From Kiritimatiellota bacterium (lineage in GTDB: Bacteria > Verrucomicrobiota > Kiritimatiellia > Kiritimatiellales > Tichowtungiaceae): a stretch of DNA of 39,894 nucleotides. Under the pieces are notes generated by a model. That model saw only the letters and a program-made list of their open reading frames with translations, was not told where the DNA came from and searched no databases. Positions 1 through 39,894 of the stretch are shown here, one piece after another; within the stretch, counting starts at the first letter, position 1; each line of letters starts with the position of its first letter. A program made the translations under genes and the position numbers. The DNA lies in contig JACNKZ010000082.1 of the NCBI GenBank assembly GCA_014381785.1, forward strand, positions 1-39,894, given 5' to 3'.

Positions 1-59
1 ACCAACGAAGTCAGCTTATTGGTCGCTCCGCTCCCAAACGCTGCTTCGAGACGTTAGCG
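1..59 (+). other. attC-like recombination site (integron cassette boundary)
   Basis: An imperfect hairpin runs from an AAC near base 4 to the GTT at 53-55. The arms contain CGAAGTCAGC and GCTGCTTCG, which pair with one extra unpaired T, and ATTGG pairs with CCAA around a short loop. The layout (AAC, bulged arms, GTT) is that of an integron attC site, and near copies occur at 565-628 and 24640-24702. The left edge is cut by the window start. The call rests on structure and recurrence only. Confidence 0.6.
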
Positions 60-72
60 AGAGATAAAAAAT

Positions 73-561
73 ATGTTCGAAATCATAACCAATAATTTCT
101 GGATAGTCCTCATCGTCGTGACATGCGCCAACGCGGTCTACTTCAAGAAACGTTCACAGGCGAACATTGATGCTGACTCTAGCTTATCCGAGGGATATTC
201 AAAGCTATTCAAGGGATATCTGATCTGGATGAATATCCCATGGGTTGTAATGGGAGTCGGGTGCACCGTTGGAGGAGTTCCATCCGTATGGCATTACTTC
301 AATCCTCAAGATGGGAATCCGTATGTTCTCGCATGGTTTGGGTCTGTATTTCTGTTGTGGATACTTGGAACCTATTGGGTGTTCCTTAAGGGTGGCGCTG
401 AGACATTGGTTCGGCATCCAGGTATAATCAAATTCAACTCACCCCTTGGAAGCAAGGACATCACCAGTCCTCTCATGATTAAGTTGCTGTGGTGTGTATG
501 TTTGCTAGGAGGAATATTTGGAGTGGTATTTATGTGGATCCAAACAACACCAACACCATAA
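73..561 (+). CDS. cassette-borne multi-pass membrane protein of unknown function
   Basis: The 162-residue protein has about four hydrophobic segments: near residues 8-24, 52-72, 84-106 and 136-156. A short charged loop follows the first, and the C-terminus is rich in Thr and Pro. I do not recognise the family. The gene starts 18 bases after the GTT core of one attC-like site and its stop lies just before the next, which is the usual packing of an integron gene cassette. No good Shine-Dalgarno sequence is visible (AGAGATAAAAA precedes the start), again common for cassettes. Base composition is lower in GC than the housekeeping genes of this window. Function cannot be named. Confidence 0.65.
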   Translation: MFEIITNNFWIVLIVVTCANAVYFKKRSQANIDADSSLSEGYSKLFKGYLIWMNIPWVVMGVGCTVGGVPSVWHYFNPQDGNPYVLAWFGSVFLLWILGTYWVFLKGGAETLVRHPGIIKFNSPLGSKDITSPLMIKLLWCVCLLGGIFGVVFMWIQTTPTP

Positions 562-564
562 AAT

Positions 565-628
565 TGCTAACCAGCGAAGTCAGCGTATTGGTCACTCCGT
601 GCCCAAACGCTGCTTCGAGACGTTCGGC
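565..628 (+). other. attC-like recombination site
   Basis: This is the clearest site of the set. AAC is at 569-571 and GTT at 622-624. Arm CGAAGTCAGCG (575-585) pairs with CGCTGCTTCG (608-617), leaving one T unpaired, and TTGG (588-591) pairs with CCAA (603-606) around an 11-base loop. Bulged bases on one arm are a hallmark of attC folding. The site separates two short genes of the same strand. Confidence 0.72.
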
Positions 629-637
629 ACCAAAATT

Positions 638-907
638 ATGACAAAGGATTTTTCATACGAGCCATTTGATAATCTCGTTGCCTCGCTTCGAGAGGACGAT
701 CTGATAAAACAAGCAGATATTCTTCATCACAGGCTGCACGTCGTGGCTTGGACGACACGATCTGAATTGATTCAGGAACTGGCGGAGCGACTCAAGATCA
801 TACAAAAGCAAGAATATAATCGCCTTTCTGAAGCGTCAAAATCACACTTCCTAACCGCCGTCACCATGATCAAAAGAGTTATTCCTGACTTCGATGAAGA
901 CGAATGA
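638..907 (+). CDS. small cassette-borne hypothetical protein
   Basis: The 89-residue soluble protein is acidic at its C-terminus (DFDEDE) and appears mostly helical, with a central segment rich in Glu, Leu and Arg. I recognise no domain. The ATG at 638 is preferred over an upstream in-frame start because it lies directly after the attC-like GTT core at 622, while the longer form would be translated from within the previous gene and the attC stem. The stop is followed by another attC-like hairpin. This is a typical gene-cassette arrangement; function unknown. Confidence 0.6.
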   Translation: MTKDFSYEPFDNLVASLREDDLIKQADILHHRLHVVAWTTRSELIQELAERLKIIQKQEYNRLSEASKSHFLTAVTMIKRVIPDFDEDE

Positions 908-924
908 ATGAAACCAAAAACCAG

Positions 925-985
925 CCGAACCATCGCCTGCACTCTATCGCTCGCAAGCTCGCTCAGAGAGAGGCGTAACGTTCGA
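925..985 (+). other. attC-like recombination site
   Basis: AAC is at 928-930 and GTT at 980-982. CGCCT (934-938) pairs with AGGCG (971-975), and CTCT (942-945) pairs with AGAG (965-968) with unpaired bases between the two blocks. The loop contains the small inverted repeat GCGAGCTTGCGAGC-like sequence. The arms differ from those of the sites at 1 and 565 but match the style of the site at 3335-3426. Confidence 0.6.
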
Positions 986-987
986 TT

Positions 988-1032
988 ATGAAAAAAATAA
1001 TTAAAATTATGTTCGGGTTTGCGGTGTTGGTC
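988..1032 (+). pseudogene. 5' stub of a cassette gene cut by an IS element
   Basis: An ATG six bases after the attC GTT core opens a frame for 15 residues (Met, two Lys, then mostly hydrophobic). It looks like the start of a signal peptide or membrane segment. The frame runs directly into the left end of the IS481-type element. The right flank of that element (from about 2369) could continue a hydrophobic stretch in one frame, but only about 25 bases remain before the next inserted element, so the original gene cannot be rebuilt here. Confidence 0.45.
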
Positions 1033-2368
1033 TGAACCGGGCACATAGGTAACAGATACACCGGGTACATAGGTAACACTTTATAATGAGGCCATGGAGG
1101 TAATTCATGGCCTGGAAAGAAGTGTTAGTTATGGAAGAACGGAGCAGTTTTGTTCTGCTGGCGGAAAAGCATCAGCAGAGTTTTTCGTCGCTGTGTAAAG
1201 AGTACGGGATTAGCCGGAAGACGGGCTATAAATGGGTGGCGCGTTACAAGAAGTATGGGTTGCGCTCCTTGCAGGAGTTTAGCCGCCGTCCGATGAGCTG
1301 TCCGCACAAGACCCCGCTAAAAATCGAGAAGCTGATTTTGCGGGAGCGGCGGAAGCACAAGACATGGGGGCCGAAGAAGTTGCGCGACGTATTGATCAAG
1401 GATCATAAAATTGCGAAACCGCCCGCCGAGAGCACGATTGGCGAGATTCTTAAGCGCAACGGGGTGCCACTCCGGAAACGGCGTAAGCACGGAGTCTTTC
1501 GGCTTCCTTTGCAGGATTTAACGATGCCGGAAGCGGCGAACGATGTTTGGACCGTTGATTTTAAAGGCTGGTTCAGAACCCTCGATGGTGCCCGGTGCGA
1601 CCCGCTGACGGTTATGGATCTGTATAGCCGTTATCTGCTTTGCGCGAAGCTGCTTCTCGGGCAGACGCAACGATCCACCAAGCCGGCGTTTGAGGCCCTG
1701 TTTAAACGGTACGGGCTACCCAAGGTGATTCGGGTAGACAATGGATCTCCTTTTGCATCCGTGGGGATTGGACGATTGTCGGAGCTCAGTACCTGGTGGA
1801 CCCACTTGGGGATTCGAGTGGAATTTATCAAACCAGCCAGCCCTCAAGAAAACGGCGCTCATGAGCGGATGCACGGAACGCTAAAAGCAGAGGTCACTAA
1901 GCCGCCCTCGGCGAATCGTGCTGCTCAGCAACAACGCTTGGATCGTTGGCGCAAAGAGTATAACGAGGAGCGCCCCCATGAGGGTATCGAGATGCAACGC
2001 CCAGCTCAGAGATATCAGAAAAGCCCCAGACGCTTTTCTGGAAAGATCAAGCCTCTGCGTTATCCGCGCCCGATGAAACCGATTCAGGTGAGCAGTTCTG
2101 GGTTCATTTATCTAGAAGGCGCGGCGTGTTTTATCGGTGAAGCTTTATCGGGGAGCCGCCTCGGTCTGAAGGCTCTCGACAGCGGGATTCATGAGGTATA
2201 CTTTGCGGATCGGCTACTTGGAGAATTGCACGATTCAACCCCTGATCGCCTGCGGCCTCTCTATCGACGATCCAAAGGGATCAAAGAGAGATATGAGACA
2301 GGAGTATCATGTTAATCAAAGTGTCACCCATGTACCCGGATAGTTTGTAACCCATGTCCCCGGTCGGA
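1033..2368 (+). mobile_element. IS481-type insertion sequence, apparently complete
   Basis: Each end carries two similar 18-bp blocks spaced 24 bases apart. On the left, CCGGG-ACATAGGTAACA blocks sit at 1037-1054 and 1061-1078. On the right, inverted, matching blocks sit at 2322-2339 and 2346-2363. Between them lies one intact transposase gene. Doubled transposase-binding blocks in terminal inverted repeats of this kind fit the IS481 group of the IS3/rve superfamily. I could not define a clear target duplication, so the exact ends may be off by a few bases. Confidence 0.8.
1107..2315 (+). CDS. IS481-family transposase (DDE integrase)
   Basis: The 402-residue transposase catalyses cut/paste or copy transfer of its element. 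The N-terminus has a helix-turn-helix (about residues 20-55, with the SRKTGYKW motif) and a second DNA-binding region rich in Arg and Lys. The rve catalytic core follows: first Asp in WTVDFKGWF (about residue 151), second Asp in IRVDNGSPF (about 212), and the Glu in QENGAHERMHG (about 250). A basic C-terminal tail completes it. A good GGAGG sits before the ATG. All catalytic residues are present, so the element may be active. It has interrupted an integron-like cassette gene. Confidence 0.9.
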   Translation: MAWKEVLVMEERSSFVLLAEKHQQSFSSLCKEYGISRKTGYKWVARYKKYGLRSLQEFSRRPMSCPHKTPLKIEKLILRERRKHKTWGPKKLRDVLIKDHKIAKPPAESTIGEILKRNGVPLRKRRKHGVFRLPLQDLTMPEAANDVWTVDFKGWFRTLDGARCDPLTVMDLYSRYLLCAKLLLGQTQRSTKPAFEALFKRYGLPKVIRVDNGSPFASVGIGRLSELSTWWTHLGIRVEFIKPASPQENGAHERMHGTLKAEVTKPPSANRAAQQQRLDRWRKEYNEERPHEGIEMQRPAQRYQKSPRRFSGKIKPLRYPRPMKPIQVSSSGFIYLEGAACFIGEALSGSRLGLKALDSGIHEVYFADRLLGELHDSTPDRLRPLYRRSKGIKERYETGVSC

Positions 2369-2394
2369 CAGTTGCTCATAGCATTGGCGCGAAA

Positions 2395-2818
2395 GGGGTC
2401 AGTCCTTGAATTCTGACATTTCGAGTTGATCCTCCTTTTCGAGTCTGATTATATCCCCTCATGGCCAGACCTCTCAGAGTTCAATTCCCCGGAGCAGTTT
2501 ATCACGTGATGTGTCGGGGAAATCGTCAGGAGCCGATTTTTAAAAACCGGGGGGATCACGATCTTTTCCTCACAACACTGGGTGAAACCTGTCTGCGGTG
2601 CGGGTGGCGGGTACACGCCTATGTTCTAATGGGGAACCACTACCATCTTCTGCTAGAAACACCAGAAGCTAATCTCGTGGATGGCATGCGCTGGTTTCAG
2701 GGCGTTTATACGCAGCGGTTTAATGCTCGTCATAAGGTTTGGGGACATCTTTTCCAAGGGCGATACAAAGCGTTATTTGAACTAAAATCTAAAATGTCAG
2801 AATTCAAGGACTGACCCC
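2395..2818 (+). mobile_element. Y1 (REP-type) transposase unit with 27-bp perfect terminal inverted repeats, internally deleted
   Basis: The 27 bases at 2395-2421 (starting GGGGTCAGTCCTTGAATT) are the exact reverse complement of 2792-2818. They bracket a 5' fragment of a REP-associated tyrosine transposase gene. The right repeat overlaps the end of the truncated reading frame, so the last residues are encoded by the repeat itself. The unit lies directly against an IS110-type remnant on its right and follows the IS481 element on its left, showing nested insertions. Confidence 0.75.
2461..2814 (+). pseudogene. truncated REP-associated tyrosine (Y1/HUH) transposase
   Basis: The N-terminus MARPLRVQFPGAVYHVMCRG is the standard start of RAYT/Y1_Tnp proteins. 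The HUH metal site is present in MGNHYHLLLETP (about residues 57-68), and the FQGRYKA segment follows at about 97-103. Family members usually run to about 200-300 residues; this frame stops at 117, before the conserved tyrosine helix and NP-rich segment expected after RYKA. The missing part was replaced by the right terminal repeat. The fragment cannot be catalytically complete. Confidence 0.8.
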
Positions 2819-2921
2819 ACCCGTACTTCTCACCGTTGTAAAAAGCCAGTACCCATTTGCTGTTGCTCAGCTCCATGGCAACGAGTAATTTATCAGCGCT
2901 ATGTACAGGGTTGTTTGTCAT
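2819..2921 (-). pseudogene. 5' remnant of an IS110-type transposase gene
   Basis: On the minus strand, AGGAGACATAG precedes an ATG at 2921. The encoded residues (LLVAMELSNSKWVLAF) resemble the N-terminal RuvC-like strand of IS110-family DEDD transposases. About 34 residues remain before the frame enters the inverted end of the REP-type unit at 2818. The rest of the transposase is absent. The family call is from memory of the N-terminal pattern. Confidence 0.5.
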
Positions 2922-2984
2922 TCTATGTCTCCTTTGTTTTTGGTGATTCGAAGGATTGTACCGTGGTAAATCAACCCCTACATA

Positions 2985-3047
2985 GCATCTACGTGATGAC
3001 CCGCTCGGCAATTAAGTTGAAGCACAAGGCATGAGGGTCCTTTCGAA
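2985..3047 (+). other. possible degraded attC-like site
   Basis: The stretch ends in TCCTTTCGAACGTTGGCTGCC, and GACCC (near 2998) can pair with GGGTC (near 3028). The core AACGTTGG followed at once by a small gene on the same strand fits a cassette boundary. The left arm is poor, perhaps because of the adjacent IS110 remnant. A similar core (TTTCAAACGTTGGTTGC, minus strand) lies near the right end of the window. Confidence 0.35.
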
Positions 3048-3069
3048 CGTTGGCTGCCGAAAGGAGATT

Positions 3070-3327
3070 ATGAAAAAAGGAAATCCACATCTTAAAGCAG
3101 CATTCCTCGAAGCAGTCGATAATCAACTGGCGGACAATGATCCACCGGAAACCAAAGAAACACTCGACCGACTGATAGGCCAAGGCATGTCGGAAGACGA
3201 CGCCAAGATTTACATCGCACAAGCTGTCAGCGTTGAGGTTTTTGACATTATGAAACACCAAAAGGAATTCAACCTGGATCGATATTTAAAGAATCTAAAG
3301 CGACTTCCTGATGAGCCGGAATTATAA
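3070..3327 (+). CDS. small conserved acidic protein, cassette-like position
   Basis: The 85-residue protein contains a recognisable pattern: NQLxxNDPPETKETLDRL, then GMSEDDAKIYIAQAVSVEVFDIMK, then a C-terminal RYLKNLKRLP. I have seen this pattern in small bacterial proteins of unknown function but cannot name a Pfam family with certainty. The ATG at 3070 has a strong AAAGGAGATT ahead of it and is preferred to an upstream in-frame ATG. The gene is bracketed by a degraded attC-like core and a clear attC-like hairpin at 3335, so it was probably carried as a cassette. Confidence 0.65.
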   Translation: MKKGNPHLKAAFLEAVDNQLADNDPPETKETLDRLIGQGMSEDDAKIYIAQAVSVEVFDIMKHQKEFNLDRYLKNLKRLPDEPEL

Positions 3328-3334
3328 AAACTGA

Positions 3335-3426
3335 GCCAACAATCGCTTTCACTCTATCGCAGGCTCCCGTCTTCGCTAAAGCTACGCCGGACAGGCCGCC
3401 CGCTCAGAGTGACGCGAGACGTTCGA
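3335..3426 (+). other. attC-like recombination site with long loop
   Basis: AAC is at 3338-3340 and GTT at 3421-3423. TCGC (3343-3346) pairs with GCGA (3414-3417), and TCACTCT (3349-3355) pairs exactly with AGAGTGA (3406-3412), leaving unequal unpaired bases between the blocks. The roughly 50-base loop contains CTTCGCTAAAGCTACGCCGG, a sequence seen in variant form at two other places in the window. Length and bulges recall the longer attC sites of chromosomal integrons. Confidence 0.65.
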
Positions 3427-3447
3427 CACGATGAAGAAAGGAGCAAC

Positions 3448-4428
3448 ATGAATACGCGACTATTCGGGGAAAAGAATCTCAGCATTGGCGAGGTGGGCCT
3501 TGGTTGCTGGCAGTTCGGAGGAGATTTTGGAGACATGGAGGAAAATACTGCCCTCGCCATCATGGCGGCGGCCGTTGATAACGGTGTCACTTTTTTCGAT
3601 ACTGCAGACGTCTACGGCACAGGCAAAAGCGAGGAGCTCATCGGGCGTTTTCTGAAGCAATGCGCCCTTCCCATCACAGTGGCAACTAAGTTCGGTCGAG
3701 GCGGTGATGTATATCCCGACAAATACACGGAGGAAGCATTGCGTCGGTCCGTCGCCGCCTCAGCACGCAGACTGGGTGTAGAAATGATTGATCTGCTCCA
3801 ACTGCACTGCATTCCCATAGAGGTACTCCGCGCCGGTGATGTGTTCACCTGGCTCCGCCGTTTGAAACAGGATGGCCTCATCAAAAATTTCGGCGCGAGT
3901 GTTGAAACTGTGGAGGAGGCTCTCATTTGTCTAGAACAGGAAGACCTGTTATCTCTACAGGTGATCTTCAATATCTTCAGACAGAAACTCGTTACTGAGT
4001 TGCTCCCGCAAGCAAACGCACGTGGCGTTGGAATCATCGTACGACTTCCCCTGGCCAGCGGACTACTGGCTGGAAAATTCACTAAAGACACCACGTTTGC
4101 GCCCACAGACCACAGGAACTACAATAAGGACGGTCAATGTTTCAACGTGGGAGAAACCTTCGCCGGATTGCCTTTTGAGAAAGGTGTCGAGTTAGTCGAG
4201 ATGATGAAAGAGATGCTTCCTGACGGAATGACGATGGCTCAAATGGCACTGCGCTGGATTCTTGATCATGATGAAGTGTCCGTCGTAATCCCCGGAGCCA
4301 GTTCTCCGGAACAGGCCAAGGCTAATGCCGCTGTCTCGGATCTCGCCCCATTGCCCGACACGTTGCATAAGTGCCTGAGAGATTTCTACAATCAACATGT
4401 ACGTGACTGCATTCGAGGGCCCTATTGA
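3448..4428 (+). CDS. aldo/keto reductase, cassette-borne
   Basis: This NAD(P)H-dependent aldo/keto reductase has 326 residues. The TIM-barrel signature is intact: GLGCWQFGG near the start, the catalytic Asp/Tyr in FFDTADVYGTGKSEELIG (about residues 49-66), a Lys in ATKFGRGG, a His in LLQLHC, and the C-terminal cofactor loop VVIPGASSPEQAKANA. The substrate is unknown; the family reduces aldehydes, ketones or sugars. The start follows AAAGGAGCAAC. The gene is preceded by an attC-like site and followed by what looks like the right half of another, so it appears to be the last cassette of the group. A paralogue begins 171 bases downstream. Confidence 0.85.
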   Translation: MNTRLFGEKNLSIGEVGLGCWQFGGDFGDMEENTALAIMAAAVDNGVTFFDTADVYGTGKSEELIGRFLKQCALPITVATKFGRGGDVYPDKYTEEALRRSVAASARRLGVEMIDLLQLHCIPIEVLRAGDVFTWLRRLKQDGLIKNFGASVETVEEALICLEQEDLLSLQVIFNIFRQKLVTELLPQANARGVGIIVRLPLASGLLAGKFTKDTTFAPTDHRNYNKDGQCFNVGETFAGLPFEKGVELVEMMKEMLPDGMTMAQMALRWILDHDEVSVVIPGASSPEQAKANAAVSDLAPLPDTLHKCLRDFYNQHVRDCIRGPY

Positions 4429-4440
4429 GATGTTGAACAA

Positions 4441-4472
4441 GGCCGGCCGCTCAGAGTGACGCGTGGCGTTCC
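4441..4472 (+). other. right half of an attC-like site (left half lost)
   Basis: GGCCGCTCAGAGTGACGCG followed by a GCGTT core closely matches the right arm of the attC-like site at 3335-3426. No matching left arm is seen between the aldo/keto reductase stop and this point. The GTT core runs straight into the first of two dispersed palindromes. Confidence 0.4.
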
Positions 4473-4514
4473 AATGGTTGGAAAAATTTGCGCTAAATAT
4501 TCCAATGGTTGGAA
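4469..4514. repeat. two copies of the dispersed TTCCAA-N3-TTGGAA palindrome
   Basis: Perfect copies lie at 4469-4483 and 4500-4514, both with the centre TGG. They sit in the spacer between two aldo/keto reductase genes, 16 bases apart, with AT-rich sequence between them. They belong to the family of 21 copies described in the findings. Confidence 0.9.
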
Positions 4515-4558
4515 ACCCCTGTAAGAATCATCTGTGTTGCGGGACGTGTTTTATACAA

Positions 4559-4586
4559 CCGCCGCAAGAGGCGGGATATTTTTTAT
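4559..4586 (+). terminator. short hairpin followed by a T-run upstream of the second aldo/keto reductase
   Basis: CCGCC (4559-4563) and GGCGG (4570-4574) form a small hairpin followed by ATATTTTTTAT. It resembles a weak intrinsic terminator or a leader hairpin ending 14 bases before the next start codon. It could stop readthrough from the cassette region; the stem is only five pairs, so this is tentative. Confidence 0.35.
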
Positions 4587-4599
4587 CAGGAGAGAGTCT

Positions 4600-5535
4600 A
4601 TGCGACGTTTAGGCAGAACCGGCTTGATGGTTTCCGATGTGGGATTCGGCGCATGGCAGCTGGGCGGCAGTGAGGCTTGGGGCGCGATGAGCGACGCCAC
4701 AGCCTGCGGGCTTATTCACAAAGCACTCGATTTGAGCTGCAATCTGTTTGATACCGCCCCGAACTACGGCAATACAAACAGTGAGCGGCTGCTCGGAGAG
4801 GCGCTTGCCGGAAAGAGAGATCAGGCGGTACTGGTCAGCAAGTTCGGTCATGTCCCGGGCGAAGGCGAGAATTTCAGCGCAGAGGCAATGTGGAAAAGCC
4901 TTCACGACTCGCTCAAGCGGCTGAAAACTGATTGGTTGGATGTTTTTCTCCTGCACAGCCCGCCGCCGGAATTTCTGAATGGATCCCACCCGATATGGGA
5001 CGCAATGCGTCGAGCACGCGATGAGGGGAAAATCCGGTTTTTTGGTGCCAGCGTCGACGTTGCCAGTGAGATACGCACGGTGCTCGACACATCGGACGCA
5101 CAGGTATTGGAGATTCTGTTCAATGTCTTCCATCAGGATGCCAGACTGGCGTTCAGTCAAGTGCGCGAAAAGCAGACCGGGATTCTCACGAAGGTGCCGC
5201 TGGACAGCGGCTGGCTGACAGGCAAATACAGTGCCGACAGTCAGTTCACTGGCGTACGCGCCCGCTGGACGGAAGAACAGATCCGTCACCGGGCGAAACT
5301 GGTCGGACAGTTGGACTGGTTAACAACAGACGGCGTTCCGCTGTCGCAGAAGGCAATCGGCTATCTGCTTGCCTATCCGGAGGTGTCCAGTGTGATTCCC
5401 GGCTGCCGGTCTATTGAACAGATGGAGTCCAATCTGCAGTCGGCCCGACATGTGCTGAGTGAGACCGACCGGGCGCGGCTTGAGCGGTTTTGGGAGGAAT
5501 TCACCGGCGGCGGCAGTAATCCTCTGCCGTGGTGA
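4600..5535 (+). CDS. aldo/keto reductase
   Basis: This aldo/keto reductase has 311 residues and is a distant paralogue of the cassette gene just upstream. It shows GFGAWQLGG, the catalytic motif NLFDTAPNYGNTNSERLLG (about residues 47-65), the Lys in VSKFGHVPG, the His in VFLLHSPPPEF and the C-terminal cofactor motif SVIPGCRSIEQMESNL. It probably reduces a carbonyl substrate with NAD(P)H; substrate unknown. I chose the ATG at 4600, which follows CAGGAGAGAG, rather than the longer frame whose start lies within a leader hairpin. No attC-like site follows it, so it appears to be ordinary chromosome. Confidence 0.85.
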   Translation: MRRLGRTGLMVSDVGFGAWQLGGSEAWGAMSDATACGLIHKALDLSCNLFDTAPNYGNTNSERLLGEALAGKRDQAVLVSKFGHVPGEGENFSAEAMWKSLHDSLKRLKTDWLDVFLLHSPPPEFLNGSHPIWDAMRRARDEGKIRFFGASVDVASEIRTVLDTSDAQVLEILFNVFHQDARLAFSQVREKQTGILTKVPLDSGWLTGKYSADSQFTGVRARWTEEQIRHRAKLVGQLDWLTTDGVPLSQKAIGYLLAYPEVSSVIPGCRSIEQMESNLQSARHVLSETDRARLERFWEEFTGGGSNPLPW

Positions 5536-5593
5536 CCGAGGGGTCCGTGACCAGCCGAGTAGATTCAAACAAGCGAAATGGAGATAACACATC

Positions 5594-6154
5594 ATGCTGT
5601 ATCTAGTTAGCGGAGCGTCTCGATCCGGAAAAACGATCATCGCGAACAATATCTTAAAGCAAAAACAGATTCCGTATGTGTCTCTGGATTGGCTTGTGAT
5701 GGGGTTTACCAATGGAATCCCCGAATACGGAATTCATGACCGGCTTTTCCCGGACGAGATTGCCGAAAAACTATGGAGTTTCCTGAAGGCCATGTGTGAA
5801 AGCATGCTGTGGTTAGACGGCGATTATGTGATTGAAGGTGAGGCCATTCTTCCAAATTTAGTGCGCGAGCTATTGGATAAATATCCGGATCAAATCAAGA
5901 TCTGCTTTGTGGGCTATACCGATGTAGATGTGGACAAGAAAGCAAGGGAGATCAAAACCTACAGTGACGGCACGGCTGATTGGCTGACGAAAGAGTCTGA
6001 TGATCACATACGTGACCACATCGATAACATGGTGACGCATAGTCGAAGAATAAAGGCCGACTGCGAAACATATGGTATAAGCTACTTTGACACGTCGACG
6101 GACTTCCCAGGAACCATCGAAGAAGCCATAGACTATTTGTTACGCGAGATTTAA
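5594..6154 (+). CDS. P-loop kinase-like protein (adenylate kinase-like AAA)
   Basis: The 186-residue soluble protein begins with a Walker A motif GASRSGKT (residues 7-14), followed by a segment LDWLVMGF typical of small nucleotide-kinase folds. An acidic strand DYVIEGEAILP could act as Walker B and substrate region, and the C-terminal half has Arg/Lys-containing lid-like helices. It probably phosphorylates a small molecule, perhaps a 2-phosphoglycerate-kinase-like or shikimate-kinase-like activity, but the substrate cannot be read. GGAGAT precedes the start. It lies 58 bases after the aldo/keto reductase and may be co-transcribed. Confidence 0.65.
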   Translation: MLYLVSGASRSGKTIIANNILKQKQIPYVSLDWLVMGFTNGIPEYGIHDRLFPDEIAEKLWSFLKAMCESMLWLDGDYVIEGEAILPNLVRELLDKYPDQIKICFVGYTDVDVDKKAREIKTYSDGTADWLTKESDDHIRDHIDNMVTHSRRIKADCETYGISYFDTSTDFPGTIEEAIDYLLREI

Positions 6155-6163
6155 CTCACGTTG

Positions 6164-6243
6164 TTTCCAATAGTTCGACCGTTCGACAAGCTCACCACAG
6201 GTGGGTGGAAAAATTTTCTCTAAACGTTCAAATGGTTGGAAAA
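6164..6243. repeat. degenerate palindrome copies and a TTCGACAAGCTCA-type repeat
   Basis: A half-match TTTCCAATAGTTCGACC (from 6165) is followed by GTTCGACAAGCTCACCACAGG, and then by a one-mismatch copy TTCAAATGGTTGGAA at 6227-6241. This fills the convergent spacer between the kinase gene and hoxH. The middle sequence resembles CCTTCGAAACGCTCAGGACAGG near 11969, suggesting a second dispersed family. No clear terminator is seen. Confidence 0.55.
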
Positions 6244-6256
6244 CCCGCGCACAGCG

Positions 6257-7684
6257 TTATCGGGCTTTGCGATCAATCAGCTCCCCTGCGGCATCGCGCA
6301 ACTCGATTTCGAGCGGCATTTTGCCGAGCGCGTGCGTGGCGCACGACAGACACGGGTCATACGCGCGAATTGCCACTTCCACATGGTTGAGCAATCCCTC
6401 GGTGATCTCTGTGCCGCTTAGATATTTTTTCGCCACGCCTTCCACCGCCAGATTCATCGGCGTGTTGTTGTTGGTAGTGGAAACAATCAGATTGGCCATG
6501 GTGACCTGGTCGTTTTCATCGACCTTGTAGTGATGGAACAACGTGCCGCGCGGTGCTTCAATCAGGCCAACGGACTCTTCGCGACGCTCCCCTTTCACCA
6601 TCAGATCCGTGCCCTGCAAATCCGGATCGTTGAGCAGATCGCGGATTTTTTCGGCGGAGTGCAGCAGCTCGATCATACGCGCCCAGTGATAGGCCATCGT
6701 CAGGTTGTTCGGCTTGCCATCGGTGATGCCCATGAACTCCTGGCGGGCTATTTCAGCCTCGGGGCTGTCAATAAAGTCACAGGTGTTGATGCGCGCCAGC
6801 GGCCCGACCCGATACCAGCCGTTTTCCGGCCCGATGGTTTTGATGAACGGGAATTTCATGTAGGACCACGGGCGCACCTCTTCGGCGATGTACTTGTAGT
6901 ACCCCTGATAGTCGACCTGATCAAAAATCGTGGCGCCCTCGGCATTCACCGCGCGCAAATTTCCGTGATACAAATCCATCGCGCCGTCTTCACGGATCAA
7001 TGAGACATGGTTGGAATCAAACGCGCCGAAATCCGCCAACTCATCCAGATGCTCGAAGGTGTAGTCTTTGGCAATCTTCAGCGCGGACTTCGACCATTCG
7101 ATCATCTGGTCAATCTCTTTGAGGAATTCATCCCGCTCCGCAATGCTGAGATTTTTATTCACGCCGCCGGGAACCGCGCCGGTTCCGTGGATTTTTTTAC
7201 CGGCCGTGGCCTTGATAATCTCCTGGCCGTACTTGCGCATCATCACCCCCTGCACCGCCAGCTCGGGGAACTTACGCGCCACACCGACCACATTGCGAAT
7301 CGCCACATCGGCATCGAAACCAAACAGCAGATCGGGGGAGCAGAGATGGAAAAAGTGCAGTGCATGGCTCTGGAACATCTGTCCGTAATGCATCAGGCGG
7401 CGAATCTTTTCGGCGGTCGGTGTGAGCTGATCGACCCCGACAATTCCGTCCATCGCTTTGGCAGCCGCCAAATGATGACTGACCGGGCAGATGCCGCACA
7501 GGCGCTGCACCAGCACCGGAATTTCCCAATACGGACGACCCTGAATAAAGCGCTCAAAACCTCGAAATTCCACGATGTGCAGCCGCGCCTGTGTCACCTG
7601 TTGATTTTCATCCAGCAGAATGGTGACTTTACCGTGCCCCTCAACGCGTGTGACCGGCTCAATAATTATTTTTCGTTCGCTCAT
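6257..7684 (-). CDS. hoxH: [NiFe] hydrogenase large subunit, bidirectional NAD-linked type
   Basis: The 475-residue catalytic subunit carries the Ni-Fe(CN)2CO site that interconverts H2 with protons and electrons. The N-terminal L1 motif RVEGHGKV (13-20) is followed by RLCGICPVSH with Cys63 and Cys66. The C-terminal DPCLSCATH gives the other two nickel ligands, Cys445 and Cys448. Residues after His451 (24 residues) should be cut off by a maturation endopeptidase, which is not in this window. It is the last gene of hoxF-U-Y-H, 9 bases after hoxY. Overall similarity points to group 3d. The enzyme is expected in the cytoplasm, since no Tat signal is present in the small subunit. Confidence 0.93.
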   Translation of the reverse strand: MSERKIIIEPVTRVEGHGKVTILLDENQQVTQARLHIVEFRGFERFIQGRPYWEIPVLVQRLCGICPVSHHLAAAKAMDGIVGVDQLTPTAEKIRRLMHYGQMFQSHALHFFHLCSPDLLFGFDADVAIRNVVGVARKFPELAVQGVMMRKYGQEIIKATAGKKIHGTGAVPGGVNKNLSIAERDEFLKEIDQMIEWSKSALKIAKDYTFEHLDELADFGAFDSNHVSLIREDGAMDLYHGNLRAVNAEGATIFDQVDYQGYYKYIAEEVRPWSYMKFPFIKTIGPENGWYRVGPLARINTCDFIDSPEAEIARQEFMGITDGKPNNLTMAYHWARMIELLHSAEKIRDLLNDPDLQGTDLMVKGERREESVGLIEAPRGTLFHHYKVDENDQVTMANLIVSTTNNNTPMNLAVEGVAKKYLSGTEITEGLLNHVEVAIRAYDPCLSCATHALGKMPLEIELRDAAGELIDRKAR

Positions 7685-7693
7685 GGTTTTGTC

Positions 7694-8239
7694 CTAATCG
7701 TATTTTAAAAGTTCGTAAGGCAATTCTATCGGCTTGCCGCTGAGCAGCGCGGTCACCGCGGCCCAGATGGCATCGGCGGAAGGCGGACAACCGGGCAGGA
7801 AGTAGTCGATCTTCACCACTTCATGCGCCGGATAGACTTTATCCAGAATGAGGGGAATGTCGGGATCGTTCGGAACCTGACCGGACGGATTATAAACCGT
7901 GATGCCGGTGAGGTAGGCTTCGTCGAAGCATTCGGCCAGCGGAATGTTGTTGCGCATGGCGGGGATGCCTCCCATGGTGGCGCAATCGCCGAGCGAAACC
8001 AGCACATCACAATGCTCACGGAACTCCTGCAGCACATGAACGTTCTCTTCGTTACAGCAGCCGCCTTCAATCAGGCCGACCGCGCAACGGCCTTCGATTT
8101 TTTTAATATCGTCAATCGGCGACTTGTCGAAGTCGATCAGTTCAATCAGTTGCAGAATGCGCTCATCAATGTCGAGCAACGACATATGGCACCCAAAGCA
8201 TCCGGCCAGCGAGGTGGTTGCAATTTTCGGCTTACTCAT
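7694..8239 (-). CDS. hoxY: [NiFe] hydrogenase small subunit of NAD-reducing type
   Basis: The 181-residue electron-transfer subunit pairs with HoxH and holds the proximal [4Fe-4S] cluster. The ligands are visible as GCFGCHMS (Cys14 and Cys17), GGCCNEEN, GDCATMGG and FLPGCPPSAD. It is short and lacks a Tat signal and the distal cluster domain, as expected for the soluble HoxY type. The ATG at 8239 follows GGAGGGTGGTC; an in-frame GTG six bases upstream is less likely. The start overlaps the hoxU stop by 8 bases, implying translational coupling. Confidence 0.92.
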   Translation of the reverse strand: MSKPKIATTSLAGCFGCHMSLLDIDERILQLIELIDFDKSPIDDIKKIEGRCAVGLIEGGCCNEENVHVLQEFREHCDVLVSLGDCATMGGIPAMRNNIPLAECFDEAYLTGITVYNPSGQVPNDPDIPLILDKVYPAHEVVKIDYFLPGCPPSADAIWAAVTALLSGKPIELPYELLKYD

Positions 8240-8930
8240 GACCACCCTCCTCTATGTCAGAACCAATCGGCTGATGATCGTAGAGCCGTTGCCCTATCGG
8301 CGTCTTGAATGCCGTCCTCTTTTTAATGATGCACCCGACCGGGCAGACATCCGCAGAGCGGTCATCCACACTCATATCAGTATCCGCCAAAACCTTTTCG
8401 CCGTTCACGCCGATTTTACGGTCAAAACCGCGACCAATGGACTGGAACACATTCTTGCCGTCCAGCTCCTGACTGGCCCGCACGCAGCGCGCGCACATGA
8501 TACAGCGGTTATGGTCGAGCATCACATCGGGATGCGAGGCATCCACCTCTTTGGGCGGGAACTGGAACGGGTACTGCGGCGCGGTGATCCCGAACCGGTA
8601 GGCCATCGCCTGCAATTCGCAGTTGCCGCTGCGCTCGCAGAACATGCAGAAGTGGTTTCCCTCCACAAACATCATGTCGATGATATTGCGGCGGTGTTCC
8701 AGCAATTCCGGCGTCTCGTTTTCGACCACCATGCCCTCCGCGACCGGTTTGACGCAGGCGGCCTGCGGACGACCGTCAACGATCACCGTGCAAACTCGAC
8801 AGCTACCGATCGGTTTCAGATCCGAATGTGCGCACAGACGCGGGATATAAATCCCGGCCGCATCCGCCGCCTCCATAATGGTCTGGCCCGGTTTCGCCTC
8901 AATTTCCTGTCCATCAATTGTGAACTTCAT
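8232..8930 (-). CDS. hoxU: hydrogenase diaphorase iron-sulfur subunit
   Basis: The 232-residue protein links the flavin subunit to the hydrogenase module and resembles the N-terminal part of NuoG. The [2Fe-2S] ferredoxin domain has CAHSDLKPIGSCRVC with a later AAC. The His-plus-Cys [4Fe-4S] motif is HFCMFCERSGNC, and a second cluster has CIMCARCVRA with CPVGC near the C-terminus. The start follows AAGGAGTGAAATA, 11 bases after hoxF. An in-frame extension upstream lies inside hoxF and is rejected. It overlaps hoxY by 8 bases. Confidence 0.92.
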   Translation of the reverse strand: MKFTIDGQEIEAKPGQTIMEAADAAGIYIPRLCAHSDLKPIGSCRVCTVIVDGRPQAACVKPVAEGMVVENETPELLEHRRNIIDMMFVEGNHFCMFCERSGNCELQAMAYRFGITAPQYPFQFPPKEVDASHPDVMLDHNRCIMCARCVRASQELDGKNVFQSIGRGFDRKIGVNGEKVLADTDMSVDDRSADVCPVGCIIKKRTAFKTPIGQRLYDHQPIGSDIEEGGHE

Positions 8931-8941
8931 TATTTCACTCC

Positions 8942-10756
8942 TTAGCGTGCATGAAAAATAACGGATCGCCGGCCCGTCAGTTCGCTCGCGTCCTCGACGG
9001 CCTTCAGAACATCGAACGATTTCTGCAGACCACTGCGGTCTTCCCGCACCAGCGCGTTGTAAATGGGTCGGAAATTTTTCAGCGTCGAAAGAATCGGATT
9101 GGGCGAGGTCTGTCCCAGTCCACAACGACTCATACGGCAGGTGCTTTTGCCCAGCCGTTCGAGATAGTCCAGGTCTTCCGGCACTCCCTTGCCTTCGCGG
9201 ATTCGCTCGAGCCGCTGACGCAGCAGCACGTTGCCGACGCGGCACGGCACGCAATAACCGCAACTCTCATCAATGAAAAACTCCATAAAAGCATCCACCA
9301 CTTCGAGCAGGTCGCGCTGCGCACTGAATACCATGATCGATCCGCCGGTCGGCAGGTCGCTGAAACAGATTTTTCGATGATACTGGCCGCGATCGATCAT
9401 CTGTCCGGACGGCCCCGCAATCTGAACCGCGGCGGCATCCTCCGCGCCGACTTTTTTAAGCAGTTCAGCAACCGTAATTCCAAAAGGAACTTCATAGACG
9501 CCGGGGCGTTCGCAGTCGCCGCATACGCTGAGCAGCTTGGTGCCGCAGCTGCGCTCGGTGCCGATGTTTTCGAACCAGACCGCGCCCTTATCCATGATGC
9601 GGGCGGCGCAGCAGTAGCTCTCCACATTGTTGACAGCCGTCGGCGAGACTTTATACCCCGCGATCGCCGGGAACGGCGGCCGGTCGGCCGGGTCGCCCCG
9701 CGTTCCTTCACAGGAGCTGATCAGAGAGGATTCCTCGCCGCAGACATAGGCTCCCGCGCCCATCTGGATGCGGATGTCGAAATTAAAGCCCTCTTTGCCG
9801 GAAATGGAATTGCCGAGCAGACCCGCCTTGCGCCGGCGATTGAGCACTTCCTCAAGGAACGCGCGCAAATAGGCATATTCAGCACGCAGATAGATGATGC
9901 CCGTTTCGGCACCGGTGCTGTAGGCCGCGATCGTCATGCCTTCAATCATCAGATCGGGCCGCTCGGTGAGCAGCACCCGGTCCTTGAAGGTGCCCGGTTC
10001 GCCCTCGTCGGCATTGCAAAGGATAAACTTGTTTTCACCGGCAGCACCGCGGGTAAAGTCCCATTTAAGTCCCACAAGGAACCCCGCTCCGCCGCGTCCC
10101 TGCAGGCCGGATTCTTTAATCTCCGCAATCACCTCTTGCGGTGTTTTCTCAAGCGTCTTTTTGAGTCCAGCTTCCGGGGTGCAGTCGCAGAGCAGCACCT
10201 CGCCGCGCTCCAGAATATTATTCTGCACCATCGCCTGCACCAACGGATCCGCATTGCCGCCGTCGCCGCATTCGCTCACTAGATCCTGCGGGTCGAATTT
10301 TTTGCGAAGCGCAGCGATAATGCCCGGAACCTTTTCGGGAGTCAGGTTCGTCAGCACGGTATCGTTGGCGAGCGCGGCCGGTGCCTGATCGCTCATGCCG
10401 ATGCAGGCGGTCCATTCCAGTGTAAAATGACCATCTTCAGTGGTTTCACCCATGGAGATGCCCAGTTCATTTTCAAACGCCGCAGCCACATCGTCCGCGC
10501 CTTTAAAGCGATCAATAATGTCATCACAAAGGCGCAACACCACCTTGCCCTGTTTGCGGTCGGAAAGAAACGCGTAGAAGGAGATGACGCTTTCGACCTC
10601 CACCCGATGGGTTCCGGCCTCTTTGGCAATCAGTTCGTAATATTCCGGCGGGACATAGCCGAGCTCCTGCTGAACTTCACGAACCATGTCCATCAACCGC
10701 GTCCTGTCATTCCCGAACTTACGGCAGATACCTCGAACCTTCTTTTCATTCGACAT
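8942..10756 (-). CDS. hoxF: fused HoxE-like/HoxF NAD(H)-binding diaphorase subunit
   Basis: The 604-residue protein oxidises or reduces NAD(H) through FMN. Residues about 1-150 are a NuoE/HoxE-like thioredoxin-fold domain. The rest is NuoF-like, with GRGGAGFLVGLKW (FMN/NAD), GAGAYVCGEESSL, and the [4Fe-4S] ligands in ESCGYCVPCR plus a later Cys in STCRMSRCG. In the NuoE-like part only two of the usual four cluster cysteines are seen (LRLCDDI and TACIGMSDQAP; the second partner in each pair is missing), so a [2Fe-2S] cluster there is doubtful. The ATG at 10756 has GTGAGG upstream. It is the first gene of the hox operon and divergent from nfo. No separate hoxE is present. Confidence 0.9.
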   Translation of the reverse strand: MSNEKKVRGICRKFGNDRTRLMDMVREVQQELGYVPPEYYELIAKEAGTHRVEVESVISFYAFLSDRKQGKVVLRLCDDIIDRFKGADDVAAAFENELGISMGETTEDGHFTLEWTACIGMSDQAPAALANDTVLTNLTPEKVPGIIAALRKKFDPQDLVSECGDGGNADPLVQAMVQNNILERGEVLLCDCTPEAGLKKTLEKTPQEVIAEIKESGLQGRGGAGFLVGLKWDFTRGAAGENKFILCNADEGEPGTFKDRVLLTERPDLMIEGMTIAAYSTGAETGIIYLRAEYAYLRAFLEEVLNRRRKAGLLGNSISGKEGFNFDIRIQMGAGAYVCGEESSLISSCEGTRGDPADRPPFPAIAGYKVSPTAVNNVESYCCAARIMDKGAVWFENIGTERSCGTKLLSVCGDCERPGVYEVPFGITVAELLKKVGAEDAAAVQIAGPSGQMIDRGQYHRKICFSDLPTGGSIMVFSAQRDLLEVVDAFMEFFIDESCGYCVPCRVGNVLLRQRLERIREGKGVPEDLDYLERLGKSTCRMSRCGLGQTSPNPILSTLKNFRPIYNALVREDRSGLQKSFDVLKAVEDASELTGRRSVIFHAR

Positions 10757-10867
10757 GTGAAACCTCACTTCCGGCTAAGTCCGTACAGCTTATCGGTTTG
10801 TTTTCAATCAAACAAGAATGAAGAACAAAGAGATGGTCATCAGAACCGGAACCCGTAAAATCGCCGC

Positions 10868-11722
10868 ATGAAAACAAATGGAAAGTTTATTGGAGCGCAT
10901 GTCAGCGCCAGCGGCGGCGTGCAGAATGCCCCGCAAAACGCCAAAGCCATCGGTGCAAATGCCTTTGCCCTGTTCACAAAGAACCAGCGGCAATGGGTCA
11001 GCGCCCCGCTCCCGGACGATGGCATTGCCGCCTTTAAAGAAAACTGCGGCGGCGAATTCTCAGCCAAACACATCCTGCCGCACGACTCCTACCTGATTAA
11101 CCTCGGCCATCCCGAGGCCGAAGGGCTGGAGAAATCACGAACGGCCTTCCTCGACGAAATGCAGCGCTGTGAGCAGCTCGGTCTCGATCGACTCAACTTT
11201 CACCCCGGTAGCCACCTCAAAAAATGCACCGAGGACGAATGCGTTGCCACCATCGCCGAATCAATCAACATCGCGCTATCAAAAACCAACGGCGTCAGTG
11301 CCGTTATCGAAAACACTGCCGGCCAAGGCTCCAACATGGGCTACCGCTTTGAGCAGCTCGCCAGCATGATTGAGCAGGTCGAAGACAAAAGCCGCGTCGG
11401 CGTCTGCATCGACACCTGCCACACCTTCACCTCCGGCTACGACCTGCGCACCACCGCCGCCTGCAAAGAGACCTTCGACCGCTTCGACGAGATTGTCGGC
11501 TTCCAATACTTAATGGGGATGCACCTCAACGACTCCAAAAAAGACCTCGCCACGCGGGTGGACCGCCACCACAGCCTCGGCGAAGGCTTCATCGGACTCG
11601 ACTGCTTCCGCTTCATCATGGCCGACGAGCGCTTCAACGACATGCCGCTCATCCTCGAAACGCCCGACCCCTCCATTTGGGCTGATGAAATCAAACTGCT
11701 GCGCAGCTTTCAAGCAGGCTGA
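10868..11722 (+). CDS. nfo: endonuclease IV (AP endonuclease)
   Basis: The 284-residue enzyme cleaves DNA 5' of abasic sites in base excision repair. It is a TIM barrel with zinc ligands visible in order: GAHVSASGG near residue 10, LNFHPGSH (about 112-119), the Glu in [16 protein letters not shown] (about 180), [21 protein letters not shown] (about 217-237) and ILETP near the C-terminus. Length matches the Escherichia coli enzyme (about 285). It begins eight bases after a weak purine stretch and is divergent from the hox operon, sharing a 111-base spacer. Confidence 0.94.
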
Positions 11723-11747
11723 GGCCTATTGCATAGGCGCGCGCAGA

Positions 11748-11840
11748 TTTTTTCCAACCATTGGAAGTTTTCAGATCATTTTTTCCAATGCTTGGAAAAA
11801 ATATGCGCCGCAACGCAGTTGCTTTCCAAGCACTGAAACC
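11748..11840. repeat. cluster of three dispersed palindromes after nfo
   Basis: Perfect copies lie at 11752-11766 (centre CCA) and 11783-11797 (centre TGC); the latter extends to eight-base arms with flanking T and A runs. A two-mismatch copy lies at 11824-11838. The cluster sits between the convergent nfo and thiF genes. The stems are AT-rich, so strong terminator activity is unlikely though possible. Confidence 0.85.
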
Positions 11841-12115
11841 CTCTGCGGCCTTTGCGACTCTGCGTGGAATAATCTGTATCCGCACCGCCGATCTTTCACC
11901 CCCCCCCGTTCGCAAGCTCACTTCCGCCGTCGTTCGCTGAGCTATGGCGGACACGGGAAGAGAGCCCTTCGAAACGCTCAGGACAGGCAGCCAAGGGATA
12001 GAAAGGTGTTGGGAAGTTGACTCTGACTCACTCGGGGCCCCTCTAGCATCAGCGGGTGGTAAAAATCTGTTCTCTGCCGTGTCTGCCGAAGCTTTTGGCG
12101 AAGGCCGGGACGCAG
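11841..12115. other. convergent spacer with no gene; holds short dispersed repeats
   Basis: I see no credible gene in this spacer. It contains a run of ten C residues near 11900, then a CGTTCGCTGAGCTATGGCGGACA element (about 11931-11953) that resembles CTTCGCTAAAGCTACG elements at 3371 and 24004. CCTTCGAAACGCTCAGGACAGGC follows (about 11968-11990). Such sequences look like remnants of repetitive intergenic elements. Confidence 0.5.
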
Positions 12116-12922
12116 TCAGTCGACGATGAGCCGGAGGGCGAGGTTGGCCTGCATAGAGGCGGCAATGCCGACGCGCGGAGCCATCAGCCCGCAGCCGGGC
12201 TGTGCGCCGGTTTCGAGGTCGCCGACAATGTAAATGTTTTTGCCGAGCGATTTAATGCCGATGGTTTCGCCGGAGGCGTATCCGGCCACGCCGGATGCTC
12301 CGATAAAGGGCGTGTCCGGTTTTTCCGCAGTGAAAGCCTGCAGGAGCATCGCTTTCTGATCCGCGCGGTCAAACGCTTCGATCATCACATCGGTTTTTCC
12401 AAAGGTTGGAAAAATATTATCCGCGGTGAGTTTCACGGCGTGCGCCTCGACCTCTACATAGGGGTTGATTTTCCGAAGGTTGGAAACCAGTGCTTCTGTT
12501 TTGAGCATTCCGATCTGATCGATAAAATACTGCTGGCGATTGAGGTTGCTCGGCTCGACCACATCAAAGTCGGCGACAATCAGCTTGCCGATGCCTACAC
12601 GCGCAAGGGCGCCGGCAATGGCGGAGCCCAGTCCGCCGAGCCCGGCGATACCGACGGTGGCGGCTTTGAGTTTGGCATGAACGCCCGGCGTGTGACGCGC
12701 GGCCATCAGTCCTTCGAGTTCTTTTTCCGAAGGGACTTCGCCGCGGGTAATCAAAGAAACCTCGTCGCCATCGGTGAGCGGCGCATCGGCATTCATCGCC
12801 GCGCCGTTAAGAATCAGTATATCCGCCGCAGGGCGAAGACGATCTCGCAGGGTAAACAGGGTTTCCCCCGGCAAAAGCTCAACCGGAACTTCGTTGAGGC
12901 GGATGTTCACGGGAATTACCAC
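12116..12922 (-). CDS. thiF: ThiS-like/ThiF fusion: sulfur carrier adenylyltransferase
   Basis: This E1-like enzyme has 268 residues and is expected to adenylate the C-terminus of a sulfur-carrier protein for thiamine thiazole synthesis. Residues about 1-65 form a ThiS-like ubiquitin-fold domain. The adenylating domain follows with VGIAGLGGLGSAIAGALAR (ATP loop) and the strongly conserved VEPSNLNRQQYF and GLMAPRVG. It matches the family-2 ThiF proteins seen in clostridia and related anaerobes. The GTG start overlaps the lptE stop by 7 bases; a second GTG at 12910 is also possible. Two dispersed palindromes lie inside the gene; one encodes FPTFGK (about residue 172). Confidence 0.85.
   Translation of the reverse strand: MVIPVNIRLNEVPVELLPGETLFTLRDRLRPAADILILNGAAMNADAPLTDGDEVSLITRGEVPSEKELEGLMAARHTPGVHAKLKAATVGIAGLGGLGSAIAGALARVGIGKLIVADFDVVEPSNLNRQQYFIDQIGMLKTEALVSNLRKINPYVEVEAHAVKLTADNIFPTFGKTDVMIEAFDRADQKAMLLQAFTAEKPDTPFIGASGVAGYASGETIGIKSLGKNIYIVGDLETGAQPGCGLMAPRVGIAASMQANLALRLIVD
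12397..12411. repeat. dispersed palindrome inside thiF
   Basis: A perfect TTCCAA-AGG-TTGGAA lies here, extended by further T and A bases to nine-base arms. Read on the gene strand it encodes F-P-T-F-G-K. Against my memory of related ThiF proteins the local length is unchanged, so the motif appears to replace rather than lengthen the protein. Confidence 0.9.
12471..12485. repeat. one-mismatch dispersed palindrome inside thiF
   Basis: TTCCGA-AGG-TTGGAA encodes part of S-N-L-R-K. These residues fit the conserved family sequence before INPYVEVEAH, so this copy may be a chance near-match preserved by protein constraint. Confidence 0.6.
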
Positions 12923-13419
12923 GCGGTGGTCACAAGGCTGACCACTTTGCGGGCCAGATCAGCCGACGCTTCAGGCAAGGTACCGAGCTTGGCCGTGGTC
13001 AGATCGGCCGCATACGGAAATTCTGATTCGCCGAGCAGCTCAGGGCTCTCGAGAACCACCTCGCTAGAGTCCGTATAGTACAACACTGAAGAGGCTCGAA
13101 TAACCATCCGGTACTCGCGGGCCAGTGTTCCGTGGCGGCGATCAAAGGCCAGCGCATCCAAATTGAAACCGTTCAACGTCACCTTCAGTACCGCATCCGC
13201 TTCGCCGGGCGAAGCAAGTTGAAGGCGTCCGTCCATCTGCACTTCAGCGCGCAGGGCTTTCATTACAGCCACCTCAATAGAGGGCTCATCCGTCTGGTTT
13301 ACAATGCTCAGACTCACACTTTGAACGTTTTCAGGGAGCGTGCTGCCGACCTGATATCCGGCGCAACCTGTCAGGATCAGGAACAAAGAAAGAAGCGGGA
13401 GATGTTTTATGAATTTCAT
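12916..13419 (-). CDS. lptE: LptE-like outer-membrane lipoprotein
   Basis: The 167-residue protein has a signal peptide with lipobox LTGC (Cys at residue 19), then AGYQVGSTLPENVQSVSL, which is typical of LptE, the partner that plugs LptD during lipopolysaccharide insertion. A helix-strand pattern with PSIEVAVMKALRAEVQMDGRL follows, as in LptE proteins. Its role in LPS export fits the LptF/G permease at 36.7 kb. The stop overlaps the next gene (thiF), although the two functions are unrelated. Start ATG at 13419; upstream sequence is AT-rich with only weak purine bases. Confidence 0.75.
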   Translation of the reverse strand: MKFIKHLPLLSLFLILTGCAGYQVGSTLPENVQSVSLSIVNQTDEPSIEVAVMKALRAEVQMDGRLQLASPGEADAVLKVTLNGFNLDALAFDRRHGTLAREYRMVIRASSVLYYTDSSEVVLESPELLGESEFPYAADLTTAKLGTLPEASADLARKVVSLVTTAW

Positions 13420-13732
13420 GGCGACACATTAGAAGAGCTCCCTATTCACGGTCAAGCTAAGAGTCGGCCGTTGGCCTCCGATACGAGATACACGATACGG
13501 GATGTCGGGCCGGCGTTTATCCCGAATCCCGACACGAAGTGAGGGTGGCGCAAAGCGACAGCAGCGCCTTGAAACGAAGTGGAAAGATAATTTTGCAAAG
13601 CAAAATAATGACCGGAGGGAATGTTTCAGCGGCAAACCCGCGTCCCGCATCCTGAAAAAACACGTCTATACTTGATTCCGCCCCGTCCCGTGATTACTTT
13701 GGTCGGAAGCATTTTTCAGGAGAGAAAAAATT
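13420..13732. other. divergent spacer between lptE and serA with hairpins
   Basis: No gene is supported here. GTCGGG (from 13504) and CCCGAC (to 13531) form a hairpin around a GC-rich middle. ATTTTGC-AAA-GCAAAAT at 13590-13606 is a perfect seven-base-arm hairpin. The stretch TACGAGATACACGATACGGGAT resembles sequence at 22775-22800 after argJ, so it may be another repeat family. Promoters for the two divergent genes should lie here, but I cannot place them. Confidence 0.45.
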
Positions 13733-15310
13733 ATGAAAAAAGTACTGATTCCGACCAAACTCGACCCCGTGGCCAAAGAGCTGCTGGAAGCCAACGGCAA
13801 CTATACCGTTGTGCAGGACGACAGCGCCGATCTGGCCACCCTCGCCGCACAGAACCCCGATACCTACGCCCTGTTTGTCCGCAGTGAAAAAGTCACCGCA
13901 GAAATCATCGACGCCCTTCCCTCGCTCAAAGTCGTCATCCGCGCGGGCGCAGGCTACAACACGATCGACATCAAACATGCGCGCGCTAAAAAAATCGACG
14001 TCATGAACACGCCCGGAGCCAATGCCAACGCCGTAGCTGAGGAAGTCATCGCCCTGATGCTGGCCGATGCCCGCCACGTTGTTCCTGCCGACGCTTCCAC
14101 CCGCGCCGGCAAATGGGAAAAGAAAAATTTCATGGGCCGCGAAGTCACCGGAAAAACCGTTGGGATTGTCGGACTCGGCGCCATCGGCCGTCTCGTCGCC
14201 AGACGTCTGAGCGGCTTTGATGTAAAGGTTCTCGCTTTTGATCCGGTTCTTTCCGAAGAAGCCGCCGAACGCATCGGCGTCAAACTGGTCAGCCTGGCCG
14301 ACCTCTTCGCACAGAGCGACTACGTCTCGCTCCACATTCCGGAAAACGAGCACACCAAAGGCCTGATCAATAAAACCCTGCTCGGCAACATGAAAACCGG
14401 CGCCACGCTCATTAACTGCGCACGTGCCGGCGTCATCAACGAGGACGACCTGCGCGCTGTTAAACCCGAAAAGGGTCTGCGCTTCCTGAACGATGTCTAC
14501 GCCAAAGATGCCGAAGGCGATAAAACCGTCACCGACATCGCCGACATCATGGTGCCGCACCTCGGCGCCAGCACCCACGAAGCCAACTACAACGCCGCCC
14601 GCCGTTCCGCTGAGCAGCTGATCGACTTCGACGAAAAAGGGGTCACCTCTTACATCGTCAACCGCGACATCCCCGAAGGCCTCGACGAAGCCTACGCCGA
14701 CCTCGCCTTCACCATTGCCAAGCTGACCCGCACCATGATCGGCACGAGCACCAAACTCAGCAAAATCGAAACCAGCTTCTACGGCGAGCTCCAGCGATTC
14801 AGCAACTGGCTCACCGTGCCGGTGGTCTGCGCGCTCAGCAACGACTTCGACCGCTCCATGGACGAGAAAGCCGCCATCAGCTATCTCGAAGATATGGGCA
14901 TCGACTACGATATCCGCCCGGCCGACGAATCCAAAGGTTACGGCAACACCATCACGGTGGATCTCGTTGCCCGCGTGGACGAAGAAAGCCTTAAACGCAT
15001 CAGCGTGCGCGGTACCGTGGCCGAAGGCCGCCTCATGATCTCGCGGATCGGCGGATTCGACGGGCTCTATTTCGAACCCAAAGGCCACCTCGCGCTCTTC
15101 ACCTACCGCGACCGCCCCGGCGTCCTCAGCCAGATCGCCGGCGCCATGGCCGAAGCCAACATCAACATCGATGACGTCCGCAACCCGCACGACGAGAGCG
15201 GCGAACGTTCCATTGCGATTCTGAAGGTCAGCCAGCCGGTTCCCGGCGAGATTCTCGAAAAAGTCGCCGCCAAAATCGACGCCCTCAGTTTCTGCTCCGT
15301 CTCCTTCTAA
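13733..15310 (+). CDS. serA: D-3-phosphoglycerate dehydrogenase
   Basis: The 525-residue long-form enzyme catalyses the first step of serine synthesis, oxidising 3-phosphoglycerate with NAD. It has the two-part catalytic/NAD domain with VGIVGLGAIGRLVARRL (about residues 141-157), the catalytic Arg in NCARAGVINEDDL and the catalytic His in MVPHLGASTHEA. An intervening ASB-like domain (about 310-440) and a C-terminal ACT domain (LFTYRDRPGVLSQIAGAMAE, about 450-525) follow, the latter usually binding serine for feedback control. AGGAGAGAAAAAATT precedes the start. A strong terminator follows, so the gene is probably monocistronic. Confidence 0.93.
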   Translation: MKKVLIPTKLDPVAKELLEANGNYTVVQDDSADLATLAAQNPDTYALFVRSEKVTAEIIDALPSLKVVIRAGAGYNTIDIKHARAKKIDVMNTPGANANAVAEEVIALMLADARHVVPADASTRAGKWEKKNFMGREVTGKTVGIVGLGAIGRLVARRLSGFDVKVLAFDPVLSEEAAERIGVKLVSLADLFAQSDYVSLHIPENEHTKGLINKTLLGNMKTGATLINCARAGVINEDDLRAVKPEKGLRFLNDVYAKDAEGDKTVTDIADIMVPHLGASTHEANYNAARRSAEQLIDFDEKGVTSYIVNRDIPEGLDEAYADLAFTIAKLTRTMIGTSTKLSKIETSFYGELQRFSNWLTVPVVCALSNDFDRSMDEKAAISYLEDMGIDYDIRPADESKGYGNTITVDLVARVDEESLKRISVRGTVAEGRLMISRIGGFDGLYFEPKGHLALFTYRDRPGVLSQIAGAMAEANINIDDVRNPHDESGERSIAILKVSQPVPGEILEKVAAKIDALSFCSVSF

Positions 15311-15331
15311 AAAGACCGGCGCAGAAACCGC

Positions 15332-15360
15332 AAAGCCCGCCCTCACCGGCGGGCTTTTTT
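15332..15360 (+). terminator. intrinsic terminator of serA
   Basis: GCCCGCC (15335-15341) and GGCGGGC (15348-15354) form a GC-rich seven-pair stem with a six-base loop, followed directly by TTTTTT. It lies 22 bases after the serA stop. Confidence 0.92.
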
Positions 15361-15462
15361 CATGCAAAAGGGTTCTTGATTGAACGCGGAAATCCGAACA
15401 CTGTCTACTCACTCGCAGACAAGATAATCTTCCCGAAGCACCACCTGCCGGAAATTAAAATT

Positions 15463-15612
15463 ATGATTAAAAAGTTATTTTTTATCGCCGTCATTCTACT
15501 TCTCTGCAGCTCATGCGTCAGCCGAACAACCTACGAGGGAGGCGCCAAGACCGACACAGAAGAAATCATCGACGACAAAGAACTGATCTGGTTCTGGGAC
15601 GAAGATTTCTAG
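15463..15612 (+). CDS. very small lipoprotein
   Basis: The 49-residue product has a lysine-led hydrophobic signal and a lipobox-like LLCSSC (Cys about residue 16). A short mature part follows, acidic, ending in IWFWDEDF. It would be a lipid-anchored peptide of about 34 residues. I do not recognise a family. The ATG at 15463 is favoured because it opens directly into the signal sequence; an upstream in-frame ATG gives an implausible charged leader. No strong ribosome site is visible. It lies just after the serA terminator and is convergent with aceF. Confidence 0.6.
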   Translation: MIKKLFFIAVILLLCSSCVSRTTYEGGAKTDTEEIIDDKELIWFWDEDF

Positions 15613-15673
15613 TCCGCGCCCCGCGAACCCTTTGCAACGACGCAGATGAACCAAAATCGTCGCATCCTGCATT

Positions 15674-16930
15674 CTATCCCTCAAGAGATAGAAGAAGCGG
15701 CTCCTCGATCGCGTCGATGATCCATTTAAGAAAGCGGGCGCCGTCGGCGCCGTCGATGATGCGATGGTCGTAGGAGAGCGACAGCGGCAGACGGAAGTGC
15801 TTCCTGCCGTCTTCAATGCCGGGCTCCCATTTGGCGCGGCCGGCACCGAGAATCGCCACTTCGGGTGAATTGACGATCGGGGTGAAGAACGAGCCGCCGA
15901 TTCCGCCGAGATTGGTGAAGGTGAAGGTTCCGCCTTTCATACCCGCCGCGTCAATTTTTCCATCGCGCGCTTTTTGAGCCAGCTCGTTGAGCTCAACCGC
16001 CAGTTCAACCATGTTCTTTTTGTCGCCGTCGCGGATCACAGGAACAAGCAGTCCCTTGGGCGTGTCCATGGCAATCCCGATGTTGTAATAGTTCTTATAG
16101 AGAATCTCTCCCTTCTCGGAGTCGATGCTGCAGTTGAATTTCGGATGCACCTTGAGCGCGGACGAGATGATTTTAATCAGCATCGCCGTCATGGTGAGCT
16201 TGGCGCCGACCGCTTCCGCTTTCGGGGCGTACAGTTTGCGCAATCGTTCGAGTTCCGTGATGTCTGCCATATCGTGCTGCGTGACGTGCGGGATGGTGGC
16301 CCAGCAGTGCGACATGTGGTTCATGGTCGCTTTACGCACCGCATTCATCTTTTCAACGCGCGTTGTCTGCGCAGTCGCCGGAGCGGAGCCGCTACTCAGT
16401 CCGGATTTGGCAAACTTTTTAACATCCTCGTCGGTGATGAATCCGGCCGGCCCGCTGGGCGGAACCAGATGAATATCCACGCCCAGCTCACGCGCCAGCC
16501 GCCGCACCTTGGGCGAGGCGGAAACCGCCAACGCCTTCGCCACAGGAGATACAGGGGTCAGGGGGCGGGGATCAGAGATCGGCGATGCGGGCTCAGGTTT
16601 TTCTTCAACAACAGGTGCCGGCTCTGACTCCTGATCGCTGACCTCTGATTCCTGATCCTTGACCTCTGATTCCTGATCCTTGACCTCTGATTCCTGACCT
16701 CCGGCCTCCAATTCGATCACCAGCTGTCCGACAGTAACGGTATCGCCTTGCGCCACGTGCAGCGCGGTGATCGTTCCGGAGGCAGGCGATGGAATCTCCA
16801 TACTGGCCTTGCCCGCTTCAATCTCGAGAATGGATTGGCCTTCGGTGACGCTGTCTCCGACGTTCACCATCACATTGATGACGTCGCCGCTTTCAATATT
16901 TTCGCCCAGTTCGGGAAGTTTGAATTCCAT
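15674..16930 (-). CDS. aceF: pyruvate dehydrogenase E2 (dihydrolipoamide acetyltransferase)
   Basis: The 418-residue E2 subunit transfers acetyl groups from E1 to CoA. It has one N-terminal lipoyl domain (about 1-77, with lipoyl Lys41 in EAGKASME). A flexible linker (about 78-125) follows, then the E1/E3-binding domain (about 126-175, ASPKVRRLARELGVDI) and the catalytic domain ending in the active-site motif DHRIIDG (His389). The linker begins with tandem seven-residue repeats DQESEVK encoded by a 21-bp DNA repeat. It is downstream of aceE, 113 bases apart, with a large inverted repeat in the gap. No E3 gene is in the window. Confidence 0.92.
   Translation of the reverse strand: MEFKLPELGENIESGDVINVMVNVGDSVTEGQSILEIEAGKASMEIPSPASGTITALHVAQGDTVTVGQLVIELEAGGQESEVKDQESEVKDQESEVSDQESEPAPVVEEKPEPASPISDPRPLTPVSPVAKALAVSASPKVRRLARELGVDIHLVPPSGPAGFITDEDVKKFAKSGLSSGSAPATAQTTRVEKMNAVRKATMNHMSHCWATIPHVTQHDMADITELERLRKLYAPKAEAVGAKLTMTAMLIKIISSALKVHPKFNCSIDSEKGEILYKNYYNIGIAMDTPKGLLVPVIRDGDKKNMVELAVELNELAQKARDGKIDAAGMKGGTFTFTNLGGIGGSFFTPIVNSPEVAILGAGRAKWEPGIEDGRKHFRLPLSLSYDHRIIDGADGARFLKWIIDAIEEPLLLSLEG
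16624..16698. repeat. 21-bp tandem repeat encoding the E2 linker
   Basis: About three and a half units of CTGATCCTTGACCTCTGATT (period 21) occur inside aceF and encode DQESEVK repeats. The gene-strand sequence (ATCAGGAATCAGAGGTCA) closely resembles the intergenic stretch GAATCAGGAATCAGGGGTCA at about 23796, so the linker may have grown from a mobile intergenic repeat. Confidence 0.75.
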
Positions 16931-16961
16931 AGTAGCACTCCTGTTCAGGTCTAATTAATCA

Positions 16962-17033
16962 GCCACAAAAAACACAAAAAGTCACAAGAAGGTAACCTGC
17001 ATCGTCTTTGTCGATTTTTGTGTTTTTTGTGGC
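16962..17033. repeat. 19-bp perfect inverted repeat between aceE and aceF
   Basis: GCCACAAAAAACACAAAAA at 16962-16980 is exactly inverted at 17015-17033, with a 34-base loop. In aceE-aceF mRNA it would form a long AU-rich stem. It may reduce readthrough into aceF, stabilise the aceE message, or be a small non-autonomous mobile element. It does not carry the TTCCAA palindrome. Confidence 0.85.
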
Positions 17034-17043
17034 CATAAATTTA

Positions 17044-19701
17044 TCATGCATTTAGGGGGTTGGGTTTGTCTTCGGGCAGGTTCAGCGCGGAGGCATCTTT
17101 GCCGAGCGCAACCAATACGGCCTGCGCAATGCTCTTGGCATCGACCTCAAAATGCTCGCGCAGGGCATCGCGCCCGTCGCTGCGGCCGTAGCCATCGGTG
17201 CCGAGTATCGTGAGCTCGCCGGGAATCCATTTGGCGAGCGAGGCGGGCAGCACTTTCATATAGTCGGACGCCGCGATGACCGGGCCGCTCTGGTTTTCCA
17301 AACATTGGAAAATCCACGGCTCCCTCTTTCCAGAGCTTGGAAAAGAAGAGCTCGCCCCGACGCAGTCGGTTCCAAGGTTTGGAAAACGTTCGGTGCGATC
17401 GGCGTCGAGCGCGTCGTTGAGCAGGTTTTTATAGCTGGTGACGGACCAGACGTTGGTTTCGACCCCGAACTGTTCCTTGAGCAGCTCAGCGGCCTGGATG
17501 GCTTCAGTCAGGATGGCCCCGCTGCCGAGAATCTGCGCCTCGGCTTTTTCCGAACCTTGGAACTTATACATTCCTTTGAGGATACCCTCTTCCGCCCCCT
17601 TGGGCATGGGTGGCTGCTCATAGTTTTCGTTCATCAGGGTGATGTAGTAATAGATCTGCTCGTTGTCGATGTACATGCGGCGGATGCCGTCTTTAACGAT
17701 AACGGCAAGCTCGTAGGCAAAGGCGGGGTCGTAGGCAACCAGATTGGGAATGGTCAGCGCCATGACATGGCTCTGGCCGTCCTGATGCTGAAGCCCCTCG
17801 CCCGCAAGCGTGGTGCGTCCGGCGGTGGCGCCCAGCAGGAAACCTTTACAGCGGGCGTCTCCGGCGAGCCAGGCGAGGTCGGCAATGCGCTGGAAGCCGA
17901 ACATGGAGTAGTAGATGAAAAACGGAATGGTGTTGATGCCGTGATTGGCGTAGGCCGTTCCCGCCGCGAGGAAGGAGGAGAAGCCACCCGCTTCAGTGAT
18001 GCCCTCTTCGAGGATTTGCCCGTCGGTCGCTTCCTTGTAGTAAAGAAGGTTGTCGGCATCGACCGGCTCGTAGAGCTGCCCGGCGTGGGAGTAGATGCCG
18101 CACTGCCGAAACAGCGCGTCCAGGCCGAAGGTGCGCGCTTCGTCGGGAACAATCGGCACAACGAGTTTTCCAATGTTTGGATCCTGCAGGATTTTGCTGA
18201 GCAGACGAACAAACACCATGGTGGTGGAGACCGGACGCTCAGAGCCGGCATCAAACTCGGTGAAGATTTTATCAGCCGGCGCCTCCACCGGCTTAAACGA
18301 GGTGTCCCGGGCGGGAACAAATCCACCGAGTTTGGCGCGACGTTCCAGCAGATATTTCATTTCGGGGCTGTCTTCCGCCGGGCGGTAGAACGGAACGCTG
18401 TCGATGGCCTCGTCTGAAATCGGCAGACCAAAACGGGTGCGGAATTCACGCAGCGCCTCTTCCCCCATTTTTTTCTGGGAGTGGGTGATGTTCTGCCCTT
18501 CACCGGCGGCGCCCAGCCCGTAGCCTTTGACGGTTTTGGCGAGGATGACCGTCGGGCGGTCTTTCATCTCTGTGGCGGATTTGTAGGCCGCGTAAACTTT
18601 TTCCGGGTCGTGCCCGCCGCGGCGGATGCGTTTGAGGTCGTTATCGGAAAGGCTCTCGCTGATTTTCTGCAGCTCAGGATCGTCGCCAAACAGTTTTTCA
18701 CGTGTGTAGGCGGCATCTTCGACGGTGAATTTCTGATACTGCCCATCAATGAGCTCGCCGAGGCGGCGGGTGAGCGCGCCGGTGTCATCGCGATCCAGCA
18801 GCGGATCCCAGTCGTTGCCCCAGATCACTTTAATGACATTCCAGCCCGCACCGCGAAAAGCAGCTTCGAGCTCTTGAATGATTTTCCCATTGCCGCGCAC
18901 CGGACCGTCCAGCCGCTGCAGGTTGCAGTTGACGACGAATGTCAGGTTGTCGAGTTTTTCGCGCGAAGCCAGCGTGATGGCGCCGAGGGTTTCGGGTTCG
19001 TCGGTTTCACCGTCACCGAGGAAAGCCCAAACGCGCTGACCCGACGGCGGACGCAGTCCGCGATCCTCCAAATAATGAATAAAGCGCGCGTGGTAAATCG
19101 CGGTGATCGGGCCGAGCCCCATGGACACGGTCGGAAACTGCCAGAAGTCCGGCATGAGCCACGGATGCGGATAGGAGGAGAGTCCGGGGGTGTCGTGCAG
19201 CTCGTGGCGGAAGTTACCGATCTGATCGACGGAAAGACGGCCTTCAAGAAACGCGCGGGCATACACGCCGGGCGAGGAATGCCCCTGAAAGTACACCAGG
19301 TCGCCTGGAAAGTCCGGAGTCTGCCCGCGGAAAAAATGATTAAAGCCCACTTCATAGAGTGTGGCGATCGACTGATAGGTGGAGATGTGGCCGCCAATCC
19401 CGTCCTCTTCGCGGTTGGCTCGCACGACCATGGCCATGGCATTCCAGCGGATCAGGCTTTTAATCCGCCGCTCCATTTCGCGATCGCCCGGGTAGGCAGG
19501 TTGCTCATCACGTGGAATGCTATTGATGTACGGGGTGTTGGCGGAAAACGGAAGCCGAACGCCTTTACGATGCGCCTGCACCTGCAGGTCGTGAAGAATA
19601 TCCTTCACTCTCTCCGCCCCGGCCGATTCAATCAGCTCATCAAGCGCATCCAGCCAATCCTGTTTTTCCAGATCAATGTTTTGAGACCGGTCATTTGACA
19701 T
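17044..19701 (-). CDS. aceE: pyruvate dehydrogenase E1, homodimeric type
   Basis: The 885-residue thiamine-diphosphate enzyme decarboxylates pyruvate and acetylates the lipoyl group of E2. It matches the single-chain AceE: IRWNAMAMVVRANRE near the start, YFQGHSSPGVYARAFLEGRL, the ThDP motif WAFLGDGETDEPE followed by NCNLQRLDGPVRGN, GLQHQDGQSH, and the C-terminal LGTDGYGRSDGRDALREHFEVD. TAGGAGGTAGATGT gives a strong ribosome site. Five copies of the dispersed palindrome lie inside; three of them within 90 bases encode an unusual segment (about residues 771-804) that seems some ten residues longer than in other AceE proteins. Co-transcribed with aceF. Confidence 0.94.
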   Translation of the reverse strand: MSNDRSQNIDLEKQDWLDALDELIESAGAERVKDILHDLQVQAHRKGVRLPFSANTPYINSIPRDEQPAYPGDREMERRIKSLIRWNAMAMVVRANREEDGIGGHISTYQSIATLYEVGFNHFFRGQTPDFPGDLVYFQGHSSPGVYARAFLEGRLSVDQIGNFRHELHDTPGLSSYPHPWLMPDFWQFPTVSMGLGPITAIYHARFIHYLEDRGLRPPSGQRVWAFLGDGETDEPETLGAITLASREKLDNLTFVVNCNLQRLDGPVRGNGKIIQELEAAFRGAGWNVIKVIWGNDWDPLLDRDDTGALTRRLGELIDGQYQKFTVEDAAYTREKLFGDDPELQKISESLSDNDLKRIRRGGHDPEKVYAAYKSATEMKDRPTVILAKTVKGYGLGAAGEGQNITHSQKKMGEEALREFRTRFGLPISDEAIDSVPFYRPAEDSPEMKYLLERRAKLGGFVPARDTSFKPVEAPADKIFTEFDAGSERPVSTTMVFVRLLSKILQDPNIGKLVVPIVPDEARTFGLDALFRQCGIYSHAGQLYEPVDADNLLYYKEATDGQILEEGITEAGGFSSFLAAGTAYANHGINTIPFFIYYSMFGFQRIADLAWLAGDARCKGFLLGATAGRTTLAGEGLQHQDGQSHVMALTIPNLVAYDPAFAYELAVIVKDGIRRMYIDNEQIYYYITLMNENYEQPPMPKGAEEGILKGMYKFQGSEKAEAQILGSGAILTEAIQAAELLKEQFGVETNVWSVTSYKNLLNDALDADRTERFPNLGTDCVGASSSFPSSGKREPWIFQCLENQSGPVIAASDYMKVLPASLAKWIPGELTILGTDGYGRSDGRDALREHFEVDAKSIAQAVLVALGKDASALNLPEDKPNPLNA
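17294..17386. repeat. three dispersed palindromes in tandem within aceE
   Basis: Copies lie at 17296-17310 (perfect, centre ACA), 17328-17342 (one mismatch) and 17370-17384 (perfect, centre GGT). On the gene strand they encode FQCLEN, FPSSGK and FPNLG, using two different frames. The spacing is 32 and 42 bases. Confidence 0.9.
17548..17562. repeat. one-mismatch dispersed palindrome within aceE
   Basis: TTCCGA-ACC-TTGGAA encodes FQGSEK on the gene strand. Confidence 0.65.
18168..18182. repeat. one-mismatch dispersed palindrome within aceE
   Basis: TTCCAA-TGT-TTGGAT encodes D-P-N-I-G-K on the gene strand. This segment fits the AceE family, so protein constraint may explain it. Confidence 0.55.
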
Positions 19702-19830
19702 ACATCTACCTCCTAGCGAACTGCCCGCAGTCTAAAGGTGAGTAAAATACTATTCAATTACCTTTTTCATCAAATCGTCCGGCGAGTCCAGATGCGGTTC
19801 TCAGAATTCAACCTGCCGCGAAAATATAGT

Positions 19831-20478
19831 TTATCCCGGGCCCAACATAAAAAACTTCGCGTAGATCCATGCAATCAGCTCTTCCGTAACATGCCGAACC
19901 CCAACGCTGTGAAAATACCATCGATCCATATCATAGGAGACCGGCGCAATCGACGTGACACCTAGCGGATACTCCCTCCCGAACGCCCGGCGGAACAACA
20001 GGTACGAGCGGCGGGCGTGAGCACCGACGCTGTAAAGCTCCGCGGGTTTACCAAACAACCCCTCCTCCTGCAGCCGCTTGCGAACCGCCAGCGCGGAGAT
20101 GTAGGTTCGGTCGCGATCGGTTGGCGGCGCGGAAACCGTGAGAATGCGCTCCGGCGCGATTCCCCCTTCTACAAGCCGGGCGGCACCTAACTCGGCGTAC
20201 GTATTGTACTGCATAATTTTCTGACAAAAGGTAATCGGGCCCCCGCTGGTGATCACGATCTGGTCGGGACCGATCATTTTCAGGATCTCGGCGATTTCAG
20301 CATCCGGCACCCAGCCTTCAACAATAACCAGCTCGGCCTGCGGCAGCGGATGGCTTTTGGCCAGAAAGGGGTAAAGCCTGAAAAACAGACCGAAAACAAG
20401 CAATCCGAAAAGCAGCAGGATCGAAATAAGGCCTGGAACGGCGGGAACCCAAACCTCTTTTTTATGAAATAATTTCAT
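19831..20478 (-). CDS. DUF218 (YdcF/SanA-like) membrane-anchored protein
   Basis: The 215-residue protein has one N-terminal transmembrane helix (about residues 13-36) and an envelope-facing or cytoplasmic alpha/beta domain. Recognisable blocks are LVIVEGWVPDAEIAEIL, IVITSGGP, TYAELGAARL, PPTDRDRTYISALAVRKRL and HARRSYLLFRRAFG, which match a DUF218 subfamily common in Verrucomicrobia-like bacteria. The family includes ElyC and SanA, which act in envelope biogenesis; the exact reaction is unknown. I chose the ATG at 20478 over the GTG just upstream. It diverges from rplM. Confidence 0.65.
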   Translation of the reverse strand: MKLFHKKEVWVPAVPGLISILLLFGLLVFGLFFRLYPFLAKSHPLPQAELVIVEGWVPDAEIAEILKMIGPDQIVITSGGPITFCQKIMQYNTYAELGAARLVEGGIAPERILTVSAPPTDRDRTYISALAVRKRLQEEGLFGKPAELYSVGAHARRSYLLFRRAFGREYPLGVTSIAPVSYDMDRWYFHSVGVRHVTEELIAWIYAKFFMLGPG

Positions 20479-20551
20479 CACGAAGGGTATAGCCTTTCAG
20501 GCGGAAAGGGGCAATCCCCGTCTTTTTGCGAAATTCTTTGGCCGCACGGGG

Positions 20552-20580
20552 TTGACACGACCTGCCCCCTCATATATTTT
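20552..20580 (+). promoter_or_regulatory. candidate sigma-70 promoter of rplM-rpsI
   Basis: TTGACA at 20552-20557 is a perfect -35 box, with TATTTT at 20575-20580 after a 17-base gap; TATATT two bases earlier is an alternative. It lies 33 bases before the rplM start, which suits a strong ribosomal-protein operon. Confidence 0.6.
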
Positions 20581-20613
20581 CCCCGCCTTGCACTCAGAAC
20601 AGAAAGATTTTTG

Positions 20614-21048
20614 ATGAAGACATTTGTAGCAAAAAAAGAAGACGTAATACGCGAGTGGTTTGTAGTGGACGCGGCGAATCAGCCGACCGGCCGTCTGGCG
20701 GTTTTTATTGCCGACATTCTGCGCGGACGGAACAAACCGACCTATACCCCGCATGTTGACACCGGTGCCTTTGTAATTGTGGTCAACGCTGAGAAGATCA
20801 AGCTGACCGGAAACAAAGAAAAAGGCAAAATCTATCAGGACTACAGCGGATATCCGAGCGGTCTGAAAGAACGCAACGCCGCCACCATCCGCTCGAAACA
20901 TCCGGAACGGATCATCACGCAGGCGATTGAAGGCATGTTGCCGAAAAACCGCTTAAGCCGCCAGACCATGACCCGTCTGAAGGTTTATGTCGGCCCCGAT
21001 CATCCGCACGCCGCACAAAATGTGCAGACTCTTGAATTCAACGGCTAA
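20614..21048 (+). CDS. rplM: 50S ribosomal protein L13
   Basis: The 144-residue L13 shows WFVVDAANQPTGRLAVFIADILRG, GAFVIVVNAEKIKLTGNK, YQDYSGYPSGLKE and PKNRLSRQTMTRLKVYVGPDHPH, all family-typical. It binds 23S rRNA early in large-subunit assembly. The ATG at 20614 follows AGAAAGA. It is 18 bases upstream of rpsI in the usual L13-S9 pair. Confidence 0.96.
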   Translation: MKTFVAKKEDVIREWFVVDAANQPTGRLAVFIADILRGRNKPTYTPHVDTGAFVIVVNAEKIKLTGNKEKGKIYQDYSGYPSGLKERNAATIRSKHPERIITQAIEGMLPKNRLSRQTMTRLKVYVGPDHPHAAQNVQTLEFNG

Positions 21049-21066
21049 GCTAAGGAAAAGACAACT

Positions 21067-21471
21067 ATGGCAACCGCAAAAAAAATTGACGAATTTGCAG
21101 CAACCGGCCGCCGCAAAACTTCTGTGGCTCGTGTCCGCCTTGTAAAAGGCGCTGGCGCGATCCTCGTGAACGGCCTGGATGTGAAAGAATACTTTGACAC
21201 CAAAGACATGATCGACACCGTCAGCCGCCCGCTGGTGCTCACTGAGCGCGAAGGCCAGTACGACATGAAAGTCTCCGTAAAAGGCGGCGGTAAAGTCGGA
21301 CAGTCGGGCGCCGTCGCTCACGGCGTATCCCGCGCGTTGATCATCGCAGAAGAAGACCTGCGACCCGCGCTGAAAAAAGCCGGCCTGCTCACACGCGACG
21401 CCCGCATGAAAGAGCGTAAAAAACCGGGTCAGCCGGGTGCACGCAAACGTTTCCAGTTCTCGAAACGTTAA
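21067..21471 (+). CDS. rpsI: 30S ribosomal protein S9
   Basis: The 134-residue S9 shows ATGRRKTSVARVRLVKGAG, GQSGAVAHGVSRALI, LLTRDARMKERKKPGQPGARK and the C-terminal QFSKR tail, which reaches the ribosomal P-site tRNA. AAGGAAAAGACAACT precedes the start. It is the second gene of the rplM-rpsI operon and is followed by a strong terminator. Confidence 0.97.
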   Translation: MATAKKIDEFAATGRRKTSVARVRLVKGAGAILVNGLDVKEYFDTKDMIDTVSRPLVLTEREGQYDMKVSVKGGGKVGQSGAVAHGVSRALIIAEEDLRPALKKAGLLTRDARMKERKKPGQPGARKRFQFSKR

Positions 21472-21494
21472 TAGGTCGGCTCTTGCCGAAAACG

Positions 21495-21528
21495 TCCCGG
21501 TTCTCTTGCGAGGCCGGGATTTTTTTTG
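21495..21528 (+). terminator. intrinsic terminator of rplM-rpsI
   Basis: TCCCGG (21495-21500) pairs with CCGGGA (21514-21519), with an inner CTC/GAG pairing, followed by a run of eight or more T residues. It lies 23 bases after the rpsI stop. Confidence 0.9.
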
Positions 21529-21582
21529 TTCCGAAACGGCGCGGAGCGGTGTAGGCTGTCGCCCAATTATGGAATATCTTCT

Positions 21583-22767
21583 ATGAAAAAACTCATTCTG
21601 CCCAAGGGATTCTCCGCGGCCGGTATTGCGGCGGGGATCAAGCCGAAAAAGAAAAAGGACATGGCGCTGATCGTGTCGGATGCCCCGTCGGTCACAGCCG
21701 GAGTGTTCACCACCAACCAGATCAAAGCCGCTCCGGTGAAATGGGACATTCAGGTGGTCGAACACAACCGCTCGCGGGCGATTGTGATGAACAGCGGAGT
21801 CGCCAACGCCTGCACCGGCACACAAGGCGAGACCGACACGCAGGCCATGGCCGCACTAACCGCCAGCCCGCTTGGCGTGGAAGCAGCCGATGTGTTTGTC
21901 TGCTCCACCGGCACCATCGGTAAATTCCTGCCGATGGATAAAATATTCAACGGAATCGAGAAGTTATATAAACACCTTTCCCCAGACAACGGACTGGACG
22001 CCGCCGAAGCGATGATGACCACCGATCTGGTTCCCAAAAGCCTGACGGTTGAAATTGAAATCGGCGGCAAGCCGGTTCGGCTCACCGGTCTCGCCAAAGG
22101 CTCCGGCATGATTGAACCGAATATGGCCACCATGCTCGCCTTCATTCTAACCGATGCCAAAGTGGAAAAACACGCCCTGCAATGCGCCCTGAGGGCCGCG
22201 ACCGACACCAGCTTCAACCGTATCAGCGTCGACGGCGACCAAAGCACCAACGACAGCGTCATCGCACTGGCCAACGGCATGGCCGGCAATGACGTGCTGA
22301 CACAGGACTCGGCCGACTGGGGTCTGTTTTTCCAAACCTTGGAAAAAATGCTTTTTGAACTGGCGATGATGATCGTACGCGACGGCGAAGGCGCCACCAA
22401 ACTGGTCACCGTCCGGGTGATCGGCGCCGGATCCAACGGCGAAGCCAACGAAGCCGCGCGGGCGGTGGCCAACTCCATGCTCAACAAAACCGCCTGGGCG
22501 GGAAAACGGCCCAACTGGGGACGGATCATGGATGCCATCGGCTACTCGCACGCCCAGGTGCAGGAAAACCGCGTCGACATCACTTATGATGAAGTTCCGC
22601 TGGTGCGCGGCGGCATGGCCTACCCCGGAGCCTCCATCGACGATGCGATCGCCGTGGTTGCAAAAGACGCATTTACTATTCATATCAACTTAAATCTCGG
22701 CGGCGGCGAAGCGGTGGTCTACACCTGCGACTGCACCGAAGAGTACGTACGGATCAATGTTGAGTAG
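21583..22767 (+). CDS. argJ: bifunctional ornithine acetyltransferase / N-acetylglutamate synthase
   Basis: The 394-residue enzyme recycles the acetyl group between acetylornithine and glutamate in arginine synthesis. Family blocks are MNSGVANACTGTQG, STGTIGKFLPMD, MMTTDLVPK, GLAKGSGMIEPNMATMLAFI (self-cleavage before Thr of ATML gives alpha and beta chains), SVDGDQSTNDS and KTAWAGKRPNWGRIMDAIGYS. The ATG at 21583 starts directly with KKLILPKGF; the longer frame overlaps the rpsI terminator. A perfect dispersed palindrome inside the beta chain encodes FQTLEK. It is the first of an interrupted arg cluster argJ-argB-argD. Confidence 0.94.
   Translation: MKKLILPKGFSAAGIAAGIKPKKKKDMALIVSDAPSVTAGVFTTNQIKAAPVKWDIQVVEHNRSRAIVMNSGVANACTGTQGETDTQAMAALTASPLGVEAADVFVCSTGTIGKFLPMDKIFNGIEKLYKHLSPDNGLDAAEAMMTTDLVPKSLTVEIEIGGKPVRLTGLAKGSGMIEPNMATMLAFILTDAKVEKHALQCALRAATDTSFNRISVDGDQSTNDSVIALANGMAGNDVLTQDSADWGLFFQTLEKMLFELAMMIVRDGEGATKLVTVRVIGAGSNGEANEAARAVANSMLNKTAWAGKRPNWGRIMDAIGYSHAQVQENRVDITYDEVPLVRGGMAYPGASIDDAIAVVAKDAFTIHINLNLGGGEAVVYTCDCTEEYVRINVE
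22330..22344. repeat. dispersed palindrome inside argJ
   Basis: A perfect TTCCAA-ACC-TTGGAA lies here with flanking T and A bases, giving ten-base arms overall. It encodes F-F-Q-T-L-E-K-M in the loop after the conserved catalytic block. Confidence 0.9.
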
Positions 22768-22921
22768 CGGGTTGCGAGATACAGGGTGCGGGATGAAAAA
22801 CAGACAAAAATACCGAATGCCGCATCGCGAAACTCGAATCCCGTATCCGGTGGTCATATTCAGTCAGGTACGATATAAGATTGTTATTACACATTGAAAA
22901 TCACGCATCAAAGAGGTCCCC
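22768..22921. other. argJ-argB spacer with a degenerate inverted repeat
   Basis: GCGAGATACAGGGTGCGGGAT and, inverted, ATGCCGCATCGCGAAACTCGAATCCCGTATC face each other across a short AT-rich gap. Similar GAGATAC/GATACGGGAT sequence lies at 13483-13505. It looks like a repetitive intergenic element. AAAGAGGTCCCC before argB supplies a ribosome site. Confidence 0.45.
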
Positions 22922-23794
22922 ATGCAGCAAATGATTGAAAAAGCAGCCGTTCTGGTCGAAGCCCTTCCCTACATCCAGAAATTCCGGGGCGACACCATCG
23001 TCGTCAAATTCGGCGGCAGCATCATGGAAAGCGAAATCGGCTACCGGAATATCCTGAAAGATGTCGCCTTTATGGAATGCGTCGGCCTGCGGCCCGTCCT
23101 GGTACATGGTGGCGGCAAATCCGTTTCTAAAAAAATGCGCGAAGCGCACATCCAGCCCACGTTTCTGCACGGCCTGCGGGTGACCGACGGAGAATCGATC
23201 AAAGTGGTCGAAAGCGTCCTCAACGGCGAAGTGAACCCCCATCTGGTGGAAATTCTCGCCAACTACGGCGGCAAAGCCCGCGGCATCCACGGCGAAGACA
23301 TCATTAAGGTGAAAAAACACACCGGGATCGATCCGGACACCGGGATGGAGCTCGACTGGGGATTCGTCGGCAAAGTGATTGACGTCGACGTGGAGCCGAT
23401 TGTCGCCTTCCTCAATGCGGATATCATTCCGGTCATCACTCCGCTCGGACGCGGCGAAGACGGACAGCTTTATAACGTCAACGCCGACGACGTCGCCAAT
23501 GCCGTCGCGCAGGCGCTGCAGGCGCGCAAACTGGTGTTCCTCAGCGACGTACCCGGACTGCTGAAAGATCCGGACGACAAAACGTCACTCATCACCAGCC
23601 TCGCAACTGGCGAAGCGGAAGACCTGATCGCCCGCGGCATCATTGCCGGGGGTATGCTGCCGAAAATTCAGGGAGCGGTCGACGCGCTCAAAGCGGGCGT
23701 CAACAAAGTCCATCTGATCGACTCCGCCCTGCCGCACTCTCTGCTGCTCGAACTCTTCACCGACCGAGGCGTCGGCACCGAGATCGTGCACTGA
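22922..23794 (+). CDS. argB: acetylglutamate kinase
   Basis: The 290-residue kinase phosphorylates N-acetylglutamate. The amino-acid-kinase fold is clear: FRGDTIVVKFGGSIM (ATP site Lys and glycine loop), RPVLVHGGGKSVSKKM, GLRVTDGESIKVVESVLNGEVN, NADDVANAVAQALQARKLVFLSDVPGLL, and GGMLPKIQGAVDALKAGVNKVHLID. The N-terminal helix (MQQMIEKAAVLVEALPYIQKF) is of the type that builds arginine-inhibited hexamers, so feedback inhibition by arginine is likely (inference). Confidence 0.96.
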   Translation: MQQMIEKAAVLVEALPYIQKFRGDTIVVKFGGSIMESEIGYRNILKDVAFMECVGLRPVLVHGGGKSVSKKMREAHIQPTFLHGLRVTDGESIKVVESVLNGEVNPHLVEILANYGGKARGIHGEDIIKVKKHTGIDPDTGMELDWGFVGKVIDVDVEPIVAFLNADIIPVITPLGRGEDGQLYNVNADDVANAVAQALQARKLVFLSDVPGLLKDPDDKTSLITSLATGEAEDLIARGIIAGGMLPKIQGAVDALKAGVNKVHLIDSALPHSLLLELFTDRGVGTEIVH

Positions 23795-24227
23795 GAATCA
23801 GGAATCAGGGGTCAGACATAGCATCATTTGATGCTATCGGTCTGTTTCTCAACATATGCAAATTAAACCGGCATGAAACATAGGCAGAATGATTTAAAGG
23901 CAGAATGATGACTTGTTCAGTTGCAGTTGGCTGTAAAAATTATTCTGCCTAAAAATGCGCCCGCACCCGATTGTTTTTCCATCCGCCTTCGTGCCACTTC
24001 CTCCTTCGCTAAAGCTACGGCGGGACAAAACGGCGCGACAGGAGGTTTGGAACTTTTCACAGAAGGGAACGAAGTCAACGAAGGGACTGCCTCCGTTATC
24101 CTTTGTTTCCTTCTGTTTAAATCAGCAGTGCAAGGATTGGAACACATCCGTCGCCCCAACAAACGACAGCCCGCTTTTATTGGACTTTCTAATTGTTGTG
24201 AAAAATATCCGGCATTAGGCTGACTTC
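23795..24227. repeat. gene-free stretch packed with short repeats after argB
   Basis: In order: a GAATCAGGAATCAGGGGTCA stretch; a perfect 20-base palindrome ATAGCATCATTTGATGCTAT at 23818-23837, possibly a weak terminator; two direct copies of GGCAGAATGAT (near 23883 and 23898) and an inverted ATTATTCTGCC (near 23938); a CTTCGCTAAAGCTACGGCGG element near 24004; and GGGAACGAAGTCAACGAAGG near 24064. No credible gene is seen. It resembles a landing zone for repeat elements beside the lone cassette gene. Confidence 0.55.
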
Positions 24228-24266
24228 AAATTCCGTTACAAAGCGTCATAACGCTCATTAAACGTT
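24228..24266 (+). other. attC-like core before the solitary cassette gene
   Basis: AGCGT (24242-24246) pairs with ACGCT (24251-24255), and an AAACGTTCG core (GTT at 24264-24266) ends three bases before the ATG of the next gene. The same core and spacing occur before the cassette frame at 988. The left arm is weak, so this may be a partial site. Confidence 0.4.
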
Positions 24267-24268
24267 CG

Positions 24269-24637
24269 ATGAATAAAATGAAAAAAATAATTACCATCCT
24301 CAGCGTTGTTGGAGTTTTCATCAGTTGCGTTTACGCAGATGAACAAAACACAGTTATTCTCTCCAAATACGTTAACAAAACCTACCAGGAGATGTTGGAG
24401 GAGCTTGGTGCTCCGGTTGATAAAACTGGATACACAATTGAACATGCACCTACCAAAGGCTGGAATCATTCTGAGCTGTTTTCAAAGTATCCAAAAACTG
24501 AAGAGAACAAAAACATCCAGATTATGGAAGTTACGTGGAGTACAGAGAACGAAATGACTTTGGCCTGTTTCCACACGGTCGATGGAACCAACCGCTGCCT
24601 TGTGGCAAAGCGAATGAAAAAAGAAATACGACATTAA
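24269..24637 (+). CDS. secreted cassette-like hypothetical protein
   Basis: The 122-residue protein has a signal peptide (MKKIITILSVVGVFISCVYA, cleavage after about residue 24). The mature domain has YVNKTYQEMLEELGAPVDKTGY and, later, LACFHTVDGTNRCLVAKRM. This recalls small exported proteins with an SmpA/DUF-like sequence of linking sheet and helix, but I cannot assign a family. It sits alone between argB and argD, bracketed by attC-like sequences; the one after it is nearly the same as the attC-like site at 565. It has lower GC than the arg genes. It was probably gained as a gene cassette. Confidence 0.6.
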   Translation: MNKMKKIITILSVVGVFISCVYADEQNTVILSKYVNKTYQEMLEELGAPVDKTGYTIEHAPTKGWNHSELFSKYPKTEENKNIQIMEVTWSTENEMTLACFHTVDGTNRCLVAKRMKKEIRH

Positions 24638-24639
24638 CA

Positions 24640-24702
24640 TCGAACCAGCGAAGTCAGCTTATCGGCCACTCCGTGCCCGAACGCTAATCCGGGACGTTCC
24701 TT
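24640..24702 (+). other. solitary attC-like site between argB and argD
   Basis: AAC is at 24643-24645 and GTT at 24696-24698. The left arm CCAGCGAAGTCAGC and the ACTCCGTGCCC loop are nearly identical to those at 571-602. TCGG (24662-24665) pairs with CCGA (24677-24680), and AGC pairs with GCT. The right arm (CTAATCCGGG) has diverged from CTGCTTCGAG, weakening the outer stem. The match over 24 kb shows a shared origin with the cassette region at the window start. Confidence 0.6.
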
Positions 24703-24784
24703 AACCCGCCGTTACCCTGCTACTTAAAACATTGGCACGAATCGTCTTATGCGGTATGTTTCCGCGCTTTTGATGGAGAAAACA

Positions 24785-25972
24785 ATGAATGCCGCAGACA
24801 TTGCAGAGATGCAGAAAACCTATTTAATTCCGACCTATGCGCCGCAACTGGCGCTGGTGAAGGGTTCCGGCACAAAGGTGTGGGATGCCGAGGGGAACGA
24901 ATATCTCGATTTCCTCGCCGGGATCGCTGTGCTCAACGTCGGTCATTGCCATCCGAATGTGGTGAAGGCCATTCAGGATCAGGCGGCAACCCTGATGCAT
25001 GTTTCCAACCTCTACTACAACGAAAAGCAGCCGCAGCTCGCCAAGGCACTGGCCGAAAAAGCCGGCGGCGGCAAATGCTTTTTCTGCAACTCCGGCGCGG
25101 AAGCCAACGAAGGGCTGATCAAACTGGCGCGGCTGTGGGGCTCCGACAAAGGCAAATTTAAAGTCATTACGATGAAAAACTCGTTTCATGGCCGGACGCT
25201 GGCGACCCTGACCGCCACCGGACAGGAAAAGGTGCAGAAGGGGTTCGCCCCCCTGCCCGAAGGATTCGCCTACGCCGAATTCAACAATCTCGATTCCGTC
25301 AAAGCGGCGATCACCGAACAGACCGCCGCAGTGCTCGTTGAAGCCGTCCAAGGCGAAGGCGGCATCATTCCCGCCGACCCGGAGTTTATCAGCGGCCTGC
25401 GGGCGCTGTGCGACGAAAAGGATATCCTGCTGATGTTCGACGAAGTGCAGGCAGGCGTTGGCCGGACCGGTAAATGGTTCAGCTTCCAGCACTATGATGT
25501 GCAACCGGATGCCTTCTCGCTGGCCAAAGGCCTCGGTAACGGTTTCCCAATCGGCGCGCTGGTTGCCGCGCCGAAGCTGGCAAACATCTTCCAGCCGGGT
25601 CACCACGCCACCACCTTCGGCGGCACCCCGCTGGCTTGCGCCGCCGCACTGGCTGTGCTCGAAACCATCGAGCAGGAAAAGCTGCTCGAAAATGCCGCCG
25701 CGATGGGCGAGTTGCTTTTGAACAAACTGCAGGCGATTGCCGAGCAGTACGACTGGATTGAGGGCGCGCGGGGCTGCGGCCTAATGGTCGGCCTCGTTCT
25801 GAACGACAGCGCCCTTCCCTTGCAGAAAAAACTGCAGGAAAAAGGACTGCTCACCCTCGCCACCGCCGTGCGGGTGCTGCGGATGCTTCCGCCGCTGACT
25901 GTTACCACCGAAGAAATTGAACAAGCCGTAGCTTGGATTGCCGAAGCCTGCGCAGAACTGGATACCCAATGA
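24785..25972 (+). CDS. argD: acetylornithine aminotransferase
   Basis: The 395-residue PLP enzyme transaminates N-acetylglutamate semialdehyde in arginine synthesis. It shows YLDFLAGIAVLNVGHCHPNV, FFCNSGAEANEGLIKLAR, SFHGRTLATLTATGQ, LLMFDEVQAGVGRTGKW, the PLP lysine in FSLAKGLGNGFPIGA and TTFGGTPLACAAALAVL. The ATG at 24785 follows TGGAGAAAACA and is preferred to an upstream in-frame ATG that begins inside the spacer. Its stop overlaps the next start (ATGA), so it is coupled to the pseudouridine synthase gene. Confidence 0.93.
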   Translation: MNAADIAEMQKTYLIPTYAPQLALVKGSGTKVWDAEGNEYLDFLAGIAVLNVGHCHPNVVKAIQDQAATLMHVSNLYYNEKQPQLAKALAEKAGGGKCFFCNSGAEANEGLIKLARLWGSDKGKFKVITMKNSFHGRTLATLTATGQEKVQKGFAPLPEGFAYAEFNNLDSVKAAITEQTAAVLVEAVQGEGGIIPADPEFISGLRALCDEKDILLMFDEVQAGVGRTGKWFSFQHYDVQPDAFSLAKGLGNGFPIGALVAAPKLANIFQPGHHATTFGGTPLACAAALAVLETIEQEKLLENAAAMGELLLNKLQAIAEQYDWIEGARGCGLMVGLVLNDSALPLQKKLQEKGLLTLATAVRVLRMLPPLTVTTEEIEQAVAWIAEACAELDTQ

Positions 25973-26802
25973 TTAAAGAAACCTTTCAGGTTAAACCGCA
26001 CGAAGAAGGCAATGCCCTGCTTGAGGTGCTGGCCGACCGTCTGCGCTGCTCTAAAAAACAGGCGAAGACCTTGCTGGACGGCAAACAAGTGATGGTGAAC
26101 AGCCAACGCATTTGGATGGCGAAACATAGGCTCTCCACCCGCGACCGGATCGAAGTGATCCACTCGGAAGCCGCCACGGGAAAGAAAATCGAAGTGCTCA
26201 AAAAAGCGGGCGACATTCTGGTGATCAACAAGCCCGCCGGACTGGTAACCAACGGCAGCGCCAAAAGTCTGGAAGTGCGCCTGCAACGCGAAATGCAAAA
26301 CCCGGAATTGTGCGCCGTGCACCGCCTCGACCGCGAAACCTCCGGTTGTGTCATTTTCGCTAAAAATGCGGAAGCCAAAGCCTCACTGATTCCGATCTTT
26401 AAAGACCAGCAGGTGGTAAAAATCTACCGCGCCATTGTCAACGGCCGGGTTTCCGATCAATTGCAGACGATCACCCGCGACATCGACGGCCAGTCGGCCA
26501 CCACGCTGGTGAATGTACTGGACCGCACCCGCGACGCGAGTTATCTCGAGCTGCGCATCAAAACCGGCCGCACTCATCAGATCCGCAAACATCTGGCCGC
26601 GGTGCGCCATCCGGTTCTGGGCGACAAAGGCTACGCCGGCTCCAAAGGCATTAGCGAAATTATGCGAACCCTGCCGCGCCAGATGCTACATGCCTACAAA
26701 CTGATTCTGCCGCTGCCCGGAAACGAGGGTCAGCCTCTGCGCGTCACCGCGCCGGTTCCGGCCGACTTCAAGGAAACGCTCAAAGCGCTTAAATTGAAGT
26801 AA
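25969..26802 (+). CDS. RluA-family pseudouridine synthase
   Basis: The 277-residue enzyme isomerises uridine in RNA, probably rRNA. An S4-like RNA-binding domain (about 15-65, CSKKQAKTLLDGKQVMVNSQ) is followed by the catalytic domain with ILVINKPAGLVTN and the active-site Asp in HRLDRETSGCVIFAKN. YRAIVNG and GRTHQIRKHLAAVRHPVLGDKGY complete the RluA/RluD pattern. The exact target site cannot be read. The start overlaps the argD stop, and a bidirectional terminator lies downstream. Confidence 0.88.
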   Translation: MIKETFQVKPHEEGNALLEVLADRLRCSKKQAKTLLDGKQVMVNSQRIWMAKHRLSTRDRIEVIHSEAATGKKIEVLKKAGDILVINKPAGLVTNGSAKSLEVRLQREMQNPELCAVHRLDRETSGCVIFAKNAEAKASLIPIFKDQQVVKIYRAIVNGRVSDQLQTITRDIDGQSATTLVNVLDRTRDASYLELRIKTGRTHQIRKHLAAVRHPVLGDKGYAGSKGISEIMRTLPRQMLHAYKLILPLPGNEGQPLRVTAPVPADFKETLKALKLK

Positions 26803-26987
26803 TATAAAAAATTTGACTGGATAACAGGATCACGAGGATAACACTAATCTTGTTGATCAAGTCGCCGAAACCCCTACCTTTCGTTCACTTCCTCTTTTGA
26901 TCTACTGGATATTAATTTGGAACATCCGGTTATCCGGTCTAATTCTTCTACTCACCAAAAAAAAACAAAGAATCAGATGGGGAAAAT
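26803..26987. other. spacer with no gene
   Basis: It contains ACTGGATAACAGGATCACGAGGATAACA, a style of sequence common in repeated intergenic elements, and GGTTATCCGGTC further on. I see no gene. Confidence 0.4.
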
Positions 26988-27022
26988 GAAAAAGCCCCGC
27001 CGAAATCGGCGGGGCTTTTTTT
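26988..27022. terminator. bidirectional intrinsic terminator
   Basis: AAAGCCCCGCCGA and TCGGCGGGGCTTT form a strong stem around a two-base loop, with A residues before and seven T residues after. It separates the rightward pseudouridine synthase gene from the leftward cluster ending at 27037 and should act on both strands. Confidence 0.93.
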
Positions 27023-27036
27023 AAGCGATCTGATGA

Positions 27037-27576
27037 CTATTCAGGCGGCTGCGGGCGATGACGCTGACCTTCTACGCCCGGCCCCTTGTGTTCCGGTTGC
27101 TCACCGGCGAGAAGTTTCTGCAGATGTTCCTCCACCCGCTGTGCCATCTCCGCCTCCCCTTTTGCAAGGCGCTCTTTCATCTCGGCGACATCCGCCTCGG
27201 CGTTCTCTAGCCGTTTGCTGAATTCAGCCTGCATTTTTTCTGCGCCCTCGGTCAGCTTGGCACGAAGCTGTTCAATCAGCTCGGCTTTCTTCACCGGGTC
27301 GGCTTCCGCACGAGCGGCTTCCGCCAGACTGTGAATTGCTTCGTAATGCGCTTTCATCTCCGCACGCTGTTCATCGCTGATTCTCGAACGTTTCCTCATG
27401 TCGGGGCGGCCGCCGGGTTTCATATGACCACCGGGAGCCTGCTCGAGGGGCAGTGCTTCTATTTGTTCTGCGCCATCGTTTTCAGATCCAGGTTCCAATC
27501 CGGGGGTGTTATCTTGTGCAGCGGCAAATCCGACCGCAAAGAATGCCATCAATATATACACGAACCACTTCTTCAT
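27037..27576 (-). CDS. exported coiled-coil protein, possibly CpxP/Spy-like
   Basis: The 179-residue protein has a signal peptide (cleavage after AAA at about residue 20), a Pro/Gly-rich acidic linker, and then a long charged helical region (about 65-165) dense in Glu, Ala, Lys and Arg, ending in a Pro-rich tail. Patterns such as SRISDEQRAEMKAHYEAI recall small periplasmic chaperone or sensor proteins of the CpxP/Spy/ZraP kind, but the specific motif is not certain. It is the last gene after the sigma and anti-sigma genes and could be part of the same envelope-stress response (inference). TTGGAGAG-type purines lie upstream (AAAGGAGAGAAAA). Confidence 0.6.
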   Translation of the reverse strand: MKKWFVYILMAFFAVGFAAAQDNTPGLEPGSENDGAEQIEALPLEQAPGGHMKPGGRPDMRKRSRISDEQRAEMKAHYEAIHSLAEAARAEADPVKKAELIEQLRAKLTEGAEKMQAEFSKRLENAEADVAEMKERLAKGEAEMAQRVEEHLQKLLAGEQPEHKGPGVEGQRHRPQPPE

Positions 27577-27590
27577 TTTTCTCTCCTTTG

Positions 27591-28034
27591 TTACATCTCC
27601 ATGATGTCAAGCGGATCACCCGATATGGCCAGTATCAGGTTCTCCAGTTCAACCAGATCCTCTTCGAACTGGACGTTCCACACGTCCACTTCCCCCACCG
27701 CAACCGCGGCAACGGAAACCGCAGAGGACTCCGGTCTAAAATCCAGTGTCATCACGACAAGCGTCAAGCAGGCCGCCAAAGCCAGAATCGGTTTCCAGAC
27801 TCTGAGCGGCAACAAAACCGAGCGGCGTTCGGCCTGCAGACGGGCGTGAATGCGCGTGGTAGCCCAGGAGGACGGTTCGGCATCGGACGGCTCAACGGCT
27901 TTGCACAGCGCATTCAACTCGGCGCGCTTTGCTTCCGCCTCGGGACAGGCATTGAGCTTCCGGCGTTTTCTTTCCGACAGCTCGCCCGTCTGTTCCAGCA
28001 GAAGCCATTTTTCAATTTGTTTTGTTTTCATCAT
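27591..28034 (-). CDS. anti-sigma-factor-like membrane protein
   Basis: The 147-residue protein has a cytoplasmic N-terminus (IEKWLLLEQTGELSERKRRKL, resembling an anti-sigma helix bundle without the zinc HxxxCxxC motif), one transmembrane helix (about residues 80-100, VWKPILALAACLTLVVMTL) and a short acidic outer part. It overlaps the sigma-factor stop by 4 bases (ATGATGA), the usual arrangement for an anti-sigma partner. GAGGCAGG precedes the start. By position it would hold the ECF sigma factor at the membrane; the sequence evidence for the fold is modest. Confidence 0.65.
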   Translation of the reverse strand: MMKTKQIEKWLLLEQTGELSERKRRKLNACPEAEAKRAELNALCKAVEPSDAEPSSWATTRIHARLQAERRSVLLPLRVWKPILALAACLTLVVMTLDFRPESSAVSVAAVAVGEVDVWNVQFEEDLVELENLILAISGDPLDIMEM

Positions 28035-28639
28035 CCTGCCTCCAGCAATTCGCCATATTCTTCGGCCAGCTCGTTCCGAAGTTTGGAAAGCGCGTACTGC
28101 ATGCGCGCCAGCGCAGTATTGATCGAGCATTTCTGCACCTTGGCAATTTCCTTAAAACTGAGTCCGCCCTCCATGCGAAGCCAGAACACTTCGCGTTGCT
28201 CCGGCGGAAGATCCGCCGCCGCCGCATGAATTCGCGCACCCAAGGCATGTCCATCCGTTTCGTCCGCCGGGCTCAAGGCGCGGCCCGCCAGCCGTTCACC
28301 AAGCGCGATGCCGTCGTCCGATGCCGGTGTGTCGAACGATACCACCGGTTTGCGGCTGCGAATGCGGTCGATCATCAGGTTGTGCGCAATGCGGAACAAC
28401 CAACTGAGTAAATTTTTCTGCCGGTAACGGTTCATATTCTTAATGGCCCTCACCCAAACCTCCTGAAACACTTCGTCGGCATCCTCCCGGCCTTCGGAAA
28501 ATTTATAGATGAAACCGAAGAGCGGTTTTTTGTACTTTTCGACCAGCATTCCGAGCGCTTCGGAATCGCCGTTTCGATAAGCTGCCAGGAGTTCTGCATC
28601 GTCTGCTTCCATAAGGTGGTTCTTATCCTCTGTTTTCAT
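28031..28639 (-). CDS. ECF-type RNA polymerase sigma factor
   Basis: The 202-residue sigma-70 family protein has region 2 (about 33-95: LVEKYKKPLFGFIYKF, DADEVFQEVWVRAIKN, SWLFRIAHNLMIDRIR) and region 4 (about 140-190: LPPEQREVFWLRMEGGLSFKEIAKV, then a recognition helix INTALARMQYALSKLR). Regions 1 and 3 are absent, as in ECF factors. The start is uncertain: ATG at 28639 or the Met nine codons later, neither with a clear ribosome site. A one-mismatch dispersed palindrome lies in the region-4 helix. Followed by an overlapping anti-sigma-like gene. Confidence 0.88.
   Translation of the reverse strand: MKTEDKNHLMEADDAELLAAYRNGDSEALGMLVEKYKKPLFGFIYKFSEGREDADEVFQEVWVRAIKNMNRYRQKNLLSWLFRIAHNLMIDRIRSRKPVVSFDTPASDDGIALGERLAGRALSPADETDGHALGARIHAAAADLPPEQREVFWLRMEGGLSFKEIAKVQKCSINTALARMQYALSKLRNELAEEYGELLEAG
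28074..28088. repeat. one-mismatch dispersed palindrome in the sigma-factor gene
   Basis: TTCCGA-AGT-TTGGAA encodes S-K-L-R-N in the conserved end of region 4, so it may be a near-match kept by protein sequence. Confidence 0.5.
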
Positions 28640-28676
28640 GGCATACAACGTTTTGCCTAACGCTTTATTGCAACGA

Positions 28677-29375
28677 TCAGGTTTTTTTTGACAGAAGCCG
28701 GGCGTGTACAACCTCCCACCCCTGCCACATCAGGGCCCAGACGGCGGTGTAGACGGCCACCGTTTCGGCAGAAAGGGACTGCGCCGCGCCCTGAAACGTC
28801 GGCTCGCCGATAACAATCATCCACAGCGACACCACAAACAGATTGACGAGGTAGATCACCACATAGGAAAAGATCCGCCCGTGTTCGTGCACGTCGGGCT
28901 GATGCTGCGAAAGCATATAAAGGGTGAAGGTGACGTGAAACCCCCAGGTCAGGCCGACCAGTATCAGCCAGAGCGTCTCATAGGCGCTGATGTCCCAAAA
29001 GAAGCCGAGGCCGTACCACAGCCCGATCACCAGCGCGGTGTAGAAGGGAAAGAAGTACGGTGCCAGCGCAATGACGAAGTTGCTCTTCGACAGCTCCACG
29101 TGACCGCCCTCGCGCCCGATCTTCATCCTGCCGACCCGCGCACCCATCAGCAGCCCGGCAATGGCATGGCTCATCTCGTGGCCCAGCACATAGGTGCGGA
29201 AGGCCTGCGGCAGCAGGAAAAAACCGAGCACGGCAATGAGAAAACCGGCCGGCAGCGCCCAGCCGGCGGACGCGTCCGGCGTGGTCGTGGTCAACAGGGA
29301 AAACACCGTACGCGATGCCGCCCAGCCAAGCGGCAGAAGCAACAGTCCGATCAGCAGTTTCAAAAACTTTTTCAC
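28677..29375 (-). CDS. M50-like membrane zinc metalloprotease
   Basis: The 232-residue integral membrane protein has about six hydrophobic segments. The second segment ends in YVLGHEMSHAIAGLLMGARV, an HExxH zinc motif (His66, Glu67, His70) as in site-2-type M50 peptidases and related families. A second conserved patch ELSKSNFVIALAPYFFPF follows (about 96-113), where M50-like proteins have the third ligand region. It lies 38 bases before the ECF sigma gene, so it might act in signal-dependent release of that sigma factor; the other possible role is general membrane proteolysis. The link to the sigma factor is inference. Confidence 0.65.
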   Translation of the reverse strand: MKKFLKLLIGLLLLPLGWAASRTVFSLLTTTTPDASAGWALPAGFLIAVLGFFLLPQAFRTYVLGHEMSHAIAGLLMGARVGRMKIGREGGHVELSKSNFVIALAPYFFPFYTALVIGLWYGLGFFWDISAYETLWLILVGLTWGFHVTFTLYMLSQHQPDVHEHGRIFSYVVIYLVNLFVVSLWMIVIGEPTFQGAAQSLSAETVAVYTAVWALMWQGWEVVHARLLSKKT

Positions 29376-29437
29376 GTACAGGATGATAGAAATATAAACC
29401 CCTTAAAAGCGAATGCTTTGCGGTATTTTCTGACGGG

Positions 29438-30385
29438 CTACCCCTCGCCATCCAACCGCAGGAGCAACCAGCGCCCCGCGCCGAAGATGGCGAACGGGAT
29501 CATCATCGCGGTCATGATGAGACGGATGAAGGTGAAGTGGTAGAGCGGATTTTCGATTCCTGCGTAGAGGTTCCAGAAAATGAGCAGGCAGCAGAGCCAG
29601 ACGCCCGCAAAGTTGGGGAAAGCATCGCCGGAGCGCATCAGTTTCAGACCGGGTGCGCGTTTTTTGGTAATCGGGAAAAACAGGTTGGAGCCCATATGGC
29701 CCAGCTGGTCTTCGATCACATGGATCACGTACGCACCGAAAACCACCACACCGGCTTTCCACGTCCAGAAGGAGGCGATGCCCGCCAGAAGTGCGCCAAC
29801 CGTCAGCGAGTGCGACCCGTTGCGGTGCCACGGCAGAAAGTCGATTTCAACCTGCCCGGCTTCGTTGCACTGAAAGGCGAAGCTGGGGCCGTCAAAGATG
29901 TCGACGGTGTAGGTCGGTTCGTAGCTTTGCAGAATGGGGGCATCAAACTTGGCGATGGCAACCGGGCGCGGGTCGGGCATCGAATCGGGCTGCGGCACCT
30001 GACCGGTACTGACAATGGGGCCGAACTGTACCTGCACCTCCCCCGCTTCGGGATCAATCTTCATACTGTACTGCCGCCAGTCGTCGGCCCCCAGTTTGAT
30101 GCTGGCGAGCTTGAGCGTGGCTCGTTTGCCTTCCATGGCCAGCGAAACCGCTTGGGCAACCGCATCGGCGATCGGCTGCGGATCAAGCTGGTAGGGCTGC
30201 GGTTCGACACGGATATCGTGCTTATAGAAAAAGCGGTAGAACTTGAAATCGATGGTGTCGGGTAGAATCCCGGCCACCGCGCCAAGAATGAAATAAACCG
30301 GATTGCCGTTCTGAGCGGCTTCCACCGCCCACGGGCAGAAAGAGGCAACCGTGACACCGGAAATAAAATGGGCAATTCCCTTCAT
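29438..30385 (-). CDS. YdjM/DUF457-like membrane-bound metal-dependent hydrolase
   Basis: The 315-residue protein begins with KGIAHFISGVTVASFCPWAVEAAQNGNP and has GILPDTIDF (Asp pair), then after a roughly 130-residue soluble insert HRNGSHSLTVG and VIHVIEDQLGHMGSNLFFPIT. The His/Asp pattern matches YdjM-type DUF457 proteins, which resemble phospholipase C-like zinc hydrolases. The insert (about 60-190) is larger than in typical members. It is the last gene of the seven-gene operon, starting one base after the permease stop. A membrane phospholipid substrate would fit the Mla neighbours (inference). Confidence 0.7.
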   Translation of the reverse strand: MKGIAHFISGVTVASFCPWAVEAAQNGNPVYFILGAVAGILPDTIDFKFYRFFYKHDIRVEPQPYQLDPQPIADAVAQAVSLAMEGKRATLKLASIKLGADDWRQYSMKIDPEAGEVQVQFGPIVSTGQVPQPDSMPDPRPVAIAKFDAPILQSYEPTYTVDIFDGPSFAFQCNEAGQVEIDFLPWHRNGSHSLTVGALLAGIASFWTWKAGVVVFGAYVIHVIEDQLGHMGSNLFFPITKKRAPGLKLMRSGDAFPNFAGVWLCCLLIFWNLYAGIENPLYHFTFIRLIMTAMMIPFAIFGAGRWLLLRLDGEG

Positions 30386-30386
30386 A

Positions 30387-31715
30387 TCAGAGGAGTCCTA
30401 AAAACGCGGCGATGGGTTCGCCGATACCTGACATGTTACAGGCGATGGGGAGCAACAGCACGCCGAGGCAGTTGAGGCGGCGCGACCCGAACAGAACGGG
30501 AATGAGGCCGATGCCGGTGCCGACGGTCATAACGAACAGACCGACCCAACCGGTGATGGAGTAGACCAGCGCAATGATGATGCCGAGGGCGAAAAGCGAG
30601 ATGAGGCGGTAGTCCACCTTTTTCATCAGCCAGAGCGTCGCTCTGGTAAGCGGCGACATCAGCAGGAAGGAGACTCCGCCGGCGATGGCGATGGAGCCGA
30701 GCGCGAGGTAGTAGTCGCCCAAGGTTTTGGGCGTGTAGAGCCCTTTTAAAATCCAGGCGGCGCCGCCGCGGGTCAGGAAGAGGCCCGGCACAAAAAAGAG
30801 CATGAGTGCGCCAGTGTAGTAGACCACTTTGGAGACGCCTTGCGACATAAGGAAGACGCGCTCGTCGCGCTGGGCGGTGGCGTGCCCGGCCAGCAGACCG
30901 CCCACCCCGCCGGTGACAACGGGGAAAAAGGCGGCGAAGCCGCCGCCGATGCCGCCGGCGATGCCACTGCGCAACAACAGGTCGCCGTTGATATTGAGCG
31001 TGTCGCGCACATGCTGTCTCGGCACCTCCGCGCCGCTAAGGGCGTTGAGCAGACACCACGGAACTGCGAAGAGTCCGACAAAGGCGGGCATGATGTTCTG
31101 GAACGCATCCTCAATGGCGATGGGCGCGCGATAAAGCAACAGGAAGCCGAGCAGGCCGGAGAGACCGAAGGTGAGCAGACCGGCACCGAGGGTGGACCAG
31201 GCATTAAAAAATTTACGCCAGCCGGCAGGGCCCCAGTTACCGCCTTTAGGCCATTCGGTCATCAAAATGAAGGTGATGATGACCCACAGAATCCAGTGCA
31301 TATGCGGATTGAGCACATTGCGGACCACCGGCAGGTATTTGGGAGCGAACGGCGCGATGATGAACACCAGCATGTAGAGGCCGATCAGACTGCCCGCGCC
31401 GATGATCATGGTGCCTTCATAGCCGCGGCCGGTCATGAGATATTTCTGACCCGGCAGCACGGTAAAGATGGCGCTTTCATCGGGTGCGCCGAGCAGAACC
31501 GAGGGAATGGTGTTGAGCACCGACCAGCCCACCACCAGCCCGATCATGAACGGCAGATAGATTTGCGGTGCCACTGCGAGGCCGAGATCCTGAAGCCGGT
31601 AGATCAGCAGAGCCGCCAGCCCCATGACGTTGTAGATATGCAGTCCGGGCAAAATGGCCAGAAAACAGGCCAGAACCGTTCCGGCCAGAACCGCAAGTGC
31701 CGCAGTGAGAATCAC
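30387..31715 (-). CDS. TctA-family membrane permease (COG1784-like)
   Basis: The 442-residue protein has about ten to twelve hydrophobic segments. The start LACFLAILPGLHIYNVMGLAALL and the block NTIPSVLLGAPDESAIFTVLPGQKYLMTGRGYEGTM match the TctA/DUF112 family, especially the stand-alone branch common in archaea, with a second GGFAAFFPVVTGGVGGLLAGHATAQRDERVFLMSQGVSK repeat half. TctA proteins normally work with TctB and a binding protein; neither is here. The start overlaps the OB-fold gene stop by 4 bases, and YdjM-like follows after one base. The substrate is unknown. Confidence 0.75.
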   Translation of the reverse strand: MILTAALAVLAGTVLACFLAILPGLHIYNVMGLAALLIYRLQDLGLAVAPQIYLPFMIGLVVGWSVLNTIPSVLLGAPDESAIFTVLPGQKYLMTGRGYEGTMIIGAGSLIGLYMLVFIIAPFAPKYLPVVRNVLNPHMHWILWVIITFILMTEWPKGGNWGPAGWRKFFNAWSTLGAGLLTFGLSGLLGFLLLYRAPIAIEDAFQNIMPAFVGLFAVPWCLLNALSGAEVPRQHVRDTLNINGDLLLRSGIAGGIGGGFAAFFPVVTGGVGGLLAGHATAQRDERVFLMSQGVSKVVYYTGALMLFFVPGLFLTRGGAAWILKGLYTPKTLGDYYLALGSIAIAGGVSFLLMSPLTRATLWLMKKVDYRLISLFALGIIIALVYSITGWVGLFVMTVGTGIGLIPVLFGSRRLNCLGVLLLPIACNMSGIGEPIAAFLGLL

Positions 31716-32785
31716 CTGCTTTCCTCCACGCGGAAGGCCTCGACATCTTTGGGAACCAACTCGAGTGTACCTTTATAAGCCACCAGCGGAGCGGTGACGC
31801 TCAGGCGGACGCCGGATTCGAGTGCGTCGCGCTCTTCGCCGGAAATCTTTTTATCCCAGAACAGAACCATCATTTCGCCGCTGTCATCGGCGATAGGGTA
31901 AATGACACCGCCGGGAATGGAGCGCGGCTCGCCCAGCGTGCCGATAACGGTGAACAGATTCCCCTTCTGTTCCGAGGTGATCGCCGCAATCGGGGTGACC
32001 GTTCCATCAGAAACCAGCGGCATTACCTCCGTCACTTCACGCAGGTCGGCGGCTTCCCAGACTTTGAGCTGAACTTTATCCTTATAAACATCCACGCGAC
32101 CGAGCACGCTGATTGTTTTTCCAGGCATTGGAAGTTTTCGTTCCAACCCTTGGAAAACGTCGTCCCATAAAATGACATCCAGCTCGGCCCCACCCTGCTC
32201 AAGCGTCAGTACATAAGGTGCTTTGGAGCCGGGACCGGGAACCTCAATCTCTTTAAGGAGGCCCGTCACCAGAACCTGTTCGCCTTCCTGCGCGGCAGTG
32301 ATATTCACCAGCTGGACCGGCGAGAGCCCGGGTGCGGCGGACGGCGCACGTTTGCGCTGCAGCACCAGCTGCTCGGCCGACTGCATCCGAAGCTTTACTT
32401 CCTGATCGGCGCTGACGTTGAGGCTTCCGGATACTTCAACCCGGTCGCCGCGGCGCGGAAGCCGTCCGGCATTTTCGAGCGCCTCGGCCTGCGCGCGGCC
32501 GCCCATGACCGCAATTTCACCGCTGCCGTCATTAAGGTTAAACACCATGCCGCCGGACTGAAACACATAGGCATCGCGAGTGACTTCGCCGGAAACCCGG
32601 ACAGTTGCGAAGTTCATCGTAGGGGTGATGGAGTCGACCCGCACTAACGGGATATCGCGGTTGACCGAATAAAAGTAGAGCAGAATCAAGCCGGCAAAAG
32701 CCAGCACAAGCGCGGCGATCCGGAGCGCCCGGACACGAAGCGGGCGTTTTACCTGCGGGCCGTAAGCCGGGTAGTCATCGCTCAT
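31712..32785 (-). CDS. membrane-anchored protein with three OB-fold-like domains
   Basis: The 357-residue protein has an N-terminal cytoplasmic tail of about 25 residues, one transmembrane helix (about 26-44) and then three OB-fold-like units. Each has a VxVxGxV strand pattern: FATVRVSGEVTRDAYVF (about 63-79), EQVLVTGLLKEIEVPG (about 167-182) and NLFTVIGTLGEPRSIPG (about 280-296), with D-G-S-G-E or similar second strands. OB folds usually bind nucleic acid or oligosaccharide. It follows mlaD by 14 bases and overlaps the permease. Two dispersed palindromes encode FQGLERKLPMPGK between the second and third units. Confidence 0.7.
   Translation of the reverse strand: MSDDYPAYGPQVKRPLRVRALRIAALVLAFAGLILLYFYSVNRDIPLVRVDSITPTMNFATVRVSGEVTRDAYVFQSGGMVFNLNDGSGEIAVMGGRAQAEALENAGRLPRRGDRVEVSGSLNVSADQEVKLRMQSAEQLVLQRKRAPSAAPGLSPVQLVNITAAQEGEQVLVTGLLKEIEVPGPGSKAPYVLTLEQGGAELDVILWDDVFQGLERKLPMPGKTISVLGRVDVYKDKVQLKVWEAADLREVTEVMPLVSDGTVTPIAAITSEQKGNLFTVIGTLGEPRSIPGGVIYPIADDSGEMMVLFWDKKISGEERDALESGVRLSVTAPLVAYKGTLELVPKDVEAFRVEESR
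32119..32155. repeat. two dispersed palindromes in the OB-fold protein gene
   Basis: TTCCAG-GCA-TTGGAA (one mismatch, 32119-32133) and TTCCAA-CCC-TTGGAA (perfect, 32141-32155) lie eight bases apart. On the gene strand they encode FQGLER and PMPGK, in two different frames, in a loop of an OB-fold unit. Confidence 0.9.
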
Positions 32786-32799
32786 TATGGCGTCCCCAG

Positions 32800-33630
32800 T
32801 TAAAACGCGCCGAAGAAGACGGTACTAAAGGTGGTGACCGGAGAGGTTTCGCGCATGTCGTCGATTGCCGCGCGCAGCTCTTCGAGCAGCTTTTGAGTCT
32901 CCATATAAATCTGATCATCTTCCATCAGCTTCCCGAGGGTTCCCTGACCCGAGTTGATTTTCTCAGTCATACGATGAAGATTAGCCAACGAGCCCTGCAA
33001 ATCCTGATAAAGCGCATCATCCTCTGCCAACAGTTTTCCGACGGTGCCTTTTCCGTTCACCAGCCGGTCGCTGACCTCATTTAGGTTCTCCAGCACAGCC
33101 TGCATCTCATCGTACATCGAATCGTCATTGATTAATTTGCCGAGCGTGCCATTGCCAGCCGCCACATCGTTCGCCATATCTTTAATTCCCGCAACCGCAA
33201 TCCCGAGTTCTTCGAGGATATCGATGGGTGGCTCGCCAAGAATCGGAGTGTTCTTGGGCAGCGGTTCAGCCGCCAACGGTCCTTCATAAAGTTTAAGCAT
33301 TTTACCACCCAGCATCGAGGAGGCCATCACTTCCACTTTATAGCCTTCGCGGAACTCAACGGGAACTTCCAGATCGGTATGCACTACCACCTGGTTTCCC
33401 TCGATGTAGGTGGACTTGATGACACCGACCTTGGTGCCGCGCAAAAAGACCTGGTCGCCTTCTCGCAACCCACCGACCCGCTCAAACAACACCGTCAGCG
33501 GATATTTTTTATGGAAAAAATTCTGCTGGCTGAGCACGATGGTAAAGACCCCCAGTGCAATGAGAACAACGAACATGAACAGCCCCACAAGGACCTCAAT
33601 ACTGATATCTTGTTTATATTTGTCAGCCAT
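32800..33630 (-). CDS. mlaD: MCE-domain substrate-binding subunit of an Mla-type lipid ABC transporter
   Basis: The 276-residue protein has one N-terminal transmembrane helix (about 11-32). An MCE domain follows (about 40-120, PLTVLFERVGGLREGDQVFLRGTKVGVI), then a long helical tail with repeated GNGTLGKLINDDSMYDE, GKGTVGKLLAEDDALYQD and GQGTLGKLMEDDQIYME units. MCE proteins form hexameric rings that carry phospholipids across the periplasm, and the tail repeats are common in this family. The ATG at 33630 overlaps the mlaF stop by 8 bases. No mlaC, mlaB or mlaA is nearby. Confidence 0.88.
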   Translation of the reverse strand: MADKYKQDISIEVLVGLFMFVVLIALGVFTIVLSQQNFFHKKYPLTVLFERVGGLREGDQVFLRGTKVGVIKSTYIEGNQVVVHTDLEVPVEFREGYKVEVMASSMLGGKMLKLYEGPLAAEPLPKNTPILGEPPIDILEELGIAVAGIKDMANDVAAGNGTLGKLINDDSMYDEMQAVLENLNEVSDRLVNGKGTVGKLLAEDDALYQDLQGSLANLHRMTEKINSGQGTLGKLMEDDQIYMETQKLLEELRAAIDDMRETSPVTTFSTVFFGAF

Positions 33631-34393
33631 GACCTTCCATTCCTTTCTCCCAGGCACCCCTGCGGGTGATGTACTGTGACTCTAAAAAGAGTTTTACCGT
33701 TTCATTTTCCGAACGGATAAATTCCTCCGGTACGGCATTTTCAACAATCTTTCCACCATCAATCATCATGATCCGTGTGCCGATAGACAGAGCGCTGTGC
33801 AGGTCGTGCGTAACCACCACACTGGTGACACCCAGTTCTTTCCGGAGGTTCTCGATCAGGCCGTCGATCAGGCGGGAGGTGACGGGGTCGAGACCGGATG
33901 TCGGCTCATCATAGAGGATGATCTCCGGGCTCATCACAATTGCGCGGGCCAAGCCAACTCGTTTCTGCATGCCGCCGGAAAGATCAGACGGAAATTTTTC
34001 GGCCGACTCGGCCATATTGAGCAGAGTCAGTTTTTCGAGGACGGTTTTTTCGATCTCCTCTTCGGTCATTTTGGTGTTTTCACGCAGAGGCAGTGCCACA
34101 TTTTCAAACACGTCAAGCCACTGAAGCAGAGCGGCCCCCTGAAACAAAACCCCGAAGCGGCTGCGCATCCGCTCCAGCTCCGGCCCGCGCGCCTGACTAA
34201 TCACATCGTCGCCGATACGCACAGTCCCGCGATCAGGAACCAACAGATGGATCATGTGCTTCAGGGTCACGCTTTTCCCGGCACCGGAAAGCCCGACGAC
34301 AACGAACGTCTCGCCCTTCGGCACCTCAAACGAAACGCCGTCGAGGATCATTTTGCCGCCGAGTTTCTTTGTAACATTATCGAACGTGATCAT
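33623..34393 (-). CDS. mlaF: ATPase of the Mla-type lipid ABC transporter
   Basis: The 256-residue ABC ATPase has Walker A GLSGAGKS (about 34-41), Q-loop region FGVLFQGAALLQWL, signature LSGGMQKRVGLARA (about 138-151), Walker B IILYDEPTSGLDP and switch His in VVTHDLHSALSIG. The signature fits the Mla/Ttg2A group that powers phospholipid movement at the inner membrane. Its start overlaps the mlaE stop by 4 bases. Confidence 0.93.
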   Translation of the reverse strand: MITFDNVTKKLGGKMILDGVSFEVPKGETFVVVGLSGAGKSVTLKHMIHLLVPDRGTVRIGDDVISQARGPELERMRSRFGVLFQGAALLQWLDVFENVALPLRENTKMTEEEIEKTVLEKLTLLNMAESAEKFPSDLSGGMQKRVGLARAIVMSPEIILYDEPTSGLDPVTSRLIDGLIENLRKELGVTSVVVTHDLHSALSIGTRIMMIDGGKIVENAVPEEFIRSENETVKLFLESQYITRRGAWEKGMEGHG

Positions 34394-35220
34394 ATGTAAA
34401 ACAACCGGGTAATCATGTAACCAACAATCAGAATCATCAGGAAGGAGGTAATCACCGTCTGCCGGGTGGCACGCCCAACACCGACCGCGCCTTCCGTGGC
34501 GCTCAACCCCTGATAACAGGCGACAGTGGCAATGATAATGCCGAACACAAATGCCTTAAACAGCCCGACAAACAAATCCTTATTTTCCGCAAAGCGGGTG
34601 GCGTTGTCCAAATAGGCCTGAAATGAAACGCCGAGCTGTGTGGCTCCGACAATCCCGCCGCCGAGAATGCCCAGAATATTGGTATAGACCGTCAAAACCG
34701 GCAACATGATCGCCAGCGCGACCAGGCGGGGCATCACCAGAAAGCGGTTGGGATTGATCGACATCACCTCTAGCGCGGCAATCTCCTCAGAAACCGCCAT
34801 CGTACCCAGCTGCGCAGCAATGGCTGAGCCGACACTGGCCGCAATAATCAGCCCGGTCATAAACGGCCCCATCTCACGGATAATCGAAATCGATACGGCC
34901 GAACCGATAAACTCCTCCTGTCCGTAACGGCGCAGTTCGAGCCCGGTTTGCAATGCGAGAATCATGCCGGTAAAAACCGCGACTACGCTGATCACGCCAA
35001 GGCTTTTGATTCCGGTAATATAGAGTTGGGCAACGGTTTCGTGACGCGCGCGCGGCCGCCAAATCGTTCGGATAAAGAGCGTGGCCGATCCGAGTATGAT
35101 GAGCGCGTGACCCATCCCGTGGCAGGCCAACAGAATAATCCGTCCCAGGCGCCGGAATGAGCGAAGGGGAAGCCCCATATAGCTCATTTGCTCCTCATGT
35201 TCTGACGCTACGATTCTCAT
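34390..35220 (-). CDS. mlaE: MlaE-family permease of the lipid ABC transporter
   Basis: The 276-residue inner-membrane protein has about five to six hydrophobic segments. Family blocks: GMILALQTGLELRRYGQEEFIG, SIIREMGPFMTGLIIAASVGSAIAAQLGTM, VSEEIAALEVMSINPNRFLVMPRLVA, and a C-terminal GATRQ-like VGRATRQTVI. The first ATG overlaps the upstream gene (ATGA); a second possible start, 11 codons later, has GAGGAG just ahead. It forms the transporter with MlaF and MlaD. Confidence 0.92.
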   Translation of the reverse strand: MRIVASEHEEQMSYMGLPLRSFRRLGRIILLACHGMGHALIILGSATLFIRTIWRPRARHETVAQLYITGIKSLGVISVVAVFTGMILALQTGLELRRYGQEEFIGSAVSISIIREMGPFMTGLIIAASVGSAIAAQLGTMAVSEEIAALEVMSINPNRFLVMPRLVALAIMLPVLTVYTNILGILGGGIVGATQLGVSFQAYLDNATRFAENKDLFVGLFKAFVFGIIIATVACYQGLSATEGAVGVGRATRQTVITSFLMILIVGYMITRLFYI

Positions 35221-36521
35221 TCTTCCCCCAACTTAAACCACAAAACGCGAACGGAGGTCGCGTCGCCCTCATTTCTATACGCCAACAGCCCTTTCAGTAA
35301 AGACCATTCAGAACGGTTCGTATCCGGCTCCTTCTCGCTGTGCCAGGCGAACCATAGGATATCTTTTTTGGTCACGCCGTCCGCATGGGTTCGCTTGTAG
35401 AGCGTCCACAGGGGGGTCCAGTTGCGCTCGAGCGGCGCCACATTACTGATCGGCCAAAGCTCCAGCATCCGGAAACGCGACAGATCCCCTGTCCGCTGCC
35501 AGCTCATCAGCGGCCAGATTTTCCAACCTTTGGAAACAACGGTCCACTCCTCTTCCGGGCGGTCGGTTTCGCGAAGGCGCTTCTCTTCAAAATAGAAAAA
35601 CGGAAGGGCCTTTTTGCGGGAAACGGCTTGATGCGCCTGTTGAAATTTATCCGACCACAGCAACGGCCAGAGCACAAACGTGCGGTCGACCATCCCGTCG
35701 CCAATCTGCTTGCGGCCCCACAGCGGCCAGACATACAGCTTATCCAGGCTCTCGCTCTTCACTTTCTGAAAGAAGGGCCACGGACAGAAAATCCGGTCCT
35801 GACGCTCGCCGTGCGTAAACCGGAAGAACGGCGGAATGACCCACCATGTGCTTTCCTTCTTCAGATTGCCCCGCCCGCAAATCGGAAACAGAATCCAGGA
35901 AGTACCGGAATCGCCGGGATAAAAATATTCAGCGGAGGTCCAAAACGGCCAGAGCACAAACCGTTTCTCGTATTTACCCTCCAGCACCGATTTTCCAATG
36001 ATTGGAAAAACGCGGTCGCGCTGAATGCCGTCGCCGCGCGTATGGGAATAAATCGGCCAGAGCACACTGGTGGTCTTCACCTCATTGATCTGCGATTTTC
36101 CAAAGATTGGAAAAAGCACAAACGAAATGGTATCGCGCCCAAAAAACTCATGAATGGTTCCGCCCAGCGGGAAGAGCGCGAAGTACGACTCGTCATTTTT
36201 GTCCCGCCCTTGGAAATAGAACGGAAGCAGCCAGTTGCGGTCGCGCGGCGACTCCGCGTCCGCCGCGAAATTATGCGTCCACCAAAATGTCAGCGCGCGC
36301 GAGGTCTGCTCGTTCTTGAACTCCTTGCGGGAATAGAGCGGCCACAGAAAGTCCTGAACCTGTCCCTCCTCCCCCACCGTCTTCGAATAAAACGGACGCA
36401 CCGCGAAGAACGAACCCTCGTCCGTCTGCACATGTTCATAGACGGGATACACGCCGCCGAAAGCGGCCGTGCCGCACAGCACCGCCACCATCAAACTCAA
36501 GATAAAGTCCGTTCGCATCAT
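35217..36521 (-). CDS. exported WP-repeat protein of unknown function, first gene of the Mla operon
   Basis: The 434-residue protein has a signal peptide (RTDFILSLMVAVLCGTAAFGG) and then at least ten degenerate repeats of about 30 residues, each with a core such as FLWPLYSR, LFPIFGKS, VLWPIYSH, VLWPFWTS, YVWPLWGR or VLWPLLWS, separated by charged turns. The alternating aromatic and beta-strand pattern suggests a beta-solenoid, beta-propeller or outer-membrane barrel. I know no named family. It overlaps mlaE by 4 bases, so it may be the outer-membrane or periplasmic partner missing from this Mla system (inference). Three dispersed palindromes lie inside; two encode FPI-I/F-GKS within repeats. 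The ATG at 36521 was preferred to an earlier one because it opens on the signal peptide. Confidence 0.65.
   Translation of the reverse strand: MMRTDFILSLMVAVLCGTAAFGGVYPVYEHVQTDEGSFFAVRPFYSKTVGEEGQVQDFLWPLYSRKEFKNEQTSRALTFWWTHNFAADAESPRDRNWLLPFYFQGRDKNDESYFALFPLGGTIHEFFGRDTISFVLFPIFGKSQINEVKTTSVLWPIYSHTRGDGIQRDRVFPIIGKSVLEGKYEKRFVLWPFWTSAEYFYPGDSGTSWILFPICGRGNLKKESTWWVIPPFFRFTHGERQDRIFCPWPFFQKVKSESLDKLYVWPLWGRKQIGDGMVDRTFVLWPLLWSDKFQQAHQAVSRKKALPFFYFEEKRLRETDRPEEEWTVVSKGWKIWPLMSWQRTGDLSRFRMLELWPISNVAPLERNWTPLWTLYKRTHADGVTKKDILWFAWHSEKEPDTNRSEWSLLKGLLAYRNEGDATSVRVLWFKLGEE
35521..35535. repeat. dispersed palindrome in the WP-repeat gene
   Basis: A perfect TTCCAA-CCT-TTGGAA encodes S-K-G-W-K, the third reading frame of the motif. 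Confidence 0.88.
35993..36007. repeat. dispersed palindrome in the WP-repeat gene
   Basis: A perfect TTCCAA-TGA-TTGGAA with outer T and A runs encodes F-P-I-I-G-K inside one protein repeat. Confidence 0.9.
36098..36112. repeat. dispersed palindrome in the WP-repeat gene
   Basis: A perfect TTCCAA-AGA-TTGGAA encodes F-P-I-F-G-K at the matching place of the neighbouring protein repeat, 105 bases from the previous copy, so these two may have been duplicated with the protein repeat. Confidence 0.9.
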
Positions 36522-36661
36522 AACATCGCCCACGCTACCAGAAACGCTCGGCACAGAAAAACTCTTTTCCACTCATTGCATACGGCGAAACTTTTATTTT
36601 CCAGAGTTTTGTAAATGGATGAGTTTCCTGTTTCCACCCCCTGGAGCCTGTCGCATCGCGT

Positions 36662-37744
36662 TTAGCGCATGCGGTGGATCATGAAGGGCGTGATGGAGCC
36701 GAAGAAGAGGATCGGCAGCCAGCCGCCGAGCCAGGCCGGAATAATTGCCTGTTTGCCGAGCGCCTGCGAGATGAGCTGCAGGATATAGATGCCGAAAAAA
36801 AGAGTCAGCGCCATCATGATGCCGGCGAAGGCGCCGCGGCGACCGGAGTGCGCGCCAACGGGCACGCCGATGATGGTCACCAGCAGGCAGACCAGCGGAG
36901 TGGCCATGCGCGCGTGCAGATCCACTTTGAGCCGGGCGCGGGTATCGCTGGAAATATCGGTTTGAGCATCTAAATACTGCATCATCTCCCGGGAGGAGAG
37001 ATACTGGGCATCTTTGATTTCGTTCAGGAAGGTTTGCGGTGTTTCGGTGAGATCACGCATCTCTTTCTGCAGAATGAGTTCAGGTGCGCCTTGGAGGTCG
37101 CCGTTTTCTGCATAGCGCTGAACGGTGACATCCATAAACCACCAGCGTCCGTCGAGCCACAGAGCTTTTTCGGCCTGATATTTAACGGCGTCGGAGCTGT
37201 CTTCGCGCTGTTCAACGAGCTCGACGTTGTACAAAGCGCGGTCACGGGTGTCGAGTTTCTGAATATGCCAGACATGCTGCCCGCGTTTGAGGGCGATGTT
37301 GTTGGCGAAATAGATGTCTTCCATACGGTTTTGTTTCTGATATTCCAGAAACTGTTCGGCGCGGTAGGCGGCATCGGGCGCGATGACTTCGTTGATGAAG
37401 CCGCTGAGAAGTGTGGCCGCAATGCCGATGCCGATGAAGGGCGTGATGATGCGATAGATGCTGACTCCGCCGGCGCGCATCGCGGTGATTTCGCTGTGAC
37501 GGGTGAGATTGGAAAGGCTGTAAAGCATGGCGAGCAACAGACAGGCAGGCAGGATGAGCACGATAACCGGCGGCAGAACAAGGCTGTAGTAATAGAGGAT
37601 TTCCAGAGGCCGTATGTCGCTTTGGAGAAAGTCGCTGAAATTATCAAACAGATCGTTGATGATAAAAATGAGGGTGAAGCCGAGCATGCAATACAGCAGC
37701 GGCAGGATCAGACATTTCAGAAGATATTTGGTCAGAATTTTCAT
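36662..37744 (-). CDS. LptF/LptG-family permease of the LPS exporter
   Basis: The 360-residue protein has three N-terminal transmembrane helices, a periplasmic beta-jellyroll region (about 130-260) and three C-terminal helices. LTKYLLKCLILPLLYC at the start and LTRHSEITAMRAGGVSIYRI (about 77-96) are the YjgP/YjgQ signature. It draws LPS from the inner membrane with LptB. I cannot tell LptF from LptG. It lies upstream of the Mla operon with a 140-base gap and diverges from zwf. Confidence 0.9.
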   Translation of the reverse strand: MKILTKYLLKCLILPLLYCMLGFTLIFIINDLFDNFSDFLQSDIRPLEILYYYSLVLPPVIVLILPACLLLAMLYSLSNLTRHSEITAMRAGGVSIYRIITPFIGIGIAATLLSGFINEVIAPDAAYRAEQFLEYQKQNRMEDIYFANNIALKRGQHVWHIQKLDTRDRALYNVELVEQREDSSDAVKYQAEKALWLDGRWWFMDVTVQRYAENGDLQGAPELILQKEMRDLTETPQTFLNEIKDAQYLSSREMMQYLDAQTDISSDTRARLKVDLHARMATPLVCLLVTIIGVPVGAHSGRRGAFAGIMMALTLFFGIYILQLISQALGKQAIIPAWLGGWLPILFFGSITPFMIHRMR

Positions 37745-37862
37745 AAATCGGTTTTAAACGGTAGCCTGAAAGGAACAGCCCGGCAAGTGCTGATGCATGC
37801 GACTTGAACATCTGTGCGGAATGGTCGATAGTCTATAGCAACAGCTAAGGGAGTGAGAAACG

Positions 37863-39359
37863 ATGCCCACACTGGGAGTGAAAGTTAAAGAGCCGGTGAC
37901 TTTTGTAATCTTCGGTGCCACGGGCGATTTGACGCGGCGCAAGTTGCTGCCGGCGCTCTACACCCTTTTCCGCGACAACGCACTGCCGGAGGCGTTCGAC
38001 ATCATCGGCTTTGCCCGCCGGAAGCACGACGACCGGAGTTTCTGCGAGTTGATGCAGGATGCTCTGCGTGAGCACAGCCGGACTCCGGTGGACGATGCGT
38101 CGCTCGCAGAATTCTGTTCGCACCTGAGTTATCACCGCGGCGACCTGTCCGACCCGGCGGCATTCAAGACGCTCAATGAGCGTTTTAACGGCAACGACTC
38201 CCTGCCCGCCAACCGGCTGTTCTATCTTTCAATTGCCGCGGATCTGGTCGAGCAGACCGTGAGCCAGATGCACGCGGCGGAACTGATTACCCAGCCCAAA
38301 GCCTCGCCGTGGACGCGCGTGGTGGTGGAAAAACCGTTCGGGGGGGATTTGCAGAGCGCACAGGTCTTAAACCAAATTCTGCTCACCCATCTGGACGAAT
38401 CCCAGATTTACCGGATCGACCACTATCTCGGCAAAGAGACGGTGCAGAACATCCTGTCGTTCCGCTTTGCCAATACCATTTTTGAGCCGGTCTTCAACCG
38501 CACCTATGTGGACCACATTGAGATTACCGCCGCCGAAACCGCGGGAATGGAAAGCGGCCGCGGCGCGTTCTACGACCGCACCGGCGCCTTGCGCGACATG
38601 GTGGCCAACCACCTGTTCCAGTTGCTATGCTTTGTGACGATGGAGCCGCCGGACGGACTGGACGCGCGGGCCATCCGCGCGGAGAAAATAAAAATTCTGC
38701 ACGCCCTGCGGCCGGCCGCCGCCCTGCCCGGCCATCCGGCGGGCTGCTTCGGACAGTATACCGGCGGAGACGGCGTTCCGGCGTTCCGCGAAGAGGATCG
38801 GGTTGCCCCGGACTCCACCACGGAAACCTTCGCCGCACTGCGGATGGAAATTAATAACTGGCGCTGGGCCAGCGTGCCGATTTATCTGCGTACCGGCAAA
38901 CGGATGCCGAAGAAAAGCACCGAAATCGCCATCCAGTTTCGCATCCCGGCCATGCAGCTGTTTCAGCATGTGGCGTGTGCAGGCGATGTGTGCGACTTAA
39001 CCGGCGTGAAGCCCAACACCCTGATTTTCCGGATTCAACCGGATGAGGGAATCTTCCTGCAGGTCTCTGCGAAACGTCCCAGTATGCAGTTAGTGGTGGA
39101 AGGGGTGGACATGGATTTCTCCTATTCCGAGAAATGGAACAAGGAGCTGCCGGAAGCCTACGAGCGGTTACTGCTCGATGCCATGCGCGGAGATTCCACG
39201 CTGTTTACCCGTTCCGACGAGGTGGAAGCCGAATGGACGGTGATTGAGGCCATTCGAAATGCAACCAAGGATCAGCCGCTGGCACCCTATGCCGCCGGAT
39301 CGTGGGGGCCGCCGGAAGCGGATGCGGTGATGCTTTCCAGTGGTTGGAAAAACGAATGA
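37863..39359 (+). CDS. zwf: glucose-6-phosphate 1-dehydrogenase
   Basis: The 498-residue enzyme oxidises glucose-6-phosphate with NAD(P), the entry to the pentose phosphate pathway. The nucleotide-binding IFGATGDLTRRKLLPALY (about 17-34) and the catalytic RIDHYLGKETVQN (about 178-190) are intact, as is VEKPFGGDL. GGGAGTGAG precedes the ATG. The C-terminus ends S-S-G-W-K-N-E, encoded by a one-mismatch dispersed palindrome that also covers the approach to the stop. The stop overlaps the cutA start (ATGA). Confidence 0.95.
   Translation: MPTLGVKVKEPVTFVIFGATGDLTRRKLLPALYTLFRDNALPEAFDIIGFARRKHDDRSFCELMQDALREHSRTPVDDASLAEFCSHLSYHRGDLSDPAAFKTLNERFNGNDSLPANRLFYLSIAADLVEQTVSQMHAAELITQPKASPWTRVVVEKPFGGDLQSAQVLNQILLTHLDESQIYRIDHYLGKETVQNILSFRFANTIFEPVFNRTYVDHIEITAAETAGMESGRGAFYDRTGALRDMVANHLFQLLCFVTMEPPDGLDARAIRAEKIKILHALRPAAALPGHPAGCFGQYTGGDGVPAFREEDRVAPDSTTETFAALRMEINNWRWASVPIYLRTGKRMPKKSTEIAIQFRIPAMQLFQHVACAGDVCDLTGVKPNTLIFRIQPDEGIFLQVSAKRPSMQLVVEGVDMDFSYSEKWNKELPEAYERLLLDAMRGDSTLFTRSDEVEAEWTVIEAIRNATKDQPLAPYAAGSWGPPEADAVMLSSGWKNE
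39335..39349. repeat. one-mismatch dispersed palindrome at the zwf 3' end
   Basis: TTCCAG-TGG-TTGGAA encodes the last residues of the protein (S-S-G-W-K) and lies just before the zwf-cutA overlap. Confidence 0.75.
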
Positions 39360-39700
39360 ACACGAAGCTGATCTATGTGACGGCACCCTCGCTGACGGAT
39401 GCGGAGCAGATCGCTGAAACCGTTGTGAACGAGAAGCTCGCCGCCTGCGCCAATTTCTTTGATGGTGTACACTCTATCTTTGAGTGGAACGGACAGCTCT
39501 GCCGCGAAGACGAGGCCGTTCTGATCCTAAAAGCAACGGCAGATCGGGTCGCGGAATTGACGGATCGAATCAAACAGCTCCACACCTACGACTGCCCCTG
39601 CATCGTCGTCCTGCCCATCGAAGGCGGAAATCCGGAGTTTCTAAACTGGGTGGAGGCCTCGACAAGGTCACATAATCCAGAAGTCAGCACGTCGCACTGA
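39356..39700 (+). CDS. cutA: CutA-type divalent cation tolerance protein
   Basis: The 114-residue protein has the trimeric CutA pattern: IYVTAPSLTDAEQIAETVV, EKLAACANFF, IFEWNGQLCREDEAVLILKAT and HTYDCPCIVVLPIEGGNPEFLNWV. CutA proteins have been linked to copper or other divalent-metal tolerance, but their biochemical role is unsettled. The final dozen residues after VEAST look unrelated to the family. It is coupled to zwf by ATGA. Confidence 0.88.
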   Translation: MNTKLIYVTAPSLTDAEQIAETVVNEKLAACANFFDGVHSIFEWNGQLCREDEAVLILKATADRVAELTDRIKQLHTYDCPCIVVLPIEGGNPEFLNWVEASTRSHNPEVSTSH

Positions 39701-39894
39701 AAAAAATATCTCCCGTCGGGAAGTGTCTCTGCGTTTAGAGATCCGATACCAATCAGGAGGAGTGTGGCGATTATGTTTGGTTTCATATTTATCTGCAACC
39801 AACGTTTGAAAGGAGCGTCGGGTGTAGTCCGTAAGCTCGCTTGATTTGATACTCATCTAAGCCCTTCGGTAAGGGCGGTTAAATCCTTAAGTTA
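39701..39894 (-). other. possible reversed cassette boundary and start of a secreted ORF
   Basis: On the minus strand, an attC-like core CTTTCAAACGTTGGTTGC (near 39812-39795) is followed by an ATG at 39786. That frame encodes a plausible signal peptide (MKPNIIATLLLIGIGSLNAE) and then runs on about 40 residues into the antisense of cutA. AAGGGC and GCCCTT near 39858-39875 form a small hairpin. A TCCCGTCGGGA hairpin lies near 39714. It may be a cassette truncated when it met cutA, but the evidence is thin. Confidence 0.3.

Follow-up and report, generated by a model that had tools for sequence, protein, structure and literature searches.

A lone integron cassette between argB and argD in a Kiritimatiellota genome, and other cassettes at the same junction in related species

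How did a small gene of low GC content come to lie between two arginine biosynthesis genes of an uncultured Kiritimatiellota bacterium? The window analysed here is the whole of one contig (C88; 39,894 nucleotides) from an assembly (G000) of 88 contigs and 2.2 Mb, and its open reading frames and Pfam matches give the gene order argJ, argB, argD, pseudouridine synthase. The acetylglutamate kinase gene argB (22922–23794, + strand; Pfam AA_kinase, E = 1.9e-46) has a match in 39 of the 40 genomes searched, its own included, and the acetylornithine aminotransferase gene argD (24785–25972, + strand; Pfam Aminotran_3, E = 1.5e-119) is matched once per genome (E≤1e-60) throughout the 14 genomes of the genus. 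The stop codon of argB ends at 23794 and the ATG of argD is at 24785, leaving a gap of 990 bp that consists of a low-GC spacer of ~470 bp, a unit of 432 bp and a leader of 88 bp. The GC content of the unit is 42.8%, against 58.2% for argB and 58.9% for argD, confirming that a small low-GC gene sits here as the original prediction had it. That prediction also held that the gene splits an otherwise continuous argJ-argB-argD set. The cassette is present, but it is not the sole cause of the split, as the ~470 bp of other DNA and the argD leader also intervene; nor is a split peculiar to this insert, since seven relatives have argB and argD apart, two of them with cassettes in between.

The unit can be delimited as an integron cassette of 432 bp (24265–24696, + strand) whose edges are set by G|TT at either end, which corrects the limits of 24228–24702 first proposed. 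Its left junction is the R′ box of the cassette itself, G|TTCGAT (24264–24270, + strand), the exact reverse complement of the R′′ box ATCGAAC at 24639–24645 (7/7 positions). A cassette is inserted between the G and the TT, such that its own R′ lies at the left edge whilst the R′ of the right edge is derived from the target. The right edge here reads GTTCCTT and is thus target-supplied; the outer stem had been called decayed because R′′ was paired with this wrong partner, and that part of the claimed drift is withdrawn, R′′ being the reverse complement of the left R′. In the 3.5 kb upstream of R′′ there is one 7/7 partner (at 24264) and no rival at 6/7. The + strand of the window has two copies of GTTCGAT, one within a cassette array (980) and one at 24264; with both strands counted there are five, from which we calculate a chance of ~5% that a copy would fall between argB and the attC. 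Across 44 of 51 attC matches examined for R′′/R′ partners, 20 have an upstream 7/7 partner against 5.9 expected with scrambled boxes, 10 of the 44 being without a proper AAC or GTT box yet kept. The seven left out (window 1–59, L136 1–59, L124 467, L106 12712, L138 1714, L133 802 and L121 2171) had cut ends, an odd strand or were weak.

The right end of the cassette is an attC-type site (24639–24702, + strand), comprising the R′′ box, hairpin arms and loop, and the right GTT (24696–24698), with a diverged inner right arm. An ad hoc scanner for AAC/GTT arms was too noisy (62 and 63 matches on the two strands of the window against 32 on one shuffled strand) and a covariance model was adopted in its place. 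This model, R1, was made from eight array attC sites, six from the integron of a relative (G009) and two from the array of the window (565–628 and 924–986), and its training set holds no argB-argD site. In the R1 structure 89.6% of cells are paired, falling to 30–37% when partners are slid, and none of 500 shuffles reached its covariation score. Eleven of its 18 stem pairs change on both sides (27/500 shuffles as high); the number of further pair types was not above that of shuffles (485/500 as high). Two other covariance models, R2 and R3, were made from three sequences apiece and are weak tools. The lone site scored 51 bits against R1, with an E value of 1.2e-10 over 166 kb and 1.6e-9 at whole-genome scale. 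Over 18 sources of the argB/argD region (166 kb, window included) R1 gave seven matches, of which four lie in the left array of the window, one is the lone site, and the remaining two are in the argB-argD gaps of G008 and G007.

The near equality of this site with that at 565–628, noted in the original prediction, was borne out, as its first 43 nt are 90.7% identical to 569–611; moreover, 24644–24698 is 80% identical to 1–55 (repeat family D2). Drift was likewise evident in the inner right arm, where changes on the 3′ side have abolished stem pairs 13-51, 15-49 and 17-48. The bottom strand, folded as single-stranded DNA, gave −11.7 kcal/mol (z = −1.7; 14/200 shuffles as good), compared with −17.1 kcal/mol (z = −5.0) for the array site at 565 and −14.6 kcal/mol (z = −3.1) for an array site of G009. 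The lone attC is recognisable but drifted, with a weakened hairpin, and as its right arm has presumably mutated since insertion, re-excision is probably weak. The next attC detected on the left is ~21 kb away, and that on the right ~15 kb.

A single ORF (24278–24637, + strand) fills the cassette, encoding 119 aa from the ATG at 24278 or 122 aa from 24269. It is oriented towards the attC and ends 1 nt short of R′′ at 24639, a compact arrangement as in integron gene cassettes. By eye, the N-terminus of the protein resembles a signal peptide. No Pfam family was matched at E≤0.1, and the best matches in PHROGs (E = 0.087) and NCBIfam (E = 0.026) are weak; a structure model (AlphaFold, without alignment) reached a pLDDT of 38.9 and is unusable. 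Searches with the ORF gave nothing at E≤0.01 among the other 13 genomes of the genus, and in a 387-genome sample of the phylum the protein is without a match at E≤0.001 outside its own genome (386 others). A search of 43 genomes of the order returned three weak partial matches (E = 0.0024–0.0086) in another family.

Integron integrases were sought with TIGR02249 across the genus, and C88 has no integrase-family match. As all 14 control genomes gave matches to this model, none of them over the cut-off (265 bits), only matches over the cut-off were counted. Such matches occur in 8 of the 14 genomes of the genus, G007 and G008 not being among them. The integron integrase of the own genome scores 439 bits on contig C68, which stops just upstream of intI so that the own attI is not fully assembled, and three more matches of 388–403 bits are on C10, C2 and C66. 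In G009, which is a single contig, intI is adjoined by an array of the same attC families with at least 12 recognisable attC sites. Open frames of 424–481 aa, far over the integron-integrase cut-off, are found in G009 (G009:C1:536355-537290 and 2638673-2639608, two copies of equal score with attC-type sites ~1–4 kb away) as well as on C10, C2 and C66 of G000; these long integrase-like frames are perhaps a mobile relative of IntI.

Other cassette DNA is present on the window contig. An array at its left end (1–3427, + strand) contains five attC sites by R1 and R2, at 1–59 (truncated), 565–628, 924–986, 2969–3055 and 3334–3427. A transposase gene with IS481-type domains (1107–2315) appears to interrupt the array cassette starting at 980, the start of which, GTTCGAT...ATGAAAAAAATAATTA, resembles that of the lone cassette by eye. 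An aldo/keto reductase ORF (3409–4428; Pfam E = 1.8e-59) starts at the attC at 3334–3427, another attC-like right arm lies near 4440–4465 (repeat D4), and the reductase is apparently a metabolic enzyme in a cassette. At the right end an attC-type site of a second family (39797–39854, − strand; R2 31.6 bits, E = 2.3e-8) is succeeded by the opening part of a small ORF of secreted type, so that cassette DNA borders C88 on either side. A comparison of the window array with the locus that holds the array of G010 (L143), made to test for common placement, gave no match. The window also has 11 copies of a dispersed palindrome-like motif, TTTTCCAA-N-TTGGAAAA (repeat family D1; e.g. 11776–11800, 12390–12414, 22323–22347 and 36091–36115).

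The left flank of the cassette (23795–24263, + strand) is low in GC and contains no attC. The original prediction had placed a partial attC-like core here, but R1 gave only 5.2 bits (E = 1.1) and the element in question is the cassette's own R′ box. Two stretches of 47–49 bp (84–89%) recur on contig C2 of the same genome (locus L062), and beyond these two short pieces the flank has no match among the fetched loci. None of the genomes gave an empty site flanked by these sequences. The stretch from argB to the cassette includes a terminator-like hairpin (23818–23837), one of five in the region against 3.0 expected. On the other side, comparison of flanks places the argD leader at 24697–24784 (+ strand), opening with the TT of the target site. 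A pattern scan identified a sigma-70-like promoter in this leader, TTGGCA-17-TATGTT (24732–24760, + strand), the sole such match in the window against 0.01 expected, and a longer form of the pattern has one match in the own genome. The sequence TGCGGTATGTT, which in the window is part of this promoter-like element, precedes argD in six of the eight genomes that have the two genes separated, and G007 and G008 have a variant of it. By a simple scan the only promoter-like sites on the + strand are at 23400 (inside argB) and 24732, and therefore the cassette gene would depend, if transcribed at all, on read-through from argJ-argB; the hairpin at 23818 speaks against such read-through. Since the promoter-like site of argD is downstream of the cassette, the insertion need not harm arginine synthesis.

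The junction was compared in relatives, as the original prediction had advised. In 6 of the 14 genomes of the genus (G002, G003, G004, G005, G010 and G013) the two genes adjoin, no more than 13 nt separating argB from argD. In five they are apart on one contig (G000, 990 bp; G006, 1.7 kb; G007, 2.9 kb; G008, 0.55 kb; G011, 3.0 kb), in G009 they are ~53 kb apart, and in G001 and G012 they are on different contigs with other genes before argD. Elsewhere in the order, 17 of 19 outgroup loci tabulated have a gap of 4–124 nt and two have gaps of 413 and 416 nt. The gaps of G006 and G011 hold unrelated insertions without a detected attC. By eye, the ~3 kb of the G011 gap (L097) contain toxin-antitoxin-like pairs and a methyltransferase-like gene, and R1, R2 and R3 found no attC in it. 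Taken together, abutting genes in six relatives, a gene without a match in the genus and clean G|TT edges are in keeping with an insertion; the contrary picture, of gene and flanks present in all relatives and unassociated with attC, was not found.

G007 and G008 each have a single cassette between argB and argD, different from that of the window and with an attC-type site of its own. The G007 cassette encodes an AccI-type endonuclease (Pfam E = 1.3e-115) and an N6 methylase, a whole AccI-type restriction-modification pair in one 2.7-kb cassette (L054 5981–8630, − strand), in which the reading frame of the methylase extends into the attC and terminates close to the right end of that site. That of G008 encodes an 87-aa protein with a match to DUF1270 below threshold only. 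The G008 site is the clearer of the two (R1 28.3 bits, E = 1.2e-4; fold −17.9 kcal/mol, z = −3.3). The G007 site is weak (R1 19.6 bits, E = 0.026) and folds no better than shuffles (−10.6 kcal/mol, z = −0.05, 91/200), so its designation as an attC draws mainly on boxes and arms. R′′ and R′ match at 7/7 positions in G007 and 6/7 in G008, and the sites in all three gaps are oriented like argB. G007 and G008 have a common right flank as far as the GTT, which stands 106 and 107 nt, respectively, ahead of the argD start codon (z = 21 over the whole and 3.5 over the first 32 nt), whilst their left flanks are unlike (z = 1.3). The right flank of the window is more distant (z = 5.7 and 3.7 against G007 and G008 over the whole; 1.9 and 0.5 over the first 32 nt), and for this reason insertion at the same base cannot be claimed; its left flank matches neither that of G007 (z = −0.1) nor that of G008 (z = 0.0). 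The left flank of G007 ends in CACTTTTGACGTT, which by eye resembles the end of a long G009 attC, and that of G008 ends in AATAACACTGTT, the last 12 letters of an attI-like 20-mer found beside other cassettes of the clade. This rare 20-mer, GTAAGGCTAATAACACTGTT, occurs at six places in the 14 genomes at ≤3 mismatches (reversed control, 0), among them L175 (G007 C3:537060), L177 (G008 C27:38703) and L180 (G007 C4:48296). It forms the left end of two lone G007 cassettes and in G008 lies ~1 kb before attC sites; at the other three places R1 has no match in the fetched locus.

What, then, placed the cassette here? The G|TT edges, the matching boxes and the attC at E = 1.2e-10 argue, as the original prediction did, for a single cassette inserted at a secondary site by an integron integrase, the target being a non-integron, attG-like GTT behind argB. 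In such an event the attC of a circular cassette, its bottom strand folded, would have undergone recombination with a GTT lying in the spacer that separates argB from the promoter-like leader of argD. We give this reading a probability of about 0.7, held at that level by the hairpin at 23818, the poor fold in G007, the G007 and G008 sites being absent from the matches listed by the whole-genome R1 search, and the share that falls to a remnant of a larger array. In the latter case several cassettes would once have stood between argB and argD, all but one since lost by excision or deletion. Sites are indeed scattered through the genus, R1 giving at least 93 in 14 genomes, in at least 61 clusters (8-kb link) and at least 44 of them single, although this last figure overstates true loners because short contigs hold many of the sites and the attCs that R1 detects are mainly short ones. 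Moreover, the common right flank of G007 and G008 up to the GTT, with different cassettes, looks as if an ancestral site had been restocked, and the end of the G007 left flank (CACTTTTGACGTT) is like that of a long attC. However, R1 found no second attC in the left flank of the window, and R2 and R3 (three sequences each) reported none in its gap. A remnant is possible but unlikely; it would leave the same scar as insertion in one step at an attG site, and the latter is preferred. It is highly improbable that the gene was there originally, or came in by some other kind of recombination, next to an attC-like site that is coincidental or a passively carried repeat. The attC is imperfect and the gaps of G006 and G011 show that insertions without a detected attC do occur, but the E value of the site, the exact R′/R′′ match at the 5′ edge of the ORF and the want of a genus match to the gene all count against chance.

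Insertion at an attG-like site leaves a separate matter, that of junction reuse. Each of three species has its own, different cassette at this one junction, and a small three-gene tree, in which G006 is represented almost only by argD, puts G000 in one clade and G007 with G008 in another. This could mean that integron cassettes of the genus dock time and again at the argB-argD junction, the integrase placing different ones behind the arg operon, where they could be co-transcribed with argJ-argB whilst argD is shielded by its own promoter, but we regard this as doubtful. We think it fairly probable that, given a promoter of its own for argD, the gap just tolerates insertions and is filled by ordinary attG events without target preference, an explanation that is compatible with attG insertion and concerns only the reuse. 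The occurrence of the three cassettes in two clades counts against it. In its favour, 8 of the 14 genomes have argB and argD apart, the material between them in G006 and G011 being unrelated, and among the fetched loci other neighbourhoods too have attC sites in two or more genomes. Furthermore, by our own estimate at least 44 isolated sites over ~2,000 junctions (assumed) would give ~0.5 pairwise coincidences, and so two independent insertions at one junction are not remarkable. G007 and G008 may also share one ancestral occupied site. The reuse of one junction by different cassettes could thus be explained by chance or common ancestry, and given also the other reused flank pairs, a hotspot is a lead rather than a result.

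Cassettes outside integrons have precedents. Loot et al. reportedly found in 2024 that integron cassettes were inserted into bacterial genomes at attG sites, and, to go by the titles, Recchia and Hall in 1995 and Segal and Elisha in 1997 are said to have dealt with single cassettes at secondary sites in plasmids. The plasmid cases, again by their titles, share with ours the precise insertion of one cassette, whereas the cassette described here is chromosomal, in a biosynthetic gene cluster, and does not carry a resistance gene. Passages of PMC12901181 and PMC12444791 describe attG insertion of cassettes, the latter with insertions broadly distributed over numerous loci of E. coli, and PMC10127599 reports off-target recombination by integrase at secondary sites that resemble GTT. 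As in attG insertions, our cassette is outside an integron, has no left attC and is joined at GTT; it differs in being natural, with a drifted attC and in an uncultured genome of Kiritimatiellales type, and in that related species of the genus hold other cassettes at this gene junction. The locus also resembles a SALIN, as defined in a passage of PMC12690207, in that one isolated attC and its gene (next sites ~21 and ~15 kb off) have no integrase match on their contig, but its edges and R′/R′′ pair are readable and an integrase is encoded elsewhere in the genome. The chromosomal integron of G009 (L106/L107) has attC families as in the window (92% over 50 nt for the attC at L106 17445–17396) and differs from the lone cassette in its array of at least 12 sites beside intI.

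Literature combining integron, attC and Verrucomicrobi* exists, and a passage of PMC8618304 names Verrucomicrobiota among the phyla with integrons. A search found no paper joining integron, cassettes and Kiritimatiell*, and for attC, integron and Pontiella there was no mention of Pontiella among the matches listed. Cassette insertion outside integrons is already known and the window holds a further natural case, one with readable edges in an uncultured lineage and with two more cassettes at the same junction in related species. Were the junction a docking place, it would be a small expression outpost away from attI. The locus therefore offers a concrete place to ask whether such insertions favour preferred, expressed and harmless spots.
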